Shown: piece by piece, positions 1 through 39,806 of the stretch
How the letters are laid out: each line of letters starts with the position of its first letter
How positions within the stretch are numbered: position 1 is the stretch's first letter
From: a virus
DNA length: 39,806 nt
Virus record (IMG/VR): IMGVR_UViG_3300037041_001100
Coordinates: 1-39,806 of that record
Reading direction: 5' to 3' (one strand)
The notes under the pieces: model-generated
What the model was told of the DNA's origin: nothing
Databases searched by the model: none
The model's input: the letters and a program-made list of their open reading frames with translations, nothing else
Made by a program: the position numbers and the translations under genes

Positions 1-2214
1 TGAGATCAGGTCGTCGATCCGTTTACGTTCAGCCTCGCTAAAGAGCACGTTAAATACCGTGCCCTTCTGCTTGAGCTTTGTGGTGAACACCGTCGGGTCA
101 ACGACCAAGGCCCCTGTCGATTTGCTGGTAACCCTAGAGTCGGTAAGGACCTTATCCAGATACATTTTAGCGAGGTTCTGGCGAAGCTCCTCAGCACGTT
201 CCACGCCCTTACCTGCAGCCTCAGCGGATGACTTTTCCAGATTTTCAACCCGTCTAATTTCTTGGCGTAGAAGTCTCTTCGCTTCACTGCCTTCCGGGAG
301 AAGGGCCATTTCTCGGCGGGCGGACTCAACGGGCATGTTGAGGACACGCAGTTTTGCCGCGGTTCTCTTTCCCTGTTCCAGACCCGGGATAAACCTCGAG
401 CCTCGAACAGCCCTCAAGAGCTGCTGCAGGGCTTCCGGGTTATCTTTTTCGATGATCTGATCAAACACGAATTTTTCATTCACTCCGCCACGCCGGTAGG
501 ACTGCTGGATGATGTTTTGAGTGACAGCGTTGTCGAATCGCATCATGCCCTTACGGTAGAGCTGGTTTGCTCTGCGGAGAGTTCCAAGGGCGTTGGACAT
601 GTCTTCAAAGGAAGCGGAAAACCCTTTTGGCCCCAGAGCCTTTCCGGACTCAATAGGCATGCCAGCGCTTCGCTCAAGAAAAACTTCGGCCCCGTTTAGA
701 GCGGAGGTGATGGAGCTCTTGAGGGCACTAAGAGACCCAGCATTGGCATCGGCAACAAGTTTGGGGTTCGTAATCGCATCGGCAATGGCTGTCCGAATGC
801 GGGAGATTTCCTGAACCGTCGCGTATTGAGGCAGGCCCGAGACCATTTTCGCGAACCGTGTGCTGGCGATGTCGGCAGCGGAATCCACAACAAGACCATC
901 CAAGGCGGCCTTGATGCCTGCCGTTGGAATGATGGCCTGACCGCCAAGGACTTGATCAATCTTCGTGAAAACGCTGTCCATGTTTTCGTCGAAAAGACGC
1001 TTACTCAATTGGACGGAACCAATGATGTCTTTCGGAACGAAGCCCTGAGTCCGGAGATTTGAGTAAACCTTTCCGAGGTTTCTCTCAACTGTGGTGTCCA
1101 AAATGCGCTCAGCCCTCACGAGGTTGTCCGCCGCTGTGCCGTAGATTCTATCGACATCCTTTTTGAGGATGTCGGACAGGTCATTAAGTCGAGCCTCATC
1201 CACAACGCGGAGAGATCGCAGTTCGTCAACGATGGTTTTAGCGTTGAGCTCTGCCGCCTTTTTGTTGGGGAACATAGCTTCGTACATGCCCTGTACACGA
1301 CCCATGATCGGACGAAAATCATCCCCTCCGCCCCCACTTACGGTAGGCCTAAAGTCTCTGCCCAAAAGATCACGAAGTTTGGCGCGGGACGCCTCACCAG
1401 CCTCGCCTCCGGGACCTTTAATTAAGCGACCTGCGGCGAGAGACAGCGTTCGACCAAAACCTTCGCCAATGGTGCCAAAAGCACCCTCATATGCAGCGGC
1501 GCGCATGACGTCGTCGAAGCTTTGATCCTGCAGGCCTTGTGCGTACTCGATGCCTTCGTCCAGAGCCTTGCCTGTACCCGCCGCAAGCCCTGCAATGGCA
1601 ACACCGGGAAGGAGGCCCACGCCGGAGGCCATAAGGCCTGCGCCAATACCCGCAGCCATGGGGAGGGCGTTCTCGCCGAGGAATTCGCTGAAGTCGCCCC
1701 ACGACAGGCCTTCCTCATCAATGGCGAGGTCAGCGCCTTCCCCTATGCCGAGGTTCTGACGACCCTTCTGGGTCAGGACAAACCGACCAAGGGCATCCTT
1801 GCGGAAGCCATCCGCGCCGACGGTCCGGCTAAGGTAGTTCTCGCGCTCCTTGTCAGTGTCCATACGGCCATAGCCGAAGCGGGAGAATTTCCCTGTGTCC
1901 TGAAGACCTTGAGTGTAGTCAACACCCTCCTCGCGGTAGACGTTGGCGTACTCCTCGGCAGACATCTGCTGACCGCTCTCGTCGAACCCAGCCTGCTGCC
2001 GCATTCGAACGTACTCCCGGATTTGCTCCGGGCTCATGGTGGCAAGATCAGGTTTTGTAGACCCGGCAGCTCTGGTCACAACCGAAGGAGAACCCGTCTG
2101 AGACATCCGGCTAACGCCTGCGATGATGGCCTGCTTCTCCTGCGGTGTGGGAGCTTCGCCAGCGATCTCAACCCGGATGGGTCCGTTGGGCGTTTCGACT
2201 GTGATAGTGCCCAC
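1..2214 (-). CDS. Large internal virion / ejection-type protein (3' end outside window)
   Basis: An open frame of 738 codons with no stop reaches the window edge. It starts at a GTG just after the stop of the upstream gene, with GGAGG five bases before it. The N-terminus (ITVETPNGPIRVEIAGE, residues 4-20) is of a kind I recall at the start of giant virion proteins in marine podoviruses. Residues about 184-214 form a Gly/Ala-rich hydrophobic stretch that could insert into a membrane. From about 270 the protein is mostly helical, charged and coiled-coil-like. Its size, its position at the end of the structural block and the membrane-like stretch suggest an ejected internal protein; that is inference. 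No catalytic motif is visible in the part present, and an enzymatic domain could lie in the missing C-terminus. Confidence 0.7.
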   Translation of the reverse strand, partial: MGTITVETPNGPIRVEIAGEAPTPQEKQAIIAGVSRMSQTGSPSVVTRAAGSTKPDLATMSPEQIREYVRMRQQAGFDESGQQMSAEEYANVYREEGVDYTQGLQDTGKFSRFGYGRMDTDKERENYLSRTVGADGFRKDALGRFVLTQKGRQNLGIGEGADLAIDEEGLSWGDFSEFLGENALPMAAGIGAGLMASGVGLLPGVAIAGLAAGTGKALDEGIEYAQGLQDQSFDDVMRAAAYEGAFGTIGEGFGRTLSLAAGRLIKGPGGEAGEASRAKLRDLLGRDFRPTVSGGGGDDFRPIMGRVQGMYEAMFPNKKAAELNAKTIVDELRSLRVVDEARLNDLSDILKKDVDRIYGTAADNLVRAERILDTTVERNLGKVYSNLRTQGFVPKDIIGSVQLSKRLFDENMDSVFTKIDQVLGGQAIIPTAGIKAALDGLVVDSAADIASTRFAKMVSGLPQYATVQEISRIRTAIADAITNPKLVADANAGSLSALKSSITSALNGAEVFLERSAGMPIESGKALGPKGFSASFEDMSNALGTLRRANQLYRKGMMRFDNAVTQNIIQQSYRRGGVNEKFVFDQIIEKDNPEALQQLLRAVRGSRFIPGLEQGKRTAAKLRVLNMPVESARREMALLPEGSEAKRLLRQEIRRVENLEKSSAEAAGKGVERAEELRQNLAKMYLDKVLTDSRVTSKSTGALVVDPTVFTTKLKQKGTVFNVLFSEAERKRIDDLIS

Positions 2215-2215
2215 T

Positions 2216-4234
2216 TCAGCCTCCCGGTAAAATCAGCTTATAGGTTCCGTTTTCGCCAAGCACCATATCGCCATAAGTCGAGACCATATCAGGCTGCTCT
2301 GTAAGACCCGAGGCCTCCCGCAGAGGACGCAGGACATCGGTGGCGTATGCCGGGTTGTAGTAGTCTCCAGCCTTAGTGTACCGATTCGCAAGACGGGCCT
2401 CAATAGCCGACATCTCAGCGAAGGCTCTCTGGCGGTTCCCTGCGATCAGGTTCATAGAATCCTGAATCTGACGCATAACCTTCTCCTCGCTGGTGAACAG
2501 CGAAGAGAAAGTACCCTGTGAAATTGCCAGATCAACGAGACCCTTCATGGCCAACCGCACGTCGGTGTCTGAGATAGAGTTAGCGCTCTGCCCTTCGACG
2601 ACGGCCGGAACGGTGTTGATAACCCCGCGGTACAAGAGTTCTTCCATCTCCGCAGCATCGCCGGACTTAGCAAGAACATCGAGGTCATTTGCCGTGAATC
2701 CTGCCGCATTGCCCAGTTTACCAATAAGCTTCTGGAAAGACCCCTCAATGCCCGTGAGGTTCCCTTCCTCGCCCAACTTGAACAAGGTTTTCTCGAAGTA
2801 GTCCAACGCCCTCTGGGACTTGGCAACGCGGGACGCCTGATCAGCGTAACCTTCGGTAGCCAGTCGAAGTTCCGTGTCGTCAATGACGCCGCGGTCGTAG
2901 GCATCTTGGTATGCTTTCCTAACGCCTTGAGTCTTTTCGATCAGAGCTGCCGACGTTGCGGCGTCCACGAGGCCGTCCGGAACAACGCCTCCGGCATCTG
3001 CGATGTCCTTGTAGGACAGGTAGACAGGGCTGCCCTCTTTCACGGGTCGGCCTTTCCACGTCATGTCCTTTGTGGCAACGAACTGAAGGGAAGGCTTGCC
3101 CTTCTCGCGTTCACTCTCAGCGCCCTCAAGACCATACTGCAGGGCATTGAGCTGAAGCTGACGATCAAACTCTGCCTTGGCGGCCTTGTCCTGAGAAATA
3201 GCCTGTGACCCGGCCAGAAGGCCGTTGGCGATATTCTGCATGGCGTTGGGGCTCTCGCCCGCGGCAATGGCAAAGCCGATCTGAGCAAGCATGAGGTTCT
3301 TATCCGCGCCCTCGTACTTAGGAGCATTCGCAGTGTATTCCCGCATGAAGTCGGCAACGGTCTTCTCGCGGACCGCCGGGTCTTCGGCGTTCAGTCCTGC
3401 CGCGACGTCGGCGGGGTTGGTGATCAAAGGTCCGCGGCCACGGGCGTCTGCTTCCATGGTTGACGGAGCCTTCGCGGCCTCTGCAGCAGCCGCGGCCTCC
3501 GCCGGAGAGGTGTAGGCCATGGGGCGCTGACGGTCTCCCGGGGTGGTGGGTCCCGTTCTTGGCGCAGTGGGCTTCAGTGCCGCAAGCTCTGCCGGAGAAG
3601 CGTATGCCATAGGAGCCTGACGGTCCCCCGGAGTCGCGGTCTCGGTTCTTGGGCCGGTAGGAGTGATCTTGCCCTCTTTGGCGTCAGCCTTCGCTCTCGC
3701 AATGGCAAAGTCAAAGTCGGCAGGCTCCAAGTCAAAGTCACTGGGGGACATGCCCTCAGTTGCGGAAAATCCCTTCGTGAGGTTGGACAGGGCGATGTTA
3801 TACGCAATGTCCGACTGTCTCTCCAATTCTGCGGCGAGAGACGTGGCACCAAGGGTGGCAAAGGCGGGGGAAAGAGCGTCGGTCAACGCTCCATAGCCGC
3901 CCATCCCAAGGCTGGAAATAGCCCCCGCGCCACGGTCGATATAGGAGCGCATTGAGGAGCCTGTTTCAGCCGCTTCCTTTTCGCGCTCGGTCAAAGGACG
4001 TTCGACTTCCGGGAGATTTGTGACCTGCCCTGCGGCCATCGGCATGTTGCGGCCCAAACTTCCTGCCTGAAGAATTTCCATAATAGACGGAAGCCCCTCT
4101 GGGCGCACTTCTCCACCGGGTTGGAACCCCTGCACCGGCCCACCGACCTCAAACCGCTGCACCCCAGCGATGTCGTTCAGGCGGTCACGGGCCTCCCGGT
4201 GACGGAACAAGGGGCGGTTCAGAACGTTGTCCAT
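2216..4234 (-). CDS. Putative virion protein with TPGDRQ repeats
   Basis: A 672-residue protein I cannot assign to a characterised family. The N-terminus is low-complexity, with Gly/Pro-rich sequence and VRPEG at residues 43-47. Two copies of a segment centred on TPGDRQ-x-PMAY-x-SPAE occur at about 201-216 and 231-246. The second half is helical and more regular. A similar TPGDRQ-x-PM element occurs in the protein encoded at 5314-6381. The gene lies between two other putative virion genes, and the downstream gene begins two bases after its stop, so the two are probably translationally coupled. A structural or ejected role is inferred from position and composition only. Confidence 0.7.
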   Translation of the reverse strand: MDNVLNRPLFRHREARDRLNDIAGVQRFEVGGPVQGFQPGGEVRPEGLPSIMEILQAGSLGRNMPMAAGQVTNLPEVERPLTEREKEAAETGSSMRSYIDRGAGAISSLGMGGYGALTDALSPAFATLGATSLAAELERQSDIAYNIALSNLTKGFSATEGMSPSDFDLEPADFDFAIARAKADAKEGKITPTGPRTETATPGDRQAPMAYASPAELAALKPTAPRTGPTTPGDRQRPMAYTSPAEAAAAAEAAKAPSTMEADARGRGPLITNPADVAAGLNAEDPAVREKTVADFMREYTANAPKYEGADKNLMLAQIGFAIAAGESPNAMQNIANGLLAGSQAISQDKAAKAEFDRQLQLNALQYGLEGAESEREKGKPSLQFVATKDMTWKGRPVKEGSPVYLSYKDIADAGGVVPDGLVDAATSAALIEKTQGVRKAYQDAYDRGVIDDTELRLATEGYADQASRVAKSQRALDYFEKTLFKLGEEGNLTGIEGSFQKLIGKLGNAAGFTANDLDVLAKSGDAAEMEELLYRGVINTVPAVVEGQSANSISDTDVRLAMKGLVDLAISQGTFSSLFTSEEKVMRQIQDSMNLIAGNRQRAFAEMSAIEARLANRYTKAGDYYNPAYATDVLRPLREASGLTEQPDMVSTYGDMVLGENGTYKLILPGG

Positions 4235-4258
4235 GGTCCTTGGTCCTCTCTAAAACCC

Positions 4259-5314
4259 TCAGGATTTCCTAAAGTCTTTGTACATGCCGTAAAGACCCAA
4301 ACCTGTTCCCAAAGTCTGACTAATCGGATTCGGTGCTGGAGACGTGGTCATTGTGGTCTGTCCAACCGGCAGGCCCTGATAGATGTCTGAGAAGAAGCCG
4401 AGCTGCTGATACGGCGACATGACACGTTGATACTGGTTCTGGCGCAGCGCGTCGAGCCCTGCCTGCGTCTGAGCCTGCTGTGCCGTGCCGACATCCATGA
4501 GAGTGCCGACGTCGCGAATGTTGAGCTGCTGCCCAAGCTCCCCAAGCCCAGCCATCTGAGTGCCAAGGGCCCCGAGCCCCTGACCAAGAGCCCCGAGCTG
4601 CCCGGCACCCTGCAGGCCGAGCTGACCGTAGGCCGTGCCCAAATTGCCGAGGACCTGTGCGAACTGGCCCTGACGCTGTTGCTGCTGCTCGAAAGCCTGC
4701 TGCGCTTGTGCCTGAGCCTGTTCGAAGCCTTGAGCGCGGAGACCGGACGAGGTGCGGGCCTGCTGCTCGGCAACGTTGCGGCCAAGCTCCCGCTCTGCCA
4801 CAGCCTGACGGCTGCCGCCAAACGCACCTTGGCCCACGGCCTGCGACCGAATTCCTTGTGCCTGCATCTGGCCCTGACGGGCGATATCGGCCTCCGACTG
4901 GCGGACAACGTCCTCCATGAAGGGGTTCATGAAGCCCTGATAGCCTGCCATCGGGTTGTAGCCCTGAGTGGCACCGAAGCCTGTGGCGGCAGCGCCTGTC
5001 TGGTAGGGCTGAGCGGCCGAAAGGGCGGCCGGAACGATGCCCAGCGCCTGTCCGGCAGCGCCGATACCACCTTGCGTGGCCTGAGCGGCCTGAGACAGGG
5101 CAGGCATGTAGCCGCCGATGCCACTCTGCGCCACGTTGAAGGCCTGCATCTGAGGCTGCGAAAAACCTGCAACCTGATAGTCAGGTAGGTTCATCGGCTG
5201 TTCGGACAGCGCCTGAGCACGGGGCAGGATGCCCTGATTGCCGTACATAAACGGCCGGGCTTCTTCCGGAACTCCGACGGTTTGAACTGTTTGTTGAGGA
5301 GAACCTTTTGCCAT
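4259..5314 (-). CDS. Gln/Gly/Ala-rich virion protein (marine phage family)
   Basis: A 351-residue protein rich in Gln, Ala and Gly. Residues about 125-175 contain FMNPFMEDVV, then SEADIARQGQMQAQ and GAFGGSRQAVAERE, a signature I recall from many uncultured marine phage genomes, where it sits among tail or ejection genes. A Gln-rich coiled-coil-like part follows (AQAQQAFEQQQQRQGQFAQ). The start codon shares one base with the stop of the upstream gene (TAATG), so translation is probably coupled. Function is unproven; a tail-associated or ejected structural role fits the composition and neighbours. Confidence 0.75.
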   Translation of the reverse strand: MAKGSPQQTVQTVGVPEEARPFMYGNQGILPRAQALSEQPMNLPDYQVAGFSQPQMQAFNVAQSGIGGYMPALSQAAQATQGGIGAAGQALGIVPAALSAAQPYQTGAAATGFGATQGYNPMAGYQGFMNPFMEDVVRQSEADIARQGQMQAQGIRSQAVGQGAFGGSRQAVAERELGRNVAEQQARTSSGLRAQGFEQAQAQAQQAFEQQQQRQGQFAQVLGNLGTAYGQLGLQGAGQLGALGQGLGALGTQMAGLGELGQQLNIRDVGTLMDVGTAQQAQTQAGLDALRQNQYQRVMSPYQQLGFFSDIYQGLPVGQTTMTTSPAPNPISQTLGTGLGLYGMYKDFRKS

Positions 5315-6381
5315 TATGCCATCTCCCCGCTCTCAAAGCGGCGCATGAGTTCATACATCCGGCTAACACCGCGTTCGCGGCTGCCCTTCCCAGCGCCCTT
5401 GACAGCATCAGCGGTCATGACGAATTCGCCGTCCGATAGGGCGGCCTTTTGGACAGGCTTACCGTCCTGATAAATCTCGGCAGGGATCGAATCACTGGTC
5501 CCGGTCCCCGGGCCTTCGATCTCGCCGCCCATGGCGAAGCCTCGAAGACCCGGACGGGCACGGCGATTATAGATGTCCAGCAGGGCGTTATCGCGTCCCC
5601 TCCGTTGCGCGAAAGCCTGACGATGTGTTGCCGGGGAGATCGCGGACAAAAGGCTCATTGGTTCCCTAGTCATGTCTAGAGCCCTCTGCATGTCGCTGAG
5701 CTGTTCCTCGCGGTTTATGCCCGATCCGGGCATAATGACGGGCGGCAAAGTCGCGGGGATACCCGTCCCATAATCGCGTCGGACCATGTTGGATGGGGTC
5801 TCCATGCCCTCAGGACGAATCATGTTGAAGGGAACTTCAATTCCCTCAGGTCGGACCATGTTCACCTGCGGCAAAACCTGAAGGCCTTCCGGCCGAACCA
5901 TGTTGATGTCCGAGATGGTTGGGATGGTGGACATCGGACTCTGACGATCTCCGGGAGTCGCGATGCCTGTTCTTTCCGGCGCTGCTCCGGCCGTGGACAT
6001 CGTTGCAAGACCCGACTCAGAGCCGCCCTGTGGTCTAGCCATCGGCCGCGGCGAGGTCATAGGTGCCTGCTCTTGACCGCCGCCAAAGATGCCCGCCAGA
6101 CCCTCGGTGACCGATTGCCCAAACCCGCTGCCCTGAATTTTGCCCGCAAGACCGGGGAAAGCATTGACGCCCACGCCCATGAGAAGAGCGTTACGGATCG
6201 CATCCTTGCCACCACCACCTGCGACGAGGGTGCCGAGACCAGCTCCGAGGGCCGGGAGCGCACCCTTGGCAAGCAACGCACCGATGCCCGTGGCCGCCGC
6301 ACCTCCGGCCGCCGCTGCGCCTGCAGCCGGAAAGAGGAGTCCGCCAAGACCGCCGAGGAGAGGAGCAAGGAGCTGGATCAT
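5314..6381 (-). CDS. Putative virion protein with RPEG repeats and conserved C-terminus
   Basis: A 355-residue protein in three parts. The first roughly 100 residues are a Gly/Ala/Leu-rich hydrophobic region (LLGGLGGLLFPAAGAAAAGG) that could contact membrane. A Pro/Met-rich middle carries one TPGDRQSPM element (142-150) and three to four units of N-M-V/I-R-P-E-G at about 160-204. The C-terminal 70 residues hold GPGTGTSDSIP, LSDGEFVMTADAV and RMYELM, a motif set I recall at the ends of varied marine phage virion proteins. The ATG has an AAAGG element upstream. Family recognition of the C-terminal motif is fairly confident; its function is unknown. Confidence 0.75.
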   Translation of the reverse strand: MIQLLAPLLGGLGGLLFPAAGAAAAGGAAATGIGALLAKGALPALGAGLGTLVAGGGGKDAIRNALLMGVGVNAFPGLAGKIQGSGFGQSVTEGLAGIFGGGQEQAPMTSPRPMARPQGGSESGLATMSTAGAAPERTGIATPGDRQSPMSTIPTISDINMVRPEGLQVLPQVNMVRPEGIEVPFNMIRPEGMETPSNMVRRDYGTGIPATLPPVIMPGSGINREEQLSDMQRALDMTREPMSLLSAISPATHRQAFAQRRGRDNALLDIYNRRARPGLRGFAMGGEIEGPGTGTSDSIPAEIYQDGKPVQKAALSDGEFVMTADAVKGAGKGSRERGVSRMYELMRRFESGEMA

Positions 6382-6428
6382 GTGGCTAACCTTTAGGGTT
6401 TTCGCAGGGGATTCTAGCAGACGTCGGA

Positions 6429-6680
6429 CTAGACGACAATCCGAAGCTCTCCGGTTGATGTTTTATATACGTCGCCCGCGATGAGCCCGCCCGCCAAGGC
6501 CGCCACGTTGTTGGCGTAGATGGGGAGGGCAGTGAGCTTGAGCGTGGTGAAGATCGCATCGCCCGGGTTGTTGGCCTGTTGGACGAAGACCGCGAAGGCT
6601 CGGACGAGCTGCGCCATGTATTGACGGTTGTACTCTCCGGGCGGCGTCGGGAAGAACGGTGCGGGTGAGCTGCTGGGCAT
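6429..6680 (-). CDS. Small conserved tail-associated protein
   Basis: An 83-residue protein starting at an ATG preceded by GGAGGAAATA and sharing a base with the stop of the gp10-like gene (TAATG). Longer in-frame starts upstream lie inside that gene and lack a comparable ribosome site. The C-terminal half (PIYANNVAALAGGLIAGDVY, then a TGELRIVV end) is a short motif I associate with small proteins next to tail genes in marine phages. No enzymatic motif is present. A minor virion role is inferred from the neighbouring tail gene. Confidence 0.75.
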   Translation of the reverse strand: MPSSSPAPFFPTPPGEYNRQYMAQLVRAFAVFVQQANNPGDAIFTTLKLTALPIYANNVAALAGGLIAGDVYKTSTGELRIVV

Positions 6681-8542
6681 TATTTCCTCCCGTCCGTTCT
6701 GACGTCGAGCCGCGGATCGCCGAGCCGCCACGCGGTGTTGATCTGGTTAGACTCGATCCGCAGGGACATGGACCGCCCGCGAAGGCGAATGAACAGCTCG
6801 TTGGTGAACTGCTCGACGGGAAGCGATGCCGTCTTTGTCACCGGGTCGGAGTCCGAAGCAAAATAGGCTCCGCCGGGGAAGTTCCGTGCCTTGATGGTCA
6901 ACGTCGCCGTTGGGGCATCGTTGGTAGAGTTGCGGAACGTCAGGTCGGGGATGACCCGGGTGGCAAACATGAACTGGTCGCCGTCGCCGATGTCCACGAC
7001 GCTGGATTCGATGTAGGGCTCAAGAGCCGCTGGCGGGTTAACACTGCCGTCGTTGAGGCCGTTCTCCTGATAGTAGACGTAGCCGTCCGGAGAGGCTGCG
7101 ATGGGGAACGAGAGGACGTTGCGATCCTGCCAAGCCGTGCGCGCCATGCTACCGAAGTACCACACCTTTTGCTCGTAGTTGTAAACGACATAGCTGTCGT
7201 TCTCTTCCGAATTTGAGCTTGGGTAGAACCACCAGACCTCAGAGAACGAGCTTGAGTGACCGGCGTAGACCTTGAGCTGCTGCTCAATGTTCATGCCTGA
7301 GAAGACATATTCCTTAACATCGCAAGGAATCTGGACCACGGCACCGTCGTAGACGTAGAACTCGTTCTTTCCCATCCAAAAGACGGCGTCCCCCACAGCA
7401 ACCATGGCGTTGGGGCTGGTCAGGGAGATCGAGGACGACACCTCTTGGATGCCGAAGGTGAAGGGGTCGCCGATGTACTGCATGGCGTGGACGGACACGT
7501 CTGTAAACACAACGATCTGCTGCTTGGTTTGAATTGCGCCAAGGATTTCGGAGCCTGTGCCGATACGCAACTCGCCTGCTGTCGTCGTGGGCAAGGACCG
7601 CCACTCCGCTGGGTTCTCTTGGTCCGAGAACCGGATGACAAGTGGGTCCTGCACTCCGGGATCGCCTTCGGGGTCGCAACCAAAGGCAATGACGTGACGG
7701 TCGCGCTCCGACACAATCACGGTCTTGGCGACGGTCGGCGCGGCTTGAGCCCCGGCTAGGTCCTCAAGCGCGACAGCTCTGGACGTCAGGCCCAAGCTCT
7801 TGTCCCAGTAGTAGATACCACCATCCTGAACGCAGATGATGAGGTCTTCGCCGTAGTTGTCCTGAGACCAAACGCGAAGCTGAGAGCCCGGAATGGTCGT
7901 AGAAGAGCCAGAGTTCCAAGCGCCACGCGACCAGAAACCAGCCCCCCAACCAGTTCCATAGATGGAGGTGTCGAGGCCTGTGTTGATCTGATAGGCACCA
8001 ATGACAGCCGCGCCGCCGTCACCGCTGTCCGAGGAATTGGCTGCTACGCTGACCGTGATTTCATAGGTGTCGGCATCGACGACCCGCGTGACCTGATGCT
8101 CTGCGTTGAGGATGTCCGCGGTAATGTTGCCGCCGAGACTGACTGCGCCAGAGAAGGTGACGAAGTCGTTCAAGAAGACGCCGTTATCGATGTCCGTAAC
8201 CGCGATGACGGCAGAGCCTGTGGTCGCATCAAAGGTGACCGCGCCAGCCGTCGTGGTGAAGCGAATCGGGGTGATGTCGTTAAGGTTGCCACCTCGAACG
8301 ACGTAGTATTTCAGATTCGTGCCAACCCCGGTGTAGATCGTGCCGTCAAGCGCCACCCAAGTCAGAAGCGACCGGGCCGTGCCAAGAAGCTGAGCGCGGG
8401 TGTACCGCGTCCAGCCCCCGATACTTTCAGGCTTTCCGGCCCGGAAACGCACAAGGTTTCCATCCCACCATCCGCCCTCGTTGGCGTAGGCGGTGGTCTC
8501 GCGGTTGATACCGGGCCGGAATACGAGCTTTGTGAGCGCCAT
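6680..8542 (-). CDS. P22 gp10-like tail / DNA-stabilisation protein
   Basis: A 620-residue protein with the N-terminal signature FRPGINRETTAYANEGGWWD, then LVRFRAGKPESIGGW and LLTWVALDG, typical of the marine-phage proteins usually annotated as P22 gp10-like DNA-stabilising or tail hub proteins. The rest looks beta-rich with Trp-containing repeats, consistent with a propeller or tail-needle platform. AGGAG lies six bases before the ATG. In P22, gp10 follows gp4 in closing the portal; here the gp4-like gene is at 23538-24203, so the neck genes are not adjacent. The similarity to true P22 gp10 is remote and rests on recalled family annotation. Confidence 0.75.
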   Translation of the reverse strand: MALTKLVFRPGINRETTAYANEGGWWDGNLVRFRAGKPESIGGWTRYTRAQLLGTARSLLTWVALDGTIYTGVGTNLKYYVVRGGNLNDITPIRFTTTAGAVTFDATTGSAVIAVTDIDNGVFLNDFVTFSGAVSLGGNITADILNAEHQVTRVVDADTYEITVSVAANSSDSGDGGAAVIGAYQINTGLDTSIYGTGWGAGFWSRGAWNSGSSTTIPGSQLRVWSQDNYGEDLIICVQDGGIYYWDKSLGLTSRAVALEDLAGAQAAPTVAKTVIVSERDRHVIAFGCDPEGDPGVQDPLVIRFSDQENPAEWRSLPTTTAGELRIGTGSEILGAIQTKQQIVVFTDVSVHAMQYIGDPFTFGIQEVSSSISLTSPNAMVAVGDAVFWMGKNEFYVYDGAVVQIPCDVKEYVFSGMNIEQQLKVYAGHSSSFSEVWWFYPSSNSEENDSYVVYNYEQKVWYFGSMARTAWQDRNVLSFPIAASPDGYVYYQENGLNDGSVNPPAALEPYIESSVVDIGDGDQFMFATRVIPDLTFRNSTNDAPTATLTIKARNFPGGAYFASDSDPVTKTASLPVEQFTNELFIRLRGRSMSLRIESNQINTAWRLGDPRLDVRTDGRK

Positions 8543-8571
8543 GGCAGTCTCCTGTTGGCGGAGATACTACA

Positions 8572-9459
8572 TCACCCGAGCAGCTTAGCCAATGTCTTCG
8601 GACCAGCAACGCCGTCAGCAGTGAGGCCGTTCTTTGCCTGCCACTCCTTCACCACGTTCGAAGTCCAAAACCCATAGATACCGTCGGCAGGGTCGATGCC
8701 CAGCTTCTCCTGAACCTGCTTCACCAAAGCGCCAGTGCTGCCGCGTTTCAGGGTTTCGTTCCCAGCGGCCGCAGGTGCAGGGGCCGAGGTCGGAGCAGCT
8801 TGGGCCGGGGCCGGAGCAGAGACCTTCCCGCCCAGCGCAGCCATGGCCTTGGCATAGCGAGCCTGACGGTCTGCGAGGCCAATGTCCCCACCATTGATGA
8901 TCTTGGTCAGCTTTACCACGTCGCCAGTGTCTGCAACCTCGTTCAAGTTGCGGCTACCCCAGAACCACAGCGCGCTTTCCAGTGCGCCCTTTTTGGTCAA
9001 GAGGTACACGGCAGCTTCCTCGGCAGTCATGCCAACGGTCTTGCCAAAGGCCGACACGTTGCTACGGCCCGTGCATTGCTTCAGACCTTTTCCAGAAAAA
9101 AGCCAGCCGTCCCCCTCCTTCACATTGCCTAAAGCGCCCGCCTTGGAACGGTTCTTGTCCATGTACACATAGTTGGCGATCTTCTCAGGCTTGCCAGCGT
9201 ACTCGGCGGCGTTCTCTTTGCCGGGGCCAAAGTAGCGCGGGAAAACCTTCAGGAGGGTGGCCTCCTTGTAGTTCAGGTTTTCCTGCAAGACCCGGAAGTC
9301 AGAGCTTTCGTGGGCGCACTGGCTGATGAAGCCTGCGATGCGCTTGTCGGTGGTGATGCCGTACTTGGGCAGCATCTCATTGAGGGCAGCGCACCATTCG
9401 CCGACTTCTTTATTGGTCGGGATCATCACGGCCAGTTGGGCTTCGGTAATCAGGCTCAT
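8572..9459 (-). CDS. Endolysin: GH19-type muramidase with peptidoglycan-binding domain
   Basis: A 295-residue endolysin with two domains. Residues 1-210 resemble the GH19 chitinase/endolysin family: AHES at 49-52 carries the likely catalytic Glu51, a second acidic residue lies at Glu60, and GKGLKQCTGRSN (123-134) is the family's substrate-cleft motif. An Ala/Pro linker (about 213-232) leads to a PG_binding_1 domain (KRGSTGALVKQVQEKLGI, then ADGVAGPKTLAKLLG). There is no signal peptide, so export through a holin is expected. AGGAG lies seven bases before the ATG. This is the last gene of the envelope/lysis cassette. The exact bond cleaved cannot be read from sequence. Confidence 0.92.
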   Translation of the reverse strand: MSLITEAQLAVMIPTNKEVGEWCAALNEMLPKYGITTDKRIAGFISQCAHESSDFRVLQENLNYKEATLLKVFPRYFGPGKENAAEYAGKPEKIANYVYMDKNRSKAGALGNVKEGDGWLFSGKGLKQCTGRSNVSAFGKTVGMTAEEAAVYLLTKKGALESALWFWGSRNLNEVADTGDVVKLTKIINGGDIGLADRQARYAKAMAALGGKVSAPAPAQAAPTSAPAPAAAGNETLKRGSTGALVKQVQEKLGIDPADGIYGFWTSNVVKEWQAKNGLTADGVAGPKTLAKLLG

Positions 9460-9469
9460 TTATGGGCTC

Positions 9470-9877
9470 CTATTCGCACCACGAGGACTTGGCCTCGCCT
9501 TTGTATGGACGGGCAAGGCCCGCAGAAATCAGGCTTTCAGAGAGGCTCTGGTGGTCTAGGTAGACCTCGCCAAGCACACGGCCGCCATACTTGTCCCACT
9601 TGAGGATAACGACATCAACCTCAAGGGCGTTGGCGACAGCGTTCTTCGTGAAAGCGCTGGCCTTCTTCGCGAGCTCTGCCTCCGCGTCACATTGAGCGCG
9701 AGGGGCTTTCTCCGGGGTATCGACGCCCATCACCCGGATCGAGAGCTTGGGCGGAAGGGGCGACGGCAGGAAGTCCACCGCAATCTCCACAGTGTCGCCG
9801 TCGATAACACGCGTGATATCATAGGGCGTAGCGGTCGCGCAGGTCGTGGACAGGAGCAGGGCAACGATCCACCTCAT
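9470..9877 (-). CDS. Secreted thermonuclease-like (SNase) nuclease
   Basis: A 135-residue protein with a signal peptide (MRWIVALLLSTTCATA) followed by a staphylococcal-nuclease fold. VIDGDTV (24-30) and GVDTPE (51-56) supply the metal-binding acidic residues. Arg48, Glu56 and Arg100 (in KYGGRVLG) match the Arg35/Glu43/Arg87 catalytic triad of the family, and LISAGLARPY (116-125) is the usual C-terminal motif. Cys63 and Cys134 could form a disulfide. The gene overlaps the upstream gene by ATGA and precedes the endolysin. A role degrading DNA in the periplasm or outside the cell, during lysis or against competing DNA, is inference. Confidence 0.9.
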   Translation of the reverse strand: MRWIVALLLSTTCATATPYDITRVIDGDTVEIAVDFLPSPLPPKLSIRVMGVDTPEKAPRAQCDAEAELAKKASAFTKNAVANALEVDVVILKWDKYGGRVLGEVYLDHQSLSESLISAGLARPYKGEAKSSWCE

Positions 9878-10101
9878 TTCTTGGGTCTCTTGATCGGAAC
9901 CTTCTTGGTGACGGCGTCCAGCACGGCTTCCTTTGCCATGTCTTTGCCCATTCCGCCGAGAAGATCGCCCACGTTGCCAGTGGCCGCGACCTTGATCGCG
10001 TTCTCCACCGGGTCAGGCAGGTTCACCTTATCCAGCACTGCGTCCACGGCCTTCTCTTTGAGCTTGCGGCCAACAAGCATCCCAACGATACGTCCGATCA
10101 T
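9874..10101 (-). CDS. Small basic protein of the lysis cassette
   Basis: A 75-residue protein of unknown function. It begins with a mildly hydrophobic stretch (MIGRIVGMLVGRKLKEKAV) and continues as amphipathic helices with a Gly-rich turn (GNVGDLLGGMGKDM) and a Lys/Pro-rich end. It overlaps both neighbours by four bases (ATGA), so it is tightly coupled to the holin-like gene and the secreted nuclease. No signal peptide or lipobox is seen. Membrane-interacting activity is possible from its amphipathic nature but is not shown. Confidence 0.7.
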   Translation of the reverse strand: MIGRIVGMLVGRKLKEKAVDAVLDKVNLPDPVENAIKVAATGNVGDLLGGMGKDMAKEAVLDAVTKKVPIKRPKK

Positions 10102-10376
10102 TCGGTGTACTCCTGTGTCGGCGGCTCATCGCCGCCCTTGTTGCGGTTGTTGCCCGCCGCCATCACGCCGCCAAGAGCGCCGACGATGAAGCTGGCGATG
10201 GGGGTCAGCAGCTCGAAGAATTTGCGGTCATTCTCAGAGCTTTCGCCCATAGGCTGGGTCACGAAGACCAACGAGTAGAGGATCACGAAGATCGTACCAC
10301 CGAGGATCACGGTAAGGGCCACACCAATGAAGTAGCGCAGCTTTGCTTCCATCACGTCTGGATCGTTCTTGCTCAT
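10098..10376 (-). CDS. Holin-like membrane protein with two hydrophobic segments
   Basis: A 92-residue protein starting at the ATG that overlaps the upstream stop as ATGA; a longer in-frame start lies well inside the upstream gene and is unlikely. Two hydrophobic segments, YFIGVALTVILGGTIFVILY and LLTPIASFIVGALGGVMAAG, are separated by a polar loop containing QPMGESSENDRKFF, with a charged C-terminus. I recall this arrangement in small marine phage membrane proteins next to endolysins. A holin role fits the topology and its place three genes before the endolysin, but no holin family is certain. Confidence 0.78.
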   Translation of the reverse strand: MSKNDPDVMEAKLRYFIGVALTVILGGTIFVILYSLVFVTQPMGESSENDRKFFELLTPIASFIVGALGGVMAAGNNRNKGGDEPPTQEYTE

Positions 10377-10564
10377 TCCGTAGCTCCTGTCAGGGAAGTG
10401 GCGCACATTCCGGTGCGGGTGCAGATAGGTGGGGTGCATTCAAGCGCACCCCAGTTTGCGGGGTCTTGGCATGGGTAGCGGTAGAACCCATCGCCAGACA
10501 TATAAAAGACTGCGCCTACAGCGGCAATGAAGCCAAGCCAGACCAGATTTTCGAGTTTCATCAT
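10373..10564 (-). CDS. Small membrane protein with four-cysteine tail
   Basis: A 63-residue protein with one N-terminal membrane segment (LENLVWLGFIAAVGAVFYMS) and a short C-terminal domain containing four cysteines in the pattern YPCQDPANW-x6-C-x4-C-x5-C. Similar short proteins with a CQDPxNW motif occur in many cyanophage and marine phage lysis or tail neighbourhoods, with no assigned function. Two adjacent ATGs overlap the upstream stop (ATGA or TGATG), and the first was chosen. The cysteines would face the periplasm and might form disulfides or bind metal. Confidence 0.78.
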   Translation of the reverse strand: MMKLENLVWLGFIAAVGAVFYMSGDGFYRYPCQDPANWGALECTPPICTRTGMCATSLTGATE

Positions 10565-10992
10565 TGCATGGGGTTCCTTATCAAATCGTCCATGGCCTTC
10601 CACAGGTCTTCGATCTCGGCGTCGTACTTCTCCAGCTTGCCTTGCAGGTTAGAGGTTACGCTGTCCGACTTTTCGACCATAGAGCGCAGGGCCATCAGCT
10701 CTTTCTGTTGCTCAAGGATCGTCCCCATCTGGGTCGAGATTGCTGACAGCTTCGGTGCAAGCCCGCGCACGTCATTGTCTTGGATCGCCTGTTCCAGAGT
10801 TTGCACCCGGCTCTCAACGCCCAAGACCCCATTCACGCTCTCCTCAACAGCCCAGAAACGGTTGACGGTATCATAGCCGACGTAGATCGTGCCGCTCAAG
10901 CCAGACAAGACAGGAAGGGCGGCGGCAACCCACCAGCCCTTGATGTCAAAGCCAGCGATCCGCAGGCCGTTGGTTTCGGCTTCCTCGCTCAC
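10561..10992 (-). CDS. Membrane-anchored coiled-coil protein
   Basis: A 143-residue protein with a short cytoplasmic start, one membrane segment (WWVAAALPVLSGLSGTIYV, about 21-39) and a long helical, coiled-coil-like domain ending in EIEDLWKAMDDLI. It overlaps the upstream gene by ATGA and the downstream one by ATGA or TGATG. The layout of one membrane anchor and a long periplasmic coil resembles i-spanins and other envelope-spanning lysis proteins, but no family is certain. It could be a second spanin-type component, besides the pair predicted at 12297-12751. Confidence 0.78.
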   Translation of the reverse strand: MSEEAETNGLRIAGFDIKGWWVAAALPVLSGLSGTIYVGYDTVNRFWAVEESVNGVLGVESRVQTLEQAIQDNDVRGLAPKLSAISTQMGTILEQQKELMALRSMVEKSDSVTSNLQGKLEKYDAEIEDLWKAMDDLIRNPMQ

Positions 10993-11738
10993 GAACCGTA
11001 GCCTGCGGCGTAGACGTCTTCGAGCGAGACCATGTTGTTCTGCAGCATGCCTTGGAAGCCGAGGCCAAAGGCGTTGGCCGCAGAGACGTTGATGATGTCA
11101 GCCGTGGCAGAGTAGGCCACCGTGGCACCGTACAGGCTGGTGCTGGTGTTGGCTGCGTAGCTATCCACCGTGCTGGTCATGCTGGCATTGCGAGAAGCAG
11201 CCAAGAAGGCACCAGCCTCGCGGGCGTAGGACTGCACGGCACCCAGAGCTGAGTTGTAGTTGCTCACGTCAGCCGCCGTGATGGTCATGTCGTTGTTGGT
11301 CAAGACAGCCTGCACGGCGATCTGCTCGGTGACGGTATCGGCGTTGGCTGCCATGTTGGCGACGGCCTGCACTTCCATCAAAACCGCAGTCGCGGCAACG
11401 AGGTTATCGACAGCCGTATCGAGATTTGCCATCGCTGTTTCGTGCTTATCCTGAAACAGCATCTCGGCGTTGTAGTACGTCGCGTCGATCACCCCCTGAA
11501 TGTCAGAGTTGTAGTCGAGACGCATCTGTTCAGTGATGCTGGCCGTCTGCATGATGCCGGGGTTCAGGATGTCGCCCTGCCCGGCGCTATAGACAGCGCC
11601 GCCCGTCAGGTCTTGGGCTGCGGAGAGCTGGTTAAGGATTGTCTGGGCCGACTGGTTCAGCCCCGTCATCGTCGGATCGGCGTGAGCGGCGGAAGCGCTC
11701 AGACAGAGTAGGACCACTGTTTTCTTGAGGTAGGACAT
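10989..11738 (-). CDS. Exported helical protein of unknown function
   Basis: A 249-residue protein with a clear signal peptide (KKTVVLLCLSASAAHA, cleavage likely before DPT). The mature protein is Ala/Asn/Thr-rich and mostly helical, with no cysteine after the signal and no visible enzymatic motif. Its first 107 bases overlap the 3' end of the upstream gene in a different frame; the start is kept because AGAGG lies about nine bases upstream and the signal peptide is convincing. It overlaps the next gene by ATGA. A periplasmic or extracellular role is implied; the function is unknown. Confidence 0.75.
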   Translation of the reverse strand: MSYLKKTVVLLCLSASAAHADPTMTGLNQSAQTILNQLSAAQDLTGGAVYSAGQGDILNPGIMQTASITEQMRLDYNSDIQGVIDATYYNAEMLFQDKHETAMANLDTAVDNLVAATAVLMEVQAVANMAANADTVTEQIAVQAVLTNNDMTITAADVSNYNSALGAVQSYAREAGAFLAASRNASMTSTVDSYAANTSTSLYGATVAYSATADIINVSAANAFGLGFQGMLQNNMVSLEDVYAAGYGS

Positions 11739-12312
11739 CAGGAAGTTCCTCTCCCATCTTGAGAAATGCGTCCCAGAACGCCCGGTCGCTGGCGTATCCT
11801 ACCACATAAACATAGGGGTCGTCACGCATTGCGATGTAGCCCTCGCGTCCGACGAGGAGCTTGCCTGTCGTGAGTGAGTATATCGGGCATGGGGTGCTGG
11901 CCAAAGCCATGGCCTTGAAGATCGCTGGGCTGTCGCACATGACCGAGATGCCGCTGACTTGCAGGCCCAGACCACCTTGCTCCTGCGGTGTGCCTAGGAG
12001 GCGGGCGTCCTTGCGACGATTGCAGGCGGGGTCTTGGACCATGCTGCCCTTAGCCCTGCCGAAGATGCTGATCTGGTAGGCGCTCTGCTCGGGGATCAAG
12101 CAGCTATCGTTGCCACCCCCGCCCATGACTGTCGGAGCTGCAGCCGTCGGCACAGGGGTAGAGAACGGCGCGGAGCCTGACCCGTTGTAGTTCTTGGTCT
12201 CGCTGGTGGAGACGTTACCGCTGTCGATGGTGGCGTTCGTGTTGCCGGAGTTGGTGTTGAGGTCGCCCGTCACTTGAGCGTCAACGATGCTTGCTGTCAG
12301 TAGACAGAGCAC
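11632..12312 (-). CDS. Exported protein of unknown function
   Basis: A protein of about 226 residues from a GTG start with GGGAG upstream; a longer frame exists to 12417, but it lies inside the lipoprotein gene and has no signal sequence at its start. From the GTG, a short signal peptide (LCLLTASIVDA) is followed by an Asn/Thr/Ser-rich, repeat-like region and a compact domain with paired cysteines (DPACNRR, VMCDSP, STPCPIYSL). The C-terminal tail is Arg/Asp-rich and coincides with the 107-base overlap with the next gene. I do not recognise the family. The start is less certain than the frame. Confidence 0.62.
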   Translation of the reverse strand: MLCLLTASIVDAQVTGDLNTNSGNTNATIDSGNVSTSETKNYNGSGSAPFSTPVPTAAAPTVMGGGGNDSCLIPEQSAYQISIFGRAKGSMVQDPACNRRKDARLLGTPQEQGGLGLQVSGISVMCDSPAIFKAMALASTPCPIYSLTTGKLLVGREGYIAMRDDPYVYVVGYASDRAFWDAFLKMGEELPDVLPQENSGPTLSERFRRSRRSDDDGAEPVGPDNP

Positions 12313-12512
12313 AAGGCTCCCATGACGTCCCGCGTGTCGCCAGAACACAGCAGCTCGTTGGCCGCGTCTCCGTGTGCCATGTAGTAGAGCGTTTCCGCGT
12401 TCTGACGAATCTCGCACTGTCGGTCACCTTTCGGGCAGGCAGTGGTATAGGCCACCGAGGACACAGTAACAGGGCCGCAGCCAGCGACCAAGAGGACGAG
12501 TAGAAGTCTCAT
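12297..12512 (-). CDS. Small lipoprotein, candidate o-spanin
   Basis: A 71-residue protein with a short hydrophobic signal ending in a lipobox (LLVAGC, Cys12), so it should be lipid-anchored, probably in the outer membrane. The mature part has four more cysteines (ACPKGDRQC, LLCSG, ALC). It overlaps the upstream membrane coiled-coil gene by ATGA. An inner-membrane coiled-coil protein coupled to a small lipoprotein is the layout of two-component spanins (Rz/Rz1), and that role is inferred. Against it, the protein is not proline-rich as many o-spanins are. Confidence 0.75.
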   Translation of the reverse strand: MRLLLVLLVAGCGPVTVSSVAYTTACPKGDRQCEIRQNAETLYYMAHGDAANELLCSGDTRDVMGALCSVY

Positions 12513-12751
12513 TTCGCAAGCCCCTGCAGGAGTCGGTCGATCTTGGCGTCGAGGTTGTCGATGCGCTGGATGACCCGGTTGATGTCGGTATGCACGTCAG
12601 CCCGCGTGACGTAGTCACGGGCCATCTCCTCGCGGGTGCGGTTCAAGAGGATTTGCAGGCGCTTCACCTCGTCGGCGTTGCCTTTCAGAATCCAGCCGAT
12701 CAGGGCCATGACGGCGGAGAGCGCGGCGCTCCAGAGCATCTCAGTGGTCAT
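12509..12751 (-). CDS. Membrane-anchored coiled-coil protein, candidate i-spanin
   Basis: An 80-residue protein with an N-terminal membrane segment (MLWSAALSAVMALIGWIL), then a charged helical coiled coil (RLQILLNRTREEMARDYVT, then NRVIQRIDNLDAKIDRLL). I recall this family from alphaproteobacterial and marine phages, where it is left unnamed. The topology (N-in, one membrane pass, periplasmic coil) and the four-base overlap with a lipoprotein gene suggest the inner-membrane half of a spanin pair. It overlaps its upstream neighbour by ATGA too, so the cassette is coupled throughout. The spanin role is inference. Confidence 0.8.
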   Translation of the reverse strand: MTTEMLWSAALSAVMALIGWILKGNADEVKRLQILLNRTREEMARDYVTRADVHTDINRVIQRIDNLDAKIDRLLQGLAK

Positions 12752-13302
12752 GCGATCCTCATCACTCGGAGATAGCTCTGCGGCTTCTCCTCTTTGTGGG
12801 TGTACAGCACCGTGTATCCATGGGTGCTTGCTTCTTGCTCAACGCGGGCAGCGAAGTCTTTGTCGCCGAGCCAGCAGGATGAATCGCCCTGACTCTCAGG
12901 CTCAGCGGCGGAGATGAGGACCCCGTTTCCGTTGTACCTGTCAATCGCCAGCTTTCCACGGCCTACCTTCTTGTAGACCTTCTTCTGCAGCATCTCGTGG
13001 GGCGGATAGAAGTAGTACCCGTAGAGAACCACGTCCGCCTCTGGGGCGTCTGTGTACAGCCGGAGGGTGTCGGTGCCGATGCTCTGCAGGTCCACGAAGT
13101 ACCGCTTCGTCTTGGCGTCCTTGATGAGATCGGGCACCGGGCCGATGAGCTTTGCCAGCGTCTCAAGCTTCGACATGACCACGCACACGGAGAACACCCC
13201 GCCACGCATGGTGTAGATGACCTCGCCAATATCCTCCAGCACGTCGGCAGGGAGCACCGAAGTGGACTTGTGGAGGTGAGATAGCGTGGTGCCTACGGAC
13301 AT
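12748..13302 (-). CDS. Hypothetical protein at head of lysis cassette
   Basis: A 184-residue protein I do not recognise. It has no signal peptide or membrane segment. The N-terminal part includes LETLAKLIGPVPDLIKDAKT; the middle is Tyr-rich (VVLYGYYFYPPHEML), and the C-terminus mixes strands and helices (EQEASTHGYTVLYTHKEEK). It starts three bases after the upstream stop, with only a weak ribosome site, and ends with an ATGA overlap into the candidate i-spanin. Its place between the fibre genes and the lysis genes does not settle which group it serves. Confidence 0.7.
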   Translation of the reverse strand: MSVGTTLSHLHKSTSVLPADVLEDIGEVIYTMRGGVFSVCVVMSKLETLAKLIGPVPDLIKDAKTKRYFVDLQSIGTDTLRLYTDAPEADVVLYGYYFYPPHEMLQKKVYKKVGRGKLAIDRYNGNGVLISAAEPESQGDSSCWLGDKDFAARVEQEASTHGYTVLYTHKEEKPQSYLRVMRIA

Positions 13303-13305
13303 GGG

Positions 13306-13572
13306 TTACTCGGCAGGGTAGGGATGACGGTCACGAATTTCTTGACGCTTAGCCAGCCACTCGGCCTCGGACGCCTCACCAGCCTGCCACTTGAAGAACA
13401 AGGGGTCAGCCTCTGCGGTGTACGCGATCTTGCGAAGAAACTCCTGTTGCTCCCTTGTAGGAGCCACGGGCTGGGGGGCTTGAACCTCAATAGCACCCTC
13501 TGGCGGCTCCGCACCGTCAACAAACGCCCCGAGAGGCTGCCCGTCGGCTGTGGTGAAGTATTTCACGCTCAT
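13306..13572 (-). CDS. Small fibre-assembly-like protein
   Basis: An 88-residue protein. Its C-terminal half (EADPLFFKWQAGEASEAEW, then an EIRDRHPYP end) matches a motif found at the end of phage tail-fibre-assembly-like proteins, and closely resembles the C-terminus of the protein at 16862-17233. It directly follows a fibre gene, the usual position for a fibre chaperone or assembly factor. The N-terminal half (MSVKYFTTADGQPLGAFVDG) is unlike that of the paralogue. Role inferred from motif and position. Confidence 0.75.
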   Translation of the reverse strand: MSVKYFTTADGQPLGAFVDGAEPPEGAIEVQAPQPVAPTREQQEFLRKIAYTAEADPLFFKWQAGEASEAEWLAKRQEIRDRHPYPAE

Positions 13573-13584
13573 CGTCGTTCCTCC

Positions 13585-14496
13585 TTACCGCCATGCCACC
13601 ATAGAGGCCCGCCAGTTGGCGTAGGTGATTTCAACAAACGCGCCGCCCCCACCAGTTCTATTTCGAACGTATACCCAGTAGGTGCCAAAATAAATGTTGG
13701 TCGCATCGGCGGCGATATTGATGCCCTGACCACTGTTTACGTCGTATGCCCCACCTGAAAAGTACACAACGTCATTGACGGCGTAGCCAAGTTGGGCCGA
13801 AACACAACGCAGATTCATCTGGATTTGAGACGGTCGCGCCCCCAGCCCATGAGCGAATGTGGCTGAGTAATCACGAGCAAGAGTGACCTCGGATGAGGTG
13901 TACCCCGGAGTTACGGCCCCGGCGAAAGCTGTGGCCGTCACGGTGCCGTTGACCTGCAAGGCGGTGGATGGGCTGGTGGTGCCGATCCCCACGTTGCCTG
14001 CGGCGGTGATACGCATACGTTCTCCACCTACAGAGAAAGATATGGGTCCGCCGCTGTTTTCTTGGATGAAAAAGCCATTCGAAGCACCGGACCCATATGA
14101 CGCAATACGGGTGGATGCAGCCAGAGCGCCAACGCCAAAGTGGATGGCTGCTCCGCCGTAACTCTGGTCCCCTGCGGCGATTTGCAGGACTGTTTCGCTG
14201 TACCCAGTAGGGCCCTGCTCAATACGCATCACTGCGCCAGTTGCCGTAGGTACGTTCGAAGTCCCTATACTAGCTACATTTAGCGCCGCCGAAGGCGTGG
14301 TTGTGTTGATCCCCACATAGCCCCCAAAGAACCCATTGACGACCCTCATGCGCTCAGTGCCACCTGTAGCCACAGCCACAGTGTCAGCAGCCGGGAAAAA
14401 GACCCCGGTGTTGGTGTCCTCACCCTGAATGGCGGGAGTGCTGGCGGAGCCGTTGTTCCCCGAGATGCCTGTGGTTCCGTCGATGGTGATTGACAT
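13585..14496 (-). CDS. Tail fibre / receptor-binding protein
   Basis: A 303-residue fibre protein. The N-terminus (SITIDGTTGISG) leads to EDTNTGVFFPAADTVAVATG (residues about 25-44) and then GTERMRV, a block shared with the large fibre at 19553-21841. A second fibre motif, AAGNVGIGTTSPSTALQVNG, lies at about 170-190. The C-terminal 100 residues look like a distinct aromatic-containing tip domain (YVRNRTGGGGAFVEITYANW). Such beta-rich repeats are typical of trimeric phage fibres. Which part binds a receptor cannot be seen. Confidence 0.85.
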   Translation of the reverse strand: MSITIDGTTGISGNNGSASTPAIQGEDTNTGVFFPAADTVAVATGGTERMRVVNGFFGGYVGINTTTPSAALNVASIGTSNVPTATGAVMRIEQGPTGYSETVLQIAAGDQSYGGAAIHFGVGALAASTRIASYGSGASNGFFIQENSGGPISFSVGGERMRITAAGNVGIGTTSPSTALQVNGTVTATAFAGAVTPGYTSSEVTLARDYSATFAHGLGARPSQIQMNLRCVSAQLGYAVNDVVYFSGGAYDVNSGQGINIAADATNIYFGTYWVYVRNRTGGGGAFVEITYANWRASMVAWR

Positions 14497-14508
14497 GGCT
14501 GTGGCCTC

Positions 14509-15243
14509 TTAGGTTATCGTTACGGTGCCGGACGAGGTGAAGGTGGAGGTGTTGCCGCCCCACGTTAGCTGGCAGTAGCCCGCCGCGCCGTTGCCTCCGA
14601 TGTACTCAAAGAGGTGGCCAAGGCCCTGTCCGCCGATAGTGACCGTGAGCGTAGTTCCATAGATCACCTGCACCGTGCCAGTGAGCAGGGTTCCTGCAAA
14701 TCCGCCTTGGCCCCTGTTTCCGCTGGAATCATAGGTCTGGGGGTTGTCTCCCCCGCCGCCGCCGCCAGCCGCGCCGTATGACGTGGACGGAGCGCTCTGG
14801 CCGTATTGTTGGGTAACACCACCTGCGCCGCCCGGGCCGTAGATCGTGCTTTCACCATCGCTGGGGGGATCGCTGAACACGAATGCGAAGCTGTATCCGC
14901 CGGAGCCACCAGCAGCGGTGATAGTCTGGATATTGTCTCCAGAAATAGATGATGACCCGCCAGACGTAGCGTATAGGCCATAGCCCGCACCGCCGTCGTC
15001 GGCACGTCCAGCCCCGCCCCCGCCGCCGCCACCGATGATCGCGTAGGTCACAGTGGCCGTCTTGGAGGTCCCACGGAAGTTGTCTAGGGTGATCGCTCCG
15101 CTCGTTGGTATGGTGGCTGTGCCAGTGCCGTCAGGGACATAGAGCCCGCCACGGTAATACTCATTCAGCGATATGGGGTCTGTGCCACCATACTCGGCCT
15201 GCAGAGCAGCAAGGGTCACGGGTCCGGTGAGCGGAATAGGCAT
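14509..15243 (-). CDS. Glycine-rich tail tip / adhesin protein
   Basis: A 244-residue protein. The N-terminal 60 residues contain LAALQAEYGGTDPISLNEYY, then IPTSGAITLDNFRG, an attachment motif common in phage tail tips. After this come repeated polyglycine runs (IIGGGGGGGAGRADDGGAG, then AAGGGGGGDNP) and a final strand-rich stretch ending TSSGTVTIT. Polyglycine blocks of this type form the receptor-binding tip of some phage adhesins (the T2/S16 gp38 class); the comparison is by composition only. It shares one base with the preceding gene's stop. Confidence 0.85.
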   Translation of the reverse strand: MPIPLTGPVTLAALQAEYGGTDPISLNEYYRGGLYVPDGTGTATIPTSGAITLDNFRGTSKTATVTYAIIGGGGGGGAGRADDGGAGYGLYATSGGSSSISGDNIQTITAAGGSGGYSFAFVFSDPPSDGESTIYGPGGAGGVTQQYGQSAPSTSYGAAGGGGGGDNPQTYDSSGNRGQGGFAGTLLTGTVQVIYGTTLTVTIGGQGLGHLFEYIGGNGAAGYCQLTWGGNTSTFTSSGTVTIT

Positions 15244-16178
15244 CAGGTGATCGTCCCGTAGGCAGTCACGTTGCCAGTGACGGTGAGATTGCCGCTGCCG
15301 TCGATACGCATACGGTTCACGCCGTTGTAGGCGAAGGTCAGGTTTGCCCCGCTTGCCGTCGCCGTCCAGCTCTGTGTGCCGCCAGTGATAGTGATGGTGC
15401 CAGACAGGCTTGGAGATGCGGACGGAGCCTTGGTGTCGATCTGAGTCTGGATGGCTGAGGTGACGCCATCAGTGTAGTTCAGCTCAGTGGCGGTGGCTGT
15501 CAGGCCCAAGCTGATGAGGGCGTTGGCAGGCGTCTCCAGAGTCCATGCAGAGCCGTTGCCGACTATGAAGTTGTCGGCTGTCGGGGCGAGGGCCGCGATC
15601 TGATCTAGGTTGGCATCCCAAGCCTGCACGTTGGTGCCGATGGCAACGCCGAGGTTGGTGCGGGCTGTGGCTGCGTCAGACGCACCCGTGCCGCCGTCGG
15701 CGACGGCAAGATCGGTGATCCCGGTGATCGTGCCGCCCGTGATCCTGACAGAGTTCATGGCGAAGTGGTCTGTCAGGTTTACGACCCCTGCAGCGCCGCC
15801 TCCGCCGTCGGAGTAGATGACGCCGCTGTCACCGTTGGCGATGGTGACGTTCGTGCCCGATCCTTGGGTGAACACCACAGACTGGCCGGACAGGTTGTAG
15901 ACGTAGTAAATCTTCTGGGCGTCGTTGGGCGAGATCGTGATCGTGTGCGTCCCGCTCGGGGTGCCACCGAGGATCAATGCCTTGTACTGCCCGTTGGACA
16001 GGATGCCGTTGGAGGTTGTGAGCGTCGAGGTGGTGCCGCTCAGCGAGAGAACGACCGAGCCGTTGATGGCGCGGTCGAGGATGTTCATGTTGTCGTTGAC
16101 GACATCGCCCCAAGTACCGTCGAGTTCGCCGTCGGCTGGGAGTTCGATGCCGAGGTTGTTAGTGTATGTACTGGGCAT
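15243..16178 (-). CDS. Tail fibre protein
   Basis: A 311-residue fibre protein beginning MPSTYTNNLGIELPADGELD and GTWGDVVNDNMNILDRAI, the N-terminal block of many phage fibres, which may attach to the tail. It continues with VADGGTGASDAATARTNLGV, a widespread fibre motif, then TATELNYTDGVTSAIQTQID and a C-terminal NGVNRMRIDGSGNLTVTGNV. It ends one base into the next gene. Likely a side fibre or a subunit of the host-recognition complex. Confidence 0.87.
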   Translation of the reverse strand: MPSTYTNNLGIELPADGELDGTWGDVVNDNMNILDRAINGSVVLSLSGTTSTLTTSNGILSNGQYKALILGGTPSGTHTITISPNDAQKIYYVYNLSGQSVVFTQGSGTNVTIANGDSGVIYSDGGGGAAGVVNLTDHFAMNSVRITGGTITGITDLAVADGGTGASDAATARTNLGVAIGTNVQAWDANLDQIAALAPTADNFIVGNGSAWTLETPANALISLGLTATATELNYTDGVTSAIQTQIDTKAPSASPSLSGTITITGGTQSWTATASGANLTFAYNGVNRMRIDGSGNLTVTGNVTAYGTIT

Positions 16179-16187
16179 AGGTCATCC

Positions 16188-16808
16188 TCACGCCGCGATG
16201 GTTGTCCAGATGGTCGCCGGGGTTGGCTCCACCTCTGTCCATGAATTTATAGCATCTGGATCGACCTCCGTCCACGCAGTTCCGGGTGTCGGTACGACTT
16301 GGCCCCAGACGGTGACCTTGCCGATGCTGCCCGTGGCGCTGACGCCAAGAGGAATGACGACCGCAGAGCCTGTGACGGTGACGGAGCCAGCAGCGCCAGA
16401 GGCGGAGACGCCGGACAGCGTGACGTTTGCGCTGGCTTGGATGGATACGGTGCCAACAGCTCCAGTGCCAGAGACGCCTGTGGGCTGTACGAGAGCCGAG
16501 CCCGTGACGTTGACCGTGCCGATCTGGCCGGAAGCGGAGACGCCCGTGAGGATGACCGCGGCAGGTGCGATGACATTGCCCACAGCGGTGTCGGCAGAGA
16601 CGCCGGACGGCTGCACCAGAGCAGAGGCGGTGACCGTGACCGATCCAGCAGCGCCTGTTGCGGAGACGCCAGTGAGGATAGCGGCGGCAGGGGCAATGAC
16701 ATCCCCTACGGCACCAGAGGCGGAGACGCCAATAACACCAACGATGACGTCGGAGGCTTCACCAAGGTCCGAGAATGGGGCTGCGGAGAAGGGACTAAAG
16801 CCAAACAT
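16188..16808 (-). CDS. Virion protein with seven GVSA repeats
   Basis: A 206-residue protein built almost wholly of repeats. After FGFSPFSAAPFSDLGEA come seven tandem units of 20-22 residues that begin G-V-S-A/G and continue as alternating small hydrophobic residues (for example GVSATGAAGSVTVTASALV). A different repeat closes the protein: three W-T units (AWTEVDP, SWTEVEP, IWTTIAA). The pattern predicts a beta-solenoid or stacked-strand fibre. I recall similar GVSATG repeat proteins in marine phages, annotated only as structural. The gene lies inside the fibre cassette. Confidence 0.82.
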   Translation of the reverse strand: MFGFSPFSAAPFSDLGEASDVIVGVIGVSASGAVGDVIAPAAAILTGVSATGAAGSVTVTASALVQPSGVSADTAVGNVIAPAAVILTGVSASGQIGTVNVTGSALVQPTGVSGTGAVGTVSIQASANVTLSGVSASGAAGSVTVTGSAVVIPLGVSATGSIGKVTVWGQVVPTPGTAWTEVDPDAINSWTEVEPTPATIWTTIAA

Positions 16809-16861
16809 GATGTCCCTCCTCTCTTGGGTTCATGGCAGTGTACCAGATGTTGCGGAGCTGG

Positions 16862-17233
16862 TCACGCCTCGGTCGGGTAGGGATAGCGGGCTTTGATCTC
16901 GGCAACCTTGGCGGTCCACTCTTCCATGGTGGCTTCCCCGCGCTGGGCCATGAAGAACAGAGGGTCTGCCTCCTGCGAGTAGGCAAACTGACGATATGCT
17001 TGCAGGTCAGTCTTGGTGGGCGGAAGTTGCTCAACAGGCTCTGGCGCAGGCTCAGGATCGACGACAACCCAAGCGCCATCGGAGAATTGGGCGCGCTGCC
17101 CCTCGCTCAAGGCGGGCGGCGCTTCCGTAACGCAACCAGCGGGGATCAGCCAAGCACCTTCATCAAGGGGATCGGCGTCAGCAACCGTTGGGCCAACGTA
17201 GAAGCCGTTGTGGTCTGTTTGATAAACTTCCAT
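16862..17233 (-). CDS. Tail-fibre-assembly-like protein
   Basis: A 123-residue protein. The N-terminal half (GFYVGPTVADADPLDEGAWL, then IPAGCVTEAPPALSEGQRAQ and FSDGAWVVV) matches the strand-rich head of tail-fibre-assembly-type proteins. A Pro/Glu-rich linker follows, and the C-terminus (EADPLFFMAQRGEATMEEW, then ARYPYP) is the same motif as in the protein at 13306-13572. It probably helps a neighbouring fibre fold or attach. Confidence 0.82.
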   Translation of the reverse strand: MEVYQTDHNGFYVGPTVADADPLDEGAWLIPAGCVTEAPPALSEGQRAQFSDGAWVVVDPEPAPEPVEQLPPTKTDLQAYRQFAYSQEADPLFFMAQRGEATMEEWTAKVAEIKARYPYPTEA

Positions 17234-17241
17234 GTCTGACC

Positions 17242-17832
17242 TCAGAACTTGATGCAGGCCAAGAGGGCCACGTTTCGAGCGCGAGTTTCGCCGCTGGTCG
17301 TGCTGGACACGCGGGCATCAGGTGATGTCGCGCTGTCTATGTTGTAAATCGTAGACGAGGATGGGGAACTCCCGCCAACCCTACTTGCTCCATTACCGCC
17401 GTTGCCCTGAACCATGCCGGAGCCTGCCGCCGAGCCACCGTAAGCACTGATGTTAGTTTGCAAAGTACCTGTAAGTCTTTGCATCTGGTCAAGCTGTGCC
17501 GAGCCAAAAGCGCGACCAGTATCAACACCCCTGCCATCATCCCAGCCACGCAAAAACTCGCCACGGAGGTCGGGTAGGGCAAATGTCGTTGACCCGTCCC
17601 CAACGCCAAACGTGGTTCCGATTGTCGAGAAAAGGGCGGCGTAGGTTGTGCGCGAGACCAAGGCACCGTTGGCCTTGAGCCAGCCTGTTGGTGCGGTGTT
17701 CATTGCAAAGGTAGCCACAGCCCCCGCAGGTACGCCAGCCAGCGTCACGCCATTGTTCGTCAACCCATTGGGAAAATCAGGCGCACCAGAGCCAGCGGCG
17801 TTCGTGATCGAGTTTGCACGGACTTGGGACAT
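17242..17832 (-). CDS. Tail collar-domain fibre protein
   Basis: A 196-residue protein whose ATG shares a base with the upstream stop (TGATG); longer in-frame starts are less likely. Residues about 40-105 form a phage tail collar domain (PF07484 type): APTGWLKANGALVSRTTYAA, then FGVGDGSTTFALPDLRGEFL with the conserved PDLRGEF. The C-terminus is Ser/Gly-rich and ends TRARNVALLACIKF, as is usual for this family. Collar proteins sit at tail or fibre tips and often help recognise the host. Confidence 0.92.
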   Translation of the reverse strand: MSQVRANSITNAAGSGAPDFPNGLTNNGVTLAGVPAGAVATFAMNTAPTGWLKANGALVSRTTYAALFSTIGTTFGVGDGSTTFALPDLRGEFLRGWDDGRGVDTGRAFGSAQLDQMQRLTGTLQTNISAYGGSAAGSGMVQGNGGNGASRVGGSSPSSSTIYNIDSATSPDARVSSTTSGETRARNVALLACIKF

Positions 17833-18221
17833 CAGACGGTCTCCTCGGTGTGGGTTTCTTGGGGCGACCACTCAACCCAAGAAGTCGTATTCTCGTCCCA
17901 CAGATACTGCTTGCCGTCTTCTGGGTGCGGAACAGGCGAGACCCAGTCTAGCGCGTTTTCACTGAACAACCAAGATGGGAAGGGCTTCGGCGCTATGAAC
18001 GCATCATGGGTCTGGTCATAGGCGTACCCCAGCCCAGCAAACCGCACCCTAAAGCTGCCACTGTAGCTTGTTTGGACCCACGTTCCGCCGAATAGGGACT
18101 GGCAAAAAGCAACGCCAACTGCCTCCCGCTCCTGCCCCTCGGCGTCCAGCAATTCGGCATTGTTTACCACAATCACCCGCACGACGATGTTGTCGGCATC
18201 AAGCTCTGCAAAGTGTGCCAT
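17832..18221 (-). CDS. Conserved tail-region protein (cyanophage-like family)
   Basis: A 129-residue protein starting MAHFAELDADNIVVRVIVVN and continuing with LFGGTWVQTSYSGSFRVRFA and DAFIAPKPFPSW, then KQYLWDENTTSWVEW. I recall this family well from cyanophages and other marine phages, where it lies among tail and fibre genes with no proven role. The Trp/Tyr-rich, strand-rich composition suggests a small virion protein. It is coupled to both neighbours through shared stop/start bases. Confidence 0.85.
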   Translation of the reverse strand: MAHFAELDADNIVVRVIVVNNAELLDAEGQEREAVGVAFCQSLFGGTWVQTSYSGSFRVRFAGLGYAYDQTHDAFIAPKPFPSWLFSENALDWVSPVPHPEDGKQYLWDENTTSWVEWSPQETHTEETV

Positions 18222-19060
18222 CAGAACGTAATGCTCCCCGAGCCAGTGAACCTGTAGACGTTAAAGCCAGCGTCCGTCGTAATTGTGGGAGACCCCGTTG
18301 TCGCGGAAGCCAAAGACAGCGTCCTGATGATAACCACCCCAGAACCACCAGCACCACCGGGATATGCTGCGCTTAAATAACCTCCAGCCCCACCCCCGCC
18401 ACCAGTGTTTGCGGTTCCGCCAGAGCCAGTTGCAACGCTTCCAGCGCCTCCTCCGCCAGCGCCGCCGGAGCCGCCAGTCCCACTGTTAAAACGACCGCCG
18501 CCACCGCCGCCAGCGTAAAATGTTGCTGTCCCGGTTACGCTGCTTTGGATGCCATCGCCACCGTTCCCGCCAAAACTTGAGCTACCAGAACTACCAGAAG
18601 CGCCCTTGCCCCCGCCGCCACCGCCGGAAGAACCGCTAAACGCTGATGCGCCTGAGTTCCCCTGTCCAGCCGTCCCTGCTGCGCCAGCAAACGGAGAGGC
18701 CGAGTCACACCCCCCGCCGCCGCCCGATCCACCAGATCGCGCAAACACCCCAGAACCGCCGCCACCGGGGTTTTGGTTGCCACCACCCCCACCGCCACCA
18801 ATGGCCGTAAGCCCCTGAAAGGAGCTATTGGAGCCGTTGCCTCCGTTGACAAACCCACCAGCGCCAGCACCACCGCCACCAACTGTGATGGGGTATGTGC
18901 CGGGAGAAATTGTAAGGGCGGAGTTTTCAAGCATTCCACCAGCGCCGCCGCCGCCGCCAATTGAAGAGCCTCCACCACCGCCTCCGGCGACGATGATAAA
19001 GTTCAGCGATATCTCAGACACTCGCTGCATCAAAAGGGCGGCGAAGACTGCTGACGCCAT
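18221..19060 (-). CDS. Glycine-rich tail tip protein
   Basis: A 279-residue protein. A short N-terminal part (FAALLMQRVSEISLNFIIV) precedes about 210 residues dominated by glycine, in runs of four to six, broken by short variable loops (NQNP, FVNGGNGSNSSF, CDSASPFAGAAG). The end is a strand-rich cap (GFNVYRFTGSGSITF). It resembles the polyglycine sandwich of receptor-binding adhesins, in which the variable loops contact the receptor; the comparison is by composition. It starts two bases after the upstream stop. It is the second glycine-rich gene of the cassette, after 14509-15243 by position. Confidence 0.83.
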   Translation of the reverse strand: MASAVFAALLMQRVSEISLNFIIVAGGGGGGSSIGGGGGAGGMLENSALTISPGTYPITVGGGGAGAGGFVNGGNGSNSSFQGLTAIGGGGGGGNQNPGGGGSGVFARSGGSGGGGGCDSASPFAGAAGTAGQGNSGASAFSGSSGGGGGGKGASGSSGSSSFGGNGGDGIQSSVTGTATFYAGGGGGGRFNSGTGGSGGAGGGGAGSVATGSGGTANTGGGGGAGGYLSAAYPGGAGGSGVVIIRTLSLASATTGSPTITTDAGFNVYRFTGSGSITF

Positions 19061-19061
19061 G

Positions 19062-19553
19062 TCAGGTCACCCCTGCGCCAGAGCAGACAAACGTGTTTGA
19101 GGCTACGCAAAGGACAGTCGCGATGCCGCGCTGTGCAAGCGTTCTGTTGCCCGTGGTCGCCGTCCCGGCAAGATACATGGTGACGCCAGAACCTTGCGTG
19201 ATGGTCTGCGAACTGCCGCTGTTGTTGTAAATGGTCACGTTTTGCCCAGCGGAAAACACGCCCGTGTTTATCGTCACGCCGCCCGTGGTGATGTTGATGA
19301 GCGCGCCGTTGTCTGTTGCGGTCGGAACATAAGCACCCGTCTTGTTGCTGTTGACGAGGTCTCGCAGGTTGCCGATCTGGTCGGATACAGTGCCCGTTGT
19401 GGTCACGTTTCCTGTGAACGCAGGGGACGCAGTTCCGACCAGCGTGGTGGTAGCATCCGGCAGCGTGAGCGTCCGATCCGTGTTGGTGTTCGGCGCGGCA
19501 ATGGTCAGTGTCCCGGTGCCGGAGGCGTTTGGAGTGAGTGCAATTCTGCTCAT
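19062..19553 (-). CDS. Short fibre protein
   Basis: A 163-residue strand-rich protein beginning SRIALTPNASGTGTLTIAAP, then NTDRTLTLPDATTTLVG, a motif shared by many phage fibres. Gly/Thr/Asn-rich repeats follow (GGVTINTGVFSAGQNVTIYN and SSQTITQGSGVTMYLAGT) and an end with two cysteines. Its start overlaps the stop of the large fibre gene by one base. It may be a fibre tip or an extension of the large fibre encoded just upstream. Confidence 0.83.
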   Translation of the reverse strand: MSRIALTPNASGTGTLTIAAPNTNTDRTLTLPDATTTLVGTASPAFTGNVTTTGTVSDQIGNLRDLVNSNKTGAYVPTATDNGALINITTGGVTINTGVFSAGQNVTIYNNSGSSQTITQGSGVTMYLAGTATTGNRTLAQRGIATVLCVASNTFVCSGAGVT

Positions 19554-21841
19554 CAGATCACCACATATCTTGCGCCAGCGGAGACCGTGATGGTCACCCC
19601 GGCGTCTACGGTTACGGGTCCAACGCTCATGGCGTTCTTGCCAGACGCGATGGTGTAGCTGGCCGTGATCGTCTGAGGGTTCTCGAAGAACACTGCACTG
19701 GCCACGCCGTTGACGTCAAGCGCCGTGGTCGGGGACGCGGTGCCGATGCCCACGTTCCCGCTGGCGTTGATACGCATGCGCTCGGTGGATGTCCCACCTA
19801 CGTTCTCGTAGAAAGCGAGTTGCGTGGCTCCGGGACCATTGAGGGAGGATATCCTAAAGCCGCTATTCCCAAGCCCGCTGTTTGTGGCATTGGAGTATGA
19901 GCCGTCAGTCTCAAAAACAATTGAGGCATCTGGCTCCCCCGCGTCTCCAGAATTGTCCCTGTCTCCGTTGATTACAAGGACGGCGGCGGTTCCGCCCCCA
20001 ACAATCGCCCTTGCAGTCTCCCCGGCCCCGCCTATGACGGACAGTTTTTCACCCGGGCTGGTCGTCCCAATCCCAAGCCGCCCACTCGCATCCAGCGTCA
20101 TAGCCTGCGTGAAGGTGATCGCATTGCCTGCCGTGCCGGAGGGGGCGTTGAACCAGAGGTGCGATCCGCTGCTGTTACCATACAGAGTGGCAGCGGCAGT
20201 TGAGACGTAACGATACGCAGCGCCATCGTAGTATGAGTTGTTGGTAACACCGAAGCGGGAATAACCCTGACCCCCAGCCATCTGAATTGCACTGACAGCC
20301 TGCCAAGCACTCGGCGTAACCCCAAGTCCGAGGTTGCCGGAGGCGTCGATCCTCATGCTCTCAACACCACCTTCGGAAAAGGCTATGGTGTCGGCAGCCG
20401 GGAAGAACATACCCGTGTTTGTATCACCAGTATTGGTGATCGACGGCGCGGCAGCAGAGCCATCCGCAAAGGACGCAACACCCGTAAATTCCGGGGACGC
20501 GGTAGGGGCTGCACCAATAAGTGACGGCGTGATGGTGGTCGAAGCAAGGCTCGTGACGTGCCCGAAGCCGTCAAGGCTGACGTCCTGAATGAACGTAGCA
20601 CCAGTGTTGTCTACGCTGGTCTGCGATGAGGTATCAGCGTGTGAGAGGCCGTCCGTGTCCTGCGTCAGGCCGCTGCCTGCGGCAACCGAGAAGGTAGTCC
20701 CAGCGAGGCCAATGCCGCCACCCGCCGAGTAGGTCGTGTCGGTCGAGGTGATCGTGAAGTTCGGGTACGTCCCCGTGATCGTCGTGGCACCTCCTTGGGT
20801 GAGCGTGACGACCTGATCCTGTGCAGTATTCGAGAAGACCGTGCCAGTGAGAGCTAGGCCGCTGCCAGCCGTGTACACCGCGGTGGAGGCGATCTGAGTG
20901 AACGTGATGTTTGTCGTCCCGAAGGTGATCGTTCCCTCGGTGTTGCAGACGTAAAGCTCACCAGCACCCGTAGCGCCCTGCTGGACAAAGAACGCATCGC
21001 CTGCGCCAAGTGCGTCAGGATCGCTGGGGCCGTAGCTGTCGGTATCGGTGGAACGCGTCAGGACCCAGTTGGTGCTGACAGAGCCAGTATTGGTGACCGT
21101 GTAGACGCCGTTCTGGGTCTGAGTGGTCTGTTGATAGATCAGAACCCGGTCGTTGGTCGCGACCGTCACGCCGTCGATGACAAGGGCAGCCTGCGTCCCA
21201 GCGTTGGTCAGCGTGGCTCCAACGCCCGAGGTGCCATTGTTGTAGGTGGCGTTCAGGTTGATCGGGGACTCGACCCGCACAGGGTCGTGGTAGTGGATGC
21301 CCGCCGAGGCAATGGTGTCCACATACTCCTTGGTCGCCGCCTGCAGAGGCAACGTAGGATCGGCGGGGAGAAGCACCGGGACAGTCGTCGTGATGGTGCT
21401 GTTCTCGACCTTGAAGCGCTCAGTGCCGCCCGTCTCGATGGATACCGTGTCAGCGGTCGGGAAGCGGATGGCTGTGTTGGTATCGCCCGTGTGGACGATC
21501 TTGTCCGCGACGAGCAGATCGCCATTGCCATCCAGATAGACGGACTTCGATGCGGCGTAGGAGATGAAGATGTTCTTGACGCCAACGCCCCAGCTCACAG
21601 CGGAGCCGCCGTTGCTCGACGCGAGGATGGTTGTGCGGGCTAGGGTCGGACCTGTGGTCGAGTAGGTGCCAATACCGACCTCCCAGTCGGTGTCGTTGGT
21701 GATCGCGTAGTAGGTCGTGTCTCCATTGGCCAACACAGCCCCGAAGGACTGATAGCCAGTGGCAGCACCTAGCAGGACGTAACTGGACGTGCTTGTGGTG
21801 CTCGTGGTTTCTTGGACACGATCAGCTACTACGAGGGCCAT
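19553..21841 (-). CDS. Large tail fibre protein
   Basis: A 762-residue fibre, the largest gene of the host-recognition cassette. The N-terminus (ALVVADRVQETTSTTSTSSY) is a likely tail-attachment region. Two blocks of the type N-T-G/A-x-x-F-P-x-A-D-T-x-x-x-x-x-G-G-x-E occur (about 120 and 460). The C-terminal third contains three fibre motifs of the form ASG-N/R-L/V-G-I/L-G (SGNLGLG, SGRLGIGTTSP, SGNVGIGTASP), and the end (SVGPVTVDAGVTITVSAGAR) is beta-helical in character. The same blocks occur in the fibres at 13585 and 15243. No peptidase or depolymerase motif is evident. Confidence 0.88.
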   Translation of the reverse strand: MALVVADRVQETTSTTSTSSYVLLGAATGYQSFGAVLANGDTTYYAITNDTDWEVGIGTYSTTGPTLARTTILASSNGGSAVSWGVGVKNIFISYAASKSVYLDGNGDLLVADKIVHTGDTNTAIRFPTADTVSIETGGTERFKVENSTITTTVPVLLPADPTLPLQAATKEYVDTIASAGIHYHDPVRVESPINLNATYNNGTSGVGATLTNAGTQAALVIDGVTVATNDRVLIYQQTTQTQNGVYTVTNTGSVSTNWVLTRSTDTDSYGPSDPDALGAGDAFFVQQGATGAGELYVCNTEGTITFGTTNITFTQIASTAVYTAGSGLALTGTVFSNTAQDQVVTLTQGGATTITGTYPNFTITSTDTTYSAGGGIGLAGTTFSVAAGSGLTQDTDGLSHADTSSQTSVDNTGATFIQDVSLDGFGHVTSLASTTITPSLIGAAPTASPEFTGVASFADGSAAAPSITNTGDTNTGMFFPAADTIAFSEGGVESMRIDASGNLGLGVTPSAWQAVSAIQMAGGQGYSRFGVTNNSYYDGAAYRYVSTAAATLYGNSSGSHLWFNAPSGTAGNAITFTQAMTLDASGRLGIGTTSPGEKLSVIGGAGETARAIVGGGTAAVLVINGDRDNSGDAGEPDASIVFETDGSYSNATNSGLGNSGFRISSLNGPGATQLAFYENVGGTSTERMRINASGNVGIGTASPTTALDVNGVASAVFFENPQTITASYTIASGKNAMSVGPVTVDAGVTITVSAGARYVVI

Positions 21842-21850
21842 GGCAGCTCC

Positions 21851-22294
21851 TTACTGGATGCGGATGATGGCGTTCGAGGCGTCAGCCGCTGGGAACTGGA
21901 TGGTGAACGTACCGCTGGTCGAAATCTTGTCGCCGCCGAAGTCCAGCACCGCCACCGATGGGTTGGTGTAGGTGTGGGTCGGGGTCGTGTTATAGATCAG
22001 CGCGCCCCGGGCATTGATGGTGGCCGACGTAAACGAGATGTCGTCGAAGTCGGTGAAGGCCGTGGTGCCGGACGTCGTCGGGGTGACGTTGGTCAGGGTT
22101 CCACCGCCAGCCGAGTAGGTGCCAGAGTTGGCGACCTCGTCACTGGAGGTATAGGCCGTGGTGGTCGCGCCCAGAGTTGCCGCGCTCGAGTAGAGAGCGA
22201 TCTTGAAGGTGTCACCGCCCGAAGAGCGGAAGTCATGCACACCCTCAAGGATTTGGTCCTTGAACGACGTGCACATTGCTTGTGTAATCGGCAA
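21851..22294 (-). CDS. Conserved structural protein
   Basis: A 147-residue protein. The N-terminal helix (TQAMCTSFKDQILEGVHDFR) is followed by strand-rich sequence (TFKIALYSSAATLGATTTAY, then FDDISFTSATINARGALIYN) and a final FGGDKISTSGTFTIQFPAAD. The KIALY and ARGALIYN elements are typical of a small virion protein family widespread in cyanophages and pelagiphages. It lies between the neck genes and the large fibre, which fits a tail or fibre-base component; the role is not established. Confidence 0.82.
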   Translation of the reverse strand: MPITQAMCTSFKDQILEGVHDFRSSGGDTFKIALYSSAATLGATTTAYTSSDEVANSGTYSAGGGTLTNVTPTTSGTTAFTDFDDISFTSATINARGALIYNTTPTHTYTNPSVAVLDFGGDKISTSGTFTIQFPAADASNAIIRIQ

Positions 22295-22303
22295 AGGAGC
22301 CTC

Positions 22304-22591
22304 CTATAGTTTGCGAATGGCGTCAGCCAGTTGCGGGTGGCCCGCATCTACCAGTGCATTATACACGGTAACGCGGTCGTTGGTAACTGCCTCTTTCAGG
22401 TAGCGTGTGACCACACTCACGATGGCAGCGCGAAAGGCTATGGCCTGATCTCGGATGGCCGGATGGGCGTCGTCGGAAACGCTGATGAGCTTGTTGGCGC
22501 AGAGCTCCGCCAGCTCCTCGGGCGTGTGTCCTCGGCCCTCGGTGGTCGCTACCGATACACTACCCGGCAAGGCTGCTCCCACAAACATCAC
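22304..22591 (-). CDS. Small conserved helical protein
   Basis: A 95-residue protein. After a variable start it has GRGHTPEELAELCANKLISV, then AHPAIRDQAIAFR and VTRYLKEAVTNDRVTVYNAL, a family I recall from many marine phage genomes with no proven function. It is mostly helical with no enzymatic motif. Its start overlaps the end of the adaptor-like gene (ATGA), so it is probably made with the neck proteins. Confidence 0.82.
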   Translation of the reverse strand: MMFVGAALPGSVSVATTEGRGHTPEELAELCANKLISVSDDAHPAIRDQAIAFRAAIVSVVTRYLKEAVTNDRVTVYNALVDAGHPQLADAIRKL

Positions 22592-23238
22592 TGCTTCCCT
22601 CTGATGACCATGCCTGTGCGGTACTCATCCGTAACCTGCTTGGCCTCGCCCAGCATCTTGAGGCCGATGAGCGATTCTTGGAAGCGCTTATCGTAGGTGG
22701 CCATCATGTCCGGATCGCCCTTCAGGAAGATGTAAGCTTCAACCATCGCTCCGTAGAACAAGGTCAGTTCAGCGTTGATGCTGAGCCACGTCGTGCCGCT
22801 GTCCGATCCGGCCGTCAGGCTGGCAGGACGGTAGAAGTAGTGCAGCTCCATGACATAGTCGTCATTTGGAGCTGGAGCCAAGATGAAGTTGGTGTTGTCA
22901 AACTGGGCGTAGTATTTCGGGACCCCGGTCGTAGAAGCATCTGGATTGTACTCCTGAATGAAGCTGACGTCCTTGAACTCGGCGAAGACCTTGTCGTTGT
23001 TGTCTCCCATGTAGGAGAGCGAGAACGGGGCAAGGAAGTCGGCTGGAGCCGCGAGGTACTGGTTCCCCAGCGTGGCGCTGGCGGTCGCGTTCTTGCGAAA
23101 CAGGCTTAGCTGCACACTCTTGAGGATGCGCTCCTCCGACATGCGGATGAACAGCGGCAGGTTGTTGACGAAGGTCGTTTCCGAACTCTCAAGGTAGTCC
23201 TGAAGTGCCTGCTTTAGCTGGCCGTAGGTAAAGCTCAT
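22588..23238 (-). CDS. Head-tail adaptor-like protein (SU10-adaptor type)
   Basis: A 216-residue protein whose N-terminal helices (YGQLKQALQDYLESSETTFV, then LPLFIRMSEERILKSVQ) and later strands (YFYRPASLTAG, then WLSINAELTLFYGAMVEAYI) match the adaptor family first described in phage phiSU10 and found in many podoviruses. Such proteins form the ring between portal and tail. It overlaps both neighbours by ATGA. The assignment rests on pattern recognition; the P22 gp4-like gene at 23538 could share or duplicate the connector role. Confidence 0.75.
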   Translation of the reverse strand: MSFTYGQLKQALQDYLESSETTFVNNLPLFIRMSEERILKSVQLSLFRKNATASATLGNQYLAAPADFLAPFSLSYMGDNNDKVFAEFKDVSFIQEYNPDASTTGVPKYYAQFDNTNFILAPAPNDDYVMELHYFYRPASLTAGSDSGTTWLSINAELTLFYGAMVEAYIFLKGDPDMMATYDKRFQESLIGLKMLGEAKQVTDEYRTGMVIRGKQ

Positions 23239-23534
23239 GTGATCACCACCGTGACAAAGCCAAGACCGACAACCATCGGATAGATGATCGCGACCGGCGG
23301 GAATACCGTGTTACCGACAGGGACATAGACGTGTCCCTCTTCGGGGTCTGGGCGAGGGTTTTTGAGCGCCTGAGGGTCGGGGGAGACCTTCGGAGGGTAG
23401 AGTTGCGGATGCTTGGGATCGTATTCGTCCGGGCCAACCAAGGCTCCGGTCCACTCTTTCTGCATGTCGCGCAGGCGATATCGGACGCCGGAGCGATCCG
23501 AAATACCCCAAGCCTTTTTGCCTGTCGCGTACAT
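23235..23534 (-). CDS. Small conserved neck-region protein
   Basis: A 99-residue protein with a conserved middle (YRLRDMQKEWTGALVGPDEY, then KHPQL) and a hydrophobic C-terminal stretch (FPPVAIIYPMVVGLGFVTVV) that could be a membrane or virion-embedded segment. I recall the RLRDM-x-KEW-x-G-x-LVGPDEYE-x-KHPQ pattern from marine phages, always between connector genes. It overlaps the adaptor-like gene by ATGA. Function unknown. Confidence 0.8.
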   Translation of the reverse strand: MYATGKKAWGISDRSGVRYRLRDMQKEWTGALVGPDEYDPKHPQLYPPKVSPDPQALKNPRPDPEEGHVYVPVGNTVFPPVAIIYPMVVGLGFVTVVIT

Positions 23535-23537
23535 GCG

Positions 23538-24203
23538 TTACCCCCTCAGGTACGGCCGCCCGGGCTGCAGTTTCAGCGGGACGCGGTCGATGTCCTCGTC
23601 CGCTGCGCGCTGGAACTCTTCGTCGTACACAGCCTTGAGTATGGCCATGCGCTCCGGAGCGCGCTTCATGGCGATATAGTACGCAAGCCCGGCTACCATG
23701 CAAGACAGGAAGCGGAAGGGGATTTCGGTCGTGTTGGTCAGCGTGGCCGCGTCTTCCATACGACGAACGTAGTAGTACCGAATCTGGTCCGTCGAGTTCT
23801 CGGGTGTAGCCCAGAGATACAGCGTCGGAGTGATCGTCCGGTCAAGGAAGAACTGGCTCGGACGGCCCTGCGTGTTCTTGTTGGGCAGAGTGAAGTACTC
23901 GGTCCGGCTGATCCGGTCGATCTCGTAGTCGGTGTTTTGGCGGCGCACGACAACGTCGAGGATGTCCACAACGTCAGCGGAGAGGACGTAGGAGGCGTCT
24001 CCGGCCGTGACGGTGAAGATTCCCTCGGCCACGGTCCAGAGGTTGAGGCCTCTGTTGGCCCAGTCCGCAAGCATGAGATTCAGGGACCTGCGGGCCGTGC
24101 GGGCGTCGTAGCCGGTGCGAACCTCAAGTCCGCAGCGCTCATACGCCTCCTCGATCATTTCTGCGACGTCCAGATTGAACGTCCGGGTCCCTGACGTGGT
24201 CAT
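23538..24203 (-). CDS. Head-tail connector (P22 gp4-like)
   Basis: A 221-residue protein containing VAEMIEEAYERCGLEVRTGY, then RRSLNLMLADWANRGLNLWT and a strand-rich middle followed by RYYYVRRMEDA and a C-terminal helical part (CMVAGLAYYIAMKRAPERM). This pattern is typical of the connector family related to P22 gp4, which binds beneath the portal and begins tail assembly. It precedes the adaptor-like gene with one small gene between. The call is by family resemblance; P22 gp4 itself is shorter and more diverged. Confidence 0.78.
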   Translation of the reverse strand: MTTSGTRTFNLDVAEMIEEAYERCGLEVRTGYDARTARRSLNLMLADWANRGLNLWTVAEGIFTVTAGDASYVLSADVVDILDVVVRRQNTDYEIDRISRTEYFTLPNKNTQGRPSQFFLDRTITPTLYLWATPENSTDQIRYYYVRRMEDAATLTNTTEIPFRFLSCMVAGLAYYIAMKRAPERMAILKAVYDEEFQRAADEDIDRVPLKLQPGRPYLRG

Positions 24204-24206
24204 GTC

Positions 24207-24332
24207 TTACTTCATGCCCTTCTTAGCGCCCTTCTTGGCACCGGAAGGCTTCATGCCCATAGCCATAGCCTTGCGCGGGCTGATCATGTCAGCCGAGCAG
24301 CCCTTGCCACCCTTTTTGCCGGACTTCATCAT
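24207..24332 (-). CDS. Very small Lys/Gly/Met-rich protein
   Basis: A 41-residue frame from ATG to TAA, very rich in Lys, Gly and Met (MMKSGKKGGKGCSADMISPR, ending KKGAKKGMK). Its start shares a base with the upstream stop (TGATG), and it fills the space before the gp4-like gene exactly, which supports it being real. With its two neighbours upstream it forms a run of three tiny basic proteins. DNA binding or a packaged basic peptide are possibilities from charge alone. Confidence 0.65.
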   Translation of the reverse strand: MMKSGKKGGKGCSADMISPRKAMAMGMKPSGAKKGAKKGMK

Positions 24333-24484
24333 CACTTCTTCCCCTTTGCGGTTTTGGCGGACTGGCGAAAAGCTTTCGCGGTTGGTGCGCCCTTGGTTCC
24401 CGGTTTACGCATCTTCTCATCAGAGCCTGCGGCGATGCGCTTCCGCTTGGCGTTGATGTTAGCATACAAGCCAGTCTTTGCCAT
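24332..24484 (-). CDS. Small basic conserved phage protein
   Basis: A 50-residue protein starting at an ATG with GGAGGG seven bases upstream; the frame extends 17 codons further, but that start has no comparable ribosome site. The sequence MAKTGLYANINAKRKRIAAG, then EKMRKPGTKGAPTAKAF, is one I recall as nearly invariant across many marine phages and metagenomes, with no known function. The high Lys/Arg content suggests nucleic-acid binding or a charged virion component. Confidence 0.78.
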   Translation of the reverse strand: MAKTGLYANINAKRKRIAAGSDEKMRKPGTKGAPTAKAFRQSAKTAKGKK

Positions 24485-24536
24485 CCTCTTCCCTCCGGGA
24501 TTCTCGATCTGTTGGGTCATGCTTCCGCGATTCATG

Positions 24537-24788
24537 TCAGCAATTCCACGCTCGGAGGGACAGGGCTTTGCGCGTAGGCTTGCCCTTCTCGTCTTTCATC
24601 GGGCCGGGCATTCCGCCCATGCGGGCGCAGAATGATTTGCGCCGGGCCTTGTCCTTGTCTGTCTTCGGGTTAGGCGCAGGGGGCTTCAAGTTCATCCCCT
24701 GCGCTTTCGCCGAAGCTCGGCCCTTGGCGTTCAGACCACCTTTCGGGTCCTTACCCTCCTTGCGCGTCCAAGCGGGGCTCTTGGCCAT
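24537..24788 (-). CDS. DUF6321-type small basic protein
   Basis: An 83-residue protein with the DUF6321 signature: AKSPAWTRKEGKDPKGGLNA, then KGRASAKAQGMNLKPP, RRKSFCARMGGMPGP and KGKPTRKALSLRAW. The family is widespread in phages of aquatic bacteria and has no proven role. Its start shares a base with the upstream stop. It lies between a surface-type virion protein and the connector genes, in a run of three small, strongly basic proteins, so a charged virion component is plausible but unproven. Confidence 0.85.
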   Translation of the reverse strand: MAKSPAWTRKEGKDPKGGLNAKGRASAKAQGMNLKPPAPNPKTDKDKARRKSFCARMGGMPGPMKDEKGKPTRKALSLRAWNC

Positions 24789-25570
24789 CAGAGCGGACCC
24801 CCGTTCTTGACTAGGACCATGATAAACATCGCGGATGTTTCGTTGTTGTTTGCACTAGCCTGCGCCGTGGCCTCAAGAGTGGTCTTTTCGGGGATTTGCA
24901 GGGGATACTCGAAGAGATAGTCCGCAACCCCGTTGTTGACCGTAGTAATCGCCGCAGTGCGGCGGATGCCGTCCACGCCGATACTCATTAAGCGCCCAGT
25001 CACCTGCGACGAGCCGCTCGGCTGGCCTGCGGAAAACAGGCCCTGCGAGACATATGCCGTGTACCCCGCCGGGATCGTGTAGCTCCCGGTGATCCGCTGG
25101 TTGTAGTCGAACTTGATGAGGTCGTAGACCGTGGCCGGGACACCGGCGGTGACGGTGCCATCACCAAAGTAAATGTCCCCTGCAGCCGACAAGCCAGAAC
25201 CTGCGGTCGCGACATAGGCGTTGTTGATGTGCAGGAAAGACTGGGTTGTGAGGACTGCAGTCTGCCCGTTTAGGGTGACAATCTCGCTGATCTCGTTGTG
25301 GTTTGCGTCGAGGCCAGCCACGAAGACTGTGCGGGCCCCCGTTCCGTTCGCCGTGTCGTTAGCGCTGCTTGAGGAAACCTTCATCTGCAGAGCCGCCGTA
25401 GGCAGCGGTAGAATGCCCGTATAGGGCCAGACGGTTACCCGCGTCTGGTCAACGTCCGGGTTGTAGCCGAACACGACAACGCTGCGGTGGCCCGGGATTT
25501 GGCCCCGGGACACCTGAAGTGCAAAAGGCTCGTAAGTGCCTACCTGCGAGATTGAACGGATATCTACCAC
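24788..25570 (-). CDS. Conserved virion structural protein
   Basis: A 260-residue, strand-rich protein. The N-terminus (YEPFALQVSRGQIPGHRSVV, then VFGYNPDVD and TVWPYTGILP) matches a virion protein family common in cyanophages and other marine phages. The C-terminus (TLEATAQASANNNETSAMFI) also fits. It is beta-rich with no enzymatic motif. Its place between the small head proteins and the connector genes suggests an exposed head, neck or tail component. Homologues are abundant in viral metagenomes, as far as I recall; the precise location in the particle is unknown. Confidence 0.82.
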   Translation of the reverse strand: MVDIRSISQVGTYEPFALQVSRGQIPGHRSVVVFGYNPDVDQTRVTVWPYTGILPLPTAALQMKVSSSSANDTANGTGARTVFVAGLDANHNEISEIVTLNGQTAVLTTQSFLHINNAYVATAGSGLSAAGDIYFGDGTVTAGVPATVYDLIKFDYNQRITGSYTIPAGYTAYVSQGLFSAGQPSGSSQVTGRLMSIGVDGIRRTAAITTVNNGVADYLFEYPLQIPEKTTLEATAQASANNNETSAMFIMVLVKNGGPL

Positions 25571-25585
25571 AGGATGGGCCCTACC

Positions 25586-25864
25586 TTATGACCAGAAGAA
25601 AGTCGCAGCCGAGATGTTAGTGGCTGTTGCGACGTGAATGTCGGAGGAGAACAGGACGCCCTCTTCCGGGATGTAGACGTTGTGGGTGGTGTTGGCCACG
25701 AGATCGACGTCAACCGTCGTCGCACCGCCATTACCGTCCGAAAGCGTCAGGCGACCCGCGCCAGCGTCCGTGGTGGTCACGAGAATCATGCGGAGACGAG
25801 AGCGCCCAACGCTGAGCGCACCCGTTCCAGTGACCCTCTTGGCCTTTGTATCAGAACCGGCCAT
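25586..25864 (-). CDS. Small virion protein
   Basis: A 92-residue strand-rich protein (GRSRLRMILVTTTDAGAGRL, then TTHNVYIPEEGVLFSSDIHV) ending in an ATFFWS motif. It resembles short virion proteins that lie near the capsid genes in marine phages. The start is an ATG 13 bases after the previous stop, and it is followed by the larger structural gene at 24788. No cysteines, membrane segment or enzymatic motif are present. Decoration or tail-surface roles are possible; neither is shown. Confidence 0.75.
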   Translation of the reverse strand: MAGSDTKAKRVTGTGALSVGRSRLRMILVTTTDAGAGRLTLSDGNGGATTVDVDLVANTTHNVYIPEEGVLFSSDIHVATATNISAATFFWS

Positions 25865-25876
25865 GTGGGCCTCCTA

Positions 25877-26140
25877 TTAGCTGAGGGCTGCGCCGACAGC
25901 GGTGACCCAAGCGGAACCCGTCGAGATGACGAGGCAGGTTTCGTTGTTGCCTGCGCCGTTGTCGTTGATCAGACGGACCTGACCAGCGTTGCCTGCGGCA
26001 GCGGCGGGCAGCGAAGCGGTCGCGATGGCGGTGAGCTTAACGAAGCTGGTGACGGTCACATCACCCGAGACGTTGCCAGTGACAGCGCCGATGAAGCCGT
26101 TGGTGGAGGTCACGGGACCCGAAAAAGTAGTCGAAGCCAT
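25877..26140 (-). CDS. Small virion protein with GNVSGDVT motif
   Basis: An 87-residue protein beginning ASTTFSGPVTSTNGFIGAVT and GNVSGDVTV, then AGQVRLINDNGAGNNETCLV and STGSAWVTAVGAALS. This layout is common to small proteins near the capsid genes of many marine phages. An AAGGGG element lies seven bases before the ATG. It is the first gene after the homing endonuclease, so the structural series resumes here. A head-surface or fibre-related role is inferred from the motif and position only. Confidence 0.8.
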   Translation of the reverse strand: MASTTFSGPVTSTNGFIGAVTGNVSGDVTVTSFVKLTAIATASLPAAAAGNAGQVRLINDNGAGNNETCLVISTGSAWVTAVGAALS

Positions 26141-26239
26141 GGTTTTACCCCTTGCACAAGGTTTAGCCGCGCAGTCTGTGCAACGTCAGGAAGGGCGTCC
26201 TGTCTGCGTGGCTGATGTTACCCTTTGAGGGAGGATAGC
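26141..26239. other. Spacer after homing endonuclease, no gene seen
   Basis: A 99-base gap in an otherwise packed operon. I see no gene. The minus strand carries the ribosome site of the next gene near its end and a short CCCT-CAA-AGGG inverted repeat just after the endonuclease stop. It probably marks one border of the endonuclease insertion. Confidence 0.5.
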
Positions 26240-27079
26240 CTAAACGTACTCGAAACGCCAGCCTTTGTAGGGCCCTTTGGCAAGAGGGTTTCCGCTTCGG
26301 ACAGAGCGCTGGATGGTCGGGAGAAAAATGCCAAACTGCTCTTTGATCGCCGTCGTTCTCGGGTACTCTGTGACAGCTCCATCGGGAGAGATCATTCTCA
26401 CAGCCTGTCCCATTTTAGCCTTGGCCTCCTCGCTGTGATGCTTCCCTAAGAAGTTCTTAGAGCCCTTGTTTGCCTCCGAAAGCTTACGCCGATGCTCCTC
26501 GGTTCTGACGTGGCCTTTGGCGTTTTGGTTTCCCCTAAGCGCGGCAGACATCTTGGCTCGGGTTTCCTCGGACGGAATGAAGCAACCCCCTCGGCCCTCG
26601 GCGATGACTGGTTTCAAGGCCTCTTTAATCTTCTCCCGAGTCTCCTCGCTGTGCTTGCGGCCAGACCTTGGGTCAGAAGTTTTCCACTGCTCAAGCGTGG
26701 CTTGGCGGAGTCTTTCTTTGATGTCCTCGGTTCTGGTTCCCCCGGTCAGTGGAGAAACCCCTGTGCCTTTGGTGCCGCGCCATGGAGCTTTTGCGCTACG
26801 TCCGGTGTTGTAACAGTGCGGCTTTCCCACGTTTTCTAACAGCCAGACATCTTCGGCATGCTCTAGGCTGCTACTCTCCGAGACATGTTCTACGACTTCG
26901 AACTTAAAGCAGTCCTCCCCGTGCTTGTTCCACGCGTTCTGCAAGTGCTTACAGTGGTGCTTGTTGGCGCGAAGAAGCCTGCGATGCTGCCTAAACCTGA
27001 CGGCGGTGTCTTGGGCACTGCCGACATAAAACTTCCCATTAACCACGTTCCGGATGTGGTAGATAACGTGCTTTGACAC
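26240..27079 (-). CDS. Free-standing GIY-YIG homing endonuclease
   Basis: A 279-residue protein from a GTG with GGAG six bases upstream; a TTG twelve bases earlier is less likely. Residues about 5-85 are a GIY-YIG nuclease domain (VIYHIRNVVNGKFYVGSA, then RFRQHRRLL with a likely catalytic Arg). Four NUMOD3-type DNA-binding repeats follow (SEETREKIKEAL, SEETRAKMSAALRG, TEEHRRKLSEANKG, SEEAKAKMGQAV), then a C-terminal IENR1/NUMOD1-like module (TAIKEQFGIFLPTIQRSVRS). It sits alone between the capsid gene's terminator and the next structural gene, the usual position of a mobile free-standing homing endonuclease. No intron boundary is apparent. Confidence 0.92.
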   Translation of the reverse strand: MSKHVIYHIRNVVNGKFYVGSAQDTAVRFRQHRRLLRANKHHCKHLQNAWNKHGEDCFKFEVVEHVSESSSLEHAEDVWLLENVGKPHCYNTGRSAKAPWRGTKGTGVSPLTGGTRTEDIKERLRQATLEQWKTSDPRSGRKHSEETREKIKEALKPVIAEGRGGCFIPSEETRAKMSAALRGNQNAKGHVRTEEHRRKLSEANKGSKNFLGKHHSEEAKAKMGQAVRMISPDGAVTEYPRTTAIKEQFGIFLPTIQRSVRSGNPLAKGPYKGWRFEYV

Positions 27080-27156
27080 TGCGAACTCCAATACATGTCT
27101 AGGTAAAGATATAGCGAGAAGTTACAGGGTTGGCAAGGCTTGCCACTTAAAAAGTA

Positions 27157-27180
27157 AAACCCCCGCCGAAGCGGGGGTTT
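27157..27180 (-). terminator. Strong intrinsic terminator after the capsid gene
   Basis: Read on the minus strand, a perfect 10-bp stem (AAACCCCCGC with GCGGGGGTTT) encloses a TTCG tetraloop and is followed by TTAC and TTTTT. This is a textbook intrinsic terminator 28 bases beyond the major capsid stop. It would end or reduce transcription from the packaging/capsid genes before the endonuclease. Confidence 0.88.
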
Positions 27181-27188
27181 CTGTGTGT

Positions 27189-27209
27189 AAGCCTTTGTTT
27201 TTAAGGCTT
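27189..27209 (-). repeat. Inverted repeat over the capsid stop codon
   Basis: AAGCCTT and AAGGCTT flank a seven-base A/T loop and overlap the major capsid stop codon. It sits just before the strong terminator and may stabilise the 3' end of the capsid message. Its function is not shown. Confidence 0.5.
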
Positions 27210-28119
27210 ATGCGCCAGTCGTGCCGAACACGCAACGAGGGTCGCTATAGCCGAAGCTGTAGCGTTCACGCGCCTTGTAGCGCATGTTGCCTGTGTCAAA
27301 GTCGGCTTCCATGCCCGTCGAGAGCGGGGTGCGCTCGAAGTGGATAAAGCCGCGCGGTGCGTCCGTCTTGATGAAGTACGCATCCGGGTCGGTCAGGAAG
27401 TCGTTGACGGCATAGCCTTCCGGCAGCATGCCCATCGAACGGATGGCGTTCACATCGTTGTCGGCGGTGCCAACGCGGAGGTTCGAAACCATCAGACGCT
27501 CAGCAACGAACTGGAGCTGACGAGGAATCATCAACTTCAGGCCGCGGAGAGCCACTTTCAGACCACGTTCGTCCACGAACCCAGCGATGTTGATCAGAGC
27601 GTCCTCGAGCGAGGTTTCGTTCAGGTCAGCGTCGGTCGAGGGCTTGTTGGCGAAGGTCGAGCCGTTCACCAGCGGGTGGTTGGTGGCGCAGAGAGCCACG
27701 CCGTCACCGCCAGCCGAAGCACCGCCAGTGAAGGCGTTGTTCAGAATGGCAGCGGCTTTCACCTGCTTGGTGTGAGCCATCGAGCGGGCGAGGGCACGGG
27801 TGTAACGGCTGCCGAGGCGGTCGTACAGGTTGTCCTCGATGGCTTCCTCGGTGATCGAGAAGGCCAGCGCGATGGTCTCGTGGTTGTACCGAGCGGTGTA
27901 GGCTTCCTGTGCATCGTCATACGAGATGCCCGAGCCTTCCGATTTGGTCGGTGCTGATCCGAACCCGGACAGCATGACTTCTTCCTCGAATGCACGATCC
28001 GAGGACTCGGTGGTGAAGATTTCGGAGTGCTGGTTTTCATACCGAGCATACTCCATGCCGAACAGAGCATTGAGACCGGGCTCAAGCTCTTTCGCCAACT
28101 GTGCGCGCGAAATTGCCAT
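27208..28119 (-). CDS. Major capsid protein
   Basis: A 303-residue protein of the Mu gpT-like / HK97-fold capsid class found in many marine phages. Recognisable blocks are FTTESSDRAFEEEVMLSGFG, then the AQEAYTARYNHETIALAFSI and TEEAIEDNLYDRLGSRYTRA segments, ARSMAHTKQVKAAAILNNAF and a C-terminal YSFGYSDPRCVFG. The size and the order scaffold, small head protein, capsid agree with this. A strong terminator follows the gene, as expected for an abundant product. There is no N-terminal prohead protease or fused scaffold domain, so maturation probably uses the separate scaffold gene at 29226. Confidence 0.93.
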   Translation of the reverse strand: MAISRAQLAKELEPGLNALFGMEYARYENQHSEIFTTESSDRAFEEEVMLSGFGSAPTKSEGSGISYDDAQEAYTARYNHETIALAFSITEEAIEDNLYDRLGSRYTRALARSMAHTKQVKAAAILNNAFTGGASAGGDGVALCATNHPLVNGSTFANKPSTDADLNETSLEDALINIAGFVDERGLKVALRGLKLMIPRQLQFVAERLMVSNLRVGTADNDVNAIRSMGMLPEGYAVNDFLTDPDAYFIKTDAPRGFIHFERTPLSTGMEADFDTGNMRYKARERYSFGYSDPRCVFGTTGA

Positions 28120-28132
28120 GGGTCAGGTCTCC

Positions 28133-28750
28133 TTATGCCACCGTGCCTTCGGAATTAGCTTCCAGAAGGGCATGGTTGTTGAACATGACGATCATCTGAA
28201 GACCAGCGGCCGCGTAGTCCTGATTCAGCGGGTCATCATAGATGCCCAGAATCTTCAGCGGCAGCGAGGCGTCAGAAGCGTCCAAGGTTGCGACGTCGAG
28301 CGAAGCCGAGGACACACCGGAAACCGTCGAACCCGACGTTGCGGTGTTGAACTGGGTGTTCTCGAAGATCGCGGCCTTGGCGGTTGCGCGGTTCGTGAAG
28401 GTTGCGTCAGTCGCAATCACGAAACGCTGGGTCGGGTTGTCGTACACATAACCGACGACGTCGAAGTTAGTGTTCGCACCCGAACCGGGCCAGTAGTTGG
28501 ACCAAGTCTTTTTCCCGGTCACAGAAGAAACGTACTCGCAGCCATTGAATGCGCCGAGATGCTTATAGGTATCACCCGAAGCCGAACCAGTGATGGCAAT
28601 CGTGCCGCCATTGGTCGCGATAACAGGGGACCCATTATAGATCGCGGAAGCATCAGAAGCGATGTAGTACGCATTGGTACCTTGGCTGTTGGGTGCACCA
28701 CCAGCAAGGTTGATCGGGCGAAGCCCGAACGCACCAGACGTGTTCGCCAT
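28133..28750 (-). CDS. Head decoration-like protein
   Basis: A 205-residue, strand-rich protein. The N-terminus (NTSGAFGLRPINLAGGAPNS) and the ASDASAIYNGSPVIATN stretch match a family that lies immediately before the capsid gene in many marine and alphaproteobacterial phages, where it is annotated as decoration or head protein. It has a good GGAG ribosome site and is placed directly before the capsid gene. A capsid surface role is inferred from position and family recall. Confidence 0.8.
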   Translation of the reverse strand: MANTSGAFGLRPINLAGGAPNSQGTNAYYIASDASAIYNGSPVIATNGGTIAITGSASGDTYKHLGAFNGCEYVSSVTGKKTWSNYWPGSGANTNFDVVGYVYDNPTQRFVIATDATFTNRATAKAAIFENTQFNTATSGSTVSGVSSASLDVATLDASDASLPLKILGIYDDPLNQDYAAAGLQMIVMFNNHALLEANSEGTVA

Positions 28751-28765
28751 AGTTGTTGCTCCTTA

Positions 28766-29221
28766 TCAGTCGGACTTTTTCCGTCCGCCAAACGATACCC
28801 GACTTTGCCGACTTTGATTAATCGGCATCGACGGATGTTGCTCTTTCATGAGGTCCTGATCAACAGCATCCATTTGTTCGCGGGTCCGGCCCCCGTAATA
28901 CGCGGCTCTTTCTTGGGCTGTCTCGACAGGCACACGAGTGAGGATCAAACCACCGTTTCCGATGACCCCGGCATGCTTGCCGTCCTCAATCGTGGGTGCT
29001 TGGTACCCCGGATGCTCATCCGCCCGCACAGGCTCGTAGCCCTGACGCAGTCGGTTAAACACGTTGCCCTTGTCTTCCTCGCCACGGATGGACGACCGCA
29101 CCCAGCGGTGCTTGTATCCTTCCGGGGGCGGGGGAGCATCAAGGACGCTCGGCGGTGCCCAAGGCTTGCGGCGCGATTCTGAGTCGCGTGTTGCGCTTTC
29201 GCGCGGGGTTCTGTCAGTCAT
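28766..29221 (-). CDS. Conserved head-module protein
   Basis: A 151-residue protein with RRKPWAPPSVLDAPPPPEGY, then KHRWVRSSIRGEEDKGNVFN, RLRQGYEPVRADEHPGY, and a C-terminal KEQHPSMPINQSRQSRVSFG. I recall this conserved set from marine phages between the scaffold and capsid genes. The Pro-rich start and the charged body suggest a partly disordered protein packed in or on the head. It starts five bases after the scaffold stop. No enzymatic motif is visible. Confidence 0.82.
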   Translation of the reverse strand: MTDRTPRESATRDSESRRKPWAPPSVLDAPPPPEGYKHRWVRSSIRGEEDKGNVFNRLRQGYEPVRADEHPGYQAPTIEDGKHAGVIGNGGLILTRVPVETAQERAAYYGGRTREQMDAVDQDLMKEQHPSMPINQSRQSRVSFGGRKKSD

Positions 29222-29225
29222 GCTC

Positions 29226-30077
29226 TCACTCCTTCACATATTTCGCGTATTCTTCCAGCGGAACGTTGAGACGTTTCGCCATTGCGACCTGAGAAGCGGA
29301 GAGCTTCACCGACCTGCGTCCCTGTACAGCAGCCTTAGATGCACTCGACGCGGCAGAGGCGACCCGAGCCGGTGCGGCTGTTTGTGTCGTCTTGAACTTG
29401 TTCGGGAACTCCCGACGAATCCGACGATCAATCTCACTATAGTACTCATCGGACGTTGGGTCAAACCCCTCGTCTTCGACAAGAGTGCTGTGCAAAGCCA
29501 TTGCTGCAGCGGTAAGCATCTTGTCCGCGCCAAACCAGTCGTTCTTCTCAGCCCAAGACTGAGCTTTCTGGTCTACGCGAACCTCAGGCTGACGCTGCGG
29601 CTGTTGTTGAACTGGGGCTTCTTGGCGCTCAGTTTGAACCGGGGCCTGCGTCGTGGAGCGCTGCTTCGCGATGCGAAAACGCTCCTGATCGATGGCGATC
29701 TTCGACATTTGCTCCTGAGCCACGGCAATCGCGTCTGAGTCACCGGACTCATAGGCCTTCTTGAAAGCGTCCTTGGCGGCCAGAGACTGTGCCTCAAGGC
29801 GGGTGCCATATTCGCTCAGGTAGCCTGTATCGAGGCCCTTGATCCGCTCCTGCAGACGCTGGTTCTCTTGGTAGAGCTGCTCGGCAAGGCGCTGAGCCTC
29901 TTGGCTGGCGCGCTCTTCGGCCCGGGCCTTGGCGGTCAGCTTGTTGATGCGGGCCTGAACCTTCTGGCTGTATCCAGAAAGCTCTTCGTCATCGTTATCT
30001 TGCGGCTGGGCAGAAGACTCTTCTTCCTCGACCTCAATCGAGATGTCTTCGTCCATTTCGGTTGCGCGTTGGTTCAT
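29226..30077 (-). CDS. Scaffolding-like protein
   Basis: About 283 residues from an ATG with GAGGG seven bases upstream; an earlier ATG lies too close to that site. The protein is acidic at the start (EMDEDISIEVEEEE), then a long coiled coil (ARINKLTAKARAEERASQEA, then RLAEQLYQENQRLQERIKG) with Gln-rich linkers and a basic C-terminus (GRRSVKLSASQVAMAKRLNV). An acidic, helical body with a basic C-terminal segment that can bind capsid is the classic scaffold layout, as in P22 and phi29. The place between the co-chaperonin and the capsid genes supports it. Confidence 0.83.
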   Translation of the reverse strand: MNQRATEMDEDISIEVEEEESSAQPQDNDDEELSGYSQKVQARINKLTAKARAEERASQEAQRLAEQLYQENQRLQERIKGLDTGYLSEYGTRLEAQSLAAKDAFKKAYESGDSDAIAVAQEQMSKIAIDQERFRIAKQRSTTQAPVQTERQEAPVQQQPQRQPEVRVDQKAQSWAEKNDWFGADKMLTAAAMALHSTLVEDEGFDPTSDEYYSEIDRRIRREFPNKFKTTQTAAPARVASAASSASKAAVQGRRSVKLSASQVAMAKRLNVPLEEYAKYVKE

Positions 30078-30087
30078 GGTCATACCC

Positions 30088-30573
30088 TCAAATGTGCTGG
30101 ATGTCGTCGGGATCGGCAATCTTGGCGATCACTTCGTCATCGTTGATGATCCGCACTTCGCCGCCGTCGATGCGGAAGCGAGAGCCCGCGTAGCGGCCGA
30201 TGCAGACCCATTCACCCTCGGCGCACCAAGGCTCTGGGTTGTCACCAAACTTGTTCGGATCGCGATACGCCAGCGGACCCATACGCAAGACGTAGGCCAC
30301 GACGGTCGCAAGAGCTTCGCGCTCACGCACCTGATCGGGAAGGATCAGGCCGCCGTCAGTTTTTGTCTTGCCCTGATACGGCATGACCAGAACGCGCCAC
30401 CCAGTGGGTTGAGGGAGGCGGTCGAGAAGCGATTTCTCCAGAAGAGAGGGGTCAAGAACACGGTTGTTGGCCTCAACATAAGCCTTGCCAACACCCGCTT
30501 CTGCTTGCGTCTGAGCCTTCTTGGCAGCGATGCGCTGCGCGATATGGTCAGGAACGTAGAGTGTCTTCGACAT
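30088..30573 (-). CDS. GroES-like co-chaperonin
   Basis: A 161-residue protein. After an N-terminal extension of about 50 residues, PTGWRVLVMPYQGKTKTDGG, then LILPDQ and a beta-barrel with ALATVVAYVLRMGPLAY and WVCIGRYAGSRFRIDGGEVR, matches the Cpn10 fold. The KTKTDGGLILP segment (69-79) corresponds to the GroEL-binding mobile loop. Phage co-chaperonins such as T4 gp31 help host GroEL fold the capsid protein; here the gene lies just before the scaffold and capsid genes, which supports this role. The N-terminal extension is unusual for host GroES. Confidence 0.9.
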   Translation of the reverse strand: MSKTLYVPDHIAQRIAAKKAQTQAEAGVGKAYVEANNRVLDPSLLEKSLLDRLPQPTGWRVLVMPYQGKTKTDGGLILPDQVREREALATVVAYVLRMGPLAYRDPNKFGDNPEPWCAEGEWVCIGRYAGSRFRIDGGEVRIINDDEVIAKIADPDDIQHI

Positions 30574-30760
30574 CGTCGTCAGATTTCTCCAGCAGGGATT
30601 TCAATGTTTCTCGCGCGTAGTCGAGTCCCTGTATCTCTCCCACGACCTGCCGATACTGCTCAAGGCTCGTAGCGGCACCGAGAACGAGCTGATCCGCAAG
30701 GGTTTCGCGGCGCTCGTCAATCTGCTTATACAAAGCTTTTGCAAAGACAACAACGTTCAT
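30548..30760 (-). CDS. Small helical protein after the portal
   Basis: A 70-residue protein starting at an ATG with GGGGA eight bases upstream; a GTG two codons earlier overlaps the portal stop but has poor spacing. It is wholly helical and acidic (VVFAKALYKQIDERRETLAD, then LLEKSDDDVEDTL). Its 3' end overlaps the co-chaperonin start by 26 bases. I recall such short helical proteins between portal and scaffold in related phages; the function is unknown. Confidence 0.72.
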   Translation of the reverse strand: MNVVVFAKALYKQIDERRETLADQLVLGAATSLEQYRQVVGEIQGLDYARETLKSLLEKSDDDVEDTLRS

Positions 30761-30762
30761 GT

Positions 30763-33267
30763 TCACTGTCCCCGCTGACGGTTCATGGCAGCCTGCTGCT
30801 GTTGGGCGGCAATGCGCTCACGAGCGATCTGAGTGCGGTCCTCGGACACCTGCTCTTGGACTTCGATGCGGGCGGCGTCGGAAGTCGCGCGCTGGAGAAT
30901 CTTGCTGTTCTCCAAGGCCAGCTTCTTCTCGTCGTTTTGCTTGCGCTGCTGCAGTTCCTTGTCCTTCAAGGCCAGTTCCTGCATGCGGATCATGACCAGC
31001 GGGTCTTGGTTCTGGCCCTGAGGCGGCGAAAGCTGCGGAGCAAGCTCCACCATGAGCTCGGCGAGGACCTGCGCCACACGGGCCTCGACCTGATCCGGGC
31101 TGAACTGCGGCGGCAGGGCGGCGATCTGGCCGATCTGCTGCAGTGCGGCGTCCGGAGTGATCTGGCCGTTCTGTGCTGCGAGACCGATCTGAGCGCCCAT
31201 CTGGGCACCCTGCTGCTGCTTGAGCTGCGCCAATTCAGCCTCCACGACCTCACGAGCCTTGAGCGACAGGTGCTGGAAGATGTGGGCAGAGATGACGCCA
31301 ACGAGCAGCGGGGTCATCGAGACGATGCCGAGCTGCAGCAGAGCCAAGTGGTTCTGGATGTGCGCGTCGTGGTCCTGTTGCGGGAAGGCCTGCGGAACTT
31401 GGCCTTGGATGAGCAGGCCGGACTCCATAGCGGGGTCCATGGGCTGCGGCTGCGGAGGCGGCGGCAGGATTTGGTCGATGTTCTCGACTTCCAGAGCCTG
31501 ATACATGCGCCGATAGGCTTCGCGCAGGTTATGGATGTCCGGCGCGCTCTGGGCCAACTGCAGCTCGGTCTGGGCCAGCGTGACGCGCTGCGACATCGAG
31601 AAGATGTTCGGGTCCGAAACCGGGATCACGTCCACCCGGTCGTCGAAGTCCATCTGCTTGATCTCGGCCGGAGCGCCAGCGACGGCATACGGATAGACCG
31701 GGGGAAGGTTCTCGGCGATGACACGGGCCAACAGGCGGAACTCGGCCTTCTGGGCGTAATGCAGGCGCTTATGGATTGCCGACATGACCTTCATGCCGCG
31801 CTCGAGCAGTGCCACCGTGGTGCCGACCGGAGCCTCGTTGTTGAGGTTGGTCATTTGCTGGTCAGCAAGGGCAATAAACCGACGACCGTCGTTAACCAAG
31901 GCACCCAAGAGCTGCGCCAGCGTGGCCGACGGCTCTTTGTACGGCAGTGGGACCAGAGCGTTGCGGAGGTCCATGCCGGGCGCATCGATCTCGCGCCATT
32001 CTCCGGGCTGGATCGGGCTGTCGTTGTCGCGGACGCGGATGCCCTTGGCCTTGAAGCCTGCGGGCAGGTTGGCAAGGGTGCCCGCGTCAATGAGCTGGCG
32101 CAGGATGGACGTGGCCGAGCGACCGAGGCCGCCAATCATGTGGATGATGCCAAAGCCGTAGAAGCCGAGGCCGGGCATGAACTTGTAGTGGACGAAATAC
32201 TGACGCTTGCGCTTCAGCGGGTCCATCTCGCTATAGTTCCGCTGGATCGACAGCACCTCGTTGGAGGCCTTGTCCACAGTGATGATGTACGGGAGCTTCA
32301 AGCCTGTCGGCTCTCCGTCCACCCCAATGTCCTCGAAGCCCTCGAGGTCAATCTCGGCGTGGAATTCCAGCAAAGTGCGGACGTCGTCGGAGTAGCTCTT
32401 CGAGCGACCGTCGATGTCGTCCACCTTCTCCTTGACGATGTCGGTGGCGTCGGTGGTGTTGCCCTGACCCAGATCGATGTCCCGGTAGACACCAGAAAGC
32501 TGCATCCGGCGCATGTCGTTGCCCTGCATCTTGAGCACATGCGTGGCGCGGGGCGTCGTTTCCAGATCAACAGCCGAATACGGCACGACCAAGTCTTGGG
32601 CGGGGATGAATTCCGAGACCTCGCGGCCGCGGACCGGGTCAAAGTAGACCTTTTTGAAGGTCGAGCCAGACAGGGGTAAATAGAACAGCATCTGGTCCAT
32701 GCCCGGGTCGTACTCGGTCATGACTTCCGTGATGCGGTAGTTCATGAAGTTCTTGACGCGGGCGGCCTGCGCCTCGGTCTCGGGGGTCTTGGCCCCCATG
32801 ATCTGCGTCTTGACGGGGCCCTGTGAGGGCAGAAGTTCCTTGTACGCCTGAGCTTGGAACTGGGTCACAGACTCAGAAATGAGCGGGTGGGTGACGCCCG
32901 ATGCGCCGTCAAACGGCTCGGAGCGCTCTTCGTACTTGATGCCCAAGAGGTCGAGGCCCTTGGCGTAGCCCTCTTCCCACTCCTGACGGGACTGAAGGTC
33001 GTCTTCGTAGGCGGCCGTCAGGTCACTTGCGAGGGCGCGGAGAACCGTCTGCGGGATGAACTCGGCAAGGTTTGCGCCGTGCTCCATGGCGGCAGCGTCG
33101 ATGCCATCCACCGGATCGTCTTCAAGGAGGGCTTGGATCGTGACCCCGCCGTCGGCGTCTTCGATGATCTCGGCACCGCCCGGGAACTCCATCGGAGCAT
33201 CAACCGGAATTTCGACGCCGGGGGCCAGAAGGTCATCGGCCAAGACGGCTCTGTCAACGATTGCCAT
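30763..33267 (-). CDS. Portal protein (P22-type, long form)
   Basis: An 834-residue protein with the marks of the large P22-type portal family: an acidic N-terminus, WEEGYAKGLDLLGIKYEERS, FDGASGVTHPLISESVTQFQ, QAYKELLPSQGPVKTQI, then LPLSGSTFKKVYFDP, and a Gln-rich helical C-terminus that would form the barrel inside the capsid (ISAHIFQHLSLKAREVVEAE). A dodecamer at one capsid vertex is expected. The length fits podovirus portals and not the shorter siphovirus type. It shares one base with the terminase stop. Confidence 0.93.
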   Translation of the reverse strand: MAIVDRAVLADDLLAPGVEIPVDAPMEFPGGAEIIEDADGGVTIQALLEDDPVDGIDAAAMEHGANLAEFIPQTVLRALASDLTAAYEDDLQSRQEWEEGYAKGLDLLGIKYEERSEPFDGASGVTHPLISESVTQFQAQAYKELLPSQGPVKTQIMGAKTPETEAQAARVKNFMNYRITEVMTEYDPGMDQMLFYLPLSGSTFKKVYFDPVRGREVSEFIPAQDLVVPYSAVDLETTPRATHVLKMQGNDMRRMQLSGVYRDIDLGQGNTTDATDIVKEKVDDIDGRSKSYSDDVRTLLEFHAEIDLEGFEDIGVDGEPTGLKLPYIITVDKASNEVLSIQRNYSEMDPLKRKRQYFVHYKFMPGLGFYGFGIIHMIGGLGRSATSILRQLIDAGTLANLPAGFKAKGIRVRDNDSPIQPGEWREIDAPGMDLRNALVPLPYKEPSATLAQLLGALVNDGRRFIALADQQMTNLNNEAPVGTTVALLERGMKVMSAIHKRLHYAQKAEFRLLARVIAENLPPVYPYAVAGAPAEIKQMDFDDRVDVIPVSDPNIFSMSQRVTLAQTELQLAQSAPDIHNLREAYRRMYQALEVENIDQILPPPPQPQPMDPAMESGLLIQGQVPQAFPQQDHDAHIQNHLALLQLGIVSMTPLLVGVISAHIFQHLSLKAREVVEAELAQLKQQQGAQMGAQIGLAAQNGQITPDAALQQIGQIAALPPQFSPDQVEARVAQVLAELMVELAPQLSPPQGQNQDPLVMIRMQELALKDKELQQRKQNDEKKLALENSKILQRATSDAARIEVQEQVSEDRTQIARERIAAQQQQAAMNRQRGQ

Positions 33268-34748
33268 CAGTAGTACTCCCGTTTCTTGCGGTACTGGGGC
33301 TCAGAGGAATCCTCCTCCCCGTTCAGAGTGACAAATCCGCCCTGCCTGAATCGCATAAGGGCCAACGTCATGCTATCACAAAAGTCATCGTGGTCGCCAG
33401 ATGGGAAAGAGGTGACCTCTTCGATGACGTCCTCAGCGAAGGACTTCTCCATCGGTGCCCAGACGCGCCCGGCCTCGAAGAGCGGGGCAACCAAGTGCAT
33501 CCGGGTGTTCTTGTCGAAGCCGCCCTTGCCCCGGCGGCCGGGGCTGAAGGTCAGTGCGGAGATGCCCCGGGCCCGGAACTCGTCCACCAGCGGCTGACCC
33601 GTGGCCTTGGCTTCCACCAAGACCATGTCCGGCTCCCAGTATTCGTGTTCTTCCCACGCTACCTCTTTCAGCTCGGGGAAAGACCACCGCCCGCGCTTGG
33701 CGTCGAGCAAAATGAGCGCGTCAGGCTCCCCCTCGACAGGCGTAAACACGCCCCACGTCGTGATTGCGGAGTAGTCGGCCGTTTCCTTCTTCGAAAACGC
33801 CGTATCGTAGGCCTGCATGACGTAGGACAGGTTCGGAACCTTCTCTTTGTCCCAGTTTTTCCACCAATCCTTGCGAATGATGGCAGATTCCGACGATGTG
33901 GGCTGCTGTTGCCACTGCGCGGACCATTTTGGCAGCGGAAGAGCCGCTTTGACCCGCAAAAGTTCGTCTTTTTTCCAGAATTCGGGCCACAGAGGGTTCC
34001 CGGAGGGCAAAATGGCCGGAAATTCGACCACTTCCCACTGATCAGCCAGCACATCGTTGCCCTGAGCAGCCAAAAGACGGCCCGTGAGGTCCTTTTTACC
34101 CCAGCGGGTCATAACGATGATGATCGCACCGCCCGGCTGGAGACGCTGGCGGGGGCCGGAGGTGTACCATTCGTAGGCGTTGTCGAATGCGGTCTCTGAC
34201 AGGGCGTCCTGTTCCGAGTGCGGGTCGTCGATGATGAACAAATCGGCCCCGCGGCCGGTCACGGCAGCGCCGACGCCTGCTGCAAAGTATTCCCCACCCT
34301 TCTCCGTGGACCACCGACCGGCCGATTTCGAGTCTTCCTTGAGGACCGTCTTCGGAAACACCTCTTTGTAGGTCTCGGAGTCGATCAGGTCTCGGACCTT
34401 GCGGCCGAACCGGACAGCCAGTTCGGTGTTGTGGGTCGCCTGAATGATCTTGAGCTTCGGGTTCCGCCCCAAAAACCACGCAGGCATGAGGTAGGATGCG
34501 AATTCGGACTTCGAGTGACGAGGCGGCATGTTGATGATGAGCCGCTTGATCTCGCCCCGGGCCACCGCTTCGAGCTTCTCGGCGATGACGCGGTGGTGGC
34601 GGCCCTCGATGAAGTTCTCGTAGACGTGGTGCACGAAGGGCATGAACGTGTCTTGGGCTTTTTCGCGCACTTCTTGGGCGCGGCGGCCCTCGAGGAGCTC
34701 CAGATATTCCTTCAACGCCTCGTCGGGCAGAAGTTCAAACTTCGACAC
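33267..34748 (-). CDS. terL: Terminase large subunit (packaging ATPase/nuclease)
   Basis: A 493-residue TerL with both domains. The ATPase has a variant Walker A (PPRHSKSE, about 75-82), Walker B with catalytic acid (FIIDDP, 171-176) and the coupling motif VMTRWG (212-217). The RNase H-like nuclease has Asp315 (YDTAF), Glu379 (VEAKATG) and the final acidic cluster HDDFCDSM (453-460). It is followed by the portal gene with a one-base overlap, and its own start lies inside the 3' end of the GNAT gene. No small terminase is recognised next to it. Confidence 0.96.
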   Translation of the reverse strand: MSKFELLPDEALKEYLELLEGRRAQEVREKAQDTFMPFVHHVYENFIEGRHHRVIAEKLEAVARGEIKRLIINMPPRHSKSEFASYLMPAWFLGRNPKLKIIQATHNTELAVRFGRKVRDLIDSETYKEVFPKTVLKEDSKSAGRWSTEKGGEYFAAGVGAAVTGRGADLFIIDDPHSEQDALSETAFDNAYEWYTSGPRQRLQPGGAIIIVMTRWGKKDLTGRLLAAQGNDVLADQWEVVEFPAILPSGNPLWPEFWKKDELLRVKAALPLPKWSAQWQQQPTSSESAIIRKDWWKNWDKEKVPNLSYVMQAYDTAFSKKETADYSAITTWGVFTPVEGEPDALILLDAKRGRWSFPELKEVAWEEHEYWEPDMVLVEAKATGQPLVDEFRARGISALTFSPGRRGKGGFDKNTRMHLVAPLFEAGRVWAPMEKSFAEDVIEEVTSFPSGDHDDFCDSMTLALMRFRQGGFVTLNGEEDSSEPQYRKKREYY

Positions 34749-35202
34749 TGTCGATATCCTTGCGGTAGTAGCCTCCCAAGCGACTATATCCGAGCCGTTC
34801 TACAAGCTTTCCGACGCGCTCTTGGGACACATCGGAACCAAGTGTCACAAAAACAGCCTTTGCCCTGCAAAGTCTAGCCCATTCTGCAACGTGCTTGAGC
34901 AGGCGCGGCCCGACCATCGAACCTCGGCCTTCCTTTCCGACGTACCAAATGTGGTCGTAGACCACCAAGTCCTCAGAAAAGTAGGGCTTGTCGAGGTAGG
35001 CAGCGATCAACCCAAGAATCCGTCCGTCCTTCTCGCCCACCAAGACCAGCATGTTCGGGTTCAGAATGCAGGACAGCACTTCGGCCGCCGCCTTGGACTT
35101 GCTGAACGAGAGCGACCGGAACGATGTCTCCGCATGCATCTCCTCGGCCAACGCCACAATGGCCGGGAGGTCCTCTGGATAGGCTCTGCGGTAGTTGGCC
35201 AT
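34735..35202 (-). CDS. GNAT-family acetyltransferase
   Basis: A 155-residue GNAT protein: YRRAYPEDLPAIVALAEEMH at the N-terminus, MLVLVGEKDGRILGLIAAYL in the core strand, then VGKEGRGSMVGPRLLKHVAE (88-107), the acetyl-CoA pyrophosphate-binding loop, and a C-terminal VGKLVERLGYSRLGGYY. The gene overlaps the terminase start by 14 bases and shares a base with the preceding lysozyme-like gene. Substrate unknown: it might acetylate a virion protein, a host protein or a small molecule. Such enzymes are seen near the packaging genes of some marine phages. Confidence 0.9.
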   Translation of the reverse strand: MANYRRAYPEDLPAIVALAEEMHAETSFRSLSFSKSKAAAEVLSCILNPNMLVLVGEKDGRILGLIAAYLDKPYFSEDLVVYDHIWYVGKEGRGSMVGPRLLKHVAEWARLCRAKAVFVTLGSDVSQERVGKLVERLGYSRLGGYYRKDIDSVEV

Positions 35203-35891
35203 CAGGCGAGACTGGGCAAGCCAAACCGCTGCAGGGCAGCGCCGCGCTCGGGGGCAGGCTTCGGCCGCGGGCTCCTCTGCACCGCGTTGATCGACACGCA
35301 GGACCGGGATGCCACGTCGTAGTAGTAGCCTGCCGGGCAGTATTCCGGGGAGCCTTCGTTGATCATCTCAAAGGCCGAGATCAGGGAGTCCGCGGTTCCG
35401 CCTTCGGGGACGGCCGAGCCGTAGTCCAGAGGTTCGCCGCTCATGAGCCGCTCACTGCGGTCGTAGGCCTGCCCGGCCGAGAACTTCTGAGCGTAGTCGC
35501 GCAAGCTCGTGCCGAGGGAGTCCGACGGGTTGTACTCTCCGCCGGATTCGACAAAGTTCTTCATGCCGGATTTGCCGCCGAGGTGGGCCATGGCAATCAA
35601 GGACTCCGGGGTCATGGTGACACCAGCGACGTTCTTCCCGAGGTAGCGATCCAGCCCCTCGTTGAAGACGTAGTCCATGATGTCGGCTTCGTGCCAAGCC
35701 TGCGCGTCTTCCTGCACGGCAGCGTTGCCGAGGAAGTCTTCCATGGAGTAGCTCGTGCCCATGGCCTTGTTGTAGTCGGCAAGGCGGTCCGGGCCCCACT
35801 GGTACTTACCAGAGTAGCCCTCTTTGTTGACGATGCCGTAATTGCCGCCGCTCTCCGACTCGCCAAGAGCTTCCCGGAAGGTTTGAACCAT
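35202..35891 (-). CDS. Lysozyme/transglycosylase-like virion hydrolase
   Basis: A 229-residue protein. FREALGESESGGNYGIVN (5-22) followed by GYSGKYQWG (25-33) has the E-S-G-G-x-Y ... G-x-Y-Q arrangement of lytic transglycosylases, with Glu11 or Glu13 as likely catalytic acid. GLDRYLGKNVAGVTMTPESL, then IAMAHLGGKSGMKNFVESGG completes a lysozyme-like fold I recall from cyanophage and roseophage proteins. Two cysteines near the C-terminus may pair. Placed in the packaging module and away from the endolysin, it is more likely virion-borne, acting during entry. That role is inference. Confidence 0.82.
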   Translation of the reverse strand: MVQTFREALGESESGGNYGIVNKEGYSGKYQWGPDRLADYNKAMGTSYSMEDFLGNAAVQEDAQAWHEADIMDYVFNEGLDRYLGKNVAGVTMTPESLIAMAHLGGKSGMKNFVESGGEYNPSDSLGTSLRDYAQKFSAGQAYDRSERLMSGEPLDYGSAVPEGGTADSLISAFEMINEGSPEYCPAGYYYDVASRSCVSINAVQRSPRPKPAPERGAALQRFGLPSLA

Positions 35892-35906
35892 GTCTTGCGA
35901 CCTCGT

Positions 35907-36629
35907 TTAGCGCATGCCGAAGTTGGGGTAGGCAGCGAAGATGTCCATCAGGTTGATGGGCGGCATCTGCGGTCCACCCATGAAGGCGTTGCCGTAGTTG
36001 ATGGCAGGGGTCGCGCCGGGCAAACCGTAGGACGGGGTGTCAACGAAGATCGGAGCCATGGGCGTGTTCGGGGCACCGATGGCCGCGAGTTCCGCCGGGG
36101 TCGGGGCTGCAGGAGCCGCAGGCTGACCCGTAACCGGGTCCACGGTGGGCGTCGGGGGAGCGACGAGCGAGGCAATCCCGCGGTCGGACACGCTCGGGCC
36201 GTCGCGGCTTTCGCGGGCCGCGCGCATCGCTTCTAGGCCCTCGCGGCCGTAGCGATTGCGGGCAACGTTGGCAGGATCATTCGAGGTCAGGCCCTTGAAC
36301 GACAGCGCGCCATAGGACGGGGCGGCGTAGCTCTTCCCAGTCTTGGTGTCCATGTACCGGGTATCTGTGCCAGTCCCGGTCTTGACGACGTCGGGGCGGG
36401 CCTGCGGGCCAGCGCGCATTCCAGCGGTTCCGGATGCTGCGGCCGACGACTTGCCGGGGCCGCCGCCGTCGAACATGTCCCTCAGGCCACTGTACCCGCC
36501 AAAAAACCCGCGGTCCTTTTCGTTGGCCGGAGCTGCTGCGCCTTTGGACGCTGCGGCACCCTTGGACGCTGCTGCGCCTTTGGACGCACCTCCGGCGGGA
36601 GCGCTTGGACGATCACCCTTTGGCGGCAT
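35907..36629 (-). CDS. Disordered Pro/Ala/Gly-rich protein
   Basis: A 240-residue low-complexity protein. Three tandem ASKGAA hexapeptides lie at about 15-32, followed by Gly-rich sequence (GFFGGYSGLRDMFDGGGPGK), a more ordered middle (YMDTKTGKSYAAPSYGALSF) and a Pro/Ala-rich second half ending IFAAYPNFGMR. No family is recognised. Its composition resembles the disordered virion proteins at the left end of the window. It follows the DUF6496 gene by one base. A structural or ejected role is possible. Confidence 0.7.
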   Translation of the reverse strand: MPPKGDRPSAPAGGASKGAAASKGAAASKGAAAPANEKDRGFFGGYSGLRDMFDGGGPGKSSAAASGTAGMRAGPQARPDVVKTGTGTDTRYMDTKTGKSYAAPSYGALSFKGLTSNDPANVARNRYGREGLEAMRAARESRDGPSVSDRGIASLVAPPTPTVDPVTGQPAAPAAPTPAELAAIGAPNTPMAPIFVDTPSYGLPGATPAINYGNAFMGGPQMPPINLMDIFAAYPNFGMR

Positions 36630-36630
36630 G

Positions 36631-36801
36631 CTACTTCCCCTTTTTCTTCGCTACGCCAGCCTCAGACAGGGCAATGGCGATAGCCTGAGCTCGGCTCTTG
36701 GCTTTTGGTGCCTTCTTCGGGCCCTTGGGGTCAATGCCGGAGTGCAGTTTGCCCTCCTTGAACTCGCGCATGACCTTGGCGATCTTGGAGGGCTTTTTCA
36801 T
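36631..36801 (-). CDS. DUF6496-type small basic protein
   Basis: A 56-residue protein, too short for many gene callers. The sequence KKPSKIAKVMREFKEGKLHS, then KAKSRAQAIAIALSEAGVAK, is the DUF6496 signature (K-V-M-R-E-F-K-x-G-x-L ... Q-A-I-A-I-A-L-S-E-A), widespread in phages and some bacteria, with no proven function. The start shares a base with the upstream stop (TGATG). It is helical and strongly basic, suggesting nucleic acid or membrane contact. Confidence 0.88.
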   Translation of the reverse strand: MKKPSKIAKVMREFKEGKLHSGIDPKGPKKAPKAKSRAQAIAIALSEAGVAKKKGK

Positions 36802-36986
36802 CAGTAGGTTCCCGAGAACTTGAAGCCCGATACCTGCTGCTTGCCGGGCTGCGGCAAAGCTACGCCCTTGGTGCCCGGATAGTCCAGCTCCGACATCTTG
36901 GCGTCGTAGTCGGCCTGCGCGTTTGGCGTGGCCTTGGCAGCGCCCCGGATCGGGGCATCCTTCAGTTTTCCAACGGTCTTCATCAT
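36801..36986 (-). CDS. Small protein ending in a GFKFSG motif
   Basis: A 61-residue protein of unknown function (KTVGKLKDAPIRGAAKATPN, then DYDAKMSELDYPGTKG) ending VSGFKFSGTY. Two adjacent ATGs overlap the upstream stop. The end resembles those of the two proteins encoded just upstream (GRGDRFIGVK and GRGGKYKGMK), so the three may share a short C-terminal tag. I recall similar tiny proteins from marine phages. Confidence 0.75.
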   Translation of the reverse strand: MMKTVGKLKDAPIRGAAKATPNAQADYDAKMSELDYPGTKGVALPQPGKQQVSGFKFSGTY

Positions 36987-37204
36987 TTTACCCCTATGAA
37001 TCTGTCGCCACGGCCCGGCATCATGCAGCCCCTGCGGCGAACCGCGCCGCCCTCGGCAAAGGTTTCCTCGACGGTGACCTTCTTGACCCGACGCTTAGGG
37101 GTCTGCTCGGATTCGTCTTCCGACTCGTCCTCGTCGTCGTCCATCTCGCCGTCCTCGGACATGTGCTTACCCATGCCCATCTTGCGGGTCATCTTGGCCA
37201 TCAC
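36983..37204 (-). CDS. Small acidic/basic protein ending in GRGDRFIGVK
   Basis: A 73-residue protein with a Met/Lys-rich start, a strongly acidic middle (SEDGEMDDDEDESEDESEQ), a basic stretch (KRRVKKVTV) and a conserved-looking end (FAEGGAVRRRGCMMPGRG, then DRFIGVK). It overlaps the upstream gene by ATGA. The end, with a single Cys and GRG, recurs in the previous gene. The charge pattern suggests binding to a basic or nucleic acid partner; no family is known to me. Confidence 0.75.
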   Translation of the reverse strand: MMAKMTRKMGMGKHMSEDGEMDDDEDESEDESEQTPKRRVKKVTVEETFAEGGAVRRRGCMMPGRGDRFIGVK

Positions 37205-37440
37205 TTCATGCCCTTGTACTTTCCGCCCCGGCCCGCCATGACGCAGCCGCCAGAAGCAAACTTCTTGCCCGCCTTCAAGTCTTCCTTCTGGGACTTGTAG
37301 TCGGTGCCGCCAGTGATCAAGCCCTCGAGGCGATCCATCTCGGCAGTCTCTTTGACGCGTTCCCGCATCTCACCCATGCGCTTTTCCGTCGGGCGAGGCA
37401 TTGGGCGAATCGACTTCTTCGGGGCAGAGGTGGTCTTCAT
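37201..37440 (-). CDS. Small basic protein, first gene of the late operon
   Basis: A 79-residue protein starting at an ATG with GGAG six bases upstream; the frame extends 40 codons further, but that part lies across the promoter and hairpin and is unlikely to be coding. Content: KKSIRPMPRPTEKRMGEMRE, then TGGTDYKSQKEDLKAGKKFA and a final SGGCVMAGRGGKYKGMK. The predicted promoter lies 31-59 bases upstream, so this is probably the leading gene of the long late transcript. Function unknown. Confidence 0.8.
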   Translation of the reverse strand: MKTTSAPKKSIRPMPRPTEKRMGEMRERVKETAEMDRLEGLITGGTDYKSQKEDLKAGKKFASGGCVMAGRGGKYKGMK

Positions 37441-37470
37441 GAGGGAGCTCCAAGGTCCGTGGTCCTCGAC

Positions 37471-37499
37471 ACAATAGCATCCCAGCAACGGTTCTTCAA
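37471..37499 (-). promoter_or_regulatory. Sigma70-like extended -10 promoter for the late genes
   Basis: On the minus strand TTGAAG (-35), a 17-base spacer and TATTGT (-10) preceded by TGC, an extended -10 element, lie upstream of the gene starting at 37440. Each box matches the consensus at four of six positions. It is well placed to drive the packaging and head genes. Confidence 0.62.
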
Positions 37500-37503
37500 T
37501 GAC

Positions 37504-37533
37504 GAAGGCCCGCCGGGTGTCCAGCGGGCCTTC
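37504..37533 (-). terminator. Hairpin upstream of the late promoter
   Basis: A perfect 10-bp stem (GAAGGCCCGC with GCGGGCCTTC) with a 10-base loop lies between the GapR-like gene and the promoter. It lacks a U-tract on either strand, so termination would be weak or factor-assisted. It probably insulates the first three-gene unit from the late operon. Confidence 0.6.
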
Positions 37534-37599
37534 TGGCCACAGGTCAAAGAGGGAGAACACTTTGACGGGGCCACCTGCGCTGGAGGAGCCACGCAGGAA

Positions 37600-37881
37600 T
37601 TAGAGGAGCAAGCTCTTGTACTGCTCCATGACGTCCTTGATCTCGGCCTCCTGACCAGCGTCCTTCTTCCGATCCGCCAAGAGCCGCCGCAGCGCCTTGA
37701 CGTTATACCCCTTCGACTTGATCACGGCAAAGCGGTCCTTCTTGTCCCGCTGGATGTCCGCGATCTGCGCGTCGTCGGACTCCGTGGCTTCGACAAAGCG
37801 CTGGAGCTCCTCGGCCGCCGCTTCGCTTGCCTTCTGGTTATGCTTGCGGAAGTCCTCGTCTTCTTTGAATGGCAGTCCCAT
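37600..37881 (-). CDS. GapR-like (DUF2312) DNA-binding protein
   Basis: A 93-residue protein from an ATG with GGAG seven bases upstream; an earlier in-frame TTG is rejected. Residues about 20-90 (AEELQRFVEATESDDAQIAD, then GYNVKALRRLLADRKKDAG) match GapR, an alphaproteobacterial nucleoid-associated protein that encircles overtwisted DNA and affects replication and topoisomerase activity. A phage copy could act on phage DNA topology or replication, or displace host GapR; these roles are inference. It strongly suggests an alphaproteobacterial host. Confidence 0.88.
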   Translation of the reverse strand: MGLPFKEDEDFRKHNQKASEAAAEELQRFVEATESDDAQIADIQRDKKDRFAVIKSKGYNVKALRRLLADRKKDAGQEAEIKDVMEQYKSLLL

Positions 37882-37891
37882 GCTTCTCTCC

Positions 37892-38230
37892 TCAGATTGC
37901 AACGCCAGTAACCTCGATGTCCTGCTCGTCCACAGGGTCGTAGGTCATGGCAAAGATGTCGGGTTTGCAGGGGTAAAGCTCTCCCTTTACCCCGTGGATG
38001 ATCCAGTCGCCCGGAGAAGCAATGTGCCGCCCCTCCAAGGTCTTCACGATAAGCCCACCCTCCTCGACAATGTCAGGGACAACGTCCCCGTCCATCATCG
38101 CGTTCCGCAGCCACTTGGGCAGATCGGCAACGGTGTCGAAGTTGATGCTGTAGTGGCCGTTCCCGGCAAAGCTCACGCTCTCGAACTGCACAGCCTCAAT
38201 CATCACAGGCTTCTTGCGATAGAAAGCCAT
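37892..38230 (-). CDS. Small PGDWI-motif protein
   Basis: A 112-residue protein starting at the ATG that shares a base with the upstream stop; 31 codons of open frame before it lie inside the upstream gene. RKKPVMIEAVQFES at the start, a middle with PKWLRNAMMDG, and ASPGDWIIHGVKGELYPCKP near the end match a phage family I recall as conserved but unnamed. The overall plan resembles the next gene upstream, so the two may be old duplicates. Function unknown. Confidence 0.8.
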   Translation of the reverse strand: MAFYRKKPVMIEAVQFESVSFAGNGHYSINFDTVADLPKWLRNAMMDGDVVPDIVEEGGLIVKTLEGRHIASPGDWIIHGVKGELYPCKPDIFAMTYDPVDEQDIEVTGVAI

Positions 38231-38553
38231 CAGGCTACCAGCCGGGCAGGCTTGAGCTTGCGGACAGCCTTCTTGCGGGCAACGGTGTACTGCTGGATGA
38301 AAGTGACGGCCATCACGGACCACATGTGGTCAACGTTCAGGTCCTCTTCGACCAAGAGCCAAGAACCGAGGTCCAAGCTCTTACCCTGACAGTACAACCC
38401 ACCGTCAACCACGGCCACCCGGCCCTTGGCAAAGGCTGCCAGAATCCACGCAGGGGCAGGTTCGTTCCACGTCGGTACGCCCTTATCCATGCCTGTGTAC
38501 TGAATTGCGTGGACGTTTTTTGGTTTGGCGGGAAGTTCTCGGTACTTGGCCAT
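38230..38553 (-). CDS. Small protein, first gene of the leftward unit
   Basis: A 107-residue protein starting at an ATG with AAGGAGG six bases upstream, the best ribosome site in the window; the 51-codon upstream extension lies in the control region and is rejected. AKPKNVHAIQYTG, APAWILAAFAKGRVAVVDGG, then LGSWLLVEEDLNVDHMWSVM follow the order seen in the next gene (AVQF ... PKWL ... PGDWI ... F-A-M-T). The basic tail (ARKKAVRKLKPARLVA) is its own. Function unknown; its expression is likely driven from the divergent region. Confidence 0.8.
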   Translation of the reverse strand: MAKYRELPAKPKNVHAIQYTGMDKGVPTWNEPAPAWILAAFAKGRVAVVDGGLYCQGKSLDLGSWLLVEEDLNVDHMWSVMAVTFIQQYTVARKKAVRKLKPARLVA

Positions 38554-38581
38554 TGGTTTCCTCCTTGAATGGCGATGCTTC

Positions 38582-38610
38582 TGTTTATCGGGATGGTTGT
38601 TCACTGTCAA
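38582..38610 (-). promoter_or_regulatory. Promoter-like boxes for the leftward unit
   Basis: On the minus strand a perfect TTGACA (-35) is followed by TAAACA at 17 bases or GATAAA at 15 bases. It lies about 30 bases before the AAGGAGG-led gene at 38553. The -35 is strong, the -10 weak, so it may need an activator. Confidence 0.5.
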
Positions 38611-38639
38611 CAAGCCGAATGAAATTAGACTGGCGAAAA

Positions 38640-38663
38640 TTTTTGGGGGTAGGGACCCAAAAA
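38640..38663. repeat. Inverted repeat TTTTTGGG/CCCAAAAA
   Basis: Perfect eight-base arms with an eight-base G-rich spacer. It lies 30 bases upstream of the leftward TTGACA box, where a regulator could bind. It could equally form a short hairpin. Confidence 0.5.
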
Positions 38664-38664
38664 G

Positions 38665-38682
38665 CATTTTCGAACGAAAATG
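38665..38682. repeat. Dyad CATTTTCG-AA-CGAAAATG, possible operator
   Basis: Perfect eight-base arms around AA, next to the previous inverted repeat. The size and symmetry suit a dimeric helix-turn-helix protein. No regulator gene is recognised in the window. Confidence 0.5.
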
Positions 38683-38745
38683 GGGGCCAGTGAATCTATA
38701 CTTCAAGGGTGGGAGGGTGGGGCGCGCGCGACGGCCCCCGTGTCA

Positions 38746-38760
38746 AGGGGGGTCCCCCCT
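38746..38760. repeat. G-run/C-run palindrome
   Basis: AGGGGGG and CCCCCCT meet at a single T. Either strand could form a very stable short hairpin. Possibly a block between the two divergent units; no U-tract follows. Confidence 0.45.
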
Positions 38761-38828
38761 ATCTTTAGATATCCCGTACCGACCCAATCTGATCCAAAGG
38801 GACCCATGGGGTATATACTAAAGACATG

Positions 38829-38857
38829 TTGTGTCATGGCGTGTCATTGTGTATCGT
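38829..38857 (+). promoter_or_regulatory. Putative promoter and leader of the first rightward gene
   Basis: TTGTGT, a 17-base spacer containing ATGGCGT, then TATCGT. The following leader has CACGAAGGC (38865) and CAATGGAG (38893) before the start codon. The same elements in the same order precede the gene at 39668, which makes this more convincing than the weak boxes alone. Confidence 0.5.
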
Positions 38858-38906
38858 GTAGTTACACGAAGGCAGATGGGCCAGCGTGCTAACAATGGAG
38901 ACGACA

Positions 38907-39149
38907 ATGCAATACCGGTTCACAGACACAAACAAGACGGCGGCCACGGTCGATATGACCATGGGCGATATCGCAGAGCTGCGCGATGTGCTTACTGCCG
39001 CACACAAGGCAGAGCTTCAGGGCGTGTCCAAGTGGGCGCTGCGCCGCATGATCAAGACGCTGGCCGAGATGCAAGCCAAGGCGGCAGAGACCATGGCGTT
39101 CGACGCCAAGATGCTGGCCGAGACGGCCAAGCTTCCGGAAGACTTCTAA
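38907..39149 (+). CDS. Small rightward gene, unknown
   Basis: An 80-residue protein. The ATG at 38907 has GGAG six bases upstream; an ATG and a GTG further 5' are in frame but poorly placed. It is mostly helical and charged (FTDTNKTAATVDMTMGDIAE, then LRDVLTAAHKAELQGVSKWA and RRMIKTLAEMQAKAAETM), with no membrane segment or enzymatic motif. Orientation and a strong leader suggest an early product. I do not recognise the family. Confidence 0.78.
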   Translation: MQYRFTDTNKTAATVDMTMGDIAELRDVLTAAHKAELQGVSKWALRRMIKTLAEMQAKAAETMAFDAKMLAETAKLPEDF

Positions 39150-39156
39150 GGCAACC

Positions 39157-39178
39157 GGGCAGGGCGCAAGCCCTGCCC
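39157..39178 (+). other. Perfect hairpin with GCAA loop between early genes
   Basis: GGGCAGGGC and GCCCTGCCC form a perfect nine-base stem closed by a GCAA (GNRA) tetraloop. It lies seven bases after the stop of the first rightward gene, with no U-tract. It resembles a message-stabilising or processing hairpin more than an intrinsic terminator. Confidence 0.7.
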
Positions 39179-39197
39179 ATCACAAAGGATCAAGACA

Positions 39198-39428
39198 ATG
39201 CATGCAATGCAAGTGAAGCACCTGAAGGTCAAGGACCGGATCAAAAAGCTCCAGACGCTGGCCGCGCAGCTCGAGCTCGAGGCCATCGAGGCCGGGCTGG
39301 CCGAGCGCAAGCCAAGCCGGATCGAGGAATTCCGGTGGCCTAAGGGCGACGTCCTAGCCCGGTGGGGCGAAGAGGTTTGGGAGACCTACAAGCGGGAACG
39401 GATCGAGGAGCGGTTCAAGTGGAAGTGA
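39198..39428 (+). CDS. Small rightward gene, unknown
   Basis: A 76-residue, strongly charged helical protein (VKHLKVKDRIKKLQTLAAQL, then EAIEAGLAERKPSRIEEFRW and ETYKRERIEERFKWK). AAGGAT lies seven bases before the ATG. It is separated from the previous gene by a hairpin and has no promoter of its own in the 48-base gap, so it is probably cotranscribed. Function unknown; the high charge suggests a regulatory or nucleic-acid-binding peptide but nothing confirms that. Confidence 0.75.
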   Translation: MHAMQVKHLKVKDRIKKLQTLAAQLELEAIEAGLAERKPSRIEEFRWPKGDVLARWGEEVWETYKRERIEERFKWK

Positions 39429-39431
39429 CGG

Positions 39432-39451
39432 CAGGGGGCGCAAGCCCCCTG
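39432..39451 (+). other. Second GCAA-loop hairpin
   Basis: CAGGGGGC and GCCCCCTG form an eight-base stem with a GCAA loop, four bases after the stop at 39428. Its GGCGCAAGCC core is shared with the hairpin at 39157. A second hairpin abuts it. Confidence 0.7.
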
Positions 39452-39469
39452 ATCCGCCTTCGGCGGATC
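39451..39469 (+). other. Hairpin GATCCGCC/GGCGGATC
   Basis: A perfect eight-base stem with a TTC loop directly following the GCAA-loop hairpin (the two share one base). ATGTTCTATT follows; this is only a weak U-rich tail, so partial termination is possible. Confidence 0.6.
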
Positions 39470-39480
39470 GATGTTCTATT

Positions 39481-39509
39481 GCCTCTGTTCCTGTACCAGT
39501 AACAGAGGC
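39481..39509 (+). other. Hairpin GCCTCTGTT/AACAGAGGC
   Basis: A perfect nine-base stem with an 11-base loop that itself contains CTG-TAC-CAG. It is the third hairpin in 80 bases after the second rightward gene. No U-tract follows. Confidence 0.65.
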
Positions 39510-39540
39510 GCGGCGGGCGCGGCGCGGTAAACAATGGCCC

Positions 39541-39585
39541 CGACCCGACCCGACCCGACCCGACCCGACCCGACCCGACCCGACC
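39541..39585. repeat. Tandem CGACC pentanucleotide repeat, nine units
   Basis: Nine uninterrupted CGACC units, followed by a variant CGATC. The array lies between the hairpin cluster and the leader of the gene at 39668. Five-base units keep no reading frame, so it is unlikely to be coding. It could be a slippage-prone spacer or protein-binding iterons. Confidence 0.9.
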
Positions 39586-39597
39586 CGATCAACCCTA

Positions 39598-39626
39598 TTG
39601 CGTCCCATGGCGTCCCGTGATACTCT
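39598..39626 (+). promoter_or_regulatory. Putative promoter and leader of the gene at 39668
   Basis: TTGCGT followed by a spacer with ATGGCGT, then GATACT or TACTCT. CACGAAGGC (39638) and CAATGGAG (39653) follow in the same order as before the first rightward gene. This recurrence supports a common regulated promoter type. Confidence 0.5.
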
Positions 39627-39667
39627 TAACCCACGGCCACGAAGGCCGCTACCAATGGAGAAGAACA

Positions 39668-39806
39668 ATGGCAAAGAATCCCTTCGGCAAGTCGCGCCCG
39701 CAAGCGAACCCCTACGCTATCTATAAGGCGGGCGACTGGACTTGGCATGTGTGCAAGACCTACAAGGCCCCGGAAAGCGAGGCCAAGGACACATACGCGC
39801 GCTGGT
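39668..39806 (+). CDS. Conserved small phage protein (3' end outside window)
   Basis: The first 46 codons, starting at an ATG with GGAG shortly upstream. AKNPFGKSRPQANPYAIYKA, then GDWTWHVCKTYKAPESEA and YARW match a phage protein family I recall from cyanophages and other marine phages (N-P-F-G-K ... N-P-Y ... W-x-W-x-V ... Y-x-x-P ... Y-A-R-W-F), which has no proven function. It usually lies among early or replication genes, so this probably begins the replication region beyond the right edge. Confidence 0.75.
   Translation, partial: MAKNPFGKSRPQANPYAIYKAGDWTWHVCKTYKAPESEAKDTYARW

Follow-up and report, generated by a model that had tools for sequence, protein, structure and literature searches.

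How can a phage change the tips of its fibres without breaking the folding of the proteins that carry them? This question is raised by eleven genes in a 39,806-nucleotide viral sequence (the window; IMG/VR record IMGVR_UViG_3300037041_001100), which form an unbroken minus-strand series from 21841 to 13306, as the initial annotation had it, and are called g1 to g11 here; all features given below lie on this strand. The source is an uncultivated, HTVC023P-related podovirus infecting bacteria. Its TerL matches those of HTVC023P, HTVC027P and DSL-LC04 at 52-59%, which places it in the HTVC023P type, and an anchor of the g8 type also occurs in HTVC027P and DSL-LC04 (35-36%), preceded there by a g7-like gene when inspected by eye. 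All eleven genes are present and collinear in the closest relative, L007. Promoter and Rfam scans of the cassette region were uninformative.

The series opens with g1 (19553..21841), a 762 aa fibre protein matching phrog_18345 (tail fiber, 3.1e-21), in which N-terminal codons 1-444 and the C-terminal end are conserved while the middle is exchanged. It is followed by g2 (19062..19553), a short fibre-like protein of 163 aa recognised from the comparison with relatives, in which other fibre genes also start with its N-terminal 40-60 aa. Two polyglycine proteins had been proposed: g3 (18221..19060), a putative glycine-rich fibre or adhesin, passes PF21722 (Gly_rich_2; 3.8e-19, 70 bits against a cut-off of 24.3) and has no sequence match in PDB up to E 1, whereas g9 (14509..15243), a glycine-rich protein with polyglycine, an N-terminal anchor and a match to phrog_30374 (4.6e-11), stays below that cut-off at 17.4 bits. 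The terms ‘tip’ and ‘adhesin’ in the initial annotation are names, not results. The collar protein is g5 (17242..17832; 196 aa), a tail collar fibre that passes PF07484 (2.4e-25, 88.7 bits against a cut-off of 24) and matches the short tail fibre 9cuy in PDB (2.9e-9); the ATG at 17832 is more likely its start than the GTG at 17871, because the g4 stop codon overlaps with it and the protein is then 196 aa long in L007 as well. A seven-repeat protein was also correctly recognised, since g7 (16188..16808), a backbone gene conserved across relatives, can be read to contain seven GVSxxxxxGxV repeats. Comparison with relatives identifies g8 (15243..16178) as a fibre protein with a conserved N-terminal anchor (1 to about 153) and a C-terminal part that is exchanged. 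The last fibre gene, g10 (13585..14496), has a DTNTG block at its start and a C-terminal tip at codons 200-303, which when used as a query matched only the contig of L007. The S74 domain (PF13884) has no Pfam match among the window proteins, including the C-terminal ends of g1, g8 and g10, and was found in the relatives L014, L070, L009 and L016.

Directly behind g5 and g10 lie g6 (16862..17233) and g11 (13306..13572; 88 aa), each consisting of an N-domain, of the collar class in g6, and a hairpin with an EADP motif (codons 88-91 of g6, 16961..16972; codons 54-57 of g11, 13402..13413). The two share this C-terminal domain (52% over 60 aa, E 1e-15) and belong to a family (phrog_2432/2687/5714) that joins a variable N-domain to a conserved EADP helical hairpin. 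Nearly all of 70 non-redundant hairpin genes are found directly 3' of a fibre gene, with gaps mostly of -7 to +12 nt, and in 91 held-out fibre/partner pairs the gaps are mostly -4 to +1. The family therefore has the position and the build, a variable N-domain plus a helical C-domain, by which fibre chaperones are recognised. The N-domain of g6 matches phrog_105 (tail fiber assembly, 2.8e-5), and a viral fold library returned tail fibre assembly-like proteins for g6 (E 2e-7). Its AlphaFold2 model, made with a class-specific alignment (pLDDT 86.7), shows N-terminal strands and then C-terminal helices; neither the g6 sequence nor the model, searched with Foldseek, found a match in PDB. A profile search with g11 gave unknown-function PHROGs only, its N-domain having no match of known function. 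The two ‘assembly-like factors’ of the initial annotation are thus supported as predicted fibre chaperones by gene context, fold-library matches and the pairing code described below.

Neither g6 nor g11 matches Phage_tail_APC (PF16778) at the family cut-off, and the idea that the hairpin is a divergent form of that domain was rejected: the two look alike in alignment, but profile comparison was negative (0.65% probability). S74 fibres are absent from the 161 genes upstream of the partners in the 70 hairpin genes and the held-out pairs. Mutual exclusion of S74 and partners gave only a hint in loci fetched regardless of partners (0/13 versus 16/99, Fisher p 0.21) and was not retained. A search of bacterial genomes for the hairpin as a clue to the host produced only ten weak matches, several of them in Rhodobacterales.

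A candidate partner of g3 is g4 (17832..18221), which matches phrog_7759 (unknown function, 1.2e-40) and whose relatives sit directly after a glycine-rich gene in 11 of 16 non-redundant cases. Instead of the two fibre/partner sets proposed earlier there are accordingly three candidates, g3-g4, g5-g6 and g10-g11. The coexistence of fibre genes with differing anchors and tips (g1, g3, g5, g8, g9 and g10) and of two or three partners would suit two parallel fibre/adhesin assemblies per virion, and with them a wide or switchable host range. We find this arrangement conceivable yet doubtful: partner number varies, with only 6 of 35 spanning cassettes carrying any hairpin partner (0-2 each), and a search of the record for a switch in the form of a reverse transcriptase found none.

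The N-domain type of a partner agrees with the tip class of the fibre upstream. Agreement was complete in all six classes of the discovery set (18/18, 13/13, 6/6, 6/6, 4/4 and 4/4), and the held-out loci gave 87 matches, no mismatches and 4 unclassed pairs (87/87 classed pairs), compared with a mean of 44.7 and a maximum of 55 matches when the held-out pairs were shuffled. All loci together yield 136 matches and no mismatches, and the F3 tip occurs on 27 anchors. The code covers these six classes, several hairpin genes having N-domains or tips outside them; the collar gene gp70 and gp71 of HTVC027P also fall outside the defined classes. As a side observation, the partner N-domain of L083 belongs to a class that was not used in making the rule, and its relatives in L479 and L481-L483 follow similar fibre endings, judged by eye only.

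Because the N-domain varies with the tip, g6 and g11 might instead be permanent tip or cap proteins in contact with the receptor. Such a protein is gp38 of T-even phages and S16, a tip protein that itself touches the receptor. The chaperones of Alteromonas phages A5/V22 may likewise act as fibre caps (PMC10579305). We consider this role unlikely for g6 and g11: their N-domain tracks the tip class, as a folding partner should, the hairpin is common to all, and neither protein has polyglycine or adhesin-like features.

Modular exchange, first suggested by recurring motifs, is strongly supported, by DNA breaks and swaps among relatives rather than by the motifs. Across 35 related, distinct cassettes of 3.7-12.4 kb, the start of g1, g7, the start of g8 and the gene at 12509 form a conserved backbone, between whose parts lie two islands in which fibre segments and genes have been swapped. 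The right border of island 1 is a conserved gap before g7 (16809..16861), which in relatives contains a ribosome-binding site and a TGGTATAAT-like element; that of the g10-g11 slot is a 184 aa gene (12748..13302) confined to loci with g9. DNA homology to g1 ends in nine relatives at codons 444-447 (20501..20512; AAPT before ASPEFTG), the left joint in this gene, and g8 has sharp DNA breaks at codons 151-154, 177 and 209. Collinearity without module exchange, the outcome that would have spoken against the proposal, was not what we found: L007 is collinear with the window, yet codons 446-684 of g1 (19790..20506) and 53-199 of g10 (13900..14340) are replaced there. The C-terminal ends of both genes are kept (about 99% for the g10 end), and therefore not all exchanges concern the receptor-binding end. 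In addition, g1 of the window is 97% identical to g10 of L007 over 75 bp, and L014 and L070 have in common a 553-bp stretch (89% identity) that includes an S74 chaperone and is attached to a g10-type start in L014 and to a g1-type start in L070.

The motifs were only partly as described. The DTNTG-x-FFPAADT block, reported for three genes, is present in g1 (DTNTGMFFPAADT, codons 473-485, 20387..20425, with a DTNTAIRFPTADT copy at codon 120) and in g10 (codon 27), but g8 has only a degenerate RMRIDGSGNLTVTG; and the blocks, said to occur in different orders, invariably run DTNTG, ERMR, SGN-x-GIG within the window. The similarity of g1 and g10 is far above chance (E 3.8e-12 and 9.5e-10), that of g1 and g8 weak (1.6e-4). 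The linker blocks SPxFTG, DTNTG, ERMR-SGN-x-GIG and GGTITG are probably further joints for swapping fibre middles. The DTNTG block did not stand out as a recombination site by special synonymous conservation: in 35 non-redundant copies, its codons are not strikingly constrained. Codons 149-188 of g10 match the Bdellovibrio fibre bd2133, whose start matches the ERMR..GNVGIGTTSP block (8OND, E 2e-6; PMC10769870); both are chimeric fibres, with the difference that bd2133 is cellular and not from a phage (PMC10769870).

Similarity among g1, g8 and g10 could in principle reflect an old internal duplication and slow divergence with no exchange between phages, as fibre-shaft repeat motifs are widespread and tandem copies exist within single genes in relatives. 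The DNA comparisons already contradict this explanation and leave it highly improbable, since identity of 72-92% drops to none at fixed codons and returns to about 90% (L007, L083), and the 75-bp and 553-bp stretches connect different genes, the latter with different anchors. Programmed diversification by a diversity-generating retroelement or DNA inversion would fit the hypervariable fibre islands but can scarcely be credited, as whole blocks are replaced rather than points changed, the slots hold unrelated sequence in relatives, and a search with a working control gave no RVT_1 match in the record, which is partial, so that such an element may lie elsewhere in the genome.

Exchange between phages extends to tip and partner N-domain together. 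Between the window and L083, homology ends at g10 codon 8 and returns at g11 codon 56, the block from g10 codon 9 to g11 codon 55 (13408..14472) being replaced as one unit with the g11 EADP motif as its right joint; the same slot is empty in L082. DNA homology to L117 and L019, whose partners carry other N-domains, similarly resumes at the EADP of g6. Thirteen of 18 shared downstream contexts contain at least two N-domain types, the hairpin and following DNA being kept while tip and N-domain are replaced, and in such contexts pairs with different N-domain types also differ in the tip in 106 of 106 cases, with the anchor kept in 55. Homology starts within -17 to +5 codons of EADP in 143 of 153 comparisons; as this edge is that of a conserved domain, it bounds the crossover and does not locate it.

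We therefore think it probable that these podovirus fibres are made of interchangeable parts, with the tip and the matching partner N-domain swapped between a constant anchor and a constant hairpin. A fibre gene would begin with an anchor kept by its phage lineage and finish with the tip. Immediately behind many fibre genes, the comparison shows a partner gene (g6 after g5, g11 after g10 and, as a candidate, g4 after g3), and tip and N-domain are replaced jointly, bordered by the anchor on the left and by the hairpin and downstream DNA on the right. We infer that, in the manner of Pam3 gp25 and Mu Tfa, the N-domain grips the tip as it folds and the hairpin forms the trimer. Recombination across the sequences conserved in anchor and hairpin would then carry the cognate pair as a single block, and the phage would gain a new tip yet keep the required helper.

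Joint change of this kind is known from Mu Tfa (gpU) and the invertible G segment of Mu/P1, where a fibre tip and its matching assembly protein change together by inversion within one phage. Tip and assembly protein change jointly here too, but by replacement from one phage to another, and just one half of the partner gene moves. The Pam3 pair gp24/gp25 (PDB 7YPX) also has a fibre-tip partner with a variable N-terminal beta domain, which binds the fibre, and a helical C-terminal domain, which trimerises (PMC9608196). The C-terminal domains differ, that of gp25 having about 100 aa against about 50 aa in the EADP hairpin, and in contrast to Pam3 there are several predicted pairs per phage here, and many phages show the exchange of a tip together with its N-domain. 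The best PDB match of the polyglycine-class partner profile is the Pam3 7ypx N-domain (E 0.54, not significant by itself), and the g6 model aligns weakly with 7ypx over its full length (Z 3.0). In the case of Alteromonas A5/V22, unrelated marine phages have a fibre and cognate chaperone in common, and the chaperones resemble intramolecular S74-type domains (PMC10579305, PMC7289586); a two-part code of N-domain and handle is not among the features described in the available text.

N-domain classes 1, 2 and 3 also occur fused to Phage_tail_APC in PF16778 proteins, behind the same tip classes. We lean slightly towards a general plug-in system, in which the block of tip and chaperone N-domain moves between lineages and the C-terminal handle stays with the recipient as the right joint, and to the same small degree towards the EADP hairpin, Phage_tail_APC and other short helices being interchangeable handles. 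Under such a system chaperone genes would routinely be divided at a constant position: one half would move with the tip and the other would remain in place.

These results assign a probable function to the widespread unknown-function family phrog_2432/2687/5714 and provide a rule that predicts the helper for a given fibre tip from sequence alone. The proposed exchange would explain how receptor-binding tips are swapped without breaking fibre folding, which is relevant to the evolution of host range and to the expression of phage fibres as reagents.

The fibre cassette runs on the minus strand from 21841 to 13306 of a 39,806-base IMG/VR virus record with 59.8% G+C, which also carries terminase, portal, capsid and late genes and whose large terminase is 52–59% identical to those of the Pelagibacter phages HTVC023P and HTVC027P and of phage DSL-LC04. 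Elsewhere in the window, a GIY-YIG-type homing endonuclease gene (26240–27091) adjoins the major capsid protein gene, and two endolysin-like genes (8572–9459 and 35202–35891) are widely separated within the one genome. The eleven genes, numbered g1 to g11 as they are read (g2 is at 19062–19553), are genuine, as the initial annotation proposed: the closest relative, L007, carries all of them in the same order. The protein descriptions broadly hold: g5 (17242–17832) has a collar domain, g3 (18221–19060) a glycine-rich domain and g7 (16188–16808) seven GVSxxxxxGxV repeats, and the two supposed assembly-like factors, g6 (16862–17233) and g11 (13306–13572), have a C-terminal domain in common; the glycine-rich match of g9 (14509–15243) falls below the cut-off. 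Sequence blocks had been reported to recur, often in different orders, in g1 (19553–21841), g8 (15243–16178) and g10 (13585–14496). The blocks do recur in g1 and g10 (E 3.8e-12), whereas the resemblance of g1 to g8 is weak (1.6e-4); g8 has neither DTNTG-x-FFPAADT nor a true SGN-x-G-I/L-G, and block order is identical at every occurrence. The module exchange read into these blocks is seen in DNA comparison with relatives, as swapped fibre segments.

For this comparison, 154 related viral loci were fetched and restricted to those spanning the cassette. The spanning loci share a conserved backbone made up of gene 21851, g7, gene 12509 and the opening parts of g1 (~445 codons) and g8 (~153 codons); the two islands between backbone parts differ in content, so that the whole stretch ranges from 3.7 to 12.4 kb. 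At the DNA level, homology to g1 stops at codon 444–447 in nine relatives, 500 in locus L004 and 142 in locus L117, and homology to g8 at codon 151–154, 177 or 209. These end points fall at or close to the short linker motifs AAPTASPEFTG, GGTITG and ARTNLG. In L007, segments 446–684 of g1 and 53–199 of g10 are replaced with the flanks of both genes conserved; relative to the window, the middle of each gene has been exchanged and the end retained. Segments move between different fibre genes too: window g1 shares 75 bp at 97% identity with g10 of L007, and a 553-bp stretch (89%) that includes an S74 chaperone domain sits on a g10-type start in L014 and on a g1-type start in L070. The first island of L014 contains genes whose starts are of g9 and g10 type, which in the window occupy the second island. 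Within the g1 SGNLGLGVTPSAW block, 47 bp (20303–20349) is 95.7% identical to an otherwise unrelated phage of Manatee Spring (MW202825), where the matching gene is annotated as an endo-N-acetylneuraminidase. Relatives differ in the length of g7, which spans roughly 190 to 550 aa; L007 has 22 aa more, within the W-x-P C-terminal repeats. The gap before g7 (16809–16861) is conserved among relatives whose upstream genes differ completely, and several carry TGGTATAAT there, resembling an extended -10 promoter; the gap may drive g7, g8 and the second island independently of the first.

The genes directly 3′ of fibre genes g5 and g10, here called partners (g6 and g11), combine a variable N-domain with a conserved helical hairpin bearing an EADP motif. 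A Pfam search gave no family for either, and their common domain (consensus AY-x-x-EADPLFF...EW...EIKxRYPYP) falls in PHROG families of unknown function. In viral contigs, 70 non-redundant hairpin genes lie directly 3′ of another gene, almost always one with a fibre-like end, the ends of the two genes mostly overlapping or abutting; none of the 70 follows an S74 fibre. A variable N-domain precedes the hairpin in each, and its type corresponds with the C-terminal class, or tip, of the upstream fibre: collar 18/18, polyglycine 13/13, YGVK ending 6/6, GTWRLMG...LRIS 6/6, g10 type 4/4 and MEI ending 4/4. N-domain similarity tracks tip similarity (Mantel r 0.36, p 0.002), with lower correlations for fibre starts (0.12) and hairpins (0.05). 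The same N-domains, behind the same tips, are also carried by other C-terminal domains, chiefly PF16778 Phage_tail_APC. Separately, g4 (17832–18221; phrog_7759, unknown function) lies directly behind glycine-rich genes in 11/16 non-redundant relatives and is probably a third partner type, and a 184 aa gene of unknown function (gene 12748, 12748–13302), seen only where g9 is present too, is possibly g9's own partner.

The pairing was assessed on held-out data, with profiles built from the first set before new loci were fetched and with already-seen tips left out. Among 91 held-out pairs, none was mismatched, four had an unclassed tip and 87 matched, 60 of these in one class because that class served as query; with the labels shuffled, matches averaged 44.7 and never exceeded 55. 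Removal of similar tips left 71 pairs, still with no mismatch, and all loci together give 136 matches and no mismatch, a single tip class being found on as many as 27 clearly distinct fibre starts. Where a known-tip fibre had no partner called next, the cause was mostly a wrong-frame call of the neighbouring ORF or another fibre gene following.

Tip and N-domain are seen to be exchanged as one block in the slot that g9 and gene 12748 enclose. This slot is empty in L082 and L019, holds g10 and g11 in the window and L007, and holds a different fibre and hairpin partner in L083. The window and L083 share DNA up to g10 codon 8 (81%), then none until g11 codon 56, within the EADP motif (codons 54–57), from which 91% identity continues into gene 12748 and further. 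Likewise, homology of g6 to the L117 and L019 partners, which have different N-domains, begins at codons 88 and 87, and its EADP motif occupies codons 88–91. Partners that differ in N-domain but have downstream DNA in common were compared pairwise; homology starts between -17 and +5 codons from EADP in 143 of the 153 comparisons. This edge bounds the crossover and does not locate it, since the homologous domain itself starts there. Tips differ as well in 106/106 different-N-domain pairs with both genes readable, and the fibre start is unchanged in 55 of them; such pairs are non-independent events, and a better count is that 13 of 18 multi-member downstream contexts hold two to six N-domain types.

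In the G segments of Mu and P1, a fibre tip and its matching assembly protein likewise change together. That fibres are modular, have cognate chaperones and can be transferred along with them is already known (PMC10684548, PMC10579305, PMC9608196). In the open literature, we found no account that names this hairpin family as partners of fibres, describes a tip/N-domain code on a comparable scale, or places the joint of an exchange within the partner gene.

Modelled from a class-specific alignment, g6 has N-terminal strands and C-terminal helices (pLDDT 86.7); the model gave no clear PDB match, and in a viral fold library it matched tail fibre assembly-like proteins (E 2e-7). The best PDB match of the polyglycine-class partner profile, suggestive only at E 0.54, is the N-domain of the Pam3 tail fibre chaperone gp25, in which the variable N-domain binds the fibre and the C-terminal helices trimerise (PMC9608196). 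By analogy, the N-domain of the partners would hold the fibre and the helical C-terminal part would trimerise. An incoming tip would then bring its own folding clamp, the N-domain, and use the resident trimerising handle, the hairpin; with such a division of labour, it would be plain why a tip gains from travelling with its N-domain.

Follow-up and report, generated by a model that had tools for sequence, protein, structure and literature searches.

Bacteria are known to have promoter repeats that vary in length, with Neisseria nadA as one example of a simple sequence repeat (SSR) contingency locus, and in the layout of lambda-type phages the origin iterons lie inside the replication initiator gene. 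Further bacterial SSR contingency loci, e.g., in Haemophilus, are described in the accessible part of one source (PMC2651432), and the lambdoid O protein is treated in that of another (PMC7466680). Repeats of a different kind belong to VIPR, in which, according to the accessible part of a preprint, the guide RNAs of phage RAMP proteins consist of 9-16 YNNGG repeats whose NN varies (PMC13142463). Here we describe a phage lineage in which several length-variable repeats stand before early promoters. At the level of titles and summaries, we found no paper describing such phage arrays.

The DNA analyzed (the window) comprises the 39,806 bases of one IMG/VR virus record and has about 60% G+C. Judging by its terminase, the phage is related to the marine Pelagibacter phages, the nearest named phages being 023Pt_psg01 (59.4%), Pelagibacter phage HTVC027P (58.8%), DSL-LC04 (58.0%), and HTVC023P (52.0%). 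A search for relatives among named phages at the DNA level gave no match, and Rfam and tRNA scans of the window returned nothing. Megablast with the repeat by itself likewise gave no match, which carries no information because low-complexity filtering was active. The last 127 bases (39680-39806) are identical, end to end, to L032:1-127 of another contig. Exact end overlaps of 127 bases are typical of neighboring contigs or edges of one k=127 assembly graph, and we therefore take L032 as the probable continuation of the window.

The array and its surroundings

The array is a perfect 50-bp microsatellite, (CCCGA)10.0, at 39539-39588 on the plus strand (100% match, 0% indels), and it contains the nine exact CGACC units at 39541-39585 from which the preliminary description had started. 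It is the sole perfect array of period 5-9 with at least 2.8 copies in the window. In 200 simulated windows of the same composition, the longest perfect period-5 run obtained by chance was 17 bp (Markov-1) or 16 bp (Markov-3), compared with the 50 bp observed, and a pattern search allowing up to two mismatches gave 9 matches against 0.20 expected. The concern that the repeat might be an assembly artefact can largely be set aside: this is unlikely, since 11 other loci have the array at the orthologous position.

The first early gene of the block, pA (38907-39149, plus strand), is preceded by a promoter-like block but no array. It is followed by pB (39198-39428, plus strand), a small gene of 76 aa that is conserved in array-bearing relatives, with tblastn matches of 71-97% in L055, L111, L035, L040, L070, L094, L072, and L116. 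Behind pB, folding of the plus strand predicts the three hairpins that had been said to precede the array, at 39433-39450, 39451-39469, and 39481-39509 (fold z-score -3.15). The second of these is terminator-like, is followed by ATGTTCTATT, and ends 70 nt upstream of the array; within 70 nt of the window's own array, no terminator was scored. As also proposed earlier, the array lies upstream of a promoter block, for which a sigma70-like promoter is predicted from the sequence at 39598-39626 (plus strand), 9 nt beyond the array end: TTGCGT at 39598-39603, a spacer of 17 nt, and TACTCT at 39621-39626, with TG before the -10 (extended -10). This block recurs in relatives, and its absence from the consensus promoter scan of the window reflects a weak match. 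Inspection of the sequence further revealed a short leader hairpin, CGGCC-ACGAA-GGCCG (39634-39648, plus strand), which precedes the 5' part of the downstream gene pC (39668-39806, plus strand); pC runs off the contig and, given the 127-base overlap, probably continues in L032:1-297.

In addition to the array before pC (site 1), a second array, (CCCGA)8, is present at L032:700-739, behind a terminator and 11 nt before the promoter TTGCAT-17-TATGCC, in front of a DUF7227-like gene (site 2). A third CCCGA cluster in L032, comprising four blocks of 3.2-3.4 units each (L032:1766-1898), sits within an open frame (L032:1598-2209) that we label VRR-NUC-like and that matches phrog_2165. In several clades, the CCCGA unit lies in frame in this gene and yields GSGRV or VGSGS peptide repeats, and the length of this CCCGA-built linker varies between L032:1598-2209 and its homologs.

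As in promoter-associated SSR contingency loci, the array is adjacent to a predicted promoter, and this adjacency extends to the relatives. A -35/-10 pattern match combined with at least four CCCGA in the preceding 110 nt selected 17 promoter rows from 11 records; in 16 of them the last CCCGA lies 6-12 nt before the -35, and in the remaining row 20 nt before it. The pattern left out site 2 of L116 (TTGTAT) and site 1 of L307 (TTGACG), the flanks of which show promoter-like blocks. In a broader set of 41 records, which form 32 site classes, promoter scores of at least 7 occurred downstream of the array in 19 classes and on the other side in one, compared with 7.1% in the controls, which were mononucleotide shuffles and not other spacers. 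In 17 of 29 site classes, an intrinsic terminator no more than 70 nt away is directed into the array, against 1.4% of mononucleotide shuffles. In 12 of these 17 classes the terminator lies on the other side, so that the terminated strand reads GGTCG, as it does in the L016/L086-type relatives with their flipped orientation. The placement of the arrays is conserved, but their orientation is not. These enrichments locate the element and do not prove a role for it, since any tolerated spacer between transcription units has terminator and promoter neighbors.

Other microsatellites were observed in these regions. CCTGTC, in three to five copies, lies directly before the terminator hairpin that precedes CCCGA at site 2 of L055, L035, L111, L116, L070, and others. 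Heptamer arrays of CCAAGGT/AGGTCCA, which are mutual rotations, occur upstream of TTGACA promoter-like sites in two different clades, at L207:4407-4458 (the contig of L116) and L237:8160-8203.

Length and unit of the arrays among relatives

Array length is not constant among relatives, as the comparison of unit numbers suggested in the preliminary description made plain. At site 1, 12 records carry 4.2-10 CCCGA units: 10.0 in the window, 7.0 in L111, 6.4 in L070, L094, and L306, 6.2 in L055, 6.0 in L116, 5.6 in L072, 5.0 in L035, L040, and L211, and 4.2 in L307. At site 2, the range over 14 records is 3-12 units: 12.0 in L116, 9.2 in L308, 8.2 in L035 and L040, 8.0 in L032 and L111, 7.0 in L070, L094, L306, and L211, 6.0 in L307 and L072, 5.0 in L055, and 3.0 in L215. 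At least four units are thus present in 12/12 site-1 and 13/14 site-2 records, although some contigs are near-copies, and these length records do not represent independent events.

The closest comparison is at site 2, where L035 and L040 have 8.2 units and L308 has 9.2 with flanks identical over 329 nt, as slippage predicts; unit-step variation between near-identical genomes is therefore represented by one pair of contig types. L116 and L308, with 12.0 and 9.2 units, differ by 2.8 units at a flank identity of 96.6%. L070, L094, and L306, on the other hand, have identical flanks and identical array lengths and are identical throughout. Of the slippage-type length variation proposed earlier, the part that holds is the existence of whole-unit differences between relatives at the same sites; a functional role of the array, whether in regulation, in insulation, or as an iteron, is a candidate only and unproven. 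The array itself is real, recurrent, variable in length, and tied in position to early promoters.

The unit also changes with phylogenetic distance. In distant relatives, the array in front of the DUF7227-like gene is built from AGGGCGC (L245, L248) or AGGGCCGC (L200, L235, L243, L244) in place of CCCGA. The sites of one genome tend to have the same unit: CCCGA in the main clade and also in L237 and L240, AGGGCCGC at two sites of L235, and AGGGCCGC together with its one-base variant AGAGCCGC at the second site of L200. Two arrays depart from one unit per genome: CCTGTC, beside site 2 in most main-clade members, and AAGGTCC, which in L116 lies upstream of the small terminase gene.

The earlier view that compact phage DNA rarely contains such repeats has to be qualified. 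In IMG/VR, (CGACC)5 occurs in at least 119 stretches, against 8 for the same-composition control (CCGCA)5, a lower bound that is dominated by one gene family and is no measure of the frequency of intergenic arrays. Among the 119 stretches listed, 30 belong to the window's phage group, as assigned by hand from protein matches, 64 lie in frame in replication-initiation-type genes, and 25 belong to neither. The in-frame CCCGA of the 64 initiation-type genes (among the 119 loci L007-L125, e.g., L021:4279-5130 and L083:1555-2337) encodes a PDPTRPDP linker, and the arrays in these genes may be a DNA-level origin element.

Possible explanations of the array

We tentatively favor, with a probability of roughly 0.4, the reading of the array as a slippage-made, G-quadruplex-capable spacer or insulator between transcription units. 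Replication slippage, which we infer as the cause because it explains both the perfect units and their unit-step changes, would make and resize a hypervariable pentanucleotide microsatellite. The lineage would keep several CCCGA arrays between early units, after terminator hairpins and directly before the next -35. The G-rich strand, (TCGGG)n, could fold into G-quadruplexes that hinder read-through, and the array might thus act at the DNA level to keep the promoter apart from upstream transcription, with its unit number largely free to drift.

The quadruplex potential is a prediction: by the canonical criterion (four G3 tracts, loops of 1-7), motifs are expected on the minus strand at 39554-39571 and 39574-39595, and the array's minus strand accounts for two of the three canonical motifs in the window. 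Folding with quadruplexes under RNA parameters gave -50.2 kcal/mol for one strand of the array and -4.4 kcal/mol for the other. The AGGGCGC or AGGGCCGC arrays of L243, L244, and L248 also form G-quadruplex motifs, on the other strand, and in the AGGGCCGC-bearing loci L235 and L200 no canonical motif was found. With respect to slippage, T7 DNA polymerase slips on repeats and stalls at structured ones, and structured repeats are depleted among those that change length, according to the accessible part of that study (PMC7441554), which counts against quadruplex formation driving slippage. HTVC023P-type phages encode PolA, as stated in the accessible text of their description (PMC9599517). Points against a spacer or insulator are the flipped orientation of some arrays, the two loci lacking a quadruplex motif, the equal lengths in L070, L094, and L306, and the regions of four named phages (HTVC027P, DSL-LC04, CRP-118, and S2B), in which no comparable array was found. 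Neither a pure promoter role nor an insulator role explains the in-frame CCCGA in the VRR-NUC-like gene.

Alternatively, the array may have no function at all and be a spacer microsatellite growing unchecked by slippage, with the common unit arising from seeding or recombination between sites. Spacers tolerate insertions, the CCCGA unit also invades a coding linker, orientation is not fixed, and both unit and period differ between clades at the same site. Such neutrality would leave unexplained the anchoring 6-12 nt from the -35 in 16/17 rows, the retention of at least four units in nearly all records of both sites, and the sharing of one unit among several sites of a genome, and we consider it rather unlikely.

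A further candidate is an operator, i.e., tandem sites for a phage or host regulator of several early promoters, bound at about -45 and upstream. CCCGA stands before two promoters of one genome, with the promoter on a fixed side and the orientation to it equal in close relatives, and L235 likewise has one unit, AGGGCCGC, at both of its sites. No candidate binder was found, however, and the gap to the -35 varies over 6-12 nt without helical phasing. Moreover, CCCGA occurs in coding DNA, its orientation is flipped in other clades, and pA, the first early gene, has a promoter-like block that lacks an array. An operator is unlikely in our view.

We regard as quite improbable a replication-linked element, either an iteron or an origin accessory, by which CCCGA arrays would mark origins like the iterons in the lambda O gene. 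This idea draws on the 64 of 119 listed (CGACC)5 stretches that lie in genes with replication-initiator features in unrelated phages, where 3/3 genes tested match phrog_2447. The arrays in initiator genes sit around mid-gene (median 0.55 over 58 proteins), several of them beside variable iteron-like repeats and an inverted repeat when read by eye, and a CCCGA run of 18-33 bp is present in five of eight sampled initiator genes of named phages. The remaining three have no array. In the relatives' loci, which are fragment contigs, no initiator homolog was found, the best 20 HMM matches being translated arrays; the arrays here are several per genome and at promoters; and the core of HTVC023P-type relatives consists of helicases, terminase, and DNA polymerase in the accessible part of the source (PMC9599517).

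The window's phage most likely carries a VIPR-type system as well. The protein encoded at L032:4562-5314 belongs to phrog_4652 (unknown function), and its AlphaFold2 model (mean pLDDT 81.9) has its matches among CRISPR Csm3/Cas7-type subunits (best E in Foldseek, 1.9e-05; best Z, 9.9 over 137 residues at 3.1 A), which points to a RAMP (Vipr) gene in the same phage, adjacency resting on the 127-base overlap. Behind this gene, at L032:5350-5830, are guide-like GGYNN repeats, in which NN varies and between which GGCGGTC recurs as a separator, and an accessory-like gene lies downstream of them at L032:5904-6389. The RAMP gene was found in 55 viral loci, 37 of which have dense GGY repeats on the same strand.

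It is nevertheless highly improbable that the CCCGA array is part of this system, whether as a blank guide tract or as a decoy of the RAMP protein. Its minus strand, (TCGGG)10, does read as YNNGG with NN = CG, L032 supplies both the RAMP-fold protein and repeats with variable NN, and ten units in this phase would fit guide RNAs of the length given in the accessible part of the preprint (PMC13142463). The NN of the array is invariant, however, and the in-phase units flanking 50 sites do not retain GGY, which is lost like other positions. None of 1,223 five-NN guide windows matched the array in full, and at four of five positions there was one match vs. one with shuffled guides. Periods of 7 and 8 occur at the same site in other clades, 54/55 VIPR loci lack a CCCGA array of at least 18 bp, and 0/10 VIPR-bearing records searched whole (G001-G010), which may be fragments, contain one. 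A conserved 3' tail structure is absent: by eye, sites 1 and 2 have different minus-strand sequences behind the array.

VIPR guides were also considered as regulators of the array, which found no support, there being neither a guide match nor GGY conservation. In a comparison of the guides with all loci, a one-base skip gave two eight-NN matches vs. none with shuffled guides, and other skip lengths gave three and one, so that the outcome did not exceed noise. Finally, a genome-specific repeat "dialect" (CCCGA, or AGGGCCGC in L235 and L200) at several early sites and even within a coding linker might be recognized by a factor that co-evolves with it and is guided by DNA or RNA. Given that a VIPR-type RAMP protein with pentanucleotide GGY/NN guides is encoded by this phage, (TCGGG)n could then be raw guide tracts that would become vrRNAs by slippage and then NN mutation; this idea seems far-fetched.

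Significance and comparison with known systems

In the phage lineage described here, the same unit recurs at different sites, and sister clades have another one. Should they be functional, the arrays could give phages a fast and reversible means of tuning early expression or of insulating transcription units from one another; if not, they would provide a clean natural record of how slippage acts on phage genomes. Since the lineage carries a VIPR-type system alongside the arrays, it might also be a good place to ask about the origin of guide repeats.

By terminase, Pelagibacter phages HTVC027P and HTVC023P are among the nearest named relatives of the window's phage, but they have 36% G+C, and a 25-kb region of HTVC027P is without a comparable array. 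The array shares with VIPR guide repeats the pentanucleotide period and a minus strand that reads YNNGG, and it departs from them in its invariant NN, in having no common tail, and in its distribution across relatives, which is the wrong one for such guides. Lambda-type origin iterons are likewise tandem repeats in early DNA, and CCCGA arrays do occur in the initiator genes of other phages; the array in the window, by contrast, is intergenic, one of several sites, and without an initiator homolog found. Bacterial SSR contingency loci differ in their setting, since the arrays described here belong to a phage, several with the same unit occur per genome, and no phase-variable phenotype is known, but they share with our locus a short perfect repeat at a promoter whose length changes by whole units.
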